DNA from: Polyangium mundeleinium
Lineage (GTDB): Bacteria; Myxococcota_A; Polyangia; Polyangiales; Polyangiaceae
Assembly: GCF_028369105.1 (NCBI RefSeq)
Contig: NZ_JAQNDO010000001.1
Span: 2,163,711 to 2,227,710, forward strand
Length of the DNA: 64,000 nucleotides
Direction: 5' to 3'
In this document: piece by piece, positions 1 through 64,000 of the stretch
How the letters are laid out: every line of letters starts with the position of its first letter
Numbering within the stretch: the first letter of the stretch is position 1
The notes under the pieces: generated by a model
The model's input: only the letters and a program-made list of their open reading frames with translations
Database searches by the model: none
Told to the model about the DNA's origin: nothing
Translations under genes and position numbers: made by a program

Positions 1-1803
1 GATCCATTGAATCGCGCCGTTCGTGACCTGGATCGTGCCTGCACCGATGACGGCGATCCGTTGCTGAACGCTCGCCGCCGGCTCCTGGTTCGGCGTCGGC
101 AATCCGTAGACCGATCCCATCAGGATTCCTGCGTGCGTGGTCAGCCTCGGCTTGGTGCAATTCGCGGTCGATCCGCCCGGTGCGACGGACGCCGGAATGC
201 AGTTGGCCGTTCCGCGGACCTGGATGTAACGCCCGTCGACGTTGACCAGGTAGATCTTGCTGGTTCTTCCGTCGATCACGTACAGCGTTTCCCTGTACTG
301 GCCCCCCGTCCACGTATTCACCAGGGTATTGTCGGACTTGTAGTACGCGAGCCCGTCGCTCTTGAAAATGACTTCATACGAGTCGAGAGCGTCGTTCGGG
401 ATGCCCTTTGCACAATCGGGCTTGCTCAGCCACGACTCGCACACGCCGTTGGCCGCGGTGCCGTTGTCGTTGTATTCATAAAAGACAGGAAATTCCTTGC
501 AGATCTGGTTCGTGGGACAGGCGGGCTGGCAGGTGCCGTTCGCGCCGACGCTCAATCCCGATGCGCACGTGGTCCCATACCCCACACACGAACACGCTTC
601 CTTGATGCAGCAGAAGTTGAACGGCCAATAGACGCACTGTTCCTCCGTGCACGTGATGCACGGGCTCTGATTGACATTGCCGCAGGACGTTGCGTTGCTC
701 GCCGCCGCCACCAATCTCGACGACACCGACCCCGTCGTCGGAGGGCGCGTTCCTCGGCTTTGCTGGATGTCGGCCTCGGTGATCGTGTATCCCTTGCTGG
801 CGGCGACTGCGATGAGTTGTTCGTCCGTCGTGGCTGCGCGCAAGGCAGCCATCAGACTGTGATCACGGACCGCGGCGTTCAGCAATGCAACCATCGCCGC
901 GTTGTACGTCGGTTGCGCCGGGTCAGGCGGCTGGGTACACGTGACCGTCGAATACGGAGTGGCAACGGTGGCGGTGGTGAAGTCGAACCACGGTTTTTGC
1001 TTTGCGGCGCAAAGCTGCATGCCGGCGGCGTGCTCCACGTACGGGTCGAGCAGTTGATTCGCACCGGCGCCGAAGGGGGCGGCGGTCCCGTAACTCGCGG
1101 CGCCGTTGGTCCAGGACGCCGTACCGCTCGTGGCCGTCGGCCAGAGGACGTAACTCGCATTCGTGCGGCTGCCGATCTGAGGAACGAACAGATCGTTCCA
1201 GTTCAGCGTGATGGTCTGGTTCGACTGGCCAAAGAAGGTGACGGTCCGGTTCGTCGCATCCACGGCGATGTCCCACACGTAATGCGCTCCCGTTCTCTCG
1301 AGGAGAGAAACGACGTTGCCGCCCGCGTCGTATCCGACGATGGCCATGCCATTCCTGTTGTCGGCATAACTCAACGCCCAGAACGCGATCCCGTTGCCGG
1401 TGCCCACGACGGGACATCTCCCGCTGCTGTTCGATGTGTCCGGTCCGTCGAGACACGTTGCCGTCAAGCCGATGGGGAGGCGCGGCGGCGGCGTCGCGTC
1501 GACGTATTCAACCGTCGGTGTAATCACGCCGCTCGGCGCCGGCGTCGTATACGTGCAGCCGCAAACGGCCAGGCCTGCGTTCGCCGCGATGCACGATGCC
1601 ACGGGCGGGTGATTCCGAACGTTGCTCCAGTTCCCCGCGAATGCCATCCCGAACCCCGAGCAAACGGGCCTGCAGACGCCGGCAGCCGCCGCGTTGTTCG
1701 CGATCTGCGGACTGCAGCGATCACCGTCCGATGCGCGGGCCGCGGGAGAAACGAGAAGAAGTAAGGCGAGACAGAAGACGTACGAGCTCTTGTTCTGCGT
1801 CAT
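1..1803 (-). CDS. Secreted Cys-rich protein with internal Nif11-like segment (C-terminus beyond window)
   Basis: The minus strand stays open for 601 codons from an ATG at 1803 to the window edge, so the C-terminus is missing. An AGGGGG-type ribosome site lies about 7 nt upstream; an in-frame ATG at 1809 is too close to it. The N-terminus is a signal peptide with a hydrophobic core (VFCLALLLLVSPAARA). The mature part begins with paired Cys and Trp/Asn-rich beta-type sequence. At about residues 300-350 a helical stretch (ALLNAAVRDHSLMAALRAAT, later SKGYTITEADI) matches the pattern of Nif11 leader-type domains. A Cys-dense block (CITCTEEQC, CCIKEACSC) follows at about 375-420, then a beta-rich region. 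The role is unknown; a secreted surface or matrix protein is inferred. The long Arg-rich frame opposite it is a shadow. Confidence 0.75.
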   Translation of the reverse strand, partial: MTQNKSSYVFCLALLLLVSPAARASDGDRCSPQIANNAAAAGVCRPVCSGFGMAFAGNWSNVRNHPPVASCIAANAGLAVCGCTYTTPAPSGVITPTVEYVDATPPPRLPIGLTATCLDGPDTSNSSGRCPVVGTGNGIAFWALSYADNRNGMAIVGYDAGGNVVSLLERTGAHYVWDIAVDATNRTVTFFGQSNQTITLNWNDLFVPQIGSRTNASYVLWPTATSGTASWTNGAASYGTAAPFGAGANQLLDPYVEHAAGMQLCAAKQKPWFDFTTATVATPYSTVTCTQPPDPAQPTYNAAMVALLNAAVRDHSLMAALRAATTDEQLIAVAASKGYTITEADIQQSRGTRPPTTGSVSSRLVAAASNATSCGNVNQSPCITCTEEQCVYWPFNFCCIKEACSCVGYGTTCASGLSVGANGTCQPACPTNQICKEFPVFYEYNDNGTAANGVCESWLSKPDCAKGIPNDALDSYEVIFKSDGLAYYKSDNTLVNTWTGGQYRETLYVIDGRTSKIYLVNVDGRYIQVRGTANCIPASVAPGGSTANCTKPRLTTHAGILMGSVYGLPTPNQEPAASVQQRIAVIGAGTIQVTNGAIQWI

Positions 1804-1877
1804 GGTCATTCCCCCTCTTCCATCTTCGATGACTTCAATATCAATATCGCAGGAATGAGGGTTGTCTGCAGCGGCGA

Positions 1878-2039
1878 ATGAGGCGTGTCAACTGGGCAGT
1901 CGTTGCGCGCGCCATGCATGTCGATCTCGCTCGCGAACTCAACCTCTCGAAGCTCGACCACCTCTTCGTCCGCCTCGCCGAAGGCGCGCCCTCGGAGAGG
2001 CTGCGTCGATGCGCGCAGGACCTCCTTCGCGGGACATGA
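1878..2039 (+). CDS. Small ORF (53 aa), hypothetical
   Basis: This short frame reads MRRVNWAVVARAMHVDLARE and ends DLLRGT. Unlike the surrounding Arg-rich shadow frames it has balanced, helix-type composition with Leu/Glu/Arg spacing. It stops 22 bp before the 43-bp tandem repeat array. It has no clear ribosome site and no family I recognise. It could be a real small protein, or the remnant of a larger gene cut off by the repeat array. An internal ATG at 1914 is an alternative start. Confidence 0.3.
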   Translation: MRRVNWAVVARAMHVDLARELNLSKLDHLFVRLAEGAPSERLRRCAQDLLRGT

Positions 2040-2061
2040 GAGGTCGCGACGGTCTCTCGAC

Positions 2062-2347
2062 GGGGTCGCCACGTGTCGACCGCCGCCGGTCATCGTGCAC
2101 CAAGGGGGTCGCCACGTGTCGACCGCCGCCGGTCATCGTGCACCGAGGGGGTCGACACGTTTCTACCTTCGCCTGTCGTCGTGCACCGAGGGGGTCTCCA
2201 CGTGGCGACCCCCGCGCGCCAGCGTGATCCGAGGGGGTCGCCTCGCGTCGACCCCCGCCGGTCCTCGTCTCCCGAGGGTGTCGCCACGTGTCGACCCCCG
2301 GGGGTTCTCGTCTCCCGCGGGTGTTGCCTCGTGTCGACCGCCAAACC
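2062..2347. repeat. 43-bp tandem repeat array, about 6.6 copies
   Basis: Units start at 2062, 2105, 2148, 2191, 2234, 2277 and 2320 (the last one partial). Each begins GGGGTCGCCACGTGTCGACC or a variant and ends with CACCGAG or TCCCGAG. Units 1 and 2 are almost identical and divergence grows toward the 3' end. Most units keep a CACGTG or GTCGAC palindrome near their start. The period is not a multiple of three, so all six frames stay open across the array and produce false ORFs. The array fills the gap between the left-edge gene and the operon starting at 2398; a regulatory or purely minisatellite nature cannot be told apart here. Confidence 0.9.
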
Positions 2348-2397
2348 ACGCCGCGGGCCTCAACAGTTCCTCAACAGGACCGCGGTAGGTTCGCTCC

Positions 2398-3030
2398 ATG
2401 CTTCAAGACCGCCTCCTCCTACCTTCAAGACCACCTCCTCATCTGCGTATTCTCGGAATGGTTCTGATCCTCGCGCTGACCTCCAGTGCCGAGGCTCGTG
2501 CCGACGACCACGGCAGGCTCCAAGCGCTGGGCCCGGAGAACGTGACCGTGACGGCCGGCGCGTTGTTTCCCACGTTCCTGATCTACGAGAACCCGGCCCC
2601 GTGGGTGGGCGCCGAGGTCGGATGGAGAACGAGCACCCATACGCAGGTGGTCGCGAACGCCGCCATGAGCGTGATCTGGGCCCAGGGGTCGCAACGGTAC
2701 CTTGTCCCGCTCGGCGTCAGCCTGCGGGTCTTTCCGTGGGAAAACGTCGGACCGTGGGCCCAGGTCGGCCTCGGCACGATACCCTACGTCGAGCAAATGA
2801 GCGTCGTCCTGCCCGAGAGGATCGCCAGCGCCACCGACGTCGGCGCGACGATGACGGCCAAGCTCCAGATCGGGGTTCGCGCGTGGGGGTTCGACCTTGG
2901 TTTGGGCGTGGATTTCAACCTGCTCCCCTCGCAGTTCTACAAGAAATACTCTGGAGCCGAGACCCTGCCATGGGACGACACCTTGATGGTGTGGATGGGG
3001 AGGCAGGTATGGACCCGGAGGCAGCCGTGA
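2398..3030 (+). CDS. Outer-membrane beta-barrel-like protein
   Basis: This 210-residue protein has an N-terminal hydrophobic segment (ILGMVLILALTSSAEARA) that fits a signal peptide, with cleavage near residue 35. The rest is alternating hydrophobic/aromatic beta-type sequence rich in Gly, Trp and Tyr, as in small porin-like barrels. I do not recognise a specific family. The ATG at 2398 lies 6 nt after a TAGGTT hexamer, so a leaderless start is possible; ATG 2458 directly before the hydrophobic core is the alternative. Its stop overlaps the next gene's GTG start by 4 bp, and it heads a five-gene unit with a MauG lipoprotein, a small lipoprotein and a two-component pair. Confidence 0.7.
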   Translation: MLQDRLLLPSRPPPHLRILGMVLILALTSSAEARADDHGRLQALGPENVTVTAGALFPTFLIYENPAPWVGAEVGWRTSTHTQVVANAAMSVIWAQGSQRYLVPLGVSLRVFPWENVGPWAQVGLGTIPYVEQMSVVLPERIASATDVGATMTAKLQIGVRAWGFDLGLGVDFNLLPSQFYKKYSGAETLPWDDTLMVWMGRQVWTRRQP

Positions 3031-4112
3031 AGGCCGTGAAGACGTGCTGCCTCCTTGCCGCGCTGGTCGCCGCCGGGTGCACCCTGACGCCGGATGCGCG
3101 AGAGACGCTCGCCTCGCTCCCCGACAACGTCCCGGCGCCGGACGACAATCCGACCACCCCCGAAGCGGTCGAGCTCGGGCGCATGCTGTTCTGGGATCCG
3201 ATCCTCTCGGGCCATCGCGACGTCGCGTGCGCGAGCTGCCACCATCCGGACTTCGCGTACACCGATGGCCTCGCGTTTCCCCTCGGGGTCGGCGGTCGCT
3301 TCATCAGCGCCGCGCGCAACACGCCGACCGTGCTCGGCACCGCGTTCAACGGGCTGACGGTCGACGGAGCGGTGCCACCCGAGCAGGCGATGATGTTCTG
3401 GGACAATCGCGTGGAGTCGCTCGAAGCGCAGGCGCTCGGGCCGCTGAAGAACGCCGACGAGATGCGCGGCACGGCGTTCGGCGAGGACGAGATCATGGGC
3501 GAGCTCGTCACACGTCTCGTGGGCATCCCCGAATACACCACGCTGTTCGAGGCGGCGTTCGGCGCGGAGAGCGTGAATGCGACGAACCTCGCCAAGGCGC
3601 TCGCGGCATTCGAGCGCACGCTGGTGCCGAGGGACAGCTCGTTCGATCGGTACATGGCCGGCGACGACGAAGCGATGACCACGTCGCAGATCCGGGGCCT
3701 GCACGGCTTCATCCTCCAGGGCTGCGCGGGCTGCCACTCCGGCCCGATGCTATCGGACTACAAGCTGCACAACCTCAAGGTGCCGGCGCGCCTCGGCGAG
3801 ACCACCTACGGCGAATCCGTATTCCCCGAAGCCGAAGGCGGCGCGTTCCGGACGCCATCGCTGCGCATGGTGACCCGCACCGCGCCGTACATGCACAACG
3901 GCGTGTTCGCGACGCTCAGCGAGACGGTGGACTTCTATCACAACATCGATCACCACATCAAAGTCGACCCGCTGGTCGAGGGGGACGTCGAGGTCGCGCA
4001 CGGCCAAGGGGATGACATTCTCGCGTTCTTCGAGGCGCTCTCCGACGGGACGTTTGATAAAACAATCCCGGAGCGCGTGCCCAGCGGGTTGCCACCGGCG
4101 GGAGGAAGGTGA
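3027..4112 (+). CDS. Cytochrome c peroxidase/MauG-family di-heme lipoprotein
   Basis: The protein has two CxxCH c-type heme sites: CASCHH near residue 70 followed by DFAYTDG, and CAGCHS near residue 235. The C-terminal RTPSLRMVTRTAPYMHNGVF block is typical of the di-heme peroxidase/MauG family. The family reduces H2O2 or oxidises protein substrates in the periplasm; which applies here is unknown. GTG 3027 is chosen as start because it has GGAGG six bases upstream, overlaps the preceding stop (GTGA) and begins a lipoprotein signal with lipobox LVAAGC. An upstream in-frame ATG at 3009 is less likely. At 361 residues it is of normal length. The next gene follows at its stop codon. Confidence 0.9.
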   Translation: MKAVKTCCLLAALVAAGCTLTPDARETLASLPDNVPAPDDNPTTPEAVELGRMLFWDPILSGHRDVACASCHHPDFAYTDGLAFPLGVGGRFISAARNTPTVLGTAFNGLTVDGAVPPEQAMMFWDNRVESLEAQALGPLKNADEMRGTAFGEDEIMGELVTRLVGIPEYTTLFEAAFGAESVNATNLAKALAAFERTLVPRDSSFDRYMAGDDEAMTTSQIRGLHGFILQGCAGCHSGPMLSDYKLHNLKVPARLGETTYGESVFPEAEGGAFRTPSLRMVTRTAPYMHNGVFATLSETVDFYHNIDHHIKVDPLVEGDVEVAHGQGDDILAFFEALSDGTFDKTIPERVPSGLPPAGGR

Positions 4113-4114
4113 AC

Positions 4115-4351
4115 ATGATCGCCCGATTCAGCCTGATCGCCCTTTTCCTCTCCCTCGTGGCCTGCGCCGCAAGCCCACTCGACGAGTGCACCTCGGCCCC
4201 CGTCGACAGCTGTGAGAGCGTGGAGACCTGCTGCAACTCCACCGAATGTTACTTCGTGGCCGACGGGCAGGAGTTTCCTTGTGCCAACGGCAAGGAATGC
4301 GACGCCGCCGTGGCCGATGTCAAAGACCACTGCGCCAGCACCGCCAAATGA
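4115..4351 (+). CDS. Small Cys-rich lipoprotein
   Basis: This 78-residue product has a lipoprotein signal (LIALFLSLVACAAS, Cys at about 17) and a short mature part with about eight further Cys, including a CC pair (ETCCNSTEC). That suggests disulfide bonding or metal binding outside the inner membrane. A GGAGGAAGG ribosome site at 4101 suits ATG 4115; a GTG at 4109 overlapping the peroxidase stop is the other option. It lies between the di-heme lipoprotein and the response regulator in the same operon. The family is not recognised; an accessory or sensing role is only inferred from position. Confidence 0.7.
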   Translation: MIARFSLIALFLSLVACAASPLDECTSAPVDSCESVETCCNSTECYFVADGQEFPCANGKECDAAVADVKDHCASTAK

Positions 4352-4358
4352 TCGTGAC

Positions 4359-5048
4359 GTGAGCGACCCCAAGGCCAAGCCCCGCCTCCTCGTCGTGGAG
4401 GACGATATGCAGGTCCTCCAAGGGCTCGTCAGCGGCCTCGCGCGTGCTGGGTTCGATGTCACCGTCGCGATGGACGGGGACGCGGCCACGCGGCTCGCCC
4501 TCCAGCCCTTCGACGCCCTTGTGCTCGACCTCATGCTCCCCGGCCGCACTGGCTTCGATGTGCTGGCCGCGGTGAGCGGGCGTGTATCGACCCCGGTGAT
4601 CGTCCTTTCCGCACGCACGGAGCTGACGTCGCGAATGAAAAGCTTTGAGCTCGGCGCGGTCGACTTCGTCCCCAAACCCTTCTGGATCGAGGAGCTCGTC
4701 GTGCGCCTCCGGACCCGCCTCGCGCTTCGCGAGAAGGCCCCTCCGCGAACGTTGGCCGTGGGCTCCGTTTTCCTCGACCTCGACCGTCGAACCGCAACAC
4801 GCGACGGCGATGACATGGGCCTCACCCGCTTCGAATTCAACATCCTGGCGTGGCTCGTCGAGCGTCCGGGGCGGGCGGTGAGCCGGCGCGCTCTTGCGGA
4901 GAGCACACTCACCGAGGACGCCGGCGTCACCGAACGCACCGTGGATACCCATGTCTCCCGGATTCGGAAGAAGTTGGGCCATGACGGCAAGCGAGTCACC
5001 ACGGTGTGGGGCATCGGCTATCGATACACCCCCGTCGAGGAGCCGTAA
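4359..5048 (+). CDS. OmpR/PhoB-family response regulator
   Basis: This is a 229-residue two-domain regulator. The receiver (about 8-120) has the acidic pair ED in LLVVEDDMQ, phospho-acceptor Asp near 57 (LVLDLMLPG) and the conserved Lys in VPKPFW. The C-terminal winged helix (about 135-228) has the TRFEFNILAWLVERPGRAVS and RTVDTHVSRIRKKL blocks of the OmpR DNA-binding domain. The GTG start is 7 nt after the stop of the small lipoprotein; an in-frame upstream extension runs into that gene and is not protein-like. The kinase gene starts at the base after its stop codon. It probably controls this operon or a peroxide/metal or envelope response; the signal is unknown. Confidence 0.93.
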   Translation: MSDPKAKPRLLVVEDDMQVLQGLVSGLARAGFDVTVAMDGDAATRLALQPFDALVLDLMLPGRTGFDVLAAVSGRVSTPVIVLSARTELTSRMKSFELGAVDFVPKPFWIEELVVRLRTRLALREKAPPRTLAVGSVFLDLDRRTATRDGDDMGLTRFEFNILAWLVERPGRAVSRRALAESTLTEDAGVTERTVDTHVSRIRKKLGHDGKRVTTVWGIGYRYTPVEEP

Positions 5049-6368
5049 GTGAGGTTGTCCCTTCGGGCTCGCGTGGTCCTGGCCATGGTCGTCTCGGGGG
5101 CGGCCACGGTCGTGGTCCTGCTCGCCACCACGATTGCTTCCGTGAACCGCGTGCCGTTTCTGGAGCGATGGACCGTTCCCGTGGAAGATCTCACGGCATG
5201 CGAGGCAGATCCCGCACATTGGAAGAAGGGGATCTTCGAGTTCGGCGACGCGTGGGCCTACGACCTGGAAGGACACTCGAGGAACACGAGCGCCCCGCTC
5301 CTTGAACGCGCGCTGGTCGAGAAGGCGGTGCGCGACGGGGGGGCCGTGAGTGTGGGGGGGCCGGGCCCCGACCACGTCGAGGTGCAGCGCGTGGCCGAGG
5401 CAGGGCCGTGCGCGCTGATTCGGGTGCGCGTCGGGGCGCCGCCCCCGGAGATGGGCAGCGCGGCCCGTCTTGGGGTGGTGCTCGGCACGGGATTCTCGCT
5501 GCTCCTCCTGGTCGGCCTCGCCACCTGGTTCGTGCTGCACCCGCTCTTGCATCGCATTGCCCAGATCCGGCGCGCGGCGGAGGCGGTGGGATCCACCGCG
5601 TACATCCCCGCCACCGATGAGATCCCGGACGCGCTCGGGGCCATCGCCGCCGTGCTCGACGCCTCCCACAGACGAATCCTCACGAACGAGGCGGAGCTGC
5701 GGGAGCGTCAAGTGGCGCTGGAGCGGCACCTCGCCGAGATCGCGCACGACCTCCGGACGCCGCTCGCATCGCTGGTGCTCGCGGTGCAGGATCTCGTGCC
5801 GCTCCGCGGTGGACCGGCGGTCGGCCGGGCGCTCGATGACGCCGAGTACGTGAATGCTCTCGTCGACAACCTGCACCAGGGGACGTTGCTCCGGCGCGGA
5901 TTGGAATCCTCCGCAGCAGGCGTCGTCGACCTGTGCGAGATCGTGCAGCGGCTCGAGGCCCGGTTCGCGGCGCTCGGTGCCCTCCGCGGCATGGAGGTGG
6001 CGGCGTCGTTCCCCGAACGGCCGGTGATCACGTCGGGCGCGCCCGCGCTGGCCGAGCGAGCGATCGCGAACCTCGTTCACAATGCCGTGCGCCACGGTCG
6101 CGACGGTGGTCACGTCGCGGTGGTCCTCGAACGAGAGGGCGACACGTTCGAGCTCAGCGTCGCCGACGACGGGCCGGGCATCGGGCGAGACCAGCTTGCG
6201 AGCTTGCAGGAGGCCACGTTCGGCGGCGACGGAGCGCGCCCTCGGAGCGGCGGGTTGGGACTCACCGTCACGCTGGAGGCCGCTCGACGGCTTGGCTGGG
6301 AGGTCCGATTCGAGGCCGGTGAGGCGCCGGGCCTTCGCGTGGTCGTGGCAGGCGCGTGCCAGTCGTGA
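5049..6368 (+). CDS. Membrane sensor histidine kinase
   Basis: The kinase has 439 residues. A first membrane helix (about 8-30) is followed by a periplasmic domain of about 110 residues with two Cys (TACEAD, GPCALI), a second helix (about 143-166), a HAMP-like linker, a HisKA helix with EIAHDLRTPLAS (His near 233) and an ATPase domain with the N box IANLVHNAVRHG, DDGPGIG and GGLGLTV. It is the partner of the OmpR-type regulator directly upstream, with no spacer. The two periplasmic Cys and the adjacent di-heme peroxidase hint at redox sensing, which is inference. A short palindrome with a T run lies just beyond its stop (about 6383-6399), shared with the convergent gene. Confidence 0.93.
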   Translation: MRLSLRARVVLAMVVSGAATVVVLLATTIASVNRVPFLERWTVPVEDLTACEADPAHWKKGIFEFGDAWAYDLEGHSRNTSAPLLERALVEKAVRDGGAVSVGGPGPDHVEVQRVAEAGPCALIRVRVGAPPPEMGSAARLGVVLGTGFSLLLLVGLATWFVLHPLLHRIAQIRRAAEAVGSTAYIPATDEIPDALGAIAAVLDASHRRILTNEAELRERQVALERHLAEIAHDLRTPLASLVLAVQDLVPLRGGPAVGRALDDAEYVNALVDNLHQGTLLRRGLESSAAGVVDLCEIVQRLEARFAALGALRGMEVAASFPERPVITSGAPALAERAIANLVHNAVRHGRDGGHVAVVLEREGDTFELSVADDGPGIGRDQLASLQEATFGGDGARPRSGGLGLTVTLEAARRLGWEVRFEAGEAPGLRVVVAGACQS

Positions 6369-6387
6369 GCCCCCGTGGGACTGCGCT

Positions 6388-7854
6388 CTAGCGCTTTTTC
6401 ACCCGCCCGACCGAGCCGTCGTAATGACCCTCCCGCCGGACGTAATACACGAAGTAAAGCCACTCCTCGCCGTCGCCCGTCCGCGCCACGCTCGGCTCGC
6501 CGAGCGCCACGATGTCGCCGGGCCCGTCGGGCAGCGCGTCGAGCCCGATCTCGACCACCGGATCCCCGAACGACGCCGGCAGCGCAGGATCCCCGCCTGA
6601 ATACGCGCTCGTCGAGATGTCGCGGAAGCCACGCGAGAAATAAAGCTTCGACGCGGCCTCGTCCACGAAGGGCTGGAACTCCTCGACGTCGGGCTTGCTG
6701 ATCGCGGCGACGACCGTCTCGGAGAACGTCGCGCCCGGCAGCGCGCCCGAGGGTTTGGCGACGAAGATGTCCTTCTCCACCGGCCCCTCGGTATCGAACC
6801 AGACGTAGCCGTGACCAAACGCGGGATTCGAGTGGAATGGATCCAGCGGCACGAGCGGGAGCTGCGTGAGGGGGAAGGGGTCGGCGATGAGGAAGTTGTT
6901 TTCGAACGAATACTTTCCGAGGCTCACGGGCGCGCCGAGCTTGACGTCGGCCTGATACAGATCGGGCCCCGTGTCCGCCCCGTGCAGCGGGTCGAACGCG
7001 AAGAGCACGGACGCGGCGCCGTCCTTCGGCGCGCCGAGGTACGTGAAGCCGAACGGTGAATACGTGTAGCCGTTCATGTCGATCGCGATCACGAACGGCG
7101 CGGCGAACGAGCCGTCCGGCTGCCTGCGGAACCCGTACGCGGCCACGGGCGGCAAGGCGAAGAGCTCCTGCGTCACGCCGAGCTGGGGAATCGTGTGGTC
7201 GATCTGGGTCGGCGACAGGATCCGCCCCGCGCCGGGCATGTCGGGCCGCTCGGGGGCGGCGTACGGGCCGTGCGTCGCATTGCATTCGGGGGACATCGGG
7301 CTCGCGGCCTCGCCCGTGCAGCCGGGCAGGTCTTTGCCCGCAATGCAGCAGAGCAGGTCGGCCGGTGAATACGTGCTCACGATGAGCCATTCCCCGTCCG
7401 GGCTCACCTCGGCCGAGTCCTCCGTGCCGGCGGTATTGACGAGCCCGGGGACACGCTCCGGCTGCCCCCACGCCGCGCCCACGACCGGCAGCACGACGGC
7501 CGTCGCCTCCGCCGAGAGATCCGCGACCTTCGCCCGCACCACCACTTCCCCGGCATCCCCCGCGGCGAGCGCGGGTTCGACCGTGACCCGATAGGCGCCC
7601 GCGGAGACCTCGGAGACCGCGCCGGCCGTCCCGCCCTCGGCCGTGAATTCCACGGAGAGCCCGGGCACGGGTTTTCCGTCGCTCGACGTCACGCGCGCCG
7701 TGACCTCGACGGGATACGGCGCGGGCCCGTCTTGCCGCGCGAGATCGAGGCGGATCGATGCAGGCGTGGACGCCGTGGGTTTCGAGGGGTCGCCCTCCGA
7801 ACCACACGCGGCAAGGGCAAACGGGATGAGGAGCGCGAGGGATTGGTATCGCAT
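6388..7854 (-). CDS. Lipoprotein with Ig-like domain and PD40-like propeller segments
   Basis: The N-terminus has a lipoprotein signal (LALLIPFALAACGSEG). Residues about 35-130 read as a bacterial Ig-like/invasin-type domain (PVEVTARVTSSDGKPVPGLS). The rest contains repeated pieces of the type DGEWLIVST and KLYFSRG, as in WD40-like PD40 propellers. A Cys-rich insertion (LLCCIAGKDLPGC) sits at about 190. It is 488 residues long and ends 19 bp from the convergent kinase stop. An extracytoplasmic binding or scaffold role is inferred; no catalytic motif is seen. It is divergent from the hydrolase gene at 7965. Confidence 0.75.
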   Translation of the reverse strand: MRYQSLALLIPFALAACGSEGDPSKPTASTPASIRLDLARQDGPAPYPVEVTARVTSSDGKPVPGLSVEFTAEGGTAGAVSEVSAGAYRVTVEPALAAGDAGEVVVRAKVADLSAEATAVVLPVVGAAWGQPERVPGLVNTAGTEDSAEVSPDGEWLIVSTYSPADLLCCIAGKDLPGCTGEAASPMSPECNATHGPYAAPERPDMPGAGRILSPTQIDHTIPQLGVTQELFALPPVAAYGFRRQPDGSFAAPFVIAIDMNGYTYSPFGFTYLGAPKDGAASVLFAFDPLHGADTGPDLYQADVKLGAPVSLGKYSFENNFLIADPFPLTQLPLVPLDPFHSNPAFGHGYVWFDTEGPVEKDIFVAKPSGALPGATFSETVVAAISKPDVEEFQPFVDEAASKLYFSRGFRDISTSAYSGGDPALPASFGDPVVEIGLDALPDGPGDIVALGEPSVARTGDGEEWLYFVYYVRREGHYDGSVGRVKKR

Positions 7855-7964
7855 CGAGCCATTCTAGACGAGCTCGGCCCTTCTTGTCTTCGCCCCGGAC
7901 GGCGGCCTCGCGCGGACGAACGAAGGGCGTTCCCAAGGCCGCGCCTCGGTGTAGAGTGCGCGCC

Positions 7965-8879
7965 ATGAGGTTCGGAAAGCTCGAAGGTCTCTTCCGCTCG
8001 GCCCGCGCCCTCGCCGTGGGCCTGTCCGTGCTCGCCCTCGCCGGTTGCGGCGGCGCGCCCTCGCCCGAGCCCGGCAGCCCCACGCCGGCAAACCCCGCGC
8101 CCGCCACGGGGCAAACGACGTCGCCTGCCGAGGGCATGAGGGGCACGCTCTCCGAGGAGGCTTTCAAGGCGCTGCACCAGCTCGATGCCGCAAAAGCCCC
8201 GGCGCCACGCGGCGAGCGCGTCACGATCGACGGCACGAGCGCCTACCTCAGCCTGCCCAAAGGAAAAACCGCGCCCGTGCCGGGCCTGCTCGTCATCCAC
8301 GAATGGTGGGGCCTGAACGAGCACATCCAGCACTGGACCGACCGGCTCGCCGAGGACGGATACGCCGCGCTCGCCGTCGACCTTTATGGCGGCAAGATCG
8401 CGAAGAACCCGGACGAGGCGATGGCCATGATGAAGAGCGTCGACAACAAGAAGGCGATGGCCACGCTCGTCGCGGCGCACGATTTCCTGGAGAAAGACCC
8501 GCGCATCCAGGCGAAGCGCACGGGCGTGATCGGCTGGTGCTTCGGCGGCGCCTGGTCGCTCCAGCTCGCCATGCACGAGCCCGACCTCGACGCGTCCGTG
8601 ATCTATTATGGCCACCTCGTCACGGACCCGGCCGAGCTGAAACCGATCAAGGCCGAGATCCTCGGCCTTTTCGGGAACAAGGATCAGGCGATCCCGCCGG
8701 AAACCGTGAACGCGTTCGACGCGGCCCTCACCCAGGCCGGCGTCACGCATACGATTTACCGCTACGACGCGCCGCACGCCTTCGCGAACCCCTCGCAGCC
8801 GCGGTACGACGAGAAGAGCGCGGCGGACGCCTGGGACAAGGTCCGCGCATTCCTGCGGAGGAAGCTCGCGTCGGAATGA
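7965..8879 (+). CDS. Dienelactone hydrolase-family lipoprotein
   Basis: This 304-residue protein starts with a lipobox (VLALAGCGGA) and a Pro/Ala-rich linker to about 60. An alpha/beta hydrolase core follows. The DLH-type nucleophile is Cys in GWCFGG (near 192), with Asp in GNKDQAIP (near 240) and His in YDAPHAFAN (near 271). LLVIHEWWGLN is the family's conserved N-terminal block. DLH enzymes open cyclic lactones; the substrate here is unknown and the lipid anchor places it at the envelope. A TAGAGT hexamer ends 7 nt before the ATG and there is no ribosome site, so a leaderless transcript is likely. A longer in-frame start at 7884 is not supported. Confidence 0.88.
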   Translation: MRFGKLEGLFRSARALAVGLSVLALAGCGGAPSPEPGSPTPANPAPATGQTTSPAEGMRGTLSEEAFKALHQLDAAKAPAPRGERVTIDGTSAYLSLPKGKTAPVPGLLVIHEWWGLNEHIQHWTDRLAEDGYAALAVDLYGGKIAKNPDEAMAMMKSVDNKKAMATLVAAHDFLEKDPRIQAKRTGVIGWCFGGAWSLQLAMHEPDLDASVIYYGHLVTDPAELKPIKAEILGLFGNKDQAIPPETVNAFDAALTQAGVTHTIYRYDAPHAFANPSQPRYDEKSAADAWDKVRAFLRRKLASE

Positions 8880-8889
8880 GGCGCGTGGC

Positions 8890-10959
8890 TCAGGGCGTGC
8901 GGCTGCGATAGACGCCGTAGGACCCGAGCGCGAAGGTCGTCTCGCCGTCGGGGAGCCGCGCGACCGCCCGGAGCGGGTCGCCGCCGGGCGTCTCCCGCAA
9001 AGGCCACGATTGCCCCCCATCCTGCGTCATCACGAGCGAACGCTCGCCGCCCTGCATTTCGAGGACGACGCTCGCATGGGACGGCGTCGCGGCCGCGACC
9101 TGCACGATACGAGCGCCCGGCGATCCTCCGGGGGCCTGCGGGACCCAGGTCGCGCCGCCGTCCTCGGTGCGCAAGAGGAGCGGCTCGCCCGCCGCCGTCA
9201 CGCCGCCGGCCCACCCCACCTGCGTGCCGGGCGCGAAATCGACGGACACGAGTTGTTCCTCGTCGGGCATCCCGCCGCGACGACCGACGAACGACTCCCC
9301 GGCGTCGTCGCTCGTGAGAATGAGCCCCTTCTCGCCGACCGCGACGAGCCGGCCCGATGCGAGAAACCGCATATGGCGGATGTACGTCCCGTCCGGCAGC
9401 GCGAGCTCGCTGAACGTGGCGCCGCCGTCCTTCGACCGGTAGAGCGGGCGTGCATTCACGGCGCCGCGCGCGGTCGCGACGAACCCGACGCCGCCCGGCC
9501 CGAGCAGGGCGGCCGCGAGCGGCTGCCCCTGCGCGGGAAACCCGTCGTGGAGGAACGTCCTTCCGCCGTCCTCGCTGCGCAGGAAGGTTTGCTGCACGTA
9601 TTCGCTCGGGAACGCGAGCCAGAGCCGATCCTCGTGCGCCGCGAGGGAAGGCGGGTAGGGCGCGTCGTCCGTGAACGCCGGGAGGTCCGTCCCCTCGTCG
9701 AAATGAAACGCGTCGTCCGTGCGATACAGCCGGGACTTGAACACTGCGGTCGTGTTCTGGATCGTGATCACGTAGCCACGCGTCTTCGTGGGGAAAAAGA
9801 TCGCTTTGTTTTCGTTGAGGCCGTCGGGCCAATCCGCGGACATCGCGTTTTGCTCGATCGGCGCCGAGCTCCGCGCGCCGTCGGTCGAGCGGCGCAGCCG
9901 GTGCGTGAGCAGGAGCCCGTGGTTCGCGGTCCCGAAGCTGATGCGGTTCGCGCCGCGCCACGAGCTCTCGAATTCGGCGCCCCACATGCCTTTCGTGAAC
10001 GTCTGCCCGCCGTCGCCCGAGGACCAGACCTCGAACGTGGTGGGCATGTCGACGGTGTTGCAATACGTCATCACGTGGAGCGCGTCGGGGGTGCCGGCGA
10101 TGCGTTGTCCCCGCGCGCATTCGGGCCAATACGACCCCCGCGCCTCGAACGTATGGCCCCGCGTGGTCGAGCAATGAAGAGCCAGGCCGCCGCGCGCGCT
10201 CGGATCGTCGTCGGCCACCACGCACGCGTAGAGCTCGCTGCGCGAGACCCACAAGGAGTCGACCGAGCCCGGGTACGCGAGGGGGATCTGCGTGTCCCCG
10301 TAAAACGTGTGCAGGTCCGGCTCCTGCGTCGCCCGTATCCGCGCCGTCGCGCCGATTTCGGTCGCGGCCACGAGATACCCCGGCCCCGCCTCGACCACCG
10401 TGCGACCGCCGAAGGGAACGTACACCCACGACGAATCGCCGCCCTTCGTATGGTAAAGGCCGCCCTGCGCGGAGCCGCAGACCACGCGGCCGAAGAAATG
10501 GATGCACCGCGTGAGCTCTTCGGGCGCCTCGGGCGAAGGGGCGAACGTCCTGCCTTCGTCGAGAGACACCCAGGCGCGCCGCGCTCCCGTCAGCACGATC
10601 GCGTGCTCGTCCGCCCACACGAAGGCGAGGTCCTCGGTCGTGCCCGCGTCGACGCGCTCGAAGCTCCCACCGCCGTCGCTGCTGTGCAATACGAGCCCGC
10701 CTCGGCCGACGATCCATGCTTCCTGGCCATCCACGTCCGCGACGTCGCGCATACGAAATGCGCTGCCGGGCAGGGGCGCGATCTCCGCCCATAGAGGCTC
10801 TTCGCAGGTATCGCCCCGCCGCACGAGCCCCGGGGCGCAGAGGGCACGCCTCGGGCTGATCGACATGCCATCCTCGAATTCCCGGGGACCCGGGGAGCAG
10901 GACGAGAGCGAGACGGTCGAAAGGACGATCCCGATAAACGCGCATTTTCCTGCAAGCAT
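8890..10959 (-). CDS. BNR/YCF48-like repeat lipoprotein
   Basis: The protein has about 689 residues with a lipoprotein signal (GIVLSTVSLSSCSPG). ATG 10959 is chosen because it directly precedes that signal and has GGAGACG upstream; an ATG at 10989 is in frame but adds an unlikely N-terminus. Many repeats of the type HSSDGGGSFERVDAG, RSEDGGRTFLHDG and TSDDAGESFVG occur across the whole length, the Asp-box signature of BNR/sialidase-like or YCF48-like propellers. Such proteins form beta-propellers; there are no sialidase catalytic residues I can point to. The last repeat, near the C-terminus, reads RTEDGGATW and MTQDGGQSW. Function unknown; surface display is inferred. Confidence 0.8.
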   Translation of the reverse strand: MLAGKCAFIGIVLSTVSLSSCSPGPREFEDGMSISPRRALCAPGLVRRGDTCEEPLWAEIAPLPGSAFRMRDVADVDGQEAWIVGRGGLVLHSSDGGGSFERVDAGTTEDLAFVWADEHAIVLTGARRAWVSLDEGRTFAPSPEAPEELTRCIHFFGRVVCGSAQGGLYHTKGGDSSWVYVPFGGRTVVEAGPGYLVAATEIGATARIRATQEPDLHTFYGDTQIPLAYPGSVDSLWVSRSELYACVVADDDPSARGGLALHCSTTRGHTFEARGSYWPECARGQRIAGTPDALHVMTYCNTVDMPTTFEVWSSGDGGQTFTKGMWGAEFESSWRGANRISFGTANHGLLLTHRLRRSTDGARSSAPIEQNAMSADWPDGLNENKAIFFPTKTRGYVITIQNTTAVFKSRLYRTDDAFHFDEGTDLPAFTDDAPYPPSLAAHEDRLWLAFPSEYVQQTFLRSEDGGRTFLHDGFPAQGQPLAAALLGPGGVGFVATARGAVNARPLYRSKDGGATFSELALPDGTYIRHMRFLASGRLVAVGEKGLILTSDDAGESFVGRRGGMPDEEQLVSVDFAPGTQVGWAGGVTAAGEPLLLRTEDGGATWVPQAPGGSPGARIVQVAAATPSHASVVLEMQGGERSLVMTQDGGQSWPLRETPGGDPLRAVARLPDGETTFALGSYGVYRSRTP

Positions 10960-11036
10960 CGGAGCGTCTCCTCGGCCCGCGGACAGCAAGGTGCATGCCC
11001 TTGCCTTGCGCTTCGAGCCCGGCGATGATGCGGGCC

Positions 11037-11618
11037 ATGAAGATCATGCTCAAGCTCGAAAACCTGAAGACCGGCGAGACGTCTTTCCAGGAGTTTCCGG
11101 ACGAGGAGGCGACGGCGGCGTGGCTCCGCGAGCGCCCGCGCTTCACCGACGTGCTCGGCGTGGTCTTCGAGGGCCTCTCGCGCGAGCAGAACGACCGCCT
11201 GAAGGGCGCGATGCGGCCGCTCGACCCCGAGGAGCAAGCGGCCGAGAAGGCCCTCGCCGAGGCGCGCGAGAAGGCCGCCGAGGCGCAGGCGCTCGCGCGC
11301 GAGAAGGAGAACGAGGCGGCGCGCGCGGCGCATCGCGAGGCGCAGAAGTCGCTCGACCCGAACCGCCCGATGGAGGTCCGTTTCCGGTACGACACGGGCC
11401 TGCAGCTCGCCGATCAGGACGATCCGCGCGGCATCTCCGACGAGGTGCGGGCGGCGTGCACGGCGTGGATCGAGGAGCGCAACGAGTGGGTCGCCTCGCG
11501 GGGTCAAATCGTGGGCGAGGCCAAGATCACGGTCCTCCCCGGCGCGCTCCCGAAGCCCGGCGCCGATCGCGTGCAGCATGGCTCGTTCGTCCCGGTGACC
11601 GGCCCGAAAAAAGCCTGA
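11037..11618 (+). CDS. Hypothetical protein with central coiled coil
   Basis: This 193-residue protein has three parts: an N-terminal domain (to about 65) containing FQEFPDEEATAAWLRERPRF, a charged Glu/Ala/Arg helix (about 65-105) that should form a coiled coil, and a C-terminal part (about 108-193). There is no signal peptide or membrane segment, so it is probably cytosolic. Three in-frame ATGs lie close together (11025, 11028, 11037); the last precedes the most protein-like N-terminus (MKIMLKLENL). It has no recognised family. It lies between a surface lipoprotein and an FHA protein and is not obviously in an operon. Confidence 0.65.
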   Translation: MKIMLKLENLKTGETSFQEFPDEEATAAWLRERPRFTDVLGVVFEGLSREQNDRLKGAMRPLDPEEQAAEKALAEAREKAAEAQALAREKENEAARAAHREAQKSLDPNRPMEVRFRYDTGLQLADQDDPRGISDEVRAACTAWIEERNEWVASRGQIVGEAKITVLPGALPKPGADRVQHGSFVPVTGPKKA

Positions 11619-11656
11619 CGCGGGTCGGTCTGTCCGAATCTCCCATTCTCTGACCG

Positions 11657-12016
11657 TCAGCCGTCCTCGTGGCCTCGCCCGAAGGCCGCGAGGCTCCGCG
11701 CGTCGGCCTCTTCGGCGCGCACGAGCTCGAGGACGATCCGACCGATCCGGAGCCGCGCGCCCGGCGAGAGCTCCTGCGACGCGCGCACGAGCTCGTCGTT
11801 CACGAACGTGCCCGAGGTGCTCGCGACGTCCTCGATCGTGACGCGCCCTTCCGCCACGGTGATCCGCGCGTGCCGCCGCGAGACGGTGTCCGACACGAGG
11901 CGGATATCGGCGCCCTCCGTGCGCCCGAGGACCTGGGCGCCTTCGCGGAGCGGGAGGACGCGGCCAAGGTCCCGCGGCAGCTCTTCGAGGACGACGAGCG
12001 CGAACGACGTGGCCAT
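11657..12016 (-). CDS. FHA-domain protein
   Basis: This 119-residue protein is nearly all FHA domain: LGRTEGADIRL, then SRRHARI (the phosphothreonine-binding Ser/Arg/His block) and STSGTFVNDE. FHA domains bind phosphothreonine peptides, so it probably reads out a Ser/Thr kinase. ATG 12016 is preferred because the sequence upstream of it (from 12079) is Arg-rich and runs through the operator-like sites. It is divergent from the TetR gene at 12120 across a region holding two matching inverted sites. No partner kinase is adjacent; one kinase-receiver fusion lies at 45.8-47.2 kb. Confidence 0.88.
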   Translation of the reverse strand: MATSFALVVLEELPRDLGRVLPLREGAQVLGRTEGADIRLVSDTVSRRHARITVAEGRVTIEDVASTSGTFVNDELVRASQELSPGARLRIGRIVLELVRAEEADARSLAAFGRGHEDG

Positions 12017-12033
12017 GCGCTCAGGTTTACCAC

Positions 12034-12094
12034 GACCGTAAGTGACCATCGGTCCCGTACACGCTTGACGGCGGATCAACGGTCGCTTACGACC
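12034..12094. promoter_or_regulatory. Paired TetR-type operator candidates and promoter
   Basis: Two copies of the same partial palindrome lie between the divergent FHA and TetR genes. The plus-strand copy GGTCGCTTACGACC is at 12081-12094. The other, GGTCACTTACGGTC, is read on the minus strand at 12034-12047. A TTGACG hexamer at 12065-12070 with a weak TACGAC 17 bp later would give a promoter for the TetR gene overlapped by the downstream site. This layout is usual for TetR autoregulation. Binding is inferred from position and symmetry only. Confidence 0.6.
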
Positions 12095-12119
12095 GCGGAT
12101 CCGTTACGGGGTTGTCGAC

Positions 12120-12800
12120 ATGCGCAGCACGAGCAAGCCCCAGGCGGGCGAAGGATGGCAGAGGGCGCACAGCGCCGAGCAAAAGGAGCAGCGGCGGGAG
12201 GCGATCCTCGGGGCCGCGGCGGAGCTCTTCGTGGAGCGAGCGATGGCCGACATCTCGATCGGCGAGGTCGCCGAGCGCGCCGGGCTCGCGAAGGGCAGCG
12301 TCTATCGATATTTTTCCACGAAAGAGGAAGTCTTCCTGGCGCTCTTCATCCAGGCGCTCGGCGCTTGGTTCGACGAGATCATGCCCTTGCTCCGGGGCCT
12401 CGCTCCCGATACCTCGCCGTATGACGTGGCCGCGCTCGTCGTGCGCACGCTCGCGCCGCGGGAGCCTATGCTGCGGCTCCTGGCGAGCAACTCTTGCGAC
12501 ATCGAGCAAAACCTCTCCCTCGAGGCGGCGCGCGCCTCCAAGCGGTGGGAGCTCGAGCATATCGTCCGCGCGGGGGAGGCATTCGAGGCGGCGCTGCCGG
12601 CCTTGCCCGAGGGCGGCGGGGTGCGGGCGATCCTGCGGCTCGGCGCGCTCGTCTCGGGCCTCTGGCCGATGGGGCACCCGGTCGGGCCCATGAAAAAGGT
12701 GCTCGCGGCGCCGAAGATGGCCCCGCTGCGCGTCGATTTTTACGGCGAGCTCGAATCCTCGTTCGGAGCGCTCCTCGCAGGCATGTGCCGCGCGTCGTGA
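12120..12800 (+). CDS. TetR-family transcriptional regulator
   Basis: This 226-residue protein has an N-terminal TetR helix-turn-helix at about 26-75: REAILGAAAELFVERAMADI, then GEVAERAGLAKGSVYRYF and STKEEVF. The C-terminal ligand-binding part is all helical with a GLWPMGHP loop; the ligand is unknown. It is transcribed away from the FHA gene, and two copies of GGTCRCTTACGRYC lie in between, so autoregulation and control of the FHA gene are likely. A pair of stem-loops follows the stop codon. Confidence 0.93.
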   Translation: MRSTSKPQAGEGWQRAHSAEQKEQRREAILGAAAELFVERAMADISIGEVAERAGLAKGSVYRYFSTKEEVFLALFIQALGAWFDEIMPLLRGLAPDTSPYDVAALVVRTLAPREPMLRLLASNSCDIEQNLSLEAARASKRWELEHIVRAGEAFEAALPALPEGGGVRAILRLGALVSGLWPMGHPVGPMKKVLAAPKMAPLRVDFYGELESSFGALLAGMCRAS

Positions 12801-12879
12801 GCCTCGCACGGTGGGGACACACGGGCAAACCCCGGGTGATGACGACCGCAGCGGCGCAGGCCTGAAGCAGGGTTCGCGG

Positions 12880-12936
12880 CCGTCCTTCCTGGAGGACGGG
12901 ATTCGTCAGGCGATGCCGGATTCGACAATCCGGTTT
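12880..12936 (+). terminator. Two consecutive stem-loops after the tetR-type gene
   Basis: The first hairpin pairs CCGTCCT (12880-12886) with AGGACGG (12893-12899) around a six-base loop. The second pairs CCGGATT (12916-12922) with AATCCGG (12927-12933) around CGAC and is followed by TTT. They lie between the TetR gene and the kinase at about 12980. Termination is the simplest reading, but the T run is short, so a structured 5' leader of the kinase gene is possible. Confidence 0.45.
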
Positions 12937-12979
12937 CCGCCCGCTCGATGGGAAATCCGTCTTCTGGCAACATCTGTCG

Positions 12980-15163
12980 TTGCCTTCACCCAGGAATTCA
13001 CGCGGTCGCGGCAAACGCTGGAATCCGGGGGCCGATGCCGCCCTCGCGCCGTTCGTGTTTGCGCTGCACGCGTGCCGGAGGTCGAAGGACGTCGCCGCGG
13101 CGGTCGCCGCGGAGGGCGCGCGGGCCCTCGGCGCCACGTCCGGCTCGCTCGCCGTCCTCGTGGCCGACGAGCTCTCCGTCCCTGGCACGAATGATCCAGC
13201 CCCGCGGGGGCTCGCCGCGGCGCTCTCCGCGCCGGGGCCCACGCGGTTGCGGATCGCGGGGCGCGAGGCGTGGGCGGCGCGGCTCGCCGTCGGCGACAGA
13301 GTGCTCGGCGTCGTCACGTTCGAGGGGCTGCGCCGCGAGGGGCCTGCGAAGGTACGTTTGTCCCGGCTGGCCCAGCATTGCGCTCCGGTGCTCGCGCGCG
13401 TGCTCGCCGAGGAGGCGGAGCTCTCGGCATTGCGGCTGAGCCATGAGCTCCTCCGCGCCGTCACGGAGGGCACGCACGATTGTGTCTTCGTCAAGGATCT
13501 GAACCTCCGGTACGTCATGATCAACACGGCGGGCGCGCGGGTCTTCGGCCTCGTGCCCGAGGACGTCGTCGGGAAGGACGACAAGGCGCTCTTCGCGCAG
13601 GCCGACGCCGAGGAGATCGCCCAGCGCGACCGGGAGATCATGACGAGCGGGCGCACGACGATCTACGAATGCACCTCGACCACGAGCCATGGCACGACGC
13701 GGTCCTGGCAATCGATGAAGGGGCCCTGGTTCGACGAGGAGGGGCGGGTCGTCGGCCTCGTGGGCATTTCGCGGGACGTGACCGCGCGGAGGAAGGCCGA
13801 AGAGGGGCAGCGGCTCCTCGCCGAGGTGAGCGGCATTCTCGGCGCGTCGCTGGAGTACGAGAGCACGCTCGCGGCCATGGCGCGGCTGCTCGTGCCGGCG
13901 TTCGCCGAAGGGTGCACCATTCACGTGGAGGAGGCCGGCGAGCGGTATTGCCTCGCGGCGCTCGGCCGGGGGGCAGCGTTCGCCGAGGCCCTGCTCGGCC
14001 TCGTTCCGCCGGGGCGCGCGCTCGGATTTGGCGAGCTCGACCCGACCCCGCGCCGCGAGCTCGAAGCGCGCGGCATTCATTCGCTGCTCGTCGTGCCCCT
14101 CGTGATTCAGGGGCATGCGCTCGGCCACATGACGCTCCTCGGCGTCGCGCCCGGGCGATTCGTGGCGGAACCGGAGCGCGCTCTCGCCGAGGAGCTCGCG
14201 CGGCGCGCGGGGATGGCGATCGACCGCGCCCGGCTTTATCGAGCGGTCCAGGAGGCGAGCCGGCTGAAGGACGAATTTTTGGCCGTCATCTCGCACGAAC
14301 TCCGCACCCCGCTCACGGCGATCCTCGGCTGGACCGGCATTCTGCGGCGGGACTCGGTGCCGGAGGCGAGCCGCGGCAAGGCGCTCGAGACCATCGAGCG
14401 CAATGCGCAGACGCAGGCGCGCCTCATCGAGGATCTGATGGACATGACGAGCATGATCGCGGGCACGCTCCAGCTCGACGCCGCGGATGTCGACCTCATG
14501 CAGCCGCTCACGCAGGCCGTGCGCGCGATGCGCCCGCTCGCGGAGGCGAAGGGGATCCGCCTCGAAACCGCGTTCGAGACGAGCGGGCCGCTTCCTGTCT
14601 TCGGCGACGACCTCCGGCTGCGGCAGGTCATCGAGAACCTGCTCGGCAATGCGCTCAAATTCACGCCGCCCGGGGGCACCGTCGAGATCGGCTGCCATCA
14701 CGGCGACAAGGCCCTTCTTTGGGTGAAGGACGACGGCGTGGGGATCTCGCCTGCGACCTTGCCGCACGTCTTCGAGCGTTTCCGGCAAGGCGACAGCTCG
14801 TCGACCCGGAGCCATGGCGGGCTCGGCCTCGGCCTTTCGATCGTGCGGTATCTCGTCGAGGCGCACGGCGGCGCGGTGGTCGCGGAGAGCCCGGGGAAGG
14901 GGCTCGGCGCGACGTTCACGGTCGAGCTGCCTTTGCGCGTCGCAAAGGCCTCGGAGGTCACCATCGTGGAGGGAACCTCCGCGCCGCGGCGCGACGACCT
15001 GCATGTGCTGGTCGTCGACGACGCGCTCCCTTCACGCGAGCTCGTCACGGGCATTTTCAACAGCGTCCGCTCCGACGTGACCGCGGTTCACAAGGTCGCG
15101 GAGGTGGTCGTCGCGATGGCCCCGAAGCAACCGCGCTCCCGGCAGGACACAGGGCGTTCCTGA
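12980..15163 (+). CDS. GAF-PAS-GAF histidine kinase with truncated receiver
   Basis: This is a soluble kinase of about 727 residues. The order is GAF-like domain (about 25-150), PAS (about 155-275, HDCVFVKDLNLRYVMINTAG), GAF (about 285-425), HisKA with AVISHELRTPLTAILGW (His near 439), then an ATPase with IENLLGNALKFTPPGG, DDGVGIS and GGLGLGLSIVRYL. The C-terminus starts a receiver (LHVLVVDDALPSRELV) that ends after about 50 residues, before the phospho-acceptor Asp. The start is unsure: TTG 12980, or a GTG near 13055, since no ATG with a good ribosome site exists. Its stop is 4 bp from the convergent hydrolase stop. Confidence 0.88.
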   Translation: MPSPRNSRGRGKRWNPGADAALAPFVFALHACRRSKDVAAAVAAEGARALGATSGSLAVLVADELSVPGTNDPAPRGLAAALSAPGPTRLRIAGREAWAARLAVGDRVLGVVTFEGLRREGPAKVRLSRLAQHCAPVLARVLAEEAELSALRLSHELLRAVTEGTHDCVFVKDLNLRYVMINTAGARVFGLVPEDVVGKDDKALFAQADAEEIAQRDREIMTSGRTTIYECTSTTSHGTTRSWQSMKGPWFDEEGRVVGLVGISRDVTARRKAEEGQRLLAEVSGILGASLEYESTLAAMARLLVPAFAEGCTIHVEEAGERYCLAALGRGAAFAEALLGLVPPGRALGFGELDPTPRRELEARGIHSLLVVPLVIQGHALGHMTLLGVAPGRFVAEPERALAEELARRAGMAIDRARLYRAVQEASRLKDEFLAVISHELRTPLTAILGWTGILRRDSVPEASRGKALETIERNAQTQARLIEDLMDMTSMIAGTLQLDAADVDLMQPLTQAVRAMRPLAEAKGIRLETAFETSGPLPVFGDDLRLRQVIENLLGNALKFTPPGGTVEIGCHHGDKALLWVKDDGVGISPATLPHVFERFRQGDSSSTRSHGGLGLGLSIVRYLVEAHGGAVVAESPGKGLGATFTVELPLRVAKASEVTIVEGTSAPRRDDLHVLVVDDALPSRELVTGIFNSVRSDVTAVHKVAEVVVAMAPKQPRSRQDTGRS

Positions 15164-15167
15164 GCGG

Positions 15168-15920
15168 TCATGGGGTCCGCAGGAAGCTCCTCGCCACGCG
15201 GACGAACGATTCGTGCTCCTCGAAGGCAACGCCGTGGCCTGCGCCGGGCAGGACCCACAACTTCGCGTCGGGGATCGCTCGATACATCTCGACGGCGAGC
15301 TCGACCGGATAAAGCGGGTCACGGTCGCCGTAGACGACGAGGGTCCGTGCCGTGATCGTCGCGAGGTGTGGGGGCGTGAAATGCATGTCGTCGTGGCGCG
15401 CGGCGAACGCGCGGCCCTGATCCCACAGCGCCACGATTTGCGCGTCGCCGCGCACGTGCCGCTCGCGCATCTCGCGCCATTCTTCTTCGGACCTTCCTTC
15501 GACGGTCATCTGCCGCATGAGGACGCGCGCCTGCTCGGGAAAGTACGGGGCCGCCGCGACGAGCACCATGGCCTCGACGCGGCTCGGCTGCTGCGTCGCC
15601 ATGTGCAAGAGCACGTTGCCGCCGCCGCTGATGCCGAGCGCGCGGAATCGATCGATCCCGAGCTCGTCGAGGAGCGAGTACATGTCGCGGGCGACGTCCC
15701 GAAACATGAACGTCCCGCGGGGATTTCCGGAACGGCCGTGGCCGGGCAGGTCGGGGACGACGGCGCGGAACCCTTCGTGGAGGGTTTCGCCGAAATGACG
15801 AAAGTCGCGGCCGCATCCGGTGAAGCCGTGCAAGAGGACGAGCGGCTCGCCCTCGCCGTGGATGTCGACGTGCATCTCGATGTCGCCGCGGATGTGCATC
15901 TGGCTGCTGTGTGCGCTCAT
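15168..15920 (-). CDS. Alpha/beta hydrolase
   Basis: This 250-residue hydrolase has LVLLHGFTGCGRDF (oxyanion loop), LGISGGGNVLLHMA, where the nucleophile Ser sits in the GISGGG elbow, Asp in VVYGDRDPLYPVE and His in PGAGHGVAFE. There is no signal peptide, so it is probably cytosolic. ATG 15920 has GGAGAGGAG upstream; the open frame continues beyond it but reads as a shadow of the upstream gene. It lies 38 bp after the hypothetical gene ending at 15959 and is probably cotranscribed with it. The substrate is unknown. Confidence 0.9.
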   Translation of the reverse strand: MSAHSSQMHIRGDIEMHVDIHGEGEPLVLLHGFTGCGRDFRHFGETLHEGFRAVVPDLPGHGRSGNPRGTFMFRDVARDMYSLLDELGIDRFRALGISGGGNVLLHMATQQPSRVEAMVLVAAAPYFPEQARVLMRQMTVEGRSEEEWREMRERHVRGDAQIVALWDQGRAFAARHDDMHFTPPHLATITARTLVVYGDRDPLYPVELAVEMYRAIPDAKLWVLPGAGHGVAFEEHESFVRVARSFLRTP

Positions 15921-15958
15921 GGTCGAACTCCTCTCCTTCCAGCGAGCGGGAGAGTCCC

Positions 15959-16378
15959 TTATTCGCTCATGGCGTCGGCCTTCAGGTAGGCCTGCCAGGC
16001 TTCGATGTCGTACAGGCCGAGGTGAGCGATGACTTCGCCGCATTTCCGGAGGAGGTCGTCGAACGAGGCGCTCTCGTCGTCCTCCGGGTCGTCCCGGATT
16101 TGCATTCCGACCCAATCGACCCATTCGACTGGAATGGGCGCGAATTCGCGGAAGTAGGTCGTCTTTTCCTCGGCGGAGCGGCCTTCGGCCCATTGCCACC
16201 ACGCCATCATGTAGCTTTCGCCGCCGCCCATGCGCCAGTGAATGCTGTACCGCGGGACTTCCGGATACCGGAGCCACGGCGGGAGCGGCGAGGTGCGCCC
16301 CTGCGCGCGGAGCTCCCGCTCCAGCGACGCTCGAACCACCACCTCCCCATCGAACGGCTTGTCTTCGTCCTCCGCCAC
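15959..16378 (-). CDS. Hypothetical protein, Trp-rich
   Basis: The product has about 139 residues, is rich in Trp and acidic residues, and has a conserved-looking block HWRMGGGESYMMAWWQW in the middle. The C-terminus is helical (DDLLRKCGEVIAHLGLYDIE). GTG 16378 with AGGAGG five bases upstream is preferred; an ATG at 16453 would add 25 less convincing residues. It has no signal peptide and no recognised family. It is the first gene of a two-gene unit with the alpha/beta hydrolase. Confidence 0.7.
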   Translation of the reverse strand: MAEDEDKPFDGEVVVRASLERELRAQGRTSPLPPWLRYPEVPRYSIHWRMGGGESYMMAWWQWAEGRSAEEKTTYFREFAPIPVEWVDWVGMQIRDDPEDDESASFDDLLRKCGEVIAHLGLYDIEAWQAYLKADAMSE

Positions 16379-16645
16379 GAAACCCTCCTCGCGGGCGTCC
16401 AGGGGCGCGCCGCATCGCCGGGCAGTGTCGGAGAAGCGTCGTGGTGGTGTCAAGTCGCTCGCTATTGATAGGTGAGTGCGCCCGAGCGATAGAAGCGGGC
16501 TTTCTGGAAATGCACGCCGGCCTTTGTTCCAAGCAAGCGGCCGCGCACGGGTTTCTCAGCGGATCAGCGTGGTCCTTGCTTTGCAACCCCTCGGGCGGCT
16601 GCCGTCGTGGGCAGTCGGGGAAAGTCCAGGATGGAGGGAATGCCC

Positions 16646-17335
16646 ATGCGTTCATTCACGATCGCGCGTGCCGCGGTGCTGCCTCTCTTCGGCCTCGTGC
16701 TCGCCGCTTGCTCGGTTGGGGGAGACGAGGATCTCGCGCTGGGGCGGGGGAACGCGTCGGGCGCCGAGAAGGGCAGAAATCCTCAGGTGCCCTCGAAAGG
16801 CCGAGAGCCCCAGGTGCCCTCGAAAGGCGGAGAGAAGGATGAATCGCTCGCCGACGACGTGGAGTTCGTGCCCGTCGAGGGCGACGCCGGTCACTTGACG
16901 GGCGGCGCGTTGTCCGAGGGCAAGGAGGTCGAAGGCAAGGAGGTCGAAGGCAAGGAAATCGAGGGCAAAGGCATCGAGGGCAAGGGCATCGAGCAACCGG
17001 TGCCGAGCGACATCGGCAAGGGCGAGGGGACGAAGGAGCCCACGCCGATCGAGGTCGGCAAGGAGGCCGGCGAGAAGGAATCGGAGATTCCCTCGAAGGG
17101 TGGGCTTCCCTCGAAGGGGCCTCTCGGCTCGAAAGGCGGTCTCCCCTCGAACCCTGTTCGCGAGGTGAACAGCGCTTGCCCGAAGGCGCAGGGGGTCGAG
17201 GTCGTCGGGGCTTGCGTGCAGGCGCTCACGTACGCGAAAAACCCGGAGACGGGCGAGTGCTGCGTGTATGCGACGCCGTGCGACGTGCCGAAAACCTGGG
17301 AGGCCTCGTTCGTGGCGGAGGCCGTTTGCCGGTAG
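16646..17335 (+). CDS. Lipoprotein with EGKEV-type pentapeptide repeats
   Basis: This 229-residue protein has a lipoprotein signal (LPLFGLVLAACSVGG). The mature part is low complexity: paired PQVPSKGRE-type repeats, then five perfect 15-bp/5-residue units (EGKEV, EGKEV, EGKEI, EGKGI, EGKGI) at 16916-16990, and PSKG repeats. A compact C-terminal domain of about 60 residues holds four to five Cys (ACPKAQ, GACVQAL, GECCVYATPCDVP). A GGAGGG site suits ATG 16646; ATG 16640 is alternative. The repeats probably form an extended charged stalk for the Cys-rich head. Function unknown. Confidence 0.8.
   Translation: MRSFTIARAAVLPLFGLVLAACSVGGDEDLALGRGNASGAEKGRNPQVPSKGREPQVPSKGGEKDESLADDVEFVPVEGDAGHLTGGALSEGKEVEGKEVEGKEIEGKGIEGKGIEQPVPSDIGKGEGTKEPTPIEVGKEAGEKESEIPSKGGLPSKGPLGSKGGLPSNPVREVNSACPKAQGVEVVGACVQALTYAKNPETGECCVYATPCDVPKTWEASFVAEAVCR
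16916..16990 (+). repeat. Five 15-bp coding repeats
   Basis: Five consecutive 15-bp units code EGKEV, EGKEV, EGKEI, EGKGI and EGKGI inside the lipoprotein gene. The first two are almost identical at DNA level. Being a multiple of three, gain or loss of units would keep the frame. Confidence 0.9.
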
Positions 17336-17351
17336 CGTCTTTGCGGCGCGA

Positions 17352-17381
17352 TTGACAAGCCAGGATCCCCTCGGCTTAGAT
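17352..17381 (+). promoter_or_regulatory. Putative promoter, leaderless type
   Basis: A perfect TTGACA at 17352-17357 is followed after 18 bp by TTAGAT at 17376-17381. The ATG of the DUF4180 gene is at 17390, 8 nt later, so transcription would start almost at the start codon. No ribosome-binding site is visible. Confidence 0.5.
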
Positions 17382-17389
17382 GCGTGGCC

Positions 17390-17758
17390 ATGGAGCCTGT
17401 CATCGTGGACGAGGGGGGTGTGACGGTCGTGGAAGGCCAGCCGGACCAGGCGTTCCTGACGAGCGCGCGGGATGTGGATCGCGTGATTGAGGCCTGCTTC
17501 GGAAGCAGCGCAGGATGCGTCCTTCTTTACGCGTCGAACCTGCCGGCGGCCTTCTTCGACCTCAGCTCGCGCGTGGCCGGGGACATGCTGCAAAAATTGC
17601 GGAACTATCGGATTCGGCTCGCCGTGGTATGCCCTCCGGGGAGCGTCAGCTATAGCAGCCGGTTCGGCGAGATGGTCACCGAGGAGAACCGCGGCGAGCA
17701 TTTCGGGGTATTCGAGACCCGTGCCGAGGCCGTGGAATGGATCCACGCCTTTGCCTGA
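17390..17758 (+). CDS. DUF4180-family protein
   Basis: This 122-residue protein has the DUF4180 signature: VIEACFGSSAGCVLLYASNL, AAFFDLSSRVAGDMLQKLRN, RLAVVCPPG, SSRFGEMV and FGVFETRAEAVEWI. The domain's function is not established. It is probably cytosolic. A GTG at 17384 is the other possible start; ATG 17390 is chosen because a good -35 and a -10-like hexamer end 8 nt before it, fitting a leaderless message. It is convergent with the alpha-2-macroglobulin 3' part, with 6 bp between stops. Confidence 0.88.
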   Translation: MEPVIVDEGGVTVVEGQPDQAFLTSARDVDRVIEACFGSSAGCVLLYASNLPAAFFDLSSRVAGDMLQKLRNYRIRLAVVCPPGSVSYSSRFGEMVTEENRGEHFGVFETRAEAVEWIHAFA

Positions 17759-19224
17759 GGACGCTCATTTCGCGCCCACCCGCACGTACGTTCCACCCGT
17801 ACGCCCCAGCGTTTCCGGCGTGTACATCTCCTCGATGTGCGTCGGTGGTACCACGAATCGGCCGATGTGGGCGGCGCGGGCGAGGTAGCGGAATTTCCGG
17901 ATGCCGGCGGGGAGCCGGTCGATGAAATAAACGACGCGGTCGTCGCGCATTTCGCGTCGTTCGGCCGGCGTCGCCTCCAGGCTCGCGAGCCACGGGCCGC
18001 CGACCTGGTGGGCGAGCCGCATGGGTTCGAGGCCGCCGGGGACCGGGTCTTCGAGGACGACGAAGCGGCGCGGCTCGCGCGTGACGACCTCGATTTCGCA
18101 AAGCACGACCTGCCCGGGATCGAAGCGGGGCTCGGCCTCGGCGCTGGCCGCGAGGACGGGCCCGCCGAGGTCCGCGACGGGTCGGAAGGATTTCGTCACG
18201 TAAAACCCGGCGTCGAGCGGCTCGCGTGGCATTTCCAGGCGGGCATACCGGAGGATGGCCTCGTAATGGAGGTGGCCTCCGCCCACGGCCTCGAAGGTGA
18301 GCGGCGCGCCGCGGCCGCGAAGGAGAGCGGGCATGGGCACGAATGCCGCGCGGCGGATCTTGCCGGACTCGCCGCCGAGGGGCGCGTCCGCGAGCAAGGT
18401 ATCGCCGAGGAACACGCGCGCCTCGACGGGATCGAGGGGCGCCGGGTTTTTCTTGCGGTAGGCGTCGAGCGCGAGCAGGGCCCAGGCGGCCTCGTGGGTC
18501 GTGCGGTAAGCGCCGCCGGCGCGCGCGTCGACGAGGCCACGCGCGAGGCGGGCCGCGAGCGGGTGTGTGGGGTTCGTCGCGACGAGCGCGAGCAACGCCG
18601 CGGCGTCGGCGCGCACGCTGGAGTCGAAATCGTGCACGGGCGTTTGGGTCTCGGATGCACGTGCCAGGTGCGCCGCGGGGCCGTCGATACGGATGTTCGT
18701 TTCGAGGTCGCGGAGGAGCTCGCGGGCCTCGTCCGCATCGGCGCGGCCCGAAAGGACGAAGGCGTGGAGCAGGAGGGCGCGCGCGAAAAGAGGCATGCGC
18801 GCGCGTTCGCCGAAGAGCGCGCGCATTCGACTCTCGTCGGCGCGGCGGGCCCTGGCGAGCACGTCGAGCGCGAAGGCGGCTCGTTCGAGTGCAGAAGGGT
18901 CCGCCGCGGGGAAGGGGGCCGCGAGGCTCGATACGAGGGAGCGGGTCGCGTGGTCGAGGGCGCCTTCGGGCACAGGCAGGCCGCGGCGGCGCGCTTCGTC
19001 GAGGCCCCATAATGCATAGGCCGTGATGTAAAAGTCTCCCTCGGAGGAGCCGGGCCAGAGGCCGAAGCTCCCGTCCTTTTGCTGGTGCGTGAGCAGCCGG
19101 TCCACCGAGGTCCGGAGCGCGGCGTCGACGTCGCCTCCTTTGGGTGGGTTGGTTTTTTCGGGCACGAGCGGCACGCCGAGGGAATCGGCGAGGTCGCGGA
19201 GCGCGAGGAGCGGGACCATGCGGC

Positions 19225-23334
<4,110 letters not shown>

Positions 23335-23379
23335 GGGGACATCGAGATCGACAGATGAGGAGGCCCGAGGTTCCCCGGC

Positions 23380-24747
23380 TCATTCGTCTTTGGCAGGACG
23401 GTAAAGCTCCACGCCCGACGCACCAAACGTCGTACGCAAAGGCTCGCGTTCGCCATGAGGCCACGCCGCGGGGGTATGGCGCAAGAGAGGATGGGGGCGG
23501 AGGGATTGGAAGAGGACGTGGCAAGGGTCGTCGGCCGCGCCGCCGAGCTCGGGCATTGCCTGGAGCCCGAGGCCGGGGCGATCCCGCGGGGGCTCGTCGC
23601 CGAGGTCCTCGGCGAGGGCGCCGGCCATGTCGAGCAAGGCCTCGCGAATACGCGCGTCCGCGCTCGCACGGGCCGCCGCGCGCATGGCTTTCACGGCCGG
23701 GCGTGCTTCCTTTCCGAGGACGTCCTTGCCGGCGGCGGAGAGGGCCGTCGCGAGCGAGAGGCGCAGCTCGGGCGAGCGCGTGGCGAGCAGGCGCGCGACG
23801 AGGCGGGGGGCGATTTCGGGTGGCCATTCGTCGGCCTCGCGCGCGAGGGCATAGGCGGTGCGGATCGGGGGCTCGTCCGGGGCCGCGAGGGACGACGCAA
23901 TACGCGCAAGGGCGGCGGCGAGCGCGGCGCCGCGGGCCCCCTCTTCGAGCAGGACGACGGCGGCGGCGAGGGAGCCGGGCGAGGCGCCGGCGGCAATCCG
24001 GGCGAGGCGCGGGACGTGCTCGGGGAAATGGGCGAGGACGGCATACAGGCGCGCGCGTTCGTCGAGGGTCTCGGCGTGGACCGATTCGAGACGCGGGAGA
24101 GCTTCGGGCGCGGCCACGCGCTCGATGGTGTCGAGCAAATACGAGGCGACGAGGGGGCAGGCGCGGACGTCTTCCCGGTCGAGCAGGCGCACGAGCTCCT
24201 CGCTTTCGGTCGGATCGAGGCCACGCACCTCGAAGGCGACAGTGGCCGCGAAGAGTTTGTCCGGGTGGGTGTCGCGCAGGTGTGGCACGACGAACCGATA
24301 CCGGCCGGGCGGGAGGATACGTTCGCCGCCCATGAGGGGGAGCTCGGAGACGATCGTCGCCGCGGAGGGGGCGAGCTCGGGCTGGGCGGAGACGGTGAGG
24401 CAATACCCTTGGCGGGGTGGAAAAGCGCGATAGACGTCGTCGAGGCCGAGCCGCTCGATCGTGCCGAAGAGGCCAGGCCAATGGCGCGCGCCACGGATGG
24501 GGTCGGGGTTCTTGTTGACGAGGCGGAATGCGGAAAAGGGAGTATCGCCCTGGTGGGGTTCGAGGACGACAAGGGACGTCTCGCAGCCGGGATTCGCCGG
24601 CTCGGACGTGGGCGGGTCTGGCGCGGCGATCACGGCGCCACGCGCGGCGGCCTCGCCTCCGCGCGGGAGGGTCGGCGCGCTGCATCCGAGGACAAAAAGC
24701 AGGGAGAGCGCCGCGGGGGCGCTCGCGAGGCGGGCGGAACGGGGCAT
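23380..24747 (-). CDS. Lipoprotein with HEAT-like helical region, upstream of alpha-2-macroglobulin
   Basis: This 455-residue protein starts with a lipoprotein signal (LSLLFVLGCSAPTLP). Residues about 50-180 are beta-rich (SAFRLVNKNPDPIRG, RYRFVVPHLRDT). From about 190 to 400 there are Ala/Leu/Arg-rich helices of the HEAT-like type. It is followed after 45 bp by the alpha-2-macroglobulin gene on the same strand, so cotranscription is likely. In other bacteria this family is commonly paired with a PBP1C transglycosylase; here the neighbour is this lipoprotein instead. Its function is not known; a role as envelope partner of the macroglobulin is inferred from position. Confidence 0.72.
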   Translation of the reverse strand: MPRSARLASAPAALSLLFVLGCSAPTLPRGGEAAARGAVIAAPDPPTSEPANPGCETSLVVLEPHQGDTPFSAFRLVNKNPDPIRGARHWPGLFGTIERLGLDDVYRAFPPRQGYCLTVSAQPELAPSAATIVSELPLMGGERILPPGRYRFVVPHLRDTHPDKLFAATVAFEVRGLDPTESEELVRLLDREDVRACPLVASYLLDTIERVAAPEALPRLESVHAETLDERARLYAVLAHFPEHVPRLARIAAGASPGSLAAAVVLLEEGARGAALAAALARIASSLAAPDEPPIRTAYALAREADEWPPEIAPRLVARLLATRSPELRLSLATALSAAGKDVLGKEARPAVKAMRAAARASADARIREALLDMAGALAEDLGDEPPRDRPGLGLQAMPELGGAADDPCHVLFQSLRPHPLLRHTPAAWPHGEREPLRTTFGASGVELYRPAKDE

Positions 24748-24871
24748 CGCGGCATCGTTGGACGCGTGGGCATCGATTGCCTTGGGCTTCGAGCGATTCT
24801 GGCGTGCTGGGCCCGCTCACGTCCGTCGGCACGGATCTTTTCGTCGTGGCGCGCGCGGTAAGGGGGCGCGC

Positions 24872-24900
24872 TTGCGGGGGCACGAACGGCTCGATAGACT
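24872..24900 (+). promoter_or_regulatory. Putative promoter, leaderless type
   Basis: TTGCGG at 24872-24877 and TAGACT at 24895-24900 are separated by 17 bp. The ATG of the next gene is at 24909, 8 nt after the -10-like hexamer, and has no ribosome-binding site. Confidence 0.5.
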
Positions 24901-24908
24901 CCGCCGCG

Positions 24909-25553
24909 ATGTCCAAAGAGACGTGGGCCTGCGATCTGTCGCCGGGGCGGCATCGAATCGGGGAAGGTCCGTTTCGCGTCCGCGGCGTCATGTACATGGG
25001 GTATTTCGAGCACGCGACCAAACGCACGCCCGGTGGCCTGCCGGCCGTGTACGCCGCGATGGCCCACCCCGAGGTCGAGGCGTTTCTCGAACATACGATT
25101 TTCCTCGCGGCGTCGAGCTACGACATCGTGCCGATCATCCATTTCGCCCGCGCGCTTGCGCAGGTCGAGGGGACGCCCTTCGACAAACTCGTGCGGGGGC
25201 GTGCGCGTCATGCAGGCGAGCACAACGTGATGGGGCTTTATCGCGCCCAGATGCGCAGCTCGTCGGTCGCGGACATGGCTGTCCGGCTGCCGCGGATCTT
25301 CGAGCGGTATTTCGACCAATGCCGCGCGGAGATGTCGCCCGCCGGCGAGGGGCTCGTGGAGGGGCGGTTCGCCGGGATGCCGGCGCCCACGCTCGGGTAT
25401 TACGTGTGGTGCAACGAGGGGTTCATCGAGGGCGCGCTCAGCGCCGCCGGCGCGCGGGACGTGCGGTATTCGTGGTCGGCCCCGATTTCTGACGGCGAGC
25501 GCGACGGGACGCCGCAAAGGGCCGTCACGGTCCGGATCACCTGGGCGGTTTGA
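24909..25553 (+). CDS. Putative DUF2378/TIGR02265-type myxobacterial protein
   Basis: This 214-residue protein has FRVRGVMYMGYFEHATKR near the N-terminus, a helical middle (DIVPIIHFARALAQVEGTPF) and a C-terminal block YYVWCNEGFIEGALSAAGAR followed by beta sequence ending VRITWAV. This layout resembles the lineage-restricted DUF2378/TIGR02265 family, whose fold is related to heme-NO-binding/V4R domains. Family assignment is by eye and only moderately sure. ATG 24909 is selected because a TTGCGG/TAGACT promoter ends 8 nt before it; the longer upstream frame is Arg-rich shadow. No signal peptide. Confidence 0.65.
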   Translation: MSKETWACDLSPGRHRIGEGPFRVRGVMYMGYFEHATKRTPGGLPAVYAAMAHPEVEAFLEHTIFLAASSYDIVPIIHFARALAQVEGTPFDKLVRGRARHAGEHNVMGLYRAQMRSSSVADMAVRLPRIFERYFDQCRAEMSPAGEGLVEGRFAGMPAPTLGYYVWCNEGFIEGALSAAGARDVRYSWSAPISDGERDGTPQRAVTVRITWAV

Positions 25554-25604
25554 ACGAGGGGGCTTTCGCTCGGCAAGCTGAGCTCTCGCCCCCCACGCCC
25601 ACGC

Positions 25605-26108
25605 TCATTCGTCGTCCTCGTCCTCCGGCACGACCTTCCCTTCGTACAGGGCAAACGCGACCTCGAAGCCGTCTTCCTCGAACGACGTGACGACGTCGTC
25701 GAACGAGGCATTCTCGTGATACCCGAACCCGATCTGGTCCGTCGGGCCGAGCACGCCCTGGAGCGCCTCGCTCTCGGCCGCGGCGAACGAGCGCAGGACG
25801 CCGAGCAAGGCCTCGGCGGCGCCACGCGGGACGGGCTTTTCGGGGTGCCGCACAAAGAGCTCCATCAGGTCCGCGTCGTCCTCGATCAGGAACCAGATGG
25901 GCCGCTCGGCGTACTTCTTGACGAGCGCGGCGTCGGCGAATCCGCGCAGATCCCCGAATCGACCGAGGACGACCGTGGGCGCGAGCTCGTCCTCGTCCTC
26001 GTCCTCCTCGCCTTCTTCGCCCTCGTCGAGCTCTTCCTCGTCGAGCGGCGAAGGCTCCTCTTGCTCGGGCGCTGGTCCTTGCGCCTTCGGGTCCCGTCGT
26101 TTGTCCAT
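25605..26108 (-). CDS. Acidic hypothetical protein
   Basis: The 167-residue product has an N-terminal acidic run (about residues 18-42, mostly Glu and Asp), then an ordered domain with RPIWFLIEDDADLMELFV and GFGYHENASFDDVVTSFEED, and an acidic tail (PEDEDDE). It is cytosolic by sequence. The start at ATG 26108 is chosen because the open frame beyond it is basic and unlike protein. It is divergent from the PAS kinase; a long palindrome lies 50 bp upstream of its start. Family not recognised. Confidence 0.7.
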   Translation of the reverse strand: MDKRRDPKAQGPAPEQEEPSPLDEEELDEGEEGEEDEDEDELAPTVVLGRFGDLRGFADAALVKKYAERPIWFLIEDDADLMELFVRHPEKPVPRGAAEALLGVLRSFAAAESEALQGVLGPTDQIGFGYHENASFDDVVTSFEEDGFEVAFALYEGKVVPEDEDDE

Positions 26109-26156
26109 CGTGCTCACCGGGGTCCTCGCTCCACGTCGATCCACTACCGTCTGCGC

Positions 26157-26189
26157 GGGTGTCCCCGATGGACGTGTCCATCGACACCC
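26157..26189. promoter_or_regulatory. Long interrupted palindrome between divergent genes
   Basis: GGGTGTC (26157-26163) pairs with GACACCC (26183-26189), and GATGGAC (26167-26173) pairs with GTCCATC (26176-26182) across GT, with only CCC unpaired on one side. It lies between the acidic protein gene (minus) and the PAS kinase (plus). A run of five T follows at about 26200. It may be an operator for both genes or a hairpin in the acidic gene's or kinase's leader. Confidence 0.6.
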
Positions 26190-26298
26190 ACGCGCCGTCG
26201 TTTTTACCCCACCACGGCCGCGTCCGCGACTAGGATGGAGCGTCGCCTCGCGCCGGCCCCTCGCTTTTCGCGGAGGGGATCGCCTGCGGGAGTCGCCC

Positions 26299-27687
26299 AT
26301 GCGTTTCTCGCCCCTCGCGGATAGCCGCCTCGAAATCCTGAATCTGCTCGACCAGCCCGTCTGGATCACGGACCCGGACGCGGTGCGTATCGTGTGGGCG
26401 AACCGCGCAGCCGTGGCGCTCTGGCGCGCCGAGGACGTGCGGGAACTCGTCAACCGGGACCTCGCTCCGTCGCCGACGATCCGCGCGACGTTGCAGCAGC
26501 TCCGCGAGCGCGTGACGACCGGCGAGCGCTTCGGGTCGGAGCGGACGATCTATCCAAAGGGAGAACCCGTCCGTGTGCACATGAGCTTCAAGGCATTTCC
26601 GCTGCCCGACGGCCGCGGGGGCCTGCTCGTGGAGGCGACGCCGATTCGCGACGCGATCGACCCCGAGGTGGTGCGCGCGGCGGAGGCTGTCCGGTATGCG
26701 CCGCTCGTGGTGACGACACACGCGCTCGACGGATCGCTTCTGCAAGCGAATACGCTGGCGCGCGCGACGTTCGGCAATGCATTCTCGTTCGCGGGGATCT
26801 TCGCCGAGCCCGCGGAGGGGGCGCGCGTGCTCGCGCAAGTCGCGGGGGGCGAGCCGTTTTTCGAGGACGTGGAGGTCGTGACGACCGAGGGGACGCGGTG
26901 GTTTTCGGTCGCGGCGCGGCCGATTCCGGACGCCGTGACGGGCAAACCCAGCATTCTGGTGAGCGCGCACGACATGACGGCGCGTATCGAGGCGGAGCGC
27001 GCGAAGGACGACCTCGTGAGCGTGGTGAGCCACGAATTGCGCACGCCGTTGACCGCGATCCGAGGCGCGATCGGGCTCGTCGTGGGCGGCGTGGCGGGAA
27101 AGGATCCCGCGCTCCAGGCGGAGCTTTTGCAAATGGCGTCGGAGAACGTGCAGCGGCTCGGGCGGCTCGTGGACGATCTGCTCGACGTGCGAAAGCTCGC
27201 GGCGGGGAGCATTTCGCTGAAGTTCGCGAACGTGGATCTCGCGGACGTGGTGCGGGGCGCGGTGGAGCTTTATGCGCCGGCGACGCGGGCGAAGGAGATC
27301 GTGGTGGAGGCGGACGTGCCGGCGGGGATGCCGGTGTTCGTCGATCCGCAACGGATTCAGCAGGTCGTCCTGAATTTCCTGTCGAATGCGATCAAGCACT
27401 CGCCGGCCGGGGAGGTCGTGCGCGTGCATGCGCGATCGATCGCCGAGGGGTTCCGTGTCGAGGTGGCGGATCGGGGGCCCGGGGTGCCGGAGGCGTTCCG
27501 GGACAAGATTTTTCGGCGATTTTCGCAGGCCGACGCGTCGAGCACGCGCAGCATCGGCGGGACGGGGCTCGGGCTCTACATCGCAAAGACGATCGTGGTG
27601 ATGCACGGCGGCCGCCTGGGATACGAGAACGGGAAGGCAGGCGGGGCGGTGTTTTTCTTCGAGTTGCCGGCGAAGGCGACGGATTAA
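26299..27687 (+). CDS. PAS-PAS soluble histidine kinase
   Basis: This 462-residue cytosolic kinase has a first PAS (about 10-115: LDQPVWITDPDAVRIVWANR), a second PAS (about 130-235), HisKA with VVSHELRTPLTAIRGAIG (His near 245) and an ATPase domain with VVLNFLSNAIKHSP, DRGPGVP and GGTGLGLYIAKTIV. No receiver gene is adjacent, so it is an orphan kinase. ATG 26299 has GGGAG 7 nt upstream. Its stop codon overlaps the stop of the convergent MauG gene. The first PAS is related to those found in kinases that sense small ligands or redox state; the signal is unknown. Confidence 0.92.
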   Translation: MRFSPLADSRLEILNLLDQPVWITDPDAVRIVWANRAAVALWRAEDVRELVNRDLAPSPTIRATLQQLRERVTTGERFGSERTIYPKGEPVRVHMSFKAFPLPDGRGGLLVEATPIRDAIDPEVVRAAEAVRYAPLVVTTHALDGSLLQANTLARATFGNAFSFAGIFAEPAEGARVLAQVAGGEPFFEDVEVVTTEGTRWFSVAARPIPDAVTGKPSILVSAHDMTARIEAERAKDDLVSVVSHELRTPLTAIRGAIGLVVGGVAGKDPALQAELLQMASENVQRLGRLVDDLLDVRKLAAGSISLKFANVDLADVVRGAVELYAPATRAKEIVVEADVPAGMPVFVDPQRIQQVVLNFLSNAIKHSPAGEVVRVHARSIAEGFRVEVADRGPGVPEAFRDKIFRRFSQADASSTRSIGGTGLGLYIAKTIVVMHGGRLGYENGKAGGAVFFFELPAKATD

Positions 27688-29564
27688 CGCGGGGGGCTGG
27701 CGAGCTTCTCGGGCGGCGTCTTGTCGAGGAGCGCCTCGCGGAGGAACGCGAGGAGGGCACGTTTTTCGTCGGCGGAGAGGCCGAGCGCGCGGACGTCGGG
27801 GTCCTGGTTCGGGACGGGGATCCCGAGGCCCTTGCCGCCGCCCTTGTCGTAGAAATCGACGACCTCTTCGAGCGTGCGGAAGGCGCCGTGGTGGAAATAC
27901 GGCGCCGTGCGCGCGACGTCGCGGGTGGTCGGGGTCTTGAATGCGCCCTCGTCGGCCGGGCGTGAGGTGAAAGCGCCGCGGCCGCGGTCCGGATCGAGGG
28001 TGGTGCCACCGGGTTTGTCGGGGACGCCAAGGACGGCGAAGATGGGGACGGCGAAATCGAGCGGGCGGGAGCCGCCGAAGAACGGCGGAATGTGGCAGCG
28101 GGCGCAGCGGCCCTTGCCGGCGAAGACGTCGAGGCCGCGGCGGTGCAAGGGCGAGAGCGCAGGTTCGTCGCCGCGGGCAAACAGGTCGATCGGGGCGTCG
28201 CCGGGGACGAAGGCCTCGGATTCGAAGGCGGCGAGCGCGCGGCCGACGTTGTCGGTGGTGACGCCGGGCGTGGGGAGCGCCTGAAAGAGAGTGCGGAGGT
28301 CCGCGGCGGTTTCGATCGCGCGGAGGAGCTCGTCCGTTTCGAGGCCCATTTCGGCGCGGGCGCGGATGACGCCGAGGGCCTGGCGCTCGGGCGTGAGCGC
28401 GCGGCCGTCCCAGAGCTGGGCGGCGTGCAGCGGGGCATAAAGCAAGGTCGGGGTATGGCGCAGCGTGACGGCCGGATCGAGGGAAGGCGGGCGGACGAGG
28501 CCGTCGGCGAAGCCTTTTTCGGGGACGTGGCAGGTGACGCAGGAGCGAGCGTTGTTCTTGGACAATCGTTTGTCGAAGAAGAGCTTGCGGCCGAGCGCGG
28601 CCCAGGTGGCTTCGTCGCCGCTCGCGCCGCGCGGGCGGATGCGCGGGGCGGGGAGGGTGAGGGCCGAGACGGGTTCGTCCGCGTCGATCTTCGCGACCGG
28701 GAACCGGGCGCGGTAAGGCATTCGAACGGGGAGGCCGGCGGCGGCGACGAGGCGGCGGAGCGCGGCGCCGAGGCGGCCGGTGGCGAGGACGAAGCTCGCG
28801 CGGTCGTCGAGGTCGTCGGCGGTCTTCGCGGCGTCGAGGCGCGCGCGGAGGGGCCGGGTGATCTGTTTCACGGATTCGAGGGCGGCCGGGGTTTCAGCGG
28901 TCCCGGGGTTCGCGAGGGCCGCGGAGGCGGATTCGATGAAATCGAGGGTGCCGCGGAGATCGGCGAGGACGGCGGCGGAGCCCTCAGGGACGCCCTGGAA
29001 CGATTCGAGCGCGAGGGCGCCGAGGTCGTACGCGGCGAGCGAGAGCGCATGCGCGACGACCCCGGGCACGGTCGGAATGCGGCGCGCTTCGCTCTGGAAG
29101 AGGCGCAAGGCGCGGTCGAGGGTGACCATTTCAATACGCGCGGCCGCGGCGTCCCCGAGGACGAGGGCGGCGTCGAGGCGGAGGAGCGCGCCGCCGCCTT
29201 CGTCGATGGAGCGCGGAGGGCCGAAGACGACCTCGCCGCCGAGGCTCTCCGGCCTGCGCCAGATCGGCGCCCCCGCGGCGAGGGAGCGGCGAAGGGCGAG
29301 GTAATGGGAATTCGTGTCGCCACGCCCCTGGGGCATTGCTGCCACGAGGGATTCGAGGGCTTCGAGGCCGCGGCGCGCAGGCTCCTCGACGACACGCGTG
29401 AGCGGGGAGGGCGGAGGTTCGGGCGGGGCCGTGGACACGACCGGCTTCGCGCTCGCGTCCGCGGGGGCGGGGCCCTCCGGCTCGTCCGGGCAGCCCGCGA
29501 GGAGCAGGGCCGCGAGGACGAGCGCGGAGAGGCGTTCAGGGCTCGTAGAGCGCTTTGCAGGCAT
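27684..29564 (-). CDS. MauG/cytochrome c peroxidase-family di-heme lipoprotein
   Basis: This 626-residue protein has a lipoprotein signal (VLAALLLAGCPDEP), then about 270 residues of helical sequence without heme motifs, then the di-heme domain with CVTCHVPEKGFADG (near 392) and CARCHIPPFF (near 517) and TTRDVARTAPYFHHGAF. The helical N-terminal region is also seen in MauG-like proteins with an imelysin-like or bacterial PQQ-associated extension, so a fused accessory domain is possible. The ATG overlaps the upstream phosphoesterase gene by 29 bp, so translation is probably coupled. It probably oxidises or reduces a periplasmic protein; substrate unknown. Confidence 0.88.
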   Translation of the reverse strand: MPAKRSTSPERLSALVLAALLLAGCPDEPEGPAPADASAKPVVSTAPPEPPPSPLTRVVEEPARRGLEALESLVAAMPQGRGDTNSHYLALRRSLAAGAPIWRRPESLGGEVVFGPPRSIDEGGGALLRLDAALVLGDAAAARIEMVTLDRALRLFQSEARRIPTVPGVVAHALSLAAYDLGALALESFQGVPEGSAAVLADLRGTLDFIESASAALANPGTAETPAALESVKQITRPLRARLDAAKTADDLDDRASFVLATGRLGAALRRLVAAAGLPVRMPYRARFPVAKIDADEPVSALTLPAPRIRPRGASGDEATWAALGRKLFFDKRLSKNNARSCVTCHVPEKGFADGLVRPPSLDPAVTLRHTPTLLYAPLHAAQLWDGRALTPERQALGVIRARAEMGLETDELLRAIETAADLRTLFQALPTPGVTTDNVGRALAAFESEAFVPGDAPIDLFARGDEPALSPLHRRGLDVFAGKGRCARCHIPPFFGGSRPLDFAVPIFAVLGVPDKPGGTTLDPDRGRGAFTSRPADEGAFKTPTTRDVARTAPYFHHGAFRTLEEVVDFYDKGGGKGLGIPVPNQDPDVRALGLSADEKRALLAFLREALLDKTPPEKLASPPR

Positions 29565-30978
29565 CGAGCTTGGCCTGGTCGACCGTGGGCATCGCGAACG
29601 TGGGGGGCTCGGCGTGCGGGGGGTTTTCGAAATCGAACATTTCCCAGGGCGCCTCGGCGTTCGCGTCGCGGTTCGTGAGGGCCGGCATCTGGAAGCGGGC
29701 CTCAATGAAGCGCACGATCGAGGTGTGGTCGTAGGTGTTGTGACCGACGAAATGCTTCTTCGCGTAGGGAGAGACCACGAGGAGGGGGACGCGGACGCCG
29801 AGCTGGTCGAATTTCGCGTCGGTATCACCCGGCTCCAATTTCGGGACGATGTCGTCGGGCGGGCAGGCGGGCGGAGGCACGACGTGGTCGTAGAGGCCGC
29901 CATGCTCGTCATACGTGAGGAAGAGGGCCGAGCGGCTCCAGGCCGAGCTTTTCGCGAGGGCGTCGATGACGGTGGCGGAGAACTGCTCGCCGAGCATGGC
30001 GACCGCGGGCGGATGCTCGTCGTTCTGCGCATAACCTTCCCGCGCGATGCCCGGATCGACGAACACGACCTGGGGCAAGTTGCCGGTCTCGAGGTCGTAG
30101 AAGTAATTCTCGATCGGAACGAAATGCCCGTGCTCGTCCTTGCTGTACTGGAGGTACTTCTCGACGAAGATCGCGGCGCCGGGGGTGGTGGAGACGTACA
30201 CGCGCCAGGAGACCTGCCGCATTTCGAGGTAATCGAAGAGCGTCTTGTCCGGCGTGACGAAACTGTTGTGGACGGCCCCGAAGGAGCTCGCCGCGTAGAG
30301 GTACATGCGATTCGGCCACGTGGGGCCGGGGACGGAGGAATGGTAGTGGTCCGCGATGGCAAACTCGTTCGCGAGCCAGTAATAAAACGGTAGATCGTCC
30401 TGGGTGTAGTAGCCGAGGCCGCGGCGGCCGCTCAGCATGTCCTCGGGGGCGCCGGCGCTCGGCAGCTCGTGCCAGCCGTCGTTGGTCTTGAAAAAACCGT
30501 CCATCTTGCCGCCGTTGATCTGCTCGTGCGTGCCGGTCCATTCGTGGTTCGTGTCCACGAAGCAGAGCTGGCTGTCGCGGAACGTGGCGACGGCGGTGCC
30601 GGTGTCGTCGGGGTTCGTGAAGTTCTCGGGCGCGACGTCGACGTCGTCCTGGCCGGCCTCGGGCAGCTTCTGGAAGTAATGGTCGAAGGAGCGATTCTCC
30701 ATCATCATGACCACGATGTGGTCGATGGGAATCTCGGCGCCGTAGGGGCGCGACTTTCCTTGCGTCTCCGCGGGGAGCATGCCCGCCGTGTATCCGCACG
30801 AGGTCCGCTTCGCGGCGGCGTCGTCGTCGCTTGGCGGGACGACGTCGCGGTTCCATTCCGCGGGGCCCGGGAGCGGGGGCGGGGGCGGCGGTTCCTCGTC
30901 GGGCGTGCAGCCGACGAAGGCGAGGGTCGGGAGCAAAGCGAGGAGCAAAGAGCTGGCGCGGCGCATCGACTCCATCAT
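29536..30978 (-). CDS. PF04185-type phosphoesterase (phospholipase C/acid phosphatase-like) lipoprotein
   Basis: This 480-residue protein starts with a lipoprotein signal (LLPTLAFVGCTPDE) and a Pro run. The phosphoesterase core has the N-terminal metal/phosphate motif HIVVMMMENRSFDHYF, later YDEHGGLYDHVVPP and HTSIVRFIEARF, all typical of bacterial phospholipase C and AcpA-like enzymes of the alkaline phosphatase superfamily. It probably hydrolyses phospholipids or phosphate esters outside the cell. It lies 33 bp after the lytic transglycosylase gene and overlaps the MauG gene by 29 bp, forming a three-gene envelope operon. Start ATG 30978; ATG 30966 is also in frame. Confidence 0.92.
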   Translation of the reverse strand: MMESMRRASSLLLALLPTLAFVGCTPDEEPPPPPPLPGPAEWNRDVVPPSDDDAAAKRTSCGYTAGMLPAETQGKSRPYGAEIPIDHIVVMMMENRSFDHYFQKLPEAGQDDVDVAPENFTNPDDTGTAVATFRDSQLCFVDTNHEWTGTHEQINGGKMDGFFKTNDGWHELPSAGAPEDMLSGRRGLGYYTQDDLPFYYWLANEFAIADHYHSSVPGPTWPNRMYLYAASSFGAVHNSFVTPDKTLFDYLEMRQVSWRVYVSTTPGAAIFVEKYLQYSKDEHGHFVPIENYFYDLETGNLPQVVFVDPGIAREGYAQNDEHPPAVAMLGEQFSATVIDALAKSSAWSRSALFLTYDEHGGLYDHVVPPPACPPDDIVPKLEPGDTDAKFDQLGVRVPLLVVSPYAKKHFVGHNTYDHTSIVRFIEARFQMPALTNRDANAEAPWEMFDFENPPHAEPPTFAMPTVDQAKLDACKALYEP

Positions 30979-31011
30979 CGCGCGCGAGCCCGGTGGCTGG
31001 CTACGAGAAAA

Positions 31012-33294
31012 TCAGGGCGCAGGCGGAGGGAGCGCGACCGCCGGGGGCTGCTTGGCCGTCACGGGCTTGTCGGGCGCAGGCTTGTTGGGCGCGGGCGGGG
31101 TCTCGTTGCGGAACGTCGCGGGCTTCGTCGGCCCCTCGTCCGCCGCGGGCTTGCTCTCGGGCTTCGGCTCGTCGAGGTCCTCGCTCGGCGCGGGTTTGTC
31201 TTCGACGGGAGCCGCGACGGCGACAGCCTCGGCCTTGTCGTCCGGGGCCTCCTTGGCAGGGGCCGGCGCGGCCTTGGGCGGGGCCGGCTGCGCGACGTAC
31301 ACGACGACCTTGTCGCCCGGCGCGAGGGGGCTCGTGCGCGAGCGGTGGTTGATGCGTTCGAGCATGCCGAGGCTGAGATTGTATCGCTTCGACAACCCAC
31401 GCCAGGTGTCACCCTCGCCGGCGGCGATCTCCAGGCGTTTGCGGCCCTTCAGGTTCTCGAAATGGGTGAAGAACTCGGTGGAGCCGACGGGCAGGACACG
31501 GGCCTCGGGTTCCTCCAGGACGAGCGCATTCGCGAGGGCGCGCTCGCGCGGGACGAAGACCTGCAAGGTCATTCCGTCATGAAGGGCCGCCGAGGCGTCG
31601 AGCGTGTTCCAGCGGGCGAGCTCGGCGGCAGAGACGGAGAGCGCGGAGGCGACCTCGCGCGCGGTGTCGCCCGCGACGACACGATAAAAGACGCGGCGGC
31701 GATCGGAGTAGGCGAAGGCCTCGGCCGGGACGACGATGACGGGCTTCTCGCCGCGCACGCCGGAAAAGACGCTGGCGACGGTGGGTTTGTCGGGGCCGGC
31801 TTCGGGGACGAGGAGGACGGTGCCGGGGCGGGCCTGTTCGCCGGAGCGGAGGCCGTTCAAGGAGAGCAAGGTGCTCTTCGTGGTGCCGCGGAGGGCGGCG
31901 ATGTCCTCGATCGATTCGCCCCAGCGGACGAGGTGACGTTCGAGTTTGTCCTCGCGTTCGAGGAGCTTGGCGACGGTCTTGGCCGCGCGGGCGCCGGTGC
32001 CGGGCGGGACACGGACGACGAAGGAGGCGCCTTCTTTGGCGTCGGGGCCGAGCGGCGGGGTGCGGCCGACGGGGAGCTGGGGGTTCAAGTCCTCGACGGC
32101 GTCGAGGTCGACGCCGGCCGCGGTGGCCACGGTGCGGAGCGCGACGCCGGGGCCGACGGCGACTTTGTCGAAGGTGATCGCAGGCTCGGGCTCGACGCCG
32201 TCACAGCCGAAGACGGCGCAATTCTTGGCGACGATCGCCATGGAAACGATCTTGGGGACGTAGAGCGCGGTTTCGAGCGGGAGGCCGGCTTCGAGGCGGC
32301 TGAGCTCCCAGAAGTCGTTCGTGTTGTATTTGCGAATGGAGGCGAGGAGGCCCCCATACCCCATGTTGTACGCGGCGAAGGCGAGCTCCCAGGTCCCGAA
32401 CCGGCGGTGGAGGTCGGAGAGGTAACGCGCGGCAGCGAGGGTGGAGCGTTCGGGGTCGAGGCGCTCGTCGATCCAGCGGTCGACGGTCAGGCCATAGATG
32501 CGGGCGCCCTCGGGCATGAACTGCCAGAGGCCGGCGGCGCCGACGGGCGAATGAATGGTCGGATCGAATCCGCTCTCGACGAGCGCGAGCCAGACGACGT
32601 CCTCGGGCAAACCCTGCTCGCGAAGGACACGGCGAATGGCCGCGCCATACCGGCCGCTCTTCTTGACCCACGAGGCGACCATGGAGCGGCCGCGGGGGTT
32701 GTTCTTGTAAAACTCGAGGTAACGGAGGACGCGTGCATCCCAGCGGACGGGGATGTCGGGGAGGTCGAGCTTTTTGAGGAAGGAGAGGTCGGCCGGCGCC
32801 GGCGGTTGGAGCGGCGCAGGGAGCGGCGCCGAAGGGGGAACGCCGGTGGCGAGGAGGACAGGGCCGCCCCGATCGAGCGTGGGCAAGTCGTCCGAGGGCC
32901 AAGGCGCGCCGGCATTCGGGGCTGGGGAGAAGAGGGCGAGGTCGAGCTCGCGGAGGGCGCGGAGCTCGGCCGATTCGTCCACACCGCGATGTTGCGTTGG
33001 CGGCAAGCCAGCGATGGCGCGGCGCGCATTCTCGTCGGGCTCGCCGGGCTCGCCGGGCTTGCGCGCGAGGGGCTTTTTGCCGGCGGGCTTCTTGGCAGCG
33101 GGCTTCTGCGCAGGCTTCGCGGAGGCCTGGGGCTTGGGCTTCTGCGCGGGCTTGGCGGCCGCAGGCTTGGCGGCCGCAGGCTTTACCCCGACAGGCGCGG
33201 GCTTCGGCTGGGCGAGGCTCGGCGGAGAAACGAGCGCGCCGGCGAGGAGCCAGCCGGCCGTGACGAACACGCGTGCGGCCTTTGGAAAGCGCAT
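31012..33294 (-). CDS. MltD-like lytic transglycosylase with LysM domains
   Basis: This 760-residue protein has a signal peptide (VFVTAGWLLAGALVSPPSLA), then about 70 residues of Lys/Pro/Ala repeats, a linker, and an SLT domain (about 200-350) with LALVESGFDP carrying the catalytic Glu, GAAGLWQFMPEGARIYG and AYNMGYGG. Three LysM-like repeats follow (about 440-485, 525-575, 610-660), then a Pro/Ala-rich tail. It cleaves peptidoglycan glycan strands. No lipobox is present, unlike classical MltD. It is the first gene of the unit with the phosphoesterase and the MauG protein. Confidence 0.92.
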   Translation of the reverse strand: MRFPKAARVFVTAGWLLAGALVSPPSLAQPKPAPVGVKPAAAKPAAAKPAQKPKPQASAKPAQKPAAKKPAGKKPLARKPGEPGEPDENARRAIAGLPPTQHRGVDESAELRALRELDLALFSPAPNAGAPWPSDDLPTLDRGGPVLLATGVPPSAPLPAPLQPPAPADLSFLKKLDLPDIPVRWDARVLRYLEFYKNNPRGRSMVASWVKKSGRYGAAIRRVLREQGLPEDVVWLALVESGFDPTIHSPVGAAGLWQFMPEGARIYGLTVDRWIDERLDPERSTLAAARYLSDLHRRFGTWELAFAAYNMGYGGLLASIRKYNTNDFWELSRLEAGLPLETALYVPKIVSMAIVAKNCAVFGCDGVEPEPAITFDKVAVGPGVALRTVATAAGVDLDAVEDLNPQLPVGRTPPLGPDAKEGASFVVRVPPGTGARAAKTVAKLLEREDKLERHLVRWGESIEDIAALRGTTKSTLLSLNGLRSGEQARPGTVLLVPEAGPDKPTVASVFSGVRGEKPVIVVPAEAFAYSDRRRVFYRVVAGDTAREVASALSVSAAELARWNTLDASAALHDGMTLQVFVPRERALANALVLEEPEARVLPVGSTEFFTHFENLKGRKRLEIAAGEGDTWRGLSKRYNLSLGMLERINHRSRTSPLAPGDKVVVYVAQPAPPKAAPAPAKEAPDDKAEAVAVAAPVEDKPAPSEDLDEPKPESKPAADEGPTKPATFRNETPPAPNKPAPDKPVTAKQPPAVALPPPAP

Positions 33295-33356
33295 GACCCG
33301 AAGGCGGGTGTCTCACGGTGGGGACGCGGGGTCAACTTTCGCGCGGGGGCGTGGGG

Positions 33357-33385
33357 TTGCTTCGGATGCGTGGAGGGGGCAGTCT
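33357..33385 (+). promoter_or_regulatory. Putative promoter, leaderless type
   Basis: TTGCTT at 33357-33362 and CAGTCT at 33380-33385 are 17 bp apart. The start codon of the Uma2 gene is at 33393, 7 nt after the -10-like hexamer, without a ribosome-binding site. Confidence 0.45.
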
Positions 33386-33392
33386 GCCGCAC

Positions 33393-34070
33393 ATGGGCCT
33401 AGCTGCGGAGAAGCGTGTGCGCGCGACGATTGCCGATCTCGAGGCCATCCCGAACAACAAGGTCGGTGAGATCATCAACGGTACGCTGTACGCATTTCCG
33501 CGTCCGGCGCCGCGGCACGCGCACGCATCGTCCGTGCTCGGGGGCGACCTCATGGGCCCATTTCAGCGTGGTCGAGGGGGGCCGGGCGGGTGGCGGATCT
33601 ACGATGAACCAGAGCTTTTGCTCGGGCCCAAGGGCGAGGAGGACGTTCTCGTTCCCGACATCGCCGGCTGGCGGATCGAGCGGATGCCGCGTTTGCCGAG
33701 CACGGCGAGGTACACCCTCGCGCCGGATTGGGTCTGCGAGGTCCTGAGCCCGGGCACGGTGACGGTGGATCGCGCCGAGAAGATGCCGGCCTATGCGCGC
33801 CACGGCGTGCGACATGCGTGGCTCGTGGATCCGATCGCGCGCACCCTCGAAGTGTTCTTGCTGGAGAAAGGCCGCTGGGTGCTGCTCGGCGTGTATGGCG
33901 GGAGCGCGATCGTGCGCGCCGAGCCCTTTGATGCGATCGAGCTGGATCTCGCGGCGCTGTGGGAAGAGGTCGAAGAGGAAGCGCCGGTCGCCGCGGAAGA
34001 ACCGGCGAAGGCGCCGCGGAAGGCACCTGCGAAAAAGAGCACCAAAAAGGCGCGTTCGCGGCGTTCGTGA
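33393..34070 (+). CDS. Uma2-family (DUF820) putative nuclease
   Basis: This 225-residue protein has the Uma2 fold signature of the PD-(D/E)xK superfamily: GEIINGTLYAFPRPAPRHAH, VLVPDIAGWRIER, WVCEVLSPGT, then K...YARHGVRHAWLVDP. The C-terminal 35 residues are a Lys/Ala/Pro tail (KAPRKAPAKKSTKKARSRRS) that could bind nucleic acid. Uma2 genes are expanded in cyanobacteria and myxobacteria and their function is not established. Longer upstream starts are in frame but ATG 33393 begins the conserved part. Its stop abuts the stop of the convergent cheB-type gene (TGATCA). Confidence 0.88.
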   Translation: MGLAAEKRVRATIADLEAIPNNKVGEIINGTLYAFPRPAPRHAHASSVLGGDLMGPFQRGRGGPGGWRIYDEPELLLGPKGEEDVLVPDIAGWRIERMPRLPSTARYTLAPDWVCEVLSPGTVTVDRAEKMPAYARHGVRHAWLVDPIARTLEVFLLEKGRWVLLGVYGGSAIVRAEPFDAIELDLAALWEEVEEEAPVAAEEPAKAPRKAPAKKSTKKARSRRS

Positions 34071-35183
34071 TCAGGACAGCTGCGCCACCCAGTCCACGAT
34101 CTGCGGCAGCCCCATGACCTCGTTCACCACGCCGGCCTTCACCGCCGCGCGCGGCATGCCGTAGACGACCGCGGTCTCCTCGCTCTCGGCGATGATCGTG
34201 CCGCCGCCTGCCCGGATCGCGCGGGCGCCGGCCACGCCGTCGTCGCCCATGCCCGTGAGGATGACGCCGTAGGCCCGCGAGCCGACAGGCGCGAGGCTGC
34301 GCAGGAGGCGATCCGCGCTCGGGATGTAACGGTCGTGTTGCGAGGGAGGGCCGACGCGCAGGCGGATCTCGTTCCAGCCCATGCCGCTCGGGCCCTGCGA
34401 GACGACCGCCTCCATGCACATCTTGCCAGGGCAGATGAAGGCGCGGCGCGCCGTGACGATGTCGCCGTCGACGGCCTCCGACACGCGGATCGCGCTCTTG
34501 CGGTCGAGGCGCTCGGCGAACGTGCGGGTGAACTTCTCCGGCATGTGCTGGGCGATGAGGATCGCCCCGGCGAACTTCTCGGGGACGCGGCTCAGGATCT
34601 CGAGCAGCGCCGTCGGGCCGCCCGTCGAGGAGCCGATGCCGACGATGAAGCGCGCCGCGATGTTGGCGACCGAGCGCGCGCTCGGCTGCTCGGGCTGCGG
34701 CGTGGAGAGGACCGGCGGCGTGGCCGTGGAGCGCGGGAGCGGCGGGATCGCGCTGTTGCGCTGGCTCACGGCCGCGAGCGGGCGCAGGTAGCGGACGAGG
34801 AGGACCTTCTGGAGGATCTCGCGGCGGAGCGAGGCGTCGGGCGCGAGTCGTTGGCTCGGCTTCGCGACGAAGTCGACGGCGCCGAGCTCGAGGGCCTTGA
34901 AGACGTTCTCTTTCTGGCTGTAGCTCGACACCACGATCACGGGCGTCGGCTGGCGGACCATGAGGATGCGGAGGAACGTGAAGCCGTCCATCTTCGGCAT
35001 CTCGAGGTCGAGCGTGATGACGTCCGGCTTGAGGCTCAACGCGAGGCGCAAGGCCTCCTCACCGTCGCCCGCCTTGCCGACGACCTCGACCTCGTCGCTG
35101 CCGCTGAGGATGTCCGCGATGTTCCTTCGGTTGTAGGCGGAGTCGTCGACGACGAGTACCCGCAGCGGACCGGTCTTCACCAC
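34071..35183 (-). CDS. cheB: Chemotaxis response regulator protein-glutamate methylesterase CheB
   Basis: This 370-residue protein has a receiver (about 5-125) with VLVVDDSAYNRR and phospho-acceptor DVITLDLEMPKMDG, and a C-terminal methylesterase (about 180-368) with the catalytic Ser in GIGSSTGGPTALLE, His in IAQHMPEKFT and Asp in GMGDDGVAGA. It removes methyl groups from chemoreceptors. GTG 35183 with AGAGG 7 nt upstream is the likely start; the frame extends to 35267 across the end of cheR but is basic and not conserved-looking. Last gene of the chemosensory operon. Confidence 0.95.
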   Translation of the reverse strand: MVKTGPLRVLVVDDSAYNRRNIADILSGSDEVEVVGKAGDGEEALRLALSLKPDVITLDLEMPKMDGFTFLRILMVRQPTPVIVVSSYSQKENVFKALELGAVDFVAKPSQRLAPDASLRREILQKVLLVRYLRPLAAVSQRNSAIPPLPRSTATPPVLSTPQPEQPSARSVANIAARFIVGIGSSTGGPTALLEILSRVPEKFAGAILIAQHMPEKFTRTFAERLDRKSAIRVSEAVDGDIVTARRAFICPGKMCMEAVVSQGPSGMGWNEIRLRVGPPSQHDRYIPSADRLLRSLAPVGSRAYGVILTGMGDDGVAGARAIRAGGGTIIAESEETAVVYGMPRAAVKAGVVNEVMGLPQIVDWVAQLS

Positions 35184-35217
35184 CGCTTCACCTCTGCTGC
35201 ATCCCTTGCCGAAGTGC

Positions 35218-36123
35218 TCATGGCTTCCCCGATCCGTGCGTCCCGCCCTCCAGACCCTGCGGGGCAAACCGCGAGGCCGTGATGGGCTTCCGATAGACGA
35301 GGTCGTCGCGCAAATGGACGAGCTCGAACGCGGTCGAGACGTTGAGGAGCGACTCCGAGTGGCCGAGGAGCAAGAAGCCGCCCGGGAGGAGTCGATCGTA
35401 AAACATGTCGATCACGCGGCGCCGTGAGGCGTCGTCGAAATAGATCAGAACGTTGCGACAGAAAATGATGTCGACGCGGCCCACGACCGACGCCCGGACC
35501 GGATCGAGCAGGTTCAGGTGCCCGAAGTGGCACCAGGCCCGGAGATCGTCCTGCACGTGCATGCCGTCGGGCTTCTCGACGAAATACTTCCGTTTGAGGT
35601 CCATGGGGATCGCACGGAACGACGAGGAGCCATACACGCCGCGGCGCGCGTGCGCCACGCAGCGGCGCGAGATGTCGCTGCCGAAGATGCGGACGTCGCG
35701 GCGGCCGGACAAGCCGGCCTCCTTGGCCGTGATGGCGATGGAGTAGACCTCCTCGCCCGTGGAGCAGCCCGCGCTCCAGATCGAGAGGCTCTCGCGGGAG
35801 AGCGGCGGGCGGCGGAGCATCGGGAAGAGCTCGGTGCGGAGCGCCGTGAGCTGGTAGTCCTCGCGGTAGAAATAGGTCTCGTTGATCGTGACGAGATCGA
35901 GCGCTTCGTCGAGCTCGGCCCGGCCCCGATCCGGCGAGCGGAGGAGCTGGTAGTACTCGCCGAACGAGTGCAAGCCATGCACGCTGAGGCGCTCGCGCAA
36001 GCGCCGCTCGATCACGGGGCGCTGCTCCGGGCTCAGCGAGATGCCGCAATGCTGGTTGATGAGATCCCGCAAGAGGCGGAACTCGTCCGGCGCGAGGCGG
36101 ATCTCATCCGGGAAGCGCATCAC
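35218..36123 (-). CDS. cheR: Chemotaxis protein methyltransferase CheR
   Basis: This 301-residue protein has the CheR N-terminal helical domain (FRLLRDLINQHCGISL) and the SAM-binding domain with SIWSAGCSTGEEVYSIAI, the acidic residue in IFGSDISRRC, and IIFCRNVLIYFD. It methylates receptor glutamates. It has no TPR extension and no C-terminal pentapeptide-binding oddity that I can see. Its start overlaps the end of the HEAT-repeat gene by 4 bp (ATGA), and cheB follows 34 bp later. Confidence 0.95.
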   Translation of the reverse strand: MMRFPDEIRLAPDEFRLLRDLINQHCGISLSPEQRPVIERRLRERLSVHGLHSFGEYYQLLRSPDRGRAELDEALDLVTINETYFYREDYQLTALRTELFPMLRRPPLSRESLSIWSAGCSTGEEVYSIAITAKEAGLSGRRDVRIFGSDISRRCVAHARRGVYGSSSFRAIPMDLKRKYFVEKPDGMHVQDDLRAWCHFGHLNLLDPVRASVVGRVDIIFCRNVLIYFDDASRRRVIDMFYDRLLPGGFLLLGHSESLLNVSTAFELVHLRDDLVYRKPITASRFAPQGLEGGTHGSGKP

Positions 36124-38330
36124 GGCCCGAAGAAACCCCTTTCTCCTCGCCAGCGGATCGACGAGAGCGCGCCCTCGAGGGTGTCGCGGACGTCCCGATC
36201 GAGTTCGAGCGACGCGCGCTGCGCCAGGCGCTCACGCAAGGTCGAGTTGTCGCTCGCCGCGATCGTCTCGGCCGCGAGGAGCCGGACGTCCGGCGAAGGA
36301 TGGTCGAGCAGACGGAGGAGGACTTCGCCGTCGGGGCCGCTCGTCTCGACCTTGAGCAGCGCCGCTTTGACGACGGCTGCATCGGGGTGATCGAGCGCCG
36401 CGACGAGCGCGGCCTGCCGCCCCGACGTGCCCCAGCGCAGGCGCCCGATGGCCTCGGCCGCGGCGATCGCCACGGCGGCCTCGGCCTGGCGGGCGAGCGG
36501 CGCGAGGGCGTCGATGAGCGAGGCCGCAGCGCGCCCCGCGGCCTCGGGTGGGATCGTGGAGAGGGCCTCGCCGAGGGCGCGGATCGCGGTGGCCACGAGC
36601 TCGGCATCCATGGAGCGGCCCGCGACGTCGAGGATGGTGCGGAGGCTCGGCGCCTCGTGCGCGTCGGGCGATGTCTCACGTCGCCGCGCCGCCGCGCCGA
36701 GGTAACCGAGCGCGCGCGCCGCGGCGAGCTGGACCTCGCGTTCCTCGTCGGCGAGCGCGAGCGAGAGGACGTCGAGCGCAGAGTCGCCGCCGATCTCGGC
36801 GACGGCGCCGATGGCCGCGCGGCGCGTGCGCACGTCCTCGGCCGCGGCCGCGCGCGCGAGGAAGCCGAGGTCGCCGGGAGACGGGGGCGGGCTCGATGCG
36901 CGGCGCGTGGCGGCGAGGGCGCCGAGGATGATCGCGGCGGCGAAGGCGTCGTCGCCGGGGCCGTTCACGAGCGTATCGCCGAGCGCACGCGCGGCCTTCT
37001 CGTGGCGGGTCGCGAGCGAGGCGAGCGCGCCTTCGGCGGCATGCGCGACGGGGCGAACGGGCGAGGCGACGAGGCGCGCGGCGAGCGCGAGGTCCTCCTC
37101 GGTGCCGAGCCTCGAAAGGGCGAAGAGGGCGCTCGTGGCGACGCGGCGCTCGTCGTCGAGCGCAGCCTTGCGCAGGGCTTCGAGCAGCGCCGTGGGCCGT
37201 TCGGGCGCGCCGGGCGCGAGGGCGATGCTGGCGGCGACCTCGATGAGGGCCGCGCGCACGTCGGCGGTGAGCGGCGTCGTGCCTTGTTCGGGGGCGATGC
37301 GCGCGACGAGGCCGGGCAGCGCTGCGGGCCCAAGGAGGAAGAGCGCGCGCTCGGCCTGCTCCGTGAAGGTCTCCTCGGCGAGCGCAGCGGCCGCCGCGTC
37401 GACGACGCCGGGCGCACGCGCGACCGCGGCGAGGAGGAGCGCCATGGCGCGGTGATGCGGCGGATCGGTGCCCTCGGCCGTGGCGACGCGGACGAGGCGC
37501 TCGCCGAGCTCGGGGCCTTCGGCCGCGAGCGCTTCGGTCACGGCGGGCAGGAGCGGTCCCTCGGCGAGGCGCGCGAGCGCGGCGATGGCCAGCATGAAGG
37601 TGCCGCCGCGCGCCTTGTGGAGCATGCGGGCGAGCGCCGGGGCGGCCGCGGGGCTCTCGGAGGCGGCGGCCGCCGAGAGGGCCGCGGAGCGCAGAGAAGG
37701 GTGCTCGAGGAGCGGTGCGAGGCGCTCCCAGGGGATCATGGCGCCGAGGGCGTTGAGGCCTTCGAGCGCGGCGAGCTTGGCGAAGGGATCGGCGCTGTCG
37801 AGGCAACGGAAGAGGAGGCGCTGGACCTCGACGGGCGCGATCGGGCCGAGCTGCGCGATGGCCTCGACCGCGCCCTGGCGGACGTTCTCGTCGAGGTCGC
37901 GGAGCGAGCGCTCGAGGATGACGAGGGCGTGCGGATCTCGCGTGTAGCCGAGCGCCTGGACGGCGAGCTTGCGGCCGTCGGCGTCGAGGCGCGCGAGCGA
38001 GGCTTCGAGGGGCGCGGTGGCGGCGCTGCCGCAGTTCGCGAGGACCTCGATCGAGGCGTTGCGCAGGCCCACGTTGTCGCAGGGCTCGAACGTCTTCACC
38101 ATGGCCGCGATGAGGCTCGGCGCGGGGATGAAGGCGCGCGCGGCGTAGGTGGCCTCCTTGCGCACGCGCCAGTCGGTGTCGCCGAGCGCGCGGACGAGGA
38201 GCGGGAGCGCGTCGTAGAGCGGCAGCTCCGCGGCGAGGGAGGTGGCCTGGCGGCGCTCCTCGGCGTCCGCAGCGTCGAGAGCGGCTTCGATCAGCGCAGG
38301 CGAGATGGAAGGGCTCGAAGGAGGGGTCAA
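36120..38330 (-). CDS. HEAT-repeat protein of the chemosensory operon
   Basis: This 736-residue, almost purely helical protein is made of HEAT/PBS-lyase-type repeats: YDALPLLVRALGDTDWRVRK, VILERSLRDLDENVRQGAVE, AIAQLGPIA, LALADEEREVQLAAARALGY, LLDHPSPDVRLLAAETIA and many more. No ATG exists at the start; TTG 38330 with GGAG about 8 nt upstream, directly after the cheW stop, is the best choice. HEAT proteins are scaffolds for protein contacts. Myxobacterial chemosensory clusters can include HEAT proteins, so a role in holding or tuning the CheA/CheW array is inferred. It sits between cheW and cheR with 10 bp and -4 bp spacing. Confidence 0.88.
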   Translation of the reverse strand: MTPPSSPSISPALIEAALDAADAEERRQATSLAAELPLYDALPLLVRALGDTDWRVRKEATYAARAFIPAPSLIAAMVKTFEPCDNVGLRNASIEVLANCGSAATAPLEASLARLDADGRKLAVQALGYTRDPHALVILERSLRDLDENVRQGAVEAIAQLGPIAPVEVQRLLFRCLDSADPFAKLAALEGLNALGAMIPWERLAPLLEHPSLRSAALSAAAASESPAAAPALARMLHKARGGTFMLAIAALARLAEGPLLPAVTEALAAEGPELGERLVRVATAEGTDPPHHRAMALLLAAVARAPGVVDAAAAALAEETFTEQAERALFLLGPAALPGLVARIAPEQGTTPLTADVRAALIEVAASIALAPGAPERPTALLEALRKAALDDERRVATSALFALSRLGTEEDLALAARLVASPVRPVAHAAEGALASLATRHEKAARALGDTLVNGPGDDAFAAAIILGALAATRRASSPPPSPGDLGFLARAAAAEDVRTRRAAIGAVAEIGGDSALDVLSLALADEEREVQLAAARALGYLGAAARRRETSPDAHEAPSLRTILDVAGRSMDAELVATAIRALGEALSTIPPEAAGRAAASLIDALAPLARQAEAAVAIAAAEAIGRLRWGTSGRQAALVAALDHPDAAVVKAALLKVETSGPDGEVLLRLLDHPSPDVRLLAAETIAASDNSTLRERLAQRASLELDRDVRDTLEGALSSIRWRGERGFFGP

Positions 38331-38340
38331 GGCGTGCTCC

Positions 38341-38835
38341 TCACAGGTCGTCCACCGGCGGCAGGACATCGGCGATGTCGTCGACGATCTCCGTGAACCG
38401 CTTCGTGTCGAGCACGAAGACGAGCAGCCCGTTGTGGTTCGTGACGCCCGAGATGCCACGCAAATCGCGGCCCCCGCCGACGGGCGGCGTCGGGCGAATC
38501 TCGTCGGCGCCGGTGCCGAAGACTTCGGAGACGGCGTCGACGACGAGGCCGACCATGCGCACGCCGGCGTCGACGAGGATCCACTTCGTCGAGCGGGTCG
38601 GCGACGTGGGCGGCATGCCGAAGCGGATGCGCAGATCGAGGACGGGCACGACGTCGCCGCGGTGATCGGCCACGCCCGAGACCTCGGGCGGCGTGTGCGG
38701 AAGCGGCGTGACCGGCAAGGGGTTCACGATCTCGCGCACCTGGCCGATCCCGATCGCGTAGTGCACGTCGCCCACGACAAAGCCGACGAGGCTCTTCTGC
38801 GGATCGGCGCGGTGTCTCTGGCCATAGTCGGGCAT
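38341..38835 (-). CDS. cheW: CheW-family coupling protein
   Basis: This 164-residue single CheW domain has LVGFVVGDVHYAIGIGQVRE, PEVSGVADHRGDVVPVLDLR and LVDAGVRMVGLVVDAVSEV, the usual order of the family. It should link CheA to receptors. It is one of two CheW genes in the operon, 33 bp downstream of the other, and is followed by the HEAT-repeat gene after 10 bp. Length is normal. Confidence 0.93.
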   Translation of the reverse strand: MPDYGQRHRADPQKSLVGFVVGDVHYAIGIGQVREIVNPLPVTPLPHTPPEVSGVADHRGDVVPVLDLRIRFGMPPTSPTRSTKWILVDAGVRMVGLVVDAVSEVFGTGADEIRPTPPVGGGRDLRGISGVTNHNGLLVFVLDTKRFTEIVDDIADVLPPVDDL

Positions 38836-38868
38836 GTGCTGGGTCCGTCTCTCCCGAACGGCGAGCCG

Positions 38869-39450
38869 TCAGGACGAAAGCACCACCTTCAAATCGAGCA
38901 GGATGATCACGGACGCGTTCTGGCGAACGACGCCGACGCTCTTCAGGGCAACCCCCTTGCCCTCCTGCGGGGACGCCTGCGCCTGCGCGGGCCGCGCGAT
39001 GCCCGCGATGTAGCTCGCGACCTCGCCGCCGAGCGCCGTCGCCGTGTGCTCGATCTCGCTGTCGGCGAGGCGGTAGACCTGGAGGACCTCGTCGACGTAG
39101 AGGCCGAGCAGCTCCACGCCCATCGGATCGACGAGCAGGATGCGCGCCTTGCTGGTGACGGGCCCCTCGGAGAGGCGCAGGCGGCGGCGCAGGTCGATCA
39201 CCGTGACGAGCTGCCCGCGCACGCTGATGATGCCCATGATCGACGCGGGCGCGCGCGGCACCGGCGTGAGCGGGTGGAGCTTCAAGATCTCGCGGATGAT
39301 CGAGACCGGCGCGGCGTAGACGTCGCCCGCGAGGCGGAACGCGAGGTACTCGGTGATGGGGCCGCGATCGCGCTGCGCCTTCTTGCGCTTGGTGCCCGCG
39401 GCGGCGGGGAGCACCGCGGAGGTGGTGCGGCGGGCCAGGTTAGAAGCCAT
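38869..39450 (-). CDS. cheW: CheW-family coupling protein with basic N-terminal extension
   Basis: This 193-residue protein has a Lys/Arg-rich N-terminus of about 35 residues, then a CheW domain: TEYLAFRLAGDVYAAPVSII, ASIMGIISVRGQLVTVIDLR, ILLVDPMGVELLGLYVDEVL. A Gln/Ala/Pro-rich loop (ARPAQAQASPQEGKG) is inserted near the C-terminus. ATG 39450 has GGAGGC six bases upstream and overlaps the end of cheA by 11 bp, so translation is probably coupled. Two different CheW proteins suggest two binding sites or array geometries. Confidence 0.93.
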   Translation of the reverse strand: MASNLARRTTSAVLPAAAGTKRKKAQRDRGPITEYLAFRLAGDVYAAPVSIIREILKLHPLTPVPRAPASIMGIISVRGQLVTVIDLRRRLRLSEGPVTSKARILLVDPMGVELLGLYVDEVLQVYRLADSEIEHTATALGGEVASYIAGIARPAQAQASPQEGKGVALKSVGVVRQNASVIILLDLKVVLSS

Positions 39451-41821
39451 GGGTGCCTCCGTGCATGCGGGCACGATCCGCGTGCGCGAACATCTCCTCG
39501 ACGAGCGCCGGCGCGTCGAGCACGAGCGCGATGCGCTGGTCGGCGAGCTGCGTCGCGCCCGCGAAGCCCGCGACGTTCTTGAGGCTCGGGCCGAGGCCCT
39601 TGATCACGACGTCCTGCTCGCCCACGAGCGAGTCGACGACGAGGCCGAGGCGGCGCGTGCCGACCGCGGTGACGACGATGAACCGGCGCTTCTGGCGCGG
39701 CGCGAGCGCCGTCCGCGCGGAGGGCGAGGAGCTGCTGGCCGGGCGGTACGGGAAGGCCGCGGCCGCGTAGTCCTGGCGGATGCTCTCGCTGCGGAGCGAG
39801 CCGCGCGGCGGGACGCCGGGGGCCTGGCTCATCGGGGACATGTCGAACCCCGAGCCGAAGGGGCCGGTGCCGCCCGCGTCCGGCGTGTCGGAGAGGCCGA
39901 AGAGGCGGGCCAGGTAGCAGAGCTGCAGCGTGCTGCCGCGCAAGGTGACGGCCTCGCGTCCGTCGATCACGCGCACCGCCTCGGCGTCGAGCCACACGGC
40001 CTCCTGCACGTTCGCGAGCGGGATGGCGAACTGCTGGTCGCTCACCTTCACGATCAGCGCGCTGATGATCGCCAGCGTGATCGGCAAGGTCACCGTGAAC
40101 TTGGTGCCGATGCCCGGCTCGCTCTGGACGTCGATCACGCCGCCGAGCTTCGAGATGTTCGTCTTGACGACGTCCATGCCGACGCCGCGGCCGCTGATCT
40201 CGCTGACGGCGCTCTTCGTCGAGAGGCCGGGGACGAAGATGAGGTTCAGGACCTCGCGGCGGCTCATCGTGCGCGCCTCGTCCGCCTGCACGACGCCCAT
40301 CCGGATCCCCTTCTCCAGCAGGCGCTCGGTGTCGATGCCCTTGCCGTCGTCCTCGATCTCGATGACGACGTGGTTGCCCTTCTGGAACGCGTTCAGCGCG
40401 ATCGTGCCCACGGCGGGCTTGCTCACCGCCTCGCGCATCTCGCGCTCCTCGATGCCGTGATCGATCGCGTTCCGCATCATGTGCATGAGCGGATCGCTGA
40501 GCTCCTCGACGATGAGCTTGTCGACCTCGGTCTCGGCGCCCGTGATGACGAGGTTCACCTGCTTGCCGGCCTCGCGGCTGATCTGCCGGGCCACGCGCGC
40601 GAGTTTGTCGAAGACCTGGCCGAGCGGGACCATGCGGACCTCGAGGATCCCGCGGCGCAGGCTGATGACGTTGCGCTCGAAGTCACGCTGCAGCCGGTGC
40701 AGGTTGATCCGGAGCTCGCGGTTCGTGTGCGCGTCGCGCATCTTCTCGAGCAGGCGCTCGAGCTCCGTGCGCACGATCGACAGCTCACCGACGATGTTCA
40801 TCAGCACGTCGAGCTTCTGGATGTCGACGCGCACCGTCTGCGCGACGCTCTTGATCGTGCCGAGCTCCTGGGCCTTCGGCGGGATGCTCGCGCCCGCGTC
40901 GAGGCGCGGCGCCGGGAAGGCGTGCGGCGCCGTCATGTCGAGCGGCATGTGGCCGAGCGGCGGCATGGCGCTCGGCACGTGGCTCGGCGCGACGGGCGGC
41001 GGCGAAGGCGTGGGCGTGGGGATGTGATGCGCCTGGACAGGCGTAGAGACGGCCGGCGCGGGTGCGGGCGCGGGACCTCCGCCCTGCCGCGGCAGCTCCT
41101 CGACCTCCACGCCGAGGTGGTGGAGCGCGTTCCGCAGCGTGGCCGCCGAGGCGCGCGACCCCATCAGGATCTCCAGCGTGATCGAGTCGATGTCGTCGCC
41201 GTCGCTGGCCGGCAGGTACGTGATGATGTCGCCGTGCGGCTTCGCCGTCGCCTTGAGCTCGTCGAGCCCCTGGTCGATCGTCGCGAGCTGGAACCGCACC
41301 TTCAGCCGGTAGAGCGTGTTGCCCTGCGCGATGTTCGTCTTGAGCTTGTGCTCCTCGAACTCGGTGAGCACCGCGAGCAGGTTCGGGTCGATGATGTGCC
41401 CGCCGTTGCCCGCGGTGCCGCCCGCGCCCGCCCCGCGATCGAGCTGCGTGAGCAGCTTTTCGAGCTCGGGCATCGGCTGATCGCGGCCCTCTTTCTCGGC
41501 CTGGAGCAGCTTTCCGTAGAGCTGCACCGAGAGGAAGAGCAGGTCGAGCACGGGGGCCGTGACGTCGACCTTGCCGAGGCGCAGATCGTCGAGCAGCTCC
41601 TCGAGCTTGTGCGAGAGGCTCGACATCCGCGTCGCGCCGAAGAGGCCCGCCAGGCCCTTCAGCGTGTGCACCGCGCGGAAGACGTCGTTGATCAGATCCG
41701 GATCGACGTGGCCGGCCTTCTGCGCCTCGTCGAGCGCGAGGAGATCTCGCCCGAGCCCCTCGACGATCTCCTGCGCCTCGGAGAAGAACTCCTCGCGCGC
41801 GCGTTCGCTCTCGCTCGTCAA
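39440..41821 (-). CDS. cheA: Chemotaxis histidine kinase CheA
   Basis: This 793-residue protein has P1/HPt (His52 in FRAVHTLKGLAGLFG), a P2-like domain (about 130-220), a Pro/Ala linker (about 240-300), P3 dimer helices (about 335-400), P4 ATPase with HMMRNAIDHGIE, DDGKGID and GRGVGMDVVK, and P5 CheW-like domain from about 595. P5 carries an insertion of about 65 residues rich in Gly, Ser and Pro (about 655-725) between two core strands. Its start overlaps the end of cheY by 4 bp. It phosphorylates the receiver encoded upstream and CheB. Confidence 0.96.
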   Translation of the reverse strand: MTSESERAREEFFSEAQEIVEGLGRDLLALDEAQKAGHVDPDLINDVFRAVHTLKGLAGLFGATRMSSLSHKLEELLDDLRLGKVDVTAPVLDLLFLSVQLYGKLLQAEKEGRDQPMPELEKLLTQLDRGAGAGGTAGNGGHIIDPNLLAVLTEFEEHKLKTNIAQGNTLYRLKVRFQLATIDQGLDELKATAKPHGDIITYLPASDGDDIDSITLEILMGSRASAATLRNALHHLGVEVEELPRQGGGPAPAPAPAVSTPVQAHHIPTPTPSPPPVAPSHVPSAMPPLGHMPLDMTAPHAFPAPRLDAGASIPPKAQELGTIKSVAQTVRVDIQKLDVLMNIVGELSIVRTELERLLEKMRDAHTNRELRINLHRLQRDFERNVISLRRGILEVRMVPLGQVFDKLARVARQISREAGKQVNLVITGAETEVDKLIVEELSDPLMHMMRNAIDHGIEEREMREAVSKPAVGTIALNAFQKGNHVVIEIEDDGKGIDTERLLEKGIRMGVVQADEARTMSRREVLNLIFVPGLSTKSAVSEISGRGVGMDVVKTNISKLGGVIDVQSEPGIGTKFTVTLPITLAIISALIVKVSDQQFAIPLANVQEAVWLDAEAVRVIDGREAVTLRGSTLQLCYLARLFGLSDTPDAGGTGPFGSGFDMSPMSQAPGVPPRGSLRSESIRQDYAAAAFPYRPASSSSPSARTALAPRQKRRFIVVTAVGTRRLGLVVDSLVGEQDVVIKGLGPSLKNVAGFAGATQLADQRIALVLDAPALVEEMFAHADRARMHGGTHGF

Positions 41822-42261
41822 CGCGACCCCTCGCTGCTCTCGGCCGGAAGGGAACTGCGCGCTTGCAGGATCGTCGTGATGGCTCGCTGCAGCGCCTCCA
41901 CCGTGAAGGGCTTCGCGAGGAACGCGTCGGCGCCGAGCGCGAGGCCGCGCGCCCGGTCCTTCTCGGAGGACTGCGTCGAGATGATGATCGTGGCGACCTT
42001 GCGGTGCCGCTCGCTGTCGCGCATGAACCGAAGGAGCTCGAGCCCGTTGATGTCCGGCATGTTGATGTCGGTGATCACGAGGTCGTAGTTCCCGCGCGGC
42101 AGGAGGCGCAACGCGTCGAATCCGCTGGCTGCCTCGACGACCTCCACCTCACCGTGCGTGTCGTCCGGGCTCGCTGCGAAGAGCCCCGGCGCATCCTCGA
42201 GCGCCGCGCGGATGAACGCCCGGAACGCAGAGGAGTCCTCGACGACCAGGATACGAGCCAT
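41818..42261 (-). CDS. cheY: CheY-like single-domain response regulator
   Basis: This 147-residue receiver has ILVVEDSSAFRAFIRAAL, phospho-acceptor Asp in DLVITDINMPDINGLEL, the Thr/Ser in IIISTQSSEKDR and Lys in AFLAKPFT. About 15 extra residues (GLFAASPDDTHGEVE) lie between the first helix and second strand. It is the first gene of the seven-gene chemosensory operon and is the likely output of CheA. The upstream gap of 246 bp to the divergent VWA gene should hold the operon promoter. Confidence 0.92.
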   Translation of the reverse strand: MARILVVEDSSAFRAFIRAALEDAPGLFAASPDDTHGEVEVVEAASGFDALRLLPRGNYDLVITDINMPDINGLELLRFMRDSERHRKVATIIISTQSSEKDRARGLALGADAFLAKPFTVEALQRAITTILQARSSLPAESSEGSR

Positions 42262-42345
42262 GCCCTGAGGTTAGCGGAAACGCCTCACGATCAGGAGGTT
42301 TTTGGGTGAGCCTCGCCCGCCAGAGCCTTGCTGCCGTGACCTTCC

Positions 42346-42367
42346 CCGCGGAGCCCGCGGATTTTTT
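42346..42367 (+). terminator. Terminator-like hairpin in the che/VWA divergent gap
   Basis: CCGCG (42346-42350) pairs with CGCGG (42356-42360) around GAGCC and is followed by A and six T (42362-42367), the form of an intrinsic terminator on the plus strand. No annotated plus-strand gene ends before it: the che operon begins on the other strand at 42261. It could end a short RNA or an antisense transcript starting within 42262-42345. Confidence 0.45.
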
Positions 42368-42507
42368 GCCCGGAACGGCGCCCTCGTCGGGGGCCCCTTC
42401 TGCGCGAACGTGCAGATCTTGCGTCTCGTGGGGGCCGGGGTGGGGTTCGTGGTCACGGCGCATTCCACGCGCCCGCGAATTGACAGGGCCGCGGAGGTGC
42501 TGCCCTA

Positions 42508-43593
42508 ATGCGGTCCGTGAACGACAGAAACACGGCCGCGCGCGGCGCGGGTACCTTTTCCTACGCCTGGGTGACGCTCTGCTCCCTGCTCGCGCTCGTG
42601 CTCGTCGCGTGCGGGGGTGGCTTGAACGTCCGGCTCATCAACTCGGCGCAGAAGAAACCCAACAACGTATGGGTCTTCTTCACGGTGGACGCGGGCAAGG
42701 ACAAGCCCGTCGGTGGCCTCAAGGCCGAAGACTTCAAGATCTACGAGGACGGAGAGATCGTCTCGACCTTCGAGAGCAAGCAGACGATCCAGAACCCCGA
42801 GGTCGCGGCGGTCATGTACACGATGCTGCTCGTCGACATGAGCGGCAGCGTGACCGAGTCCGGGCAGGCGGACGCGCTCGTCGACGCCGCCAAGGCCTTC
42901 GCCGAGCGCGTCGGCAAGACGCAGAAGGTCGGCGTGTACGCGTTCGACGGCTCGGAGAAGATCCACTCGGTCGTGCCCTTCACCGAGGCGCAAGGCTCGG
43001 TCGAAGGCGGCCTCGAAGGGCTGCGCAGCTACAAGCCCAAGGACCCGTCGACGAACCTGCACGGCGCCGTCGTCGAGGGCCTCGCGACGCTCAAGAAGGA
43101 GCTCGACAAGGACAAGCGTCCCCTCAAGTTCGGCTCGCTCGTCGTCTTCTCGGACGGCACGGATCGCGCTGCACGCGTGACCCGCGACCAGATGAAAGAC
43201 GACATGGACAAGGAAGAGTACGAGAACTACCAGATCTATGCGATCGGCGTCGGCGCCGAGATCGGCAAGGCGAAGCTCGACGACATCGGGCGCGACGGGA
43301 CCGAGCTCGCGACGGATCAGGCGAAGGTCAAGGAAGCCTTCGACCGGATGGCCGCGCGCATCGAGTCGCACATGAAGCGCTTCTACCTGCTCTCGTACTG
43401 CACGCCGGCCCGCAAGGGTGAGCACGAGGTGCGCATCGAGGCGATCAGCAAGCAGGATCCCGAGGGCTCTGGCGACGTCGAGTACAAGTTCAACGCCGAC
43501 GGCTTCGGGCCTCCGCCCGACTGCGATCCGAAGGCGCCTCCGGCCTTCGATCTGAAGGAGCCGGCGCCGAAGGCCGCGCCTGCCGCCAAGTAG
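42508..43593 (+). CDS. VWA-domain lipoprotein
   Basis: This 361-residue protein has a lipoprotein signal (LLALVLVACGGGLN). A von Willebrand A domain covers about 105-300 with the MIDAS motif DMSGS, Thr in STNLHG and Asp in VVFSDGTD, so it should bind a divalent metal and a protein ligand. The N-terminal part (NVWVFFTVDAGKDKPVGGLK) resembles a beta-sandwich with a VWA-linked IYEDGEIVSTFE segment. A Pro/Ala tail ends the protein. TTGACA is at 42480-42485 and a CCTAAT hexamer overlaps the start codon, so the true start may be GTG 42517. A strong hairpin follows its stop. Confidence 0.88.
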   Translation: MRSVNDRNTAARGAGTFSYAWVTLCSLLALVLVACGGGLNVRLINSAQKKPNNVWVFFTVDAGKDKPVGGLKAEDFKIYEDGEIVSTFESKQTIQNPEVAAVMYTMLLVDMSGSVTESGQADALVDAAKAFAERVGKTQKVGVYAFDGSEKIHSVVPFTEAQGSVEGGLEGLRSYKPKDPSTNLHGAVVEGLATLKKELDKDKRPLKFGSLVVFSDGTDRAARVTRDQMKDDMDKEEYENYQIYAIGVGAEIGKAKLDDIGRDGTELATDQAKVKEAFDRMAARIESHMKRFYLLSYCTPARKGEHEVRIEAISKQDPEGSGDVEYKFNADGFGPPPDCDPKAPPAFDLKEPAPKAAPAAK

Positions 43594-43620
43594 TACGATC
43601 CCGAGCCATCAGCTCGGCAA

Positions 43621-43652
43621 GGCCCGCGCGCATCAGGGTATGCTCGCGGGCC
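43621..43652 (+). terminator. Strong hairpin between VWA gene and receiver gene
   Basis: GGCCCGCG (43621-43628) pairs with CGCGGGCC (43645-43652), and GCAT (43630-43633) with ATGC (43640-43643), leaving one mismatch and a six-base loop. TCGTTCATTTT follows. It is probably a terminator for the VWA gene; because it ends 24 nt before the receiver's ATG, it could also shape that gene's leader. Confidence 0.6.
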
Positions 43653-43676
43653 TCGTTCATTTTGGAGGGGACGCGC

Positions 43677-44069
43677 ATGCCCGTTTCGAAGGTGCTGCTG
43701 GTCGACGACGAGCCGCACATCCGCCGGATTGGTGAGCTGAGCTTGAAGGGCGTCGGCAAGTGGAAGGTCGTGCTCGCGTCGTCGGGGCACGAAGCGCTCG
43801 ACGCGGCGGCGCGTGAATCACCCGACGTGATCCTTCTCGACGTGATGATGCCCGGCATGGATGGCCAAGAGACGCTCGGCGAGCTCCGCGCGCGCGAGGT
43901 CACGGCCGCGATCCCGATCATCTTCATGACCGCGAAGGTGCAGAAGCACGAGGTCGATCGGTACCGCGAGCTCGGCGCCGCAGGTGTGATCCCCAAGCCC
44001 TTCGACCCCATGTCCCTCCCCGGACAAATCCTCGACATCCTCGCCTCGTACGCAAGCACACGACCTTGA
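43677..44069 (+). CDS. Single-domain response regulator
   Basis: This 130-residue stand-alone receiver has KVLLVDDEPHIRRIGELSL, phospho-acceptor Asp near 55 (VILLDVMMPGMDG), FMTAKV and Lys in GVIPKPFDP. ATG 43677 has GGAGGGG six bases upstream. It has no output domain, so it acts as a phosphate shuttle or binds a partner. The GAF kinase gene starts 39 bp downstream on the same strand and is the likely partner. Confidence 0.93.
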   Translation: MPVSKVLLVDDEPHIRRIGELSLKGVGKWKVVLASSGHEALDAAARESPDVILLDVMMPGMDGQETLGELRAREVTAAIPIIFMTAKVQKHEVDRYRELGAAGVIPKPFDPMSLPGQILDILASYASTRP

Positions 44070-44108
44070 TCGTGGCGCACCGCGTGCAAGGGAGTGAGGT
44101 GGAACTTC

Positions 44109-45404
44109 ATGAAAGCAGCACCTCTCCCTGGCGATGAGATCGAGCGGCTCGCGGCGCTGAGCGATGCGGCGCTCCTCGACACGCCCCCCGAACCTGCCTT
44201 CGACGATCTCACGCATCTCGCGGCCTCGATCTGCGGCACGCCCATCGCGCTGGTCTCGCTCATCGATCGCGATCGCCAGTGGTTCAAGGCGAGGGTCGGG
44301 CTCGACGCGAGCGAGACGCCGCGCGAGGTGGCCTTCTGCGCGCACGCGATCCTCGGCCAGGAGCTCTTCCTCGTCCCCGACGCGTACGACGACGAGCGGT
44401 TCGCCGACAACCCGCTCGTGACCGGCGCGCCGAACGTGCGGTTTTACGCCGGCGCGCCGCTCGCGACCTCGGATGGCCACAACGTCGGGACGCTCTGCGT
44501 CATCGACCACGGCCCGCGCCAGCTCGACGAGGCGCAACGGAGCGCGCTCTCGGCGCTCGCGCGTCAGGTGGCCGCGCAGATCGATCTCCGCCGCGCGAAC
44601 GGGCGGCTCGTGAAGCTGAACGGCGAGCTCGTGGCGCGGGCGCGCGAGGCGCAGGCGGTCATCGAGCAACGCAAGGCCATCGAGCGCCTCAAGGACGAGT
44701 TCGTCTCGACGGTCTCGCACGAGCTCCGGACGCCGCTCACCTCGATCCGCGGGGCGCTCGGGCTCCTCGAAGGCGGCGTGCTCGGCCGCCTGCCCGACGA
44801 GGCGATGGAGCTCGTGCAGATCGCCCGGACCAACACCGATCGGCTCGTGCGGCTCATCAACGACATCCTCGACCTGGAGAAGATCGAAGCGGGCAAGCTC
44901 GAGCTGTCCCCGAAGCACGTCGACGTGCGGCGGCTGGTGTCGAGCCTCGTCGAGAGCCTCTCGCCCGTGGCGGCCGAGGCCAAGGTCGAGCTTTGGGCGG
45001 ACGTGCGGGGCGAGGTCGACCTCGTGGTGGATGAGGACCGGATCGCTCAGGTGCTCACGAACCTGATGTCCAATGCCCTCAAGTTCTCGCCGGCCGAGGC
45101 GCGGATCGAGCTCGGCGTGGAGGTGACGTCGGCCGGCCACGTGCGCTTCGACGTGCGGGACCGGGGACCCGGGATCGCGGAGGCGGACCTCGCGCGGCTC
45201 TTCAACCGGTTCGAGCAGCTCGACGGCGATCACCGTCGCAAGATGGGCGGTACGGGCCTCGGGCTCGCGATCTCGAAGGCGATCGTCGAGCAACACGGCG
45301 GCACGATCGGCGTCACGTCGAAGCTCGGGCAAGGCAGCACATTCTGGTTCGAGGTGCCGCAGCGCGGAGCCCTCCGCGAGGCGTCGCCGCGCGTCGAAAT
45401 CTAG
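44109..45404 (+). CDS. GAF-domain histidine kinase
   Basis: This 431-residue soluble kinase has a GAF domain (about 20-165: VSLIDRDRQWFKARVGL, REVAFCAHAIL, FYAGAPLATSDGHNVGTLC), a coiled linker, HisKA with STVSHELRTPLTSIRGALG (His near 204) and an ATPase domain with VLTNLMSNALKFSP, DRGPGIA and GGTGLGLAISKAIV. The Cys in CVID near 145 could be of interest for sensing. It is preceded by a receiver gene and followed after 39 bp by an HPt gene, so the three probably form a phosphorelay. GGAGTGAGGTGG upstream supports ATG 44109. Confidence 0.93.
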   Translation: MKAAPLPGDEIERLAALSDAALLDTPPEPAFDDLTHLAASICGTPIALVSLIDRDRQWFKARVGLDASETPREVAFCAHAILGQELFLVPDAYDDERFADNPLVTGAPNVRFYAGAPLATSDGHNVGTLCVIDHGPRQLDEAQRSALSALARQVAAQIDLRRANGRLVKLNGELVARAREAQAVIEQRKAIERLKDEFVSTVSHELRTPLTSIRGALGLLEGGVLGRLPDEAMELVQIARTNTDRLVRLINDILDLEKIEAGKLELSPKHVDVRRLVSSLVESLSPVAAEAKVELWADVRGEVDLVVDEDRIAQVLTNLMSNALKFSPAEARIELGVEVTSAGHVRFDVRDRGPGIAEADLARLFNRFEQLDGDHRRKMGGTGLGLAISKAIVEQHGGTIGVTSKLGQGSTFWFEVPQRGALREASPRVEI

Positions 45405-45443
45405 GGCCCTCCTCGCCGGCCGCGCATATCATCGACGAACCCG

Positions 45444-45794
45444 ATGGCGCATACGAAGGACGACGAGATCCGAGCGGCGCTCCTGGAGTTACGCAGGGAG
45501 TACCTTGCGGAGCTGCCGGACCTCTTGCAGCAGCTCGCCGAGGTCGTGTTCGCGGCGAAGCAGGGGACCCAGAACGCGATGCGCGCCGCCGTGTCGAGGG
45601 CGCACGCGCTGCGCGGGACCGCGGGTTCGTACCGCTTTCAGGAGATCAGCGACGCGGCCGGCTTCATCGAGGACGGGCTGCTCGGCATCCAGGGTGGCTG
45701 GCTCCCCGCGGAGCAAGCGTGGCCCGAGATCGAGCGCGCGGTCGCGGGCGCCCGCGCGGCGTGCGTGCGCGCGGTGGCCGAGCTCATGCCGTAG
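45444..45794 (+). CDS. HPt-domain phosphotransfer protein
   Basis: This 116-residue helical protein has the HPt core: YLAELPDLLQQLAEVVFAAK, then SRAHALRGTAGSYRFQEISD with the phospho-His near 54 (HxLRGTAG in place of the common HxLKG), and two more helices. It should pass phosphate between the GAF kinase/receiver pair and another receiver, such as the one fused to the Ser/Thr kinase convergent with it. Its 3' end overlaps that gene's 3' end by 11 bp. Confidence 0.85.
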   Translation: MAHTKDDEIRAALLELRREYLAELPDLLQQLAEVVFAAKQGTQNAMRAAVSRAHALRGTAGSYRFQEISDAAGFIEDGLLGIQGGWLPAEQAWPEIERAVAGARAACVRAVAELMP

Positions 45795-47202
45795 GCGCCG
45801 CGCCCCAGCCGGCTCGCTCGACGATGCCGTCGATCGTGTCGACGAGGCGGCGCAGATCGATCGGCTTCGCCACGAACTCGCGCACGCCGAGGACGGCGAA
45901 CTTCCAGCGCTCTTGCGGGCCCACGCGGCCGCTGAGGACGACGACGCGCGCGTGGTCGCCGCGCGGCAAGGCGCGCAGGTGCGAGAGCGTGTCCACGCCG
46001 TCGAGGTCGGGCATGTCGAGGTCGAGCAGCAGGAGATCGGGGGGCTCTTCGCGCGCGGCATCGAGCGCGGCCTGACCCGAGCGCGCGACGCGGATGCGCA
46101 CCGATCGGCCCTTCAAGGCGAGCTCGGCGGCCTTGGCGGCGAACTTGCCGAACGCGGGATCGTCGTCCACCGCGAGCACGCGGAGCGGTCGCAGGATGTT
46201 CTCGCCAGGCAGCCGGGTGCTTGGCGGCGGCGCCTCGCTCGACGGCGTCGCGGCGGCCTTGGGGGAGCTGACGCGGACGAGGTCGCGCGCGAACGCCCCG
46301 CAGCTCGGGTAGCGATCGACGGGGTTTTTGGCGAGCGCGCGCGCGAGCATGGCGTCGAAGGGCGCGAGCTCGGGGCGCACCGATGAGGCGAGGGGCACGG
46401 GCGCGTGCTGGTGGGCCTGCAGGAGGTGCAGGATGTTGCGCACGGGGTACGGCGTGCGGCCCGTGAGAAGCTCGAACGCCACGCATCCGAGCGCGTAGAG
46501 GTCGCTCCACGGGCCCACCGTGATCCCGTGCCCGCCGAACCCCGATTGCTCGGGCGCCATGTAGAGCGGCGTGCCTTCGATCGTCTCGGGATTCGGATCC
46601 GACGACTGCTGCGCGAGCCCGAAATCGATGAGCACGGGCCTGCCGGTGTCCTCCTCGATGACGATGTTGCCGGGCTTCACGTCACGATGGACGATGCCTC
46701 GGCCGTGCGCGGCGTCGAGCCCGTCGGCGATGCGGCTCAGGATGGTGAGCGCGCGGTGCTGCGGGAGGAAGCTCTTGCGCTGCTCGTAGTCGTCGAGGAT
46801 CGCTTCGAGCGAGCGGCCTTCGACGTACTCCATCGCGAAGAAGTACGACGAGCCGTGGCGGCCGAACGCGTACACCTGCACGACGTGCTGATCACGCAGC
46901 GTCGCGAGCGCCTTCGCTTCGTGCTGGAGCTTTTGCTCCGCGAGCGCGTCGTCCCACGTCGGGACGATGAGCTTCAGGGCGACCGTGCGATCGAGCCAGA
47001 TGTCACGCGCGCGGTAGACGACGCCCATGCCGCCGCGCCCGACCTCCGCGTCGATGCGGTAGGTGCCGCCCACCACGAGGCCTGGCTCGGGTGCGCTCGA
47101 GATGCTGGTCGGGATCGTATCGGAGGCGTTGCCGAACTCGTCCATCGACGTCGTGTCGCCGTAGGCTTCGCCGGAATTGTCAGGCGACGAAGGTGTGCTC
47201 AT
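45784..47202 (-). CDS. Ser/Thr protein kinase fused to a receiver domain
   Basis: This 472-residue protein has an acidic/Ser-rich N-terminus, then an Hanks-type kinase (about 48-310): YRIDAEVGRGGMGVVYRARD, VALKL, IVHRDVKPGNIVI, LIDFGLAQQ, GTPLYMAPEQ. A linker (about 312-340) leads to a C-terminal receiver (about 343-470) with VLAVDDDPAFGKF, phospho-acceptor Asp in LLLLDLDMPDLDG and Lys in REFVAKPIDL. No membrane segment. The fusion lets an aspartate phosphorelay control a Ser/Thr kinase; the HPt gene convergent with it is the natural donor candidate. Confidence 0.94.
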   Translation of the reverse strand: MSTPSSPDNSGEAYGDTTSMDEFGNASDTIPTSISSAPEPGLVVGGTYRIDAEVGRGGMGVVYRARDIWLDRTVALKLIVPTWDDALAEQKLQHEAKALATLRDQHVVQVYAFGRHGSSYFFAMEYVEGRSLEAILDDYEQRKSFLPQHRALTILSRIADGLDAAHGRGIVHRDVKPGNIVIEEDTGRPVLIDFGLAQQSSDPNPETIEGTPLYMAPEQSGFGGHGITVGPWSDLYALGCVAFELLTGRTPYPVRNILHLLQAHQHAPVPLASSVRPELAPFDAMLARALAKNPVDRYPSCGAFARDLVRVSSPKAAATPSSEAPPPSTRLPGENILRPLRVLAVDDDPAFGKFAAKAAELALKGRSVRIRVARSGQAALDAAREEPPDLLLLDLDMPDLDGVDTLSHLRALPRGDHARVVVLSGRVGPQERWKFAVLGVREFVAKPIDLRRLVDTIDGIVERAGWGAAPTA

Positions 47203-47352
47203 GAAGCGCTGCCCGCCCCGGCGCGAAAATGCGCCGGCCCATTTCTTTTCTAGGCCGGGCGCATCGGCGTCGCGAGCGAAAAAACGCGCGCGCCGATACG
47301 CCCGTGATGCGGACTCCTCCAGGGCAGGGACTTCGCGGGGGCGCGACGCGCG

Positions 47353-48504
47353 TCAGGCGCCTTCGGTCACGCCGCTTCGTTCGCGCTCGGCGCGGCGCGC
47401 GCCTGCGAGCTGGCCACAGGCGCCGCCCACGTCGCGGCCTCGGGGCCTGCGGACGAGCGTCGTCACCCCGTGCGACGAGAGCCGCGCGACGAACGCGTCG
47501 AGCCGCTCGGGCGCGGGCGGCCGGAGCGCAGGATCGGGGCCCGGGTTGCACGGGATCACGTTCACGCGGCAGCGGATCCCGCGGACGTAGGCGGCGAGCA
47601 GATCGGCGTCCTCGGGCGCGTCGTTCCAGCGGTCGAAGAGCACGTACTCGAAGAGCACGCGGCGGCCTTGCGGGAGCGCGGCGAGGATCGCGTCGCGCAG
47701 CGCGGCGAGCGGGAAGCGCGCGTTGATGGGCATGATCGCGCGGCGGCGCTCGTCGTCCGGCGCGTTGAGGCTCACGGCGAGCTCGGCGCGCGCGCCCGCG
47801 AAAAACGCGGGCAGCTTGTCGGCGACGCCGACGGTGCTCACGGTGACGCGCGAGGGCGCGAAGGCGAACGCGCGATCGTCGGTGAGCAGGCGCACGGCGC
47901 GCATCACCTCGGGCAGGTTGTCGAAGGGCTCGCCCATGCCCATGAACACGAGGTTCGAGAGCGGCGGCGCCCCGCCGGCCTCGTTCCACAGCGCGCGGGC
48001 GAGCCGGACCTGGTCGATGATCTCGCCTGCGGCGAGCTGACGTTCGAGCCCGAGGCGGCCTGTCTCGCAGAAGGCGCAGGCGCGCGCGCAGCCGACCTGG
48101 CTCGAGATGCAGAGCGTGGTGCGGCCGGGGCCGGGGATGAGGACGGACTCGACGAGGGCGCCGTCGCGGGCGCGAAAGAGCAGCCGGATCGTGCCGTCCT
48201 CGGCCGGCGCGCGCTCGTGCAGCGTGAGTGCGGGCGCGGGGTCGAGCGCGGCGAGCGCCTCGTGGGCCCAGGCGCCGATGCCGAGGCCGGCGAAGACCGC
48301 GGGTCCCCAGGGCACCTCGGCGAGGTCGCGGAAGAACGCGTGACGGACGATCCGGGCGGCGGCCGAGCGGGCGGCCGAGGGGGCGCCGCCGGCTGCGACG
48401 AGGCGCTCGGCGAGCGAGCCAGCGTCGTGCGAGCCGAGGAGCGTATCCCCGCGCGCGGCGCGCGAGACGAGCGGGATCCCCCCGCGCTTGTCGAGAACGT
48501 CCAC
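47353..48504 (-). CDS. rlmN: RlmN-family radical SAM methyltransferase
   Basis: This 383-residue protein has the radical SAM cluster CARACAFC (CxxxCxxC), ISSQVGCARAC before it, VFMGMGEPFDN, STVGVADKLP, SLNAP and the C-terminal VRRPRGRDVGGACGQLAG, where the Cys is the one needed for resolution of the methyl-RNA adduct. RlmN methylates C2 of A2503 in 23S rRNA and A37 in some tRNAs. GTG 48504 with AGGAAG upstream is preferred over an ATG at 48594 that would add a Pro-rich segment. The kinase-receiver gene follows on the same strand after 150 bp. A second paralog elsewhere cannot be excluded, so the substrate is inferred. Confidence 0.9.
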   Translation of the reverse strand: MDVLDKRGGIPLVSRAARGDTLLGSHDAGSLAERLVAAGGAPSAARSAAARIVRHAFFRDLAEVPWGPAVFAGLGIGAWAHEALAALDPAPALTLHERAPAEDGTIRLLFRARDGALVESVLIPGPGRTTLCISSQVGCARACAFCETGRLGLERQLAAGEIIDQVRLARALWNEAGGAPPLSNLVFMGMGEPFDNLPEVMRAVRLLTDDRAFAFAPSRVTVSTVGVADKLPAFFAGARAELAVSLNAPDDERRRAIMPINARFPLAALRDAILAALPQGRRVLFEYVLFDRWNDAPEDADLLAAYVRGIRCRVNVIPCNPGPDPALRPPAPERLDAFVARLSSHGVTTLVRRPRGRDVGGACGQLAGARRAERERSGVTEGA

Positions 48505-48655
48505 GGGCTTCCTGTTACTACGGGGAAGGGCGGAGGGGCAGGGCGGGCGGAGGGGAAAGGCCGAGGGGGATGCGGGGGCCCCCAGGTTTTCCACAGGTGT
48601 GTGGAGAAGCTGGGTGGAAGTGGTGGGGAGGCGGGGGAGGGGGCGCGTCTGTTTT

Positions 48656-48685
48656 TTGGGGGGTGCTGGCCGACTTGCTTAGGGT
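48656..48685 (+). promoter_or_regulatory. Conserved promoter cassette of propeller lipoprotein copy 1
   Basis: TTGGGG (48656-48661) and TAGGGT (48680-48685) are 18 bp apart and 27 nt before the start codon. The following TGTCTCTCGGGGAAGCCGGAG, with the ribosome site GGAG, is the same in all three copies. Promoter function is inferred from conservation. Confidence 0.55.
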
Positions 48686-48712
48686 GTCTCTCGGGGAAGC
48701 CGGAGTACACGT

Positions 48713-51700
48713 ATGCAACTTTTAACGATGGGTCGCTTTTTGGGTTGGTTCGCCACGACGGTGTTGCTGTTGCCGCTCGCGGCGTGCAGCGATGAGACGG
48801 AGCCGGGGACGAGCGGGGGCGTCGCGTCGTCGAGCAGCGGGAGCAGTGGGGGGAACGGGAGCGGGGGCGCAAGCGCGAGCGGGTCCGGCGGCGGTGGCGG
48901 GAGCGGCGGAGATGCCGGAAGCGGAAGCGGCGGCGCGGGCGGGAGCGGCGGCGGCGGCGCGGGCGGAAGCGGCGGCGCGGGCGGAAGCGGCGGCGCGGGC
49001 GGAAGCGGCGGCGGCGGCGCGGGCGGAAGCGGCGGCGGCGGCGCGGGCGGAAGCGGCGGCGGCGGCGCGGGCGGAATGGCCGGCGCGGGTGGTGCCGGCG
49101 GAATGGCAGGTGCGGGCGGCGCGGGTGGTTCCGGCGGAATGGCGGGCGCGGGTGGCTCGGGCGGAGGCTCGATCCAGGAGCCCGTGGGGACGAGCCTGCT
49201 CGTGCAGGTCCTCGATACCCAAAACCAGCCAGTGCCCTCCGCGGTCGTCACCGCCCAAGACGGCACCCCGCGCCCGACCGACGGCGCGGGCTACATCCTC
49301 TTCGACAACCTCACGCCCGGTCGATTCTCCGCCCGCGTCGAGCGCTTCGGCTATGCGCCCGCGAGCGTCGTCGTCGCATTGCCCCCGGGCGCGCATGGCG
49401 GGGCGGAGGTGCACCTGTTTCCCCTTCCCCCGCCAATTCCCTTCGACGCGACCGCTGGCGCCGCGCTCGATCAAGGACCGGTGCACGTGACCATTCCCTC
49501 GGGGGCGATCGTCGATGACCTCGGCGAGCCGGTGACGGGGACGGTCGAGGCCACCATCGTGCCGCTGGATCCGAGCCAGGGACTCGCGAATGCCCCCGGG
49601 CCGCTCGAAGGGATCTCCGCCGGCAATGGCGCGACAGTCGGTCTCGAAAGCCTGTTCATGGCGGAGGTCACGCTTTGGCAGGGCAGCCAGAAAGTGCATC
49701 TCGCACCGGGGCAGCGGGCGACGCTGGAGCTGGTGCTGCCGGATGCGGTGGCGGCGAACGTGCAGGAGTGGGAATGGATCCCGGCGTGGTGGTTCGATCT
49801 CGACGCGGGGATCTGGCGCGAGGAGGGCGAGGGGGTGATCCAGGCCTCGGTCGCCGAGCCCGGGAAGATGGCGTGGGTGGCGGAGGTGAGGCATTTCTCC
49901 TGGTGGAATTGCGACAGGCCGTGGCAGGAAAAACATTGCTTCCTCGTGCCGGTGGTCTCGGTCGATGGGTCCGACGTGGCCTCCGGCATCTCCGTGAGCG
50001 CGTCGGGGATGAGCTACGCAGGCTGGTCGAGCCCGGCGCTGACGGACGCGAACGGGCTCGCGTGCGTGGACGTCATGCGGAACGGGACGGTAGAGCTCCA
50101 GATCGGTCCGGTGAGCACGCCGTTCGCGATGGTGACGGTCACCGGATCGGGGCCGGCCTCGGATTGTGGTGGCCATGGTGATGCGTGCACGATCCTGAGC
50201 CCGATCTCGCTGCCGCTCGGCTCCGTTTGCACGCCGGGAACGTGGCAGGATTGCGGGTACAGCGGCCCCGCGGGCACGGAAGGCGTGGGGATCTGCCAGG
50301 GAGGCAAAAAGTACTGCAACGGCAGCGGGACGGGCTGGACCGGCTGCAGCGAGGTACTGCCCCAGGCCGAAAACTGTAGCTCGCCGCTGGACGACGACTG
50401 TGATGGGCTCGTGAACGAGGAAGGGGACGACTGCGCATGCCAGCCGGGGGAGACGAAAACCTGCTATACGGGGCCCGCGGGCACGCTGGGCATTGGTCTA
50501 TGCACGGCGGGGACGCGAGGGTGCGTGAATGGGTTCTTCGGGCCGTGCCTCATGGAGGTGAAGCCGCAGCAGGAGAATTGCGCCACGCCAGAGGACGACA
50601 ATTGCGACGGGACGACCCAGTGCACGCTGTGGAGCATGGTGTTCTGGGGAGGAGGTCCCGATTGGGTCAGTGCGCTCGCGCTCGACAGCGCGGGCAACAT
50701 GCTGATGGCTGGTGCATTCGATGAATTTATAGACTTCGGCGGTGGGCCACTCGTCAACGCGGGGAACTCTGGCTCGGATATCTTCGTGGCCAAGCTGGAC
50801 ACGAGCGGGAACCATCTCTGGAGCAAACGCTTTGGAGACACCAATAACCAATACGCCAATACGGCTGCGATCGACAGTGCGGACAACGTCTTGCTTGCCG
50901 GGGATTTCAAAGGCGCCGTGGACTTCGGCGGCGGTCCCCTCCCAAGCGCGGGGAATTGGGACATCTTCGTCGCGAAGCTGGACACGAACGGGAACCATCT
51001 CTGGAGCAAACGCTTTGGAGATTCCAACGACCAGTTCGTCAGTGCGACGGCGACCGACAGCGCAGGCAACGTCTTGCTTGCCGGGGATTTCAATGGCACC
51101 GTGGACTTCGGCGGCGGACCCCTCACCGGCGCGGGGGGCTGGAACACGTACGTCGCGAAGCTGGACGCTGACGGCAACCACCTCTGGAGCAAGCACTTCG
51201 CGAACATCATCCCCGCCGGAATCGGGATTGACAGCACAGGCAATGTCCTGGTCACCGGAAACCTCTCGGGCACCGTGGACCTCGGCGGTGGGCCTCTCAC
51301 GAGCCTGGGATCCGACGACATCGTGGTGGCCAAGCTGGACGCCGATGGCAATCACGTCTGGAGCAAGCGTTTCGGGGATGTCAGTGAAGAGCGCGTCGGT
51401 GCGATGGCGATCGACAGCGCAGGCGACGTCTTGCTCACCGGGTATTTCGCTGGCGCCGTGGACTTCGGCGGCAACCCTTTGACGAGCGCGGGGAGTTGGG
51501 ACGTCTTCCTGGCGAAGCTCGACGGGAACGGCGACCACGTCTGGAGCAAACGATTCGGAGATCCTGCCAACCAGGAATCCGCTGCGATGGCCGTCGATGA
51601 CGCCGGCAACGTCCTCATCACGGGATACTTCCAGGGCACCGTGAACTTCGGCGGCATCACTCTCACCGCGAGAGACCCAGCGTTCTTCGACGAAGACACC

Positions 51701-51898
51701 TTCATGGTCGAGTTGGATGCGAGCGGGAACCATCTCTGGAGCCGACGCTTTGCGGGCAGACTGCACGAGATCACGCCCGCATTCGACGATGGCGGCAACC
51801 TCCTGCTCACCGGCTCCCTCTTGGAGGCCGTGGACCTCGGCACCGGCCAGCTCTGGACCACCGGCTACGATATTTTCCTCGCCAAGTTCACCCCCTGA
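48713..51898 (+). CDS. Propeller lipoprotein copy 1 (Ser/Gly linker, MopE-like, seven SBBP repeats)
   Basis: This 1,061-residue protein has a lipoprotein signal (TTVLLLPLAACSDE), a Ser/Gly/Ala linker (about 36-152), a carboxypeptidase-regulatory-like domain (about 155-235: LLVQVLDTQNQPVPSAVVTA), and a beta region with IPAWWFDLDAGIW. Two Cys-rich MopE-like segments follow (about 500-640: DDDCDGLVNEE, DDNCDGTTQC), the first kind known from a copper-binding surface protein. Then come seven repeats of the type DSAGNVLLAGDFNGTVDFGG...VAKLDADGNHLWSK (about 645-1058), likely one seven-bladed propeller. GGAG 7 nt upstream supports ATG 48713. Closely related to the products at 54756 and 57902. Surface adhesion or metal binding is inferred. 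Confidence 0.9.
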   Translation: MQLLTMGRFLGWFATTVLLLPLAACSDETEPGTSGGVASSSSGSSGGNGSGGASASGSGGGGGSGGDAGSGSGGAGGSGGGGAGGSGGAGGSGGAGGSGGGGAGGSGGGGAGGSGGGGAGGMAGAGGAGGMAGAGGAGGSGGMAGAGGSGGGSIQEPVGTSLLVQVLDTQNQPVPSAVVTAQDGTPRPTDGAGYILFDNLTPGRFSARVERFGYAPASVVVALPPGAHGGAEVHLFPLPPPIPFDATAGAALDQGPVHVTIPSGAIVDDLGEPVTGTVEATIVPLDPSQGLANAPGPLEGISAGNGATVGLESLFMAEVTLWQGSQKVHLAPGQRATLELVLPDAVAANVQEWEWIPAWWFDLDAGIWREEGEGVIQASVAEPGKMAWVAEVRHFSWWNCDRPWQEKHCFLVPVVSVDGSDVASGISVSASGMSYAGWSSPALTDANGLACVDVMRNGTVELQIGPVSTPFAMVTVTGSGPASDCGGHGDACTILSPISLPLGSVCTPGTWQDCGYSGPAGTEGVGICQGGKKYCNGSGTGWTGCSEVLPQAENCSSPLDDDCDGLVNEEGDDCACQPGETKTCYTGPAGTLGIGLCTAGTRGCVNGFFGPCLMEVKPQQENCATPEDDNCDGTTQCTLWSMVFWGGGPDWVSALALDSAGNMLMAGAFDEFIDFGGGPLVNAGNSGSDIFVAKLDTSGNHLWSKRFGDTNNQYANTAAIDSADNVLLAGDFKGAVDFGGGPLPSAGNWDIFVAKLDTNGNHLWSKRFGDSNDQFVSATATDSAGNVLLAGDFNGTVDFGGGPLTGAGGWNTYVAKLDADGNHLWSKHFANIIPAGIGIDSTGNVLVTGNLSGTVDLGGGPLTSLGSDDIVVAKLDADGNHVWSKRFGDVSEERVGAMAIDSAGDVLLTGYFAGAVDFGGNPLTSAGSWDVFLAKLDGNGDHVWSKRFGDPANQESAAMAVDDAGNVLITGYFQGTVNFGGITLTARDPAFFDEDTFMVELDASGNHLWSRRFAGRLHEITPAFDDGGNLLLTGSLLEAVDLGTGQLWTTGYDIFLAKFTP
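48822..49167 (+). repeat. Ser/Gly linker repeats, copy 1
   Basis: About 346 bp of short direct repeats (GGAAGCGGCGGCGCGGGC of 18 bp and a 24-bp version) code the Ser/Gly/Ala stalk. It is the longest of the three linkers, about 115 residues. Confidence 0.85.
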
Positions 51899-51899
51899 T

Positions 51900-51945
51900 C
51901 CCGCATCCTGAAGGCCCCTCGGGGGGCGAACCCCAGAGGGACCAG
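51900..51945. terminator. Hairpin between copy 1 and the GST gene
   Basis: Downstream of the stop, CCTCGGGG can pair with CCCC-A-GAGG around GGCGAA. There is no T run. It lies in the 69-bp convergent gap and could serve both transcripts. A shorter related hairpin follows copy 3 at about 60987. Confidence 0.35.
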
Positions 51946-51967
51946 GACGCCTGCGAGCGCCGCAGCC

Positions 51968-52585
51968 TCAGGCAATACCTTCCGCCGTGAGCGTCGCGCG
52001 GACGGCCGGGCGTTCGGAGAGCCGCTCCAGGTAGGAACCCAGCGCGCCCGGCAAATCGACCCGCAGCAGGTGCCGATACGTTCGCAGCGCGAAGTACGCG
52101 TACGCGTCGAGGACGGTGAACGCGTCGCCATGGAAGAACGGGCGATCGGCGAGCGCTTCGGCGAGCAGGCTGACGCGGCCCGCGAGGCGCTGCGCGGCCC
52201 AGCGCTTCGACTCCTCGCTCACATTGGGCATCAGGGTGAACGGTGCAAACCCCTTGTGCAGCTCGGTGGCAATGAATTGCAACCCTTCATCGAAGCGAAC
52301 GCGCACGAGATTGCCGCGCGGCGGGGCAAGCTTGGCCTCCGGCCAGGTGTCGGCGATGTAATTCAGCAAGACCGCTGTCTCGGTCAACAAGGCGCCGTCC
52401 GGAAGCAGCAGCGCGGGCACATAACTCTTGGGGTTCAAACGCGCGAAATCGTCGCCGTCCGCGGTCTTCTTGCTCCTCAAGTCGACGCGGACGAGCTCGA
52501 AGGTCGCGCCGGCCTCGCGTAGTGCGATGTGCGGCGCGAGCGAGCAGACCCCGGGCGTGTAGAAAAGCTTCGTGGGCTCGGTCAT
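51968..52585 (-). CDS. Glutathione S-transferase family protein
   Basis: This 205-residue protein has the N-terminal thioredoxin-like domain (KLFYTPGVCSLAPHIALREA, with the Ser/Cys active-site region), the cis-Pro block NPKSYVPALLL and DGALLTETAVLLNYIAD that binds the gamma-glutamyl group, then a helical C-terminal domain with FTVLDAYAYFALR. It resembles beta-class bacterial GSTs. It is divergent from a LysR gene 66 bp away, which is the likely regulator. Confidence 0.92.
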   Translation of the reverse strand: MTEPTKLFYTPGVCSLAPHIALREAGATFELVRVDLRSKKTADGDDFARLNPKSYVPALLLPDGALLTETAVLLNYIADTWPEAKLAPPRGNLVRVRFDEGLQFIATELHKGFAPFTLMPNVSEESKRWAAQRLAGRVSLLAEALADRPFFHGDAFTVLDAYAYFALRTYRHLLRVDLPGALGSYLERLSERPAVRATLTAEGIA

Positions 52586-52651
52586 GCCCGCAGTCTAGGC
52601 AGCCGCCGCAGCTTGAACAATGAAGGCAGGTTGATCAGTCTGTCCAGCGCC

Positions 52652-53596
52652 ATGAACAGCCGCCCCGACTTTGCCGCCATCGAAGCCTTCGCTCGTGTCG
52701 CCGAGACGGGCAGCTTCCGCGCCGCCGCCCTCGCTCTGTCCGCGCCGGTGTCGACCGTCAGCGTGCAGGTCGGTCGTCTCGAGCGTCGCCTCGGCGTCCG
52801 CCTGCTCGAGCGCACGACACGGCGCGTCCGCCTGACCGACGAGGGGCGTGTGTACCTCGAGAAGGTGCGCGCCGGGCTCGACGCGCTCGCCGAGGCGGAG
52901 CGCGGGGTGTCGTCACGCGATAGCGAAGTTCGCGGGCGCCTGCGGGTCGCCGCGCCGGTCGAGTTCGGGCAGGTGGTGTTCGGGCGTGTCCTCGGGCGTT
53001 ACGCGAAGGCGTACCCGGGCGTCGCTGTCGAGGTCGAGCTCGTCTCCGAGCGTGTCGATCCGGTGCGCGACGGCTTTGATGTCGTGCTGGAGGTCGAGCC
53101 GTGCGACAGCGCCTCGCTCGTGGCGCGCAAGCTCGGCGCGCCCTCGCGGCGCCGCCTCGTTGCCAGCGCGGACTACCTCGCGCGTCACGGCGTCCCCGCG
53201 CACCCGCGCGAATTGGCGCAGCATACGTGCCTGGTGATGGGCACCCGGCGCGAGACGGCGACGTGGCGTTTCTCCCGCGGCGGCACGAAGCTTTCGATCG
53301 TGCACCGCCACGCGACCGCGAATAGCTGGGCGCTCTTGCGTGACCTCACCGTCGCCGGCTGCGGGATCTGCTGCCTGCCGGACTACCTGGCCACGCCCGT
53401 GATTTCCGAGGGGAAGGTCGAGGAGGTGCTCGGGGCGTACGTGATGCCCGCGGAGCAAATGTACGCGGTGTATCCCCGCAGCCAGCACGTGCCCGCGCGC
53501 CTGAGCACGTTCGTCGCGGCGCTGCGCGACTTCCTCGAGGTGTGGCCTGGTTGCCTGCCCAAGCCGCCTCCGCGGACGTCCGCGGGGGGCGCGTGA
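52652..53596 (+). CDS. LysR-family transcriptional regulator
   Basis: This 314-residue protein has a helix-turn-helix (about 5-65: FARVAETGSFRAAALALSAP, VSTVSVQVGRLERRLGVRLL) and a substrate-binding domain (about 92-300: GRLRVAAPVEFGQVVFGRVL, ITVAGCGICCLPDY-like block). The ligand is unknown. It is divergent from the GST gene, the usual arrangement for LysR control of the neighbour. ATG 52652 gives the correct N-terminus for the family; the frame extends upstream to 52529 through the GST promoter but is not conserved-looking. Confidence 0.93.
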   Translation: MNSRPDFAAIEAFARVAETGSFRAAALALSAPVSTVSVQVGRLERRLGVRLLERTTRRVRLTDEGRVYLEKVRAGLDALAEAERGVSSRDSEVRGRLRVAAPVEFGQVVFGRVLGRYAKAYPGVAVEVELVSERVDPVRDGFDVVLEVEPCDSASLVARKLGAPSRRRLVASADYLARHGVPAHPRELAQHTCLVMGTRRETATWRFSRGGTKLSIVHRHATANSWALLRDLTVAGCGICCLPDYLATPVISEGKVEEVLGAYVMPAEQMYAVYPRSQHVPARLSTFVAALRDFLEVWPGCLPKPPPRTSAGGA

Positions 53597-53623
53597 ACGC
53601 CCCCCGCTGGACGTAACGAGCCG

Positions 53624-54301
53624 TTATGCGGTGGGGGCCGCCTTCTTCGCAAGCTTTGCCGTGGGGCGGTCAGGGATGACGGCGTGGATCTCCGCCTCGC
53701 TGAATCCCTCGATCTTGTAAAGCCTCTTCAAATTCGAGAGCTCCGCGTGCACGACGCGGGCGAGCGAGGTGCGCACGCGCCCCAGCACCTTGACCTGCGC
53801 CGCGGGCTTGCGGGCGACCTCCACGGCGGCGCGCAAGGCCTCGCTCTCCACCATGATCTCGGCGGCGGTGCTCGTCGCGGTCGCCGGGGAGAGCTTCGGG
53901 TGAATGCCCGATTGCAGGAGCTGCACGAGGATCTCCATGCGCTCGGGCTGCTCGTGGGTGTCGCCCTCGGCGTAGGAGGCGATGCCGTCGGGGAAGATCA
54001 CGGCGAGGGCCGCATCGTAGGCGGGTCGCCCGATCTCGTTCCACACGATGTCGTAGACCTTGCCGATGGTCTTGTCGGCCTTGTCGTTGCGGGCGTCGAT
54101 ATGGGCGCGCAGCGGGGCGAGTGTGGTTTCGGCGGCCTTGCGCTGGGCCTCGATACCCGCGTGCAGGGCGAGCGCCGCGCCGAGGCGCACCTCGGCGAGC
54201 TCGCGCCAGCGGCCTCCACGGGCCTTGGCCTGGGTCAGGGTCGTCTGGGCGTCGGCGATGATGTCGTCGGCCGCCGCGTTCTTGCGAATGATCTCTCCCA
54301 T
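53624..54301 (-). CDS. Helical hypothetical protein
   Basis: This 225-residue, largely helical and Ala/Lys-rich protein has no signal peptide or membrane segment. Visible blocks are AAADDIIADAQTTLTQAKAR, a middle with YDIVWNEIGRPAYDAALAVI and FPDGIASYAEGDT, and a C-terminal part LSNLKRLYKIEGFSEAEIHA. AGAGG about 8 nt upstream suits ATG 54301. Convergent with the LysR gene (27 bp). I do not recognise the family. Confidence 0.72.
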   Translation of the reverse strand: MGEIIRKNAAADDIIADAQTTLTQAKARGGRWRELAEVRLGAALALHAGIEAQRKAAETTLAPLRAHIDARNDKADKTIGKVYDIVWNEIGRPAYDAALAVIFPDGIASYAEGDTHEQPERMEILVQLLQSGIHPKLSPATATSTAAEIMVESEALRAAVEVARKPAAQVKVLGRVRTSLARVVHAELSNLKRLYKIEGFSEAEIHAVIPDRPTAKLAKKAAPTA

Positions 54302-54698
54302 GGGAATACCTCTCGAAAGGGTGGGTGGGCTGGTTACCGCGGCGTCAGACGGAGCAGAGAAGGGACGAATTGGGGCGGCGGGCGGCCAAATCGTGCTTTC
54401 GTGAGCGCGCGCGGGGTCCTGCGGCGCCAAAGGATGGGGGACGGCCTCGCGGAGCGGGACTTGCGGCGCCGCAGGTCGGCGTTCCCGCGGTGGGATCGGC
54501 GATCTGCGGCGTCGTGGATCGGGTGCGGGTGAGCGCGGAGCGAGACCTCGGGCGCCGCAGGCGGGAGGACGCGCCCGGGGCTCGGCGGCTCACGGCGCCC
54601 GAGATCCGTGGGCGCGCGGCCGCGGGCCGGGTCGTGGCGGAGCAGGAGGTGGTTTGCGGGGAGCGGGCGCAATCTTGCGGGGGTGCCGCGTCTGTTTC
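54302..54698. other. Intergenic region without a supported gene
   Basis: This gap of about 400 bp lies between the divergent helical protein gene and propeller copy 2. The frames open across it are Arg/Pro/Ala-rich and look like noise. Several copies of TGCGGCGCC and GGCGCCGCAG occur (about 54419, 54460, 54549), as short direct and inverted repeats. Nothing else is seen. Confidence 0.6.
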
Positions 54699-54728
54699 TT
54701 GGGCCGAGCCGTCCGAATTGCATAGGGT
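54699..54728 (+). promoter_or_regulatory. Conserved promoter cassette of propeller lipoprotein copy 2
   Basis: TTGGGC (54699-54704) and TAGGGT (54723-54728) are 18 bp apart and 27 nt before the ATG, exactly as in the other two copies. The spacer differs at several positions while the hexamers and the downstream leader are kept. Confidence 0.55.
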
Positions 54729-54755
54729 GTCTCTCGGGGAAGCCGGAGTCTACGT

Positions 54756-57700
54756 ATGCAATTTTTAACGATGGGTCGCTTTTTCAGTTGTCTCGCCACG
54801 ACCGTGTTGCTGTTGCCGCTCGCGGCGTGCAGCGAGGAGCCGGAACCGGGGACGAGCGGGAACGTCGCGTCGTCGAGCAGCGGAAGCAGTGGGGGGAACG
54901 AGAGCGGGGGCGCAAGCGCGAGCGGCTCCGGCGGCGATGGTGGAAGCGGCGGAAGCGGCGGAGATGCCGGAAGCGGGAGCGGCGGCGCGGGCGGGAGCGG
55001 GGGCGCAAGCGCGAGCGGCTCCGGCGGCGGGGGCGGAAGCGGTGGAGGTGCCGGCAGCGGCGGGAGCGGCGGCGCGGGTGGTTCCGGCGGAATGGCAGGC
55101 GCGGGCGGCTCGGGCGGAGGCTCGATCCAGGAGCCCGTGGGCACGAGCCTGCTCGTGCAGGTCCTCGATACCCAGAACCAGCCGGTTCCCTCCGCGGTCG
55201 TCACTTCCCAGGGTGGCACGCCGCGCCCGACCGACGGCGCGGGCTATATCCTCTACGACAACCTCACACCCGGTCGATTCTCCGCCCGCGTCGAGCGCTT
55301 CGGGTATGCACCGGCGAGCGTGGTCGTCGAATTGCCCCAGGGTGCGCATGGGGGGGCGGAGGTGCACCTGTTTCCCCTTCCGCCGCGGATTCCCTTCGAC
55401 GCGACGGCCGGCGCCGCGCTCGATCAGGGACCGGCGCACGTGACCATTCCCTCGGGGGCGATCGTCAATGAGTTCGGCGAGCCGGTGACGGGGACGGTCG
55501 AGGCGACCATCGTGCCGCTGGATCCGAGTCAGGGCCTCGCGAATGCCCCCGGCCCGCTGGAAGGGATCTCCGCCGGCAATGGCGCGACGGTTGGCCTCGA
55601 AAGCGTGTTCATGGCGGAGGTGACGCTGTGGCAGGGCAGCCAGAAGGTGAATCTCGCACCGGGGAAGCGGGCGACGCTGGAGCTGGTGCTGCCGGATGCG
55701 GTGGCGGCGAAGGTGCAGGAGGGGGAGGGGATCCCGGCGTGGTGGTTCGATCTGGACGCGGGTATCTGGCGCGAAGAGGGCGCGGGGATGATCCAGAGCT
55801 CGGTGGCTGAGCCTGGGAAGATGGCGTGGGTGGCGGAGGTGGGGCATTTCTCGTGGTGGAATTGCGACAGGCCGTGGACGGACAAACATTGCTTCCTCGT
55901 GCCGGTGGTCTCGACCGATGGGTCCGACACGCCATCCGGCGCGTCGGTGAGCGCGTCGGGGGTGAGCTACGCGGGCGGGTCGTCCGCGGTGCTGACGGAC
56001 GCGAACGGGCTCGCGTGCGTGGACGTCATGCTGAACGGGACGGCGCAGATTCAGGTCGGTCCGACGACCGCGCCGTTCGCGACGGTGACGGTCACCGGGT
56101 CGGGGCCAGCCTCGGATTGCCGGGGCAATGGCGCTGCGTGCACCCTGCTGAGCCCGGTGTTGCTGCCGCTGGGCTCGGTGTGCACGCCGGGAACGTGGCA
56201 GAATTGCGGGTACAGCGGCCCCGCGGGTACGGAAGACGTGGGGATTTGCCAGGGAGCGAAGAATTACTGCAACGGCAGCGGGACGGGCTGGACCGGCTGC
56301 GCCGGCGAGGTGCTGCCCGAGGCCGAGCATTGCAAGTCGCTACAGGACGACGACTGTGATGGGCTCGTGAACGAGGAAGGCGAAAGCTGCGCGTGCCAGC
56401 CAGGGGATTCGAATTCCTGCTATACCGGGCCCGTGGGCACGCTGGGCATCGGAAGTTGCACAGCGGGGACGCGAGCATGCGTCAATGGGTTCTTCGGGCC
56501 GTGCCAGATGGAGGTGAAGCCGCAGCAGGAGAGTTGCGCCACGCCGGAGGACGATGACTGCGACGGGACGACCCAATGCACGTTGTGGAGCAAGGCGTTC
56601 GCGGGAGGAGGTTACGACGAGGTTCGTGGGCTCGCGCTCGACAGCGTGGGCAACGTGCTGCTCACGGGCGGATTCAATGGATCCCTGGACTTCGGCGGCG
56701 GACCCCTCACCAGCGCGGGGGGCATGGACATCTACGTCGCGAAGCTGGACGTGAACGGTGACCATCTCTGGAGCAAACGCTTCGGGAATGTACTGTATCA
56801 AAACGGCACGACAACTGCGACCGATAGCGCGAACAATGTCTTGCTGACCGGGGTTTTTCAAGGCGCCATGGATTTGGGCGGCGGACCCCTCACCAGCGCG
56901 GGAGACGTGGACATCTACCTGGCGAAGCTGGACGCGAACGGGAATCATCTCTGGAGCAAACGCTTTGGAGATTCCGAGGCTCAGTCTGCCATTGCGACAG
57001 CCACCGACAGCGCAGGCAACGTCTTCCTTACCGGAGTGGTCATGGGTCTCGTGGACTTCGGCGGGGGGCCTATCGAGAACACGGATAACTTCGTGGCCAA
57101 GCTGGACGCGGACGGCAACCACCTCTGGAGCACGAGCCTCGGGACTACAGATGCCTTGGGCGCCACCAAGTTCGGGATTGACAACGCAGGCAATGTCCTG
57201 GTCGCTGGAATCCTCGAAGGTGGCGCCCTCGAGGTGATAAAGCTGGACGCCGATGGCAACCACGTCTGGGGCAAGGTTTTTGTGTCTGAATCCCAGCACG
57301 TCATGGGGATAGCGATCGACAGCGCAGGCGACGTCCTGATCACCGGGGAGTTCCACGGCACCGTGGACTTCGGCAGCGGACCCCTCACGAGTGCGGGGGG
57401 CGTGGACATCTACCTGGCGAAGCTGGACGCGAACGGCAATCATGTCTGGAGCAAACGCTTCGGAGATCCCGACGACCAGTATCCCTCTAGGATCGCGGTC
57501 GATGGCGCCGGCAACGTCCTCCTCGTGGGATCCTTCCAGGGCACGGTGAATTTCGGCGGCATGACTTTCACCATGGTGGGCACAGAGAACGCTCTTGTAG
57601 ACACCTTCGTGGCAAAGCTGGATGCGAGCGGGAACCATCTCTGGAGCCGGCGCTTTGTAGGCAAAATGGAAGGAATCGCGCCCGCGGTCGACGGCAACGG

Positions 57701-57809
57701 CAACGCCCTGCTCGCCGGATCCTTCTTGGAACCCGTGGACCTCGGCAACGGCCTCCTCACGAGCACCGACGGCAGCACCGATATCTTCCTCGCCAAGTTC
57801 CCCCCCTGA
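54756..57809 (+). CDS. Propeller lipoprotein copy 2 (Ser/Gly linker, MopE-like, seven SBBP repeats)
   Basis: This 1,017-residue paralog of copy 1 has the same order: lipobox (LLPLAACSEE), linker (about 38-122), carboxypeptidase-regulatory-like domain, beta region with AWWFDLDAGIW, Cys-rich MopE-like segments (DDDCDGLVNEE, DDDCDGTTQC) and seven SBBP-type repeats. Repeat 4 is degenerate (VAGILEGGALEVIKLDADGN), lacking the usual VDFGGG strand. Copy 2 is closest to copy 3 in the N-terminal half. Copy 3 starts 92 bp after its stop. Function as for copy 1. Confidence 0.9.
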   Translation: MQFLTMGRFFSCLATTVLLLPLAACSEEPEPGTSGNVASSSSGSSGGNESGGASASGSGGDGGSGGSGGDAGSGSGGAGGSGGASASGSGGGGGSGGGAGSGGSGGAGGSGGMAGAGGSGGGSIQEPVGTSLLVQVLDTQNQPVPSAVVTSQGGTPRPTDGAGYILYDNLTPGRFSARVERFGYAPASVVVELPQGAHGGAEVHLFPLPPRIPFDATAGAALDQGPAHVTIPSGAIVNEFGEPVTGTVEATIVPLDPSQGLANAPGPLEGISAGNGATVGLESVFMAEVTLWQGSQKVNLAPGKRATLELVLPDAVAAKVQEGEGIPAWWFDLDAGIWREEGAGMIQSSVAEPGKMAWVAEVGHFSWWNCDRPWTDKHCFLVPVVSTDGSDTPSGASVSASGVSYAGGSSAVLTDANGLACVDVMLNGTAQIQVGPTTAPFATVTVTGSGPASDCRGNGAACTLLSPVLLPLGSVCTPGTWQNCGYSGPAGTEDVGICQGAKNYCNGSGTGWTGCAGEVLPEAEHCKSLQDDDCDGLVNEEGESCACQPGDSNSCYTGPVGTLGIGSCTAGTRACVNGFFGPCQMEVKPQQESCATPEDDDCDGTTQCTLWSKAFAGGGYDEVRGLALDSVGNVLLTGGFNGSLDFGGGPLTSAGGMDIYVAKLDVNGDHLWSKRFGNVLYQNGTTTATDSANNVLLTGVFQGAMDLGGGPLTSAGDVDIYLAKLDANGNHLWSKRFGDSEAQSAIATATDSAGNVFLTGVVMGLVDFGGGPIENTDNFVAKLDADGNHLWSTSLGTTDALGATKFGIDNAGNVLVAGILEGGALEVIKLDADGNHVWGKVFVSESQHVMGIAIDSAGDVLITGEFHGTVDFGSGPLTSAGGVDIYLAKLDANGNHVWSKRFGDPDDQYPSRIAVDGAGNVLLVGSFQGTVNFGGMTFTMVGTENALVDTFVAKLDASGNHLWSRRFVGKMEGIAPAVDGNGNALLAGSFLEPVDLGNGLLTSTDGSTDIFLAKFPP
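54867..55121 (+). repeat. Ser/Gly linker repeats, copy 2
   Basis: About 255 bp of GGAAGCGGCGGC-type repeats code a linker of about 85 residues. It contains two copies of a longer unit coding GASASGSGG, a pattern less repeated in copies 1 and 3. Confidence 0.8.
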
Positions 57810-57822
57810 TCCCGCTCCCTGG

Positions 57823-57846
57823 GCCGCGATCCCGCGGCTGTTTTTT
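57823..57846 (+). terminator. Intrinsic terminator after copy 2
   Basis: GCCGCG (57823-57828) pairs with CGCGGC (57833-57838) around ATCC, followed by TG and six T (57841-57846). The T run continues into the -35-like TTGGGC of copy 3's promoter, so terminator and promoter are back to back. Confidence 0.65.
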
Positions 57847-57874
57847 GGGCCGTGGAGTCCGACTTGCATAGGGT
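57845..57874 (+). promoter_or_regulatory. Conserved promoter cassette of propeller lipoprotein copy 3
   Basis: TTGGGC (57845-57850) and TAGGGT (57869-57874) are 18 bp apart and 27 nt before the ATG. It overlaps the last bases of the terminator's T run. Confidence 0.55.
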
Positions 57875-57901
57875 GTCTCTCGGGGAAGCCGGAGTACACC
57901 T

Positions 57902-60900
57902 ATGCAATTGTTAACGATGGGTCGCTTTTGGGGCTGGCTCGCGACGACCGCCTTGCTGTGGCCGCTCGCGGCGTGCAGCGATGAGCCGGAACCGGGGACG
58001 CGCGGGAACGTCGCGTCCTCGAGCAGCGGAAGCAGTGGGGGGAACGGGAGCGGTGGCGGAAGCGCGAGCGGCTCCGGCGGCGGTGGCGGGAGCGGCGGAG
58101 ATGCCGGAAGCGGGAGCGGCGGCGCGGGCGGGAGCGGCGGCTCGGGCGGCGCGGGTGGTTCCGGCGGAATGGCCGGCGCGGGCGGGAGCGGCGGCGCGGG
58201 TGGTTCCGGCGGAATGGCCGGCGCGGGCGGCTCGGGCGGAGGCTCGATCCAGGAGCCCGTGGGGACGAGCCTGCTCGTGCAGGTCCTCGATACCCAAAAC
58301 CAGCCAGTTCCCTCCGCGGTCGTCACTTCCCAGGGGGGCACACCACGCCCGACCGACGGCGCGGGCTACATCCTCTTTGAGAACCTCACGCCTGGCCGAT
58401 TCTCCGCACGCGTCGAGCGCTTCGGGTACGCACCCGCGAGCGTGGTCGTCGAATTACCCTCGGGTGCGCATGGTGGGGCGGAGGTGCACCTGTTTCCGCT
58501 TCCGCCGCGGATTCCCTTCGACGCGACGGCAGGCGCCGCGCTCGACCAGGGACCGGTCCACGTCACCATTCCCTCGGGTGCGATCGTCAATGAGTTCGGC
58601 GAGCCGGTGACGGGGCCGGTGGAGGCCACCATCGTGCCGCTGGATCCGAGCCAGGGTCTCGCGAATGCCCCCGGCCCGCTCGAAGGGATCTCCGCCGGCA
58701 ATGGCGCGACGGTCGGCCTCGAAAGCGTGTTCATGGCGGAGGTGACGCTGTGGCAGGGAAGCCAGAAGGTGAATCTCGCACCGGGGAAGCGGGCGACGCT
58801 GGAGCTGGTGCTGCCGGATGCGGTGGCGGCGCAGGTGTACGAGGGGGAGTGGATCCCGGCGTGGTGGTTCGATCTGGGCGCGGGGATCTGGCGCGAAGAG
58901 GGCGTGGGGATGATCCAGGCCTCGGTCGCCGAGCCCGGGAAGATGGCGTGGGTGGCGGAGGTGGGGCATTTCTCGTGGTGGAATTGCGACAGGCCGTGGA
59001 CGGATAAACATTGCTTCCTCATGCCGGTGGTCTCGGCCGATGGGTCCGACACGCCATCCGGCGCGTCGGTGAACGCGTCGGGGGTGAGCTACGCGGGCTG
59101 GTCGTCCGCGGCGCTGACGGACGCGAACGGGCTCGCCTGTATGGACATCATGCTGAACGGGACGGCACAGATCCTGGTCGGTCCGACGACCGCGCCGTTC
59201 GCGACGGTGACGGTCACCGGGTCGGGGCCGGCCTCGGATTGCGGTGGCAATGGCGCTGCGTGCACCCTCCTGAGCCCGGTGTTGCTGCCGCTGGGCTCGG
59301 TGTGCACGCCGGGAACGTGGCAGGACTGCGGATACAGCGGCCCCGCGGGTACGAAAGGCGTGGGGATCTGCCAGGGAGGGAAGGAATACTGCAACGGCAG
59401 CGGGACCGGCTGGACCGGCTGCGTCGGCGAGGTGCTGCCCCAGGCCGAGGATTGCAGCTCGCCGCTGGACGACGACTGTGATGGACTCGTGAACGAGGAA
59501 GGTGACAACTGCGCGTGCCAGCCGGGGGAGACGAAAACCTGCTATACGGGGCCCAAAGGCACGCTGGGCATCGGGATATGCACGGCGGGGACGCGAGGGT
59601 GCGTGAATGGGTTCTTCGGGCCGTGCCTCATGGAGGTGACGCCGCAGCAGGAGACTTGCGCCACGCCGGAGGATGAGAACTGCGACGGGACGACCCAATG
59701 CACGTTGTGGAGCAAGGGGTTCTGGGCAGGAGGTTCCGAACAGGCCGATGGGTTCGTACTCGACAGCGCGGACAACGTGCTGATTGCTGGCGGATTCAGT
59801 GTAACCATGGACCTCGGCGGCGGACCCCTTACCAGCGCGGGGGACTTGGACGTCTACGTCGCGAAGCTGGACGCGAACGGTGACCATCTCTGGAGCAAAC
59901 GCTTCGGGAATGCACTAGCTCAATTCGTCACCGCGACTGCGACCGACAGCGCGGACAACGTCTTGCTAGCCGGGCATTTCCAAGGCGCCGTGGACTTCGG
60001 CGGCGGACCCGTCACGAGCGCGGGGGATTTGGACATCTACGTAGCGAAGCTGGACACGAGCGGGAGCCATCTCTGGAGCAAACGCTTTGGAGATTCCGAG
60101 CGCCAGTTCCTCGCAGCGATGGCCACCGACAGCGCAGGCAACGTCTTCCTTGCCGGAGAGTTTACGGGCACCGTGGACTTCGGCGGTGGGCCTCTCGGAA
60201 ACGAAGATATGGATTATAATATCTTCGTGGCCAAGCTGGACGCTGACGGCAACCACCTCTGGAGCAAGCACTGGAGTGCAAGCAGCTTGGCCATCGCCAA
60301 GATCGGGACTGACAGCACAGGCAATGTCCTGGTCACCGGAAACCTTTTTGGCACCGCGGACCTCGGCGGTGGGCCTCTCACGAGCATGAGTACGAGCGAC
60401 ATCGTGGTGGCCAAGCTGGACGCCGACGGCAACCACGTATGGAGCAAGCGTTTCGGGGATACTGGTTACCAGTACCCCACTGCGATGGCGACCGACGACG
60501 CTGGCAATGTCCTGGTCACCGGGTATTTCAACGGCACCTTGGACTTCGGCGGCGGACCCGTCACGAGCGCGGGGAAATCGGACATCTACGTGGCGAAGCT
60601 GGACGGGAACGGCAACCATGTCTGGAGCAAACGCTTCGGAGATCCTGACTCCCAGGTTCCCACTGCAACCGCAGTCGATGGCGCCGGCAACGTCCTCATC
60701 ACAGGAATCTTTTTTGGCACTGTGAACTTCGGCGGCATCACTTTCACCGCGGGGAACTCAGCGAACTTCCTGGAAGACTCCTTCGTGGCAAAGCTGGATG
60801 CGAGCGGGAACCATCTCTGGAGCCGACGCTTTGCAGGCTTTTTGCCAGGAATCGCGCCCGCGGTCGACGGCAACGGCAACGTCCTGCTCACCGGAGGCTT

Positions 60901-60985
60901 CTATGATCCCCTGGACCTCGGCAACGGCCTCCTCACGAGTACCTTCGGCAGCTACGATATCTTCCTCGCCAAGTTCTCCCCCTGA
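57902..60985 (+). CDS. Propeller lipoprotein copy 3 (Ser/Gly linker, MopE-like, seven SBBP repeats)
   Basis: This 1,027-residue paralog of copies 1 and 2 has a lipobox (WPLAACSDEP), the shortest linker (about 38-114), carboxypeptidase-regulatory-like domain, AWWFDLGAGIW region, Cys-rich segments (DDDCDGLVNEE, DENCDGTTQC) and seven SBBP repeats, all complete (for example DSTGNVLVTGNLFGTADLGG for repeat 4). The N-terminal half is nearly identical to copy 2, while the propeller diverges from both others mainly between the framework residues. Its own promoter cassette and the preceding terminator suggest separate expression. Confidence 0.9.
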   Translation: MQLLTMGRFWGWLATTALLWPLAACSDEPEPGTRGNVASSSSGSSGGNGSGGGSASGSGGGGGSGGDAGSGSGGAGGSGGSGGAGGSGGMAGAGGSGGAGGSGGMAGAGGSGGGSIQEPVGTSLLVQVLDTQNQPVPSAVVTSQGGTPRPTDGAGYILFENLTPGRFSARVERFGYAPASVVVELPSGAHGGAEVHLFPLPPRIPFDATAGAALDQGPVHVTIPSGAIVNEFGEPVTGPVEATIVPLDPSQGLANAPGPLEGISAGNGATVGLESVFMAEVTLWQGSQKVNLAPGKRATLELVLPDAVAAQVYEGEWIPAWWFDLGAGIWREEGVGMIQASVAEPGKMAWVAEVGHFSWWNCDRPWTDKHCFLMPVVSADGSDTPSGASVNASGVSYAGWSSAALTDANGLACMDIMLNGTAQILVGPTTAPFATVTVTGSGPASDCGGNGAACTLLSPVLLPLGSVCTPGTWQDCGYSGPAGTKGVGICQGGKEYCNGSGTGWTGCVGEVLPQAEDCSSPLDDDCDGLVNEEGDNCACQPGETKTCYTGPKGTLGIGICTAGTRGCVNGFFGPCLMEVTPQQETCATPEDENCDGTTQCTLWSKGFWAGGSEQADGFVLDSADNVLIAGGFSVTMDLGGGPLTSAGDLDVYVAKLDANGDHLWSKRFGNALAQFVTATATDSADNVLLAGHFQGAVDFGGGPVTSAGDLDIYVAKLDTSGSHLWSKRFGDSERQFLAAMATDSAGNVFLAGEFTGTVDFGGGPLGNEDMDYNIFVAKLDADGNHLWSKHWSASSLAIAKIGTDSTGNVLVTGNLFGTADLGGGPLTSMSTSDIVVAKLDADGNHVWSKRFGDTGYQYPTAMATDDAGNVLVTGYFNGTLDFGGGPVTSAGKSDIYVAKLDGNGNHVWSKRFGDPDSQVPTATAVDGAGNVLITGIFFGTVNFGGITFTAGNSANFLEDSFVAKLDASGNHLWSRRFAGFLPGIAPAVDGNGNVLLTGGFYDPLDLGNGLLTSTFGSYDIFLAKFSP
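58012..58242 (+). repeat. Ser/Gly linker repeats, copy 3
   Basis: About 231 bp of repeats code about 77 residues, with two copies of a unit coding AGGSGGMAGAGGSGG. It is the shortest linker. Confidence 0.8.
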
Positions 60986-61068
60986 GGGCCCCCCCGGGGG
61001 CGAACCCGACCTCCTGCACGTCACCGAAGCCGAGGCCCGACGCCCCGGCATCCCTCTGGGCCGCGCCG

Positions 61069-61560
61069 CTACGACCGGTAGGCCGCCTCGAGCGCCGCGA
61101 TGTCCAGCTTGATCATCTTCATGACCGCGTCCGACACCTTCTTGGATCGGACCGGATCGGGGTCGCGCATCATCTCGTCGAGCACGGCCGGCACGATCTG
61201 CCACCGCAGGCCGAAGCGATCGATGAGCCAGCCGCAGGCCTGCGGCCGCCCGCCCCCTTCGAGCAGCGTGTTCCAGTAGCGGTCCAGCTCCGCCTGGTCG
61301 TCGCAGAGCACCACCATGGAGACGGCGTCGTTGAACTCGTGGTGGGGCCCGGCGCTGATCGCCTGGAAGCGCTGGCCGAGGAGCGTGAAGTCCACGACCT
61401 TCACGGAGCCCGGCGGCCCGCTGGGCGTCTCGCTCTGGAGCTCGGTGACGTGATCGACCCGCGAGTTCGGGAAAATCGAGGCGTAAAACCTCGCCGCCTC
61501 CTCTGCCTCCTTGGCGTACCAGAGATGCGGGAATATCTTCGTGTTGCCCTTCATGGCCAT
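61069..61560 (-). CDS. PhnB-like VOC-superfamily protein
   Basis: This 163-residue protein has the PhnB/3-demethylubiquinone-methyltransferase-like layout of the VOC fold: IFPHLWYAKEAEEAARFYAS, SVKVVDFTLLGQRFQAIS, VSMVVLCDDQAELDRYW, GWLIDRFGLRWQIVP. The annotation as a methyltransferase in databases is historical; the activity of most members is unknown. GGAGG six bases upstream suits ATG 61560; ATG 61554 is alternative. Convergent with propeller copy 3. Confidence 0.9.
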   Translation of the reverse strand: MAMKGNTKIFPHLWYAKEAEEAARFYASIFPNSRVDHVTELQSETPSGPPGSVKVVDFTLLGQRFQAISAGPHHEFNDAVSMVVLCDDQAELDRYWNTLLEGGGRPQACGWLIDRFGLRWQIVPAVLDEMMRDPDPVRSKKVSDAVMKMIKLDIAALEAAYRS

Positions 61561-61738
61561 ACCGTTCCTCCTTCGACGCCTTGGACCCTCGGCCAGGGCC
61601 AAACTCATCGGTCCCCGTCTTTTTTTCCGCGGGGCGGCGGATCGAGCTCAGGCCATGAACGTTCCTGACATCCAAAGAGCGCCTGTGTTTCCTGTCCCCC
61701 GCAAAGTGCCCCCCTCCGAGCCGTCGTGGCCCGTAGGG

Positions 61739-62497
61739 ATGGCGAAAGCGGTGCGATGGGCTGCTCTGATCGGACTCACGGCCTGCGGCGGCAGCTCCGT
61801 GCCCGGTTCGCCGCCGGCGCCCGCCCCGCCGGTGGCCCCGTCGGTGGCCCCGCCGGTGGCCCCGCCGGTGGCCTCGCAGAAAGGCACCGGCGCCATGCCG
61901 CAAGCCGAGAGGAGCGTCCTGCCCTCGGACGAATCCACACCGCCCACGCGAGAGAGACCCGTGGCCCCGGCCGAGTTTGCTGTCGGCGACAAGCGAGTGG
62001 TCCTTCGTTTTCGCGCAGGTGCCTCCGACGCCCAGTTCGTCGAATCCATCGCCGTGGGCAGCGAGATGGTGTTCCCTCCGCCATGCGATGCGCCTGCCCT
62101 TCCTGCCAGCGGGCTGTGTTCGCCTGGCCATCTCGAGCTGCGTTCCGTTCTAGGGAAGGGCAAGGACCTCGAGCTCGTGGGGACACACGTCCGCGGACAG
62201 CAACTGGATTTGCTGTTTGCCGCCGTATTCGAAGGGAGCCCCGAGTGCGGCGCCTACGGGTACTGGCTCCTTCGGGTCGGCCCGACCGGCGCGCGCGCGA
62301 CAAGCCCGATCCTTGGATGCATGGCGACCCCGGTCCCCGCGGGCCCCGACCGCGAGGTTCCCAACCCCATGATCCAATGGGGGCCGCCTGTCAGCATTCG
62401 ATTCGGCGATGAAGGCGGGGGCTGGCGCCGATGGGAACTGAATTCGCGGACGTTCCAGTGGACCCAGGTTGCCAGGGGAGGAGGATATGCGCTCTAG
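61739..62497 (+). CDS. Lipoprotein, hypothetical
   Basis: This 252-residue protein has a short lipoprotein signal (WAALIGLTACGGSS), a linker of Pro/Val/Ala repeats (PPVAPSVAPPVAPPVA) to about 45, and a beta-rich domain with three or four Cys (PPPCDAPALPASGLCSPG, SPECGAYGYWLL, PILGCMATP). ATG 61739 is preferred because it makes a normal lipoprotein signal; ATG 61655 would put 28 extra residues before it. Its stop overlaps the stop of the convergent gene by 4 bp. Family not recognised. Confidence 0.7.
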   Translation: MAKAVRWAALIGLTACGGSSVPGSPPAPAPPVAPSVAPPVAPPVASQKGTGAMPQAERSVLPSDESTPPTRERPVAPAEFAVGDKRVVLRFRAGASDAQFVESIAVGSEMVFPPPCDAPALPASGLCSPGHLELRSVLGKGKDLELVGTHVRGQQLDLLFAAVFEGSPECGAYGYWLLRVGPTGARATSPILGCMATPVPAGPDREVPNPMIQWGPPVSIRFGDEGGGWRRWELNSRTFQWTQVARGGGYAL

Positions 62498-63045
62498 CCG
62501 CGCCGTCCGCCGGCGGCGGCGTGCAGCCGAACGAGCATGAGGCGCCCCCGCTCGATGAGCGCTTCGTGCTCGGCGGAGAGGACGAGCATGCCTTCGTCCG
62601 CCACCGCGCCGGGGATGAGAGGCGCGAACTCCTCGGCGAGCCCCTCCTCGGCGATCTCCGCGAGGTGTTCGGGCTGTTCGGTGCAGCGCAAGGCGGAGAT
62701 GGCGCGGCGAATTTTCGGGAGGGAGCGCTCCTTCAATGCCTCCTCGGCTTGACGGAGCGCGGCCTCGATCACCGACGGAACGAGCGCCGGCCAGAACGAG
62801 CGCAAACGCTGCTCGGGCGTCTGCTGCTTCTTTTTCGCGAGCAAGACGTACTGCGCGAGATCGCCGAGCTGCTGGGTGACCACAGTCCATCCGGCTTTCG
62901 AGGATCTCCGGCGCAGCGAGCGGAGCTTCAAGCTCACCGCCTCGAAGTCGTAGCCGGCAAAGCCTGCCTCACGGGCCGCGTGGTACTCGCTCCAGAGGCG
63001 ACGGGACTCTTCTTCAAGGTCCAGGGGGACGTCGGATTCCTTCAT
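62494..63045 (-). CDS. Helical hypothetical protein
   Basis: This 183-residue, all-helical, charged protein has LEEESRRLWSEYHAAREAGF, LRSLRRRSSKAGWTVVTQQL, LAQYVLLAKKKQQTPEQRL and a C-terminal EHEALIERGRLMLVRLHAAA. There is no signal peptide. The start ATG 63045 is the first in frame. A 280-bp gap holding a MITE-like element lies upstream. Family not recognised. Confidence 0.72.
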   Translation of the reverse strand: MKESDVPLDLEEESRRLWSEYHAAREAGFAGYDFEAVSLKLRSLRRRSSKAGWTVVTQQLGDLAQYVLLAKKKQQTPEQRLRSFWPALVPSVIEAALRQAEEALKERSLPKIRRAISALRCTEQPEHLAEIAEEGLAEEFAPLIPGAVADEGMLVLSAEHEALIERGRLMLVRLHAAAGGRRG

Positions 63046-63206
63046 CTACGTCGGAAGATACTTCGGCTCCGCCAGCGTGCATGGCGAGATCCGCGACCCT
63101 CCCGTCCGCGTCCACGCTGTCCGCCTTCGCCGCCGCGCGCCGACCGCCCTTCTTCGGGGGGCGCGGTGGCCGGGGCGACCTTCTGCAGAGCCCAGCGCGG
63201 CCCTCA

Positions 63207-63327
63207 GAGGGTGTTCCGCAGGCGTCGCGAGCGGCTCGATGCTAGGGAGGCCGAGCGAGGCGTACACTGTACGTCGAGCGAGGCCGACCGACGCGTCGAG
63301 CCGCGCAGCAGCCTGCGGAACACCCTC
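63207..63327. mobile_element. MITE-like element with 17-bp perfect terminal inverted repeats
   Basis: GAGGGTGTTCCGCAGGC (63207-63223) is repeated in inverted form at 63311-63327. The 121-bp element has no coding capacity; its interior has further inverted parts (GCGGCTCGA with TCGAGCCGC). TCA flanks it on both sides, which could be a 3-bp target duplication. The right TCA is also the complement of the neighbouring gene's stop codon. It looks like a non-autonomous transposon remnant; no transposase is in the window. Confidence 0.7.
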
Positions 63328-63996
63328 TCAGGCCGGCATGAACGAGATGTCATACCGGGTGACCGTCCCGCCCGCGCGCTTCGCCTCGTGCGGGTCGCGG
63401 ATTCCATACCTGGGCTTCTGATGCGAGAACGCGCGCGTGATCCCCGCCACGACGCCTTCATTGACGCGGCAGGGGTACGGGGTGTCGTCCACGAGCACCA
63501 TGCGCGCCTCCGTCTCGCGCTCGACGCGCCAGCAACCCGAGAGCCAGCGAGGCGCGCGCAGGTGCGACTCGTAATACGCCGTCTCCGTGTACCGCAAGGC
63601 GTCGGCGACCGTGCGCAGATGGGGAGGCCACGACATCGTCGAATGGATCTTCTCGCCTGCGCGCTTCACGGCGCTCTCGCCGATGCGCGCCTCGACCAGA
63701 TAAAACGCCGCGACGAGCTTCCACATGGGCCACTCCGTCCCCTCGACGTACCTCAAGCGCTGGAAGAGGTCCGTGACGAGGCCGGGGAAGACGTTGAACC
63801 CGGCCCAGAAAATGTCCGCGTTATGGGCGGAAGACCGCACCCGCGCGGGCAAGCGATCGCGAAACTGACACGGGATCTGCTCGTAGACCCCAGGGCACTC
63901 GGCCTCCATCATGCGCCGCGTGACGTAGCGGATGGTGGACACAGGCTCGGGCCCGCGGCTCGACGTGGGTGAACCGCCTTTGAACTCCAATGTCAT
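63328..63996 (-). CDS. Putative V4R/heme-NO-like domain protein
   Basis: This 222-residue protein begins IRYVTRRMMEAECPGVYEQI after a short N-terminus and is helical to about 150. The C-terminal block TPYPCRVNEGVVAGITRAF followed by beta sequence (TVTRYDISF) resembles the end of V4R/heme-NO-binding-like and DUF2378-type domains, with a Cys in the YPC motif. The gene at 24909 has a comparable order. Assignment is by eye. The start ATG 63996 lies 4 bp from the window edge, so an earlier start beyond it cannot be excluded. Its stop abuts the MITE-like element. Confidence 0.6.
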   Translation of the reverse strand: MTLEFKGGSPTSSRGPEPVSTIRYVTRRMMEAECPGVYEQIPCQFRDRLPARVRSSAHNADIFWAGFNVFPGLVTDLFQRLRYVEGTEWPMWKLVAAFYLVEARIGESAVKRAGEKIHSTMSWPPHLRTVADALRYTETAYYESHLRAPRWLSGCWRVERETEARMVLVDDTPYPCRVNEGVVAGITRAFSHQKPRYGIRDPHEAKRAGGTVTRYDISFMPA

Positions 63997-64000
63997 GCTC

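Follow-up and report, generated by a model that had tools for sequence, protein, structure and literature searches.

The top face of the seven-bladed propeller carried by an array of lipoproteins in the soil bacterium Polyangium mundeleinium, that is, its D-A and B-C loops and the adjoining strand ends, bears a strong signal of diversifying selection, and the opposite face of the propeller is conserved, as is the stalk. We understand the array as a predicted display platform of lipid-anchored proteins with a diversifying binding face, a reading to which we assign a probability of about 0.58, and the fast change of one face suggests the binding of ever-changing partners. The coordinates given below are positions within the window, the 64,000-nucleotide stretch of DNA that was analysed, and refer to its + strand, unless they are prefixed G000:C1. 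Read as open reading frames, copies 1, 2 and 3 occupy 48713..51898 (1061 residues), 54756..57809 (1017 residues) and 57902..60985 (1027 residues), and copy 4 (G000:C1:2231258-2234305) lies outside the window, 3.5 kb beyond its end. A previous sequence-only reading of this DNA had announced a family of three, which holds for the window but not for the array with its four genes; the three genes of 1,017-1,061 codons with a common domain order that it described were verified in ORFs and layout. Together with domain calls, the ORF reading places copies 1-3 on one strand, all with the same succession of a lipoprotein signal, a Gly/Ser linker, a CarboxypepD_reg/FAM171-like stalk, a Cys-rich MopE-like spacer and the seven-bladed propeller. 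In copy 1, residues 22-25, read by eye as LAAC, are what we take to be the lipobox. A family profile run against the own genome matched copies 2, 3 and 4 over their full length at E 0 and copy 1 as two overlapping pieces (E 0 and 4.4e-40); judged from these matches, the relationship among the copies exceeds chance. Each copy is preceded by a promoter-like box, TTGG-N10-CCGAMTTGCWTAGGGTG, located by pattern search at 48656..48686, 54699..54729 and 57845..57875 for copies 1-3. With up to three mismatches allowed, the box was found four times in the own genome, once before each array copy, and nowhere else in it; the backward control of the pattern gave 0 matches there, and a sigma-70 consensus scan of the array region found no promoter-like site.

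The propellers extend over 50621..51895 in copy 1 (seven SBBP units, from Pfam and repeat reading), 56577..57806 in copy 2 (repeat reading, blade 4 being cut to 47 residues) and 59699..60982 in copy 3 (AF2, Foldseek, VIA and codon models). Recurring W-strand motifs mark out seven blade units in each copy, with periods mostly of 58-65 amino acids, and PF06739 (SBBP) scores 53.9, 62.9 and 63.0 bits in copies 1-3, above its gathering cut-off of 20.5. The exact number of seven SBBP repeats proposed earlier is thus right as a count of blade units, whereas Pfam alone passes 2, 2 and 4 independent stretches in copies 1, 2 and 3. Closure of the repeats into one propeller, also proposed earlier, is what the AF2 model, made for copy 3 only, displays: a closed seven-bladed structure (pLDDT 90.6, pTM 0.89) in which an N-terminal strand completes blade 7. 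Different blades within one copy share 56% identity, and blades at the same position in different copies 69% (six/seven blades); blades group mostly by position, which rules against their concerted evolution, copy 2 blade 5 being unresolved in the clustering. Profile comparison makes the propeller a homologue (E 2.3e-50) of the seven-bladed one in CylK, a Friedel-Crafts alkylating enzyme (PDB 7ron, 7roo, 7fh6-8); Foldseek also matches CylK, and VIA aligns the copy 3 model with it over 374 residues (Z 46.2, rmsd 2.0). BtuG-type surface lipoprotein propellers appear low in the Foldseek list, at E about 1e-5, amid many unrelated propellers. SBBP propellers proved plentiful, by profile search, in the Polyangium genomes examined; propeller ORFs for genome comparison were gathered by profile, and the class search scored at most five candidates per genome and gave a shortened match list, which makes each of its counts an 'at least' value.

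Between anchor and propeller come a stalk with CarboxypepD_reg-like and FAM171-like regions, at 49166..49891 in copy 1 (Pfam, alignment, profile comparison), 55119..55844 in copy 2 (Pfam, alignment) and 58241..58966 in copy 3 (Pfam, profile comparison, codon models), a third stalk region assigned to no family (58967..59296 in copy 3, from the codon models), and the Cys-rich spacer, at 50222..50620, 56175..56576 and 59297..59698 in copies 1-3 (alignment, with Pfam for copies 1 and 3, where MopE-like motifs are seen). Near-identity of linker and N-terminal half had been claimed for copies 2 and 3; it stands for stalk and spacer (91% identity) and fails for the linker, which has 96 residues in copy 2 against 88 in copy 3. 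The stalk is in part distantly related to the N-terminal region of FAM171 (PF10577; PDB 9y6n, FAM171A2): profile comparison gives E 2.1e-11 over profile positions 126-249, and 9 of the 11 bacterial stalks compared have a match to PF10577 (3.2e-9 for the best of them), but the copy 3 stalk, at 20.9 bits, falls short of the curated cut-off of 31.2 for family membership. In one relative with matching stalk and spacer, CBM96 and laminin-G-like modules stand in the propeller's place. The AF2 model of the stalk (pLDDT 52.1) was left out of interpretation.

Codon models were fitted with a custom program to the four array copies, together with the y55x31 orthologue of copy 1, top and bottom faces being assigned by strand order rather than coordinates. 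The earlier expectation of propeller faces that vary over a constant stalk is what these models describe, with omega 0.105 in the stalk, 0.29 in its third region, 0.20 in the spacer and 0.58 in the propeller, where it splits into 0.84 for the top half and 0.25 for the bottom half. In the D-A loops and the top of strand A it reaches 2.26 (2dlnL 11.9 against omega=1); this class, like the sets of recurrent positions, is post hoc, because the structural classes, although set by strand order, were drawn once variability per element was known. Site models of the propeller favour M8 over M7 by a 2dlnL of 95.4 and over M8a by 89.6, with omega+ 8.8 for 10% of sites, and the stalk, the third region and the spacer show M8-M7 differences of 0.1, 0.0 and 3.2 respectively (p 0.2 for the spacer). 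Six null simulations gave 2dlnL values from 0 to 5.6 under no selection, and were free of recombination and of multi-nucleotide mutations, both of which inflate such tests. Candidate sites above 0.5 fall on 38 of 253 top and 1 of 172 bottom positions; the counts become 49 and 2 when three segments are each given their own tree, and 26 of 186 and 2 of 171 after removal of near-gap columns (the Fisher tests assume independent sites). With 38 of the 39 mapped candidates on top, the variable residues lie on one face, in the test that the earlier reading had proposed, and variation is not spread evenly over core and surface. Selected in-blade positions recur across blades, often at alternate residues, eight of them in at least two blades. 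Eight CylK residues (S318, N334, E374, H391, L438, D440, Y473, F499), taken from excerpts of PMC8916777 or from a structure entry title, reduce to four in-blade positions, all four among those eight; equivalence was set by place in the blade, because the sequence alignment is circularly shifted.

How such proteins might work can be imagined from their layout. The lipid anchor and Gly/Ser linker would tether the protein to the outer membrane, the propeller would be kept at a distance from it by the stalk and the Cys-rich spacer, and the top face, the functional side in CylK, would bind a varying or co-evolving partner, candidates being the surface of another cell, a glycan, prey and phage; tandem copies, each behind one type of box, may broaden the set of specificities. 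A narrower proposal, that of a propeller recognition receptor family of Polyangium, addressed to kin, prey or partner, with paralogues diversifying by selection and perhaps by raised local exchange or mutation, is one we hold only tentatively, as rather improbable. The same selection signature would be expected if the face were the docking site of a phage, a bacteriocin or a predator and changed to avoid its exploiter. A near relative that retains the box without its gene (pattern with one base relaxed), apparently by gene loss, fits this escape, which has no need for four co-existing copies and which we consider possible, if unlikely.

It may also be asked whether the top face, having lost its role after duplication, simply drifts, the site-model signal being inflated by recombination and multi-nucleotide changes. 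Three pairs fitted for pairwise ML omega come out close to 1 in the top half (1.01, 1.18 and 1.00), a value also expected from drift, so that the case for selection depends on the site models. Recombination among copies was detected in the propeller (PHI p 0.0045), where the best tree is not identical across segments, and in the stalk none of 2000 permutations gave a PHI as low, so that exchange among copies took place there too. Silent changes among paralogues are denser by selected sites (38/156 against 51/385 pair-wise comparisons, which are not independent), and third-position GC at variable positions is 0.62 where 0.88 is expected for the same amino acids. A locally raised rate of exchange or mutation is hinted at by this low GC. 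Against drift, the M8-M7 difference remains 83 under gap masking and 102 under segment trees, the D-A and strand-A class exceeds 1 (post hoc as it is), and selected in-blade positions are shared by several blades and coincide with the CylK pocket. Propeller omega is also lower in 19 control orthologue pairs (one array-member pair having been dropped from 20 groups), at 0.26-0.80, where the copy-1 orthologue pair has 0.89. Five control groups given site models have omega 0.08-0.25 and M8-M7 differences of 0.6-12.9, three of the five exceeding a nominal threshold. Of the 19 pairs, three come near the array values in part, L057 with 0.80 in the propeller and 1.14 in its top half, L062 with 1.57 in D-A plus strand A and L061 with 1.43 pairwise but 0.13 in a six-genome fit. 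Relaxed constraint is in our judgement doubtful. Other sources of variation were considered. Gene conversion is disfavoured as the only source of the contrast between stalk and head, since dS is of comparable magnitude in both (0.14-0.27 in the first stalk domains, 0.085-0.38 in the propeller), whereas dN in the propeller far exceeds that in the stalk. Comparison with 35 other propeller loci of the own genome spoke against donor tracts, exact matches reaching 24-27 bases at the longest and BLAST giving at best a tract of 37 bases at 92%. A diversity-generating retroelement was rejected, the nearest reverse-transcriptase match lying more than 700 kb off and the third base of variable codons not being constant.

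That the array proteins are CylK-like enzymes whose substrate choice diverges at a top-face active site is very improbable. The homologous propeller and the coincidence of selected positions with pocket positions would agree with it, and the active site of CylK does sit on the top face of its propeller, as excerpts of PMC8916777 have it. By the same excerpts, however, CylK requires Arg105 from its N-terminal Ca-binding domain (PMC8916777), to which no counterpart was matched in the array proteins, a profile built on the 486 residues that precede the propeller finding no CylK chain at E <= 1; the in-blade positions equivalent to the catalytic Tyr473 and Asp440 are variable, and the residues are not kept. 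Copper binding of MopE type by the spacer, suggested earlier and favoured by DDDCDG-type motifs that look like PF11617 (MopE motif), hardly deserves belief and was not upheld, since that family reaches 10.2 bits in copy 1 and 13.0 in copy 3 against a curated cut-off of 27, with no match in copy 2 up to E 1, the motif is widespread (116 matches at E <= 0.001 in the own genome), and no histidine is conserved in the six spacers aligned, where MopE holds Cu(I) by two histidines and a kynurenine (PMC3423442, in the portion cited).

The first description had left the array untied to any known system, which calls for some tempering: the propeller has a homologue in CylK, and the nearest NCBIfam model is the LipL53 family (NF047494). 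That model scores 137.6, 126.8 and 144.2 bits in copies 1-3 and misses its cut-off of 400. TraA of the Myxococcales, a polymorphic system of cell-surface recognition in social myxobacteria, can be likened to the array by description. Its variable domain, also by description, differs in kind from the array propeller and sets it apart. LipL53 of Leptospira shares with the array an SBBP propeller on a lipoprotein; its model, of 466 positions, amounts to about one propeller, and the best-matching array stretches lie within the propeller. Excerpts of PMC13066512 and PMC4388678 report that LipL53 acts as an adhesin towards laminin, collagen IV and fibronectin, and that each Leptospira genome has several related genes. 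In fungal HNWD NOD-like receptors (het-d, het-e), propeller sites under diversifying selection lie on the predicted interaction surface, according to the part of PMC12222747 drawn upon. Selected sites likewise gather on one propeller surface in the array, recombination and multi-nucleotide changes being a caveat, but the HNWD receptors are intracellular, their repeats are of WD40 type and by concerted evolution more than 80% identical (PMC12222747, same part), against 56% for array blades. No assigned role for SBBP propellers was found in the portions consulted of the literature on SBBP repeats and myxobacteria, nor were such lipoproteins in those on SBBP, Polyangium, bacterial propeller selection and FAM171/carboxypeptidase-regulatory domains; going by that literature, the array lipoproteins appear, in our view, undescribed in print. 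Lipoprotein stalks of this kind hold distant bacterial relatives of part of the FAM171 N-terminal region. The selection signal at the CylK pocket positions tells where the function of the propeller sits and, if the display of a diversifying binding face is true, variable propeller recognition, as in fungal immune receptors, would reach bacterial lipoproteins.

The propeller lipoprotein genes of Polyangium mundeleinium form an array of four. Three of them lie on the same strand of the window, which spans G000:C1:2163711-2227710, at 48713-51898 (copy 1, 1061 aa), 54756-57809 (copy 2, 1017 aa) and 57902-60985 (copy 3, 1027 aa), and a family-profile search of the 13.25 Mb genome (G000) placed copy 4 at G000:C1:2231258-2234305, 3.5 kb past the window. 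The sequence-only reading had described a family of three, with the same domain order and seven units each; open reading frames and the layout read from the sequence (signal peptide, Gly/Ser-rich linker of 126, 96 and 88 residues in copies 1, 2 and 3, stalk, Cys-rich spacer, seven-unit propeller) bear this out within the window, but the count has to be raised by copy 4. The signal peptides of copies 1-3 contain LAAC, which we take to be a lipobox. A 31-base promoter-like box precedes each of the four copies with at most three mismatches, and at this tolerance no further match was found elsewhere in the genome. Also in the window, 45784-47202 on the minus strand looks by eye like a Ser/Thr-kinase-like protein ending in a receiver-like domain.

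A fifth gene, found by the same search at about 2.367 Mb (L054:4516-7287), has only stalk and spacer in common with the array: a CBM96 module precedes the stalk, and a laminin-G-like module follows the spacer where the array genes have their propeller, an association which suggests that binding modules in general can be mounted on this stalk. Near this gene, L054:8859-10349 resembles a gene for a VgrG-type protein and L054:11477-12940 one for a pentapeptide-repeat protein.

The AF2 model of the copy 3 propeller, built on six sequences (pLDDT 90.6, pTM 0.89), is closed: it has the strands of seven blades, blade 7 being completed by an N-terminal strand. Among solved structures CylK matches it best (Foldseek E 8.6e-23; VIA Z 46.2 over 374 aligned residues at 2.0 Å; profile comparison E 2.3e-50). 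The stalk is modelled with low confidence (pLDDT 52); its N-terminal part resembles CarboxypepD_reg, copies 1-3 scoring 24.1 to 31.9 bits, below the cut-off of 32.3. A profile of 11 bacterial stalks matched NOMO2 in this part (E 1.6e-11) and a FAM171A2 chain in the next (E 2.1e-11), and nine of the 11 matched PF10577 at E <= 0.01. As for the spacer, the proposal that its MopE-like segments bind copper is not supported: in none of the proteins of copies 1-3 does it reach the PF11617 cut-off, and it has no conserved histidine, whereas copper in MopE is held by two histidines and kynurenine, according to extracts of PMC3423442. Because many spacer cysteines are conserved, disulphides would be their likelier role. 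MopE-type motifs have 116 matches in the genome; a single 2120-aa open frame at G000:C1:2043373-2047455 holds a long run of them.

Variation among the copies is restricted to one face of the propeller and carries a signal of positive selection. Silent divergence between pairs is 0.14-0.27 in the first stalk domains and, at 0.085-0.38, comparable in the propeller, where amino-acid change is far higher; maximum-likelihood omega is 0.105 in the first two stalk domains, 0.29 in the third region, 0.20 in the spacer and 0.58 in the propeller. With faces taken from strand order and classes fixed after viewing variability per structural element, omega is 0.84 in the top half (D-A and B-C loops and the strand halves next to them, following the CylK description in extracts of PMC8916777) and 0.25 in the bottom half (A-B and C-D loops with theirs); it reaches 2.26 where the D-A loops are combined with the top of strand A. 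Site models place 10% of propeller sites in a class with omega 8.8 (2dlnL 95.4 for M8 against M7, 89.6 against M8a), the M8-M7 values elsewhere being 0.1 (stalk), 0.0 (third region) and 3.2 (spacer). Forty propeller sites exceed 0.5, and among the 39 in a mapped half 38 are top and one is bottom; whether variable residues share one face was the question put by the sequence-only reading.

Six data sets simulated with neither positive selection nor recombination gave 0 to 5.6. As recombination among the copies was detected, the propeller was also divided into three segments and each fitted on its own best tree, which for two of them departs from the overall one; the summed 2dlnL was 102, with 49 top and 2 bottom sites. 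Removal of columns within three of a gap left 83 (26 top, 2 bottom), and removal of copy 2 as well left 51. Between the genome and its congener G283, taken to be Polyangium sp. y55x31, 19 control propeller orthologue pairs have omega of 0.26 to 0.80 (top half 0.24 to 1.14), and the copy-1 pair 0.89 (top half 1.23); the control loci L057, L062 and L061 come partly close to the array values. In five control groups of five or six genomes omega is 0.08 to 0.25 and M8-M7 0.6 to 12.9, three of the five exceeding the nominal threshold yet remaining far under the array. Against selection it must be said that the pairwise top-half omega is only about 1, and that the codon models fitted here leave out multi-nucleotide changes.

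Selection recurs in at least two blades (posterior above 0.9) at eight of the 61 in-blade positions. Counted from the Asp ending strand A, five of these are -9, -7, -5, +10 and +12; the other three precede strand C by 8, 6 and 1. The CylK residues singled out in extracts of PMC8916777, to which we added His391 from the title of entry 7fh8, were equated by place in the blade because the sequence alignment is circularly shifted: Ser318, Glu374, Asp440 and Phe499 fall at -7, Leu438 at -9, Asn334 and His391 at +10, and Tyr473 one before strand C. All four distinct positions are among the eight, a coincidence with a probability of about 1e-4 by simple, post hoc counting. The same extracts have Ser318 and Asn334 lining a bromide site whose loss is without effect on CylK activity.

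At eight positions chosen from the result (-10, -9, -7, -5, +10, +12 and the final two preceding strand C), third-position GC of the propeller codons (window:50621-60982) is 0.62, whereas bottom-face codons for the same amino acids predict 0.88; the deficit in the 19 control propellers averages 0.05 and is 0.17 at most. Quick turnover would lower GC. Among paralogues, silent changes are denser beside selected sites (38/156 against 51/385); the orthologue pair has no such density (1/26 against 3/66). Some local exchange or raised mutation may therefore act. No reverse transcriptase was found within 700 kb of the array, and comparison with 35 other loci turned up no long donor tract. Reverse-transcriptase matches at G000:C1:1430768, 1476224 and 6376774, with identical scores and 581-aa frames, probably stem from a single mobile element.

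Propellers in general are common in these genomes: 105 pieces match the family profile in P. mundeleinium, spacer-only pieces included (38 loci of this genome yielded 40 frames that match a propeller), and five congeners have 34 to 73 each. In G283 the copy-1 orthologue adjoins a LysR gene that matches the window LysR at 97% over its last 799 bases, and further along are stretches with 96% and 87% identity to the upstream regions of copies 2 and 4. A box at L141:9415-9445, on a G283 contig, fits the promoter pattern with one base relaxed; the match ends before the start codon, no array gene is among the frames after it, and the box is likely the remnant of a lost copy. About 1 kb from this box, L141:7080-8282 looks by eye transposase-like. 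The tree ((copy 1, orthologue), (copy 4, (copy 2, copy 3))), with stalk and propeller each taken whole, has bootstraps of 83-100; the array would be older than the split from the G283 lineage, which would have lost copies. Among the matches listed, with at most five candidates for each genome, the other four congeners have spacer-type matches only. Further off, single proteins that combine stalk and propeller are encoded by two adjoining genes of genome G100 and one of G264.

The array is best explained as a display platform whose variable face serves recognition, an account that we hold somewhat better than even, at about 0.58. The analysis shows the array itself, a propeller that closes in the model, and variation confined to one face with a signal of positive selection. 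What we infer is that the proteins would be exposed at the cell surface and would bind a partner through the variable face, and of what kind that partner would be.
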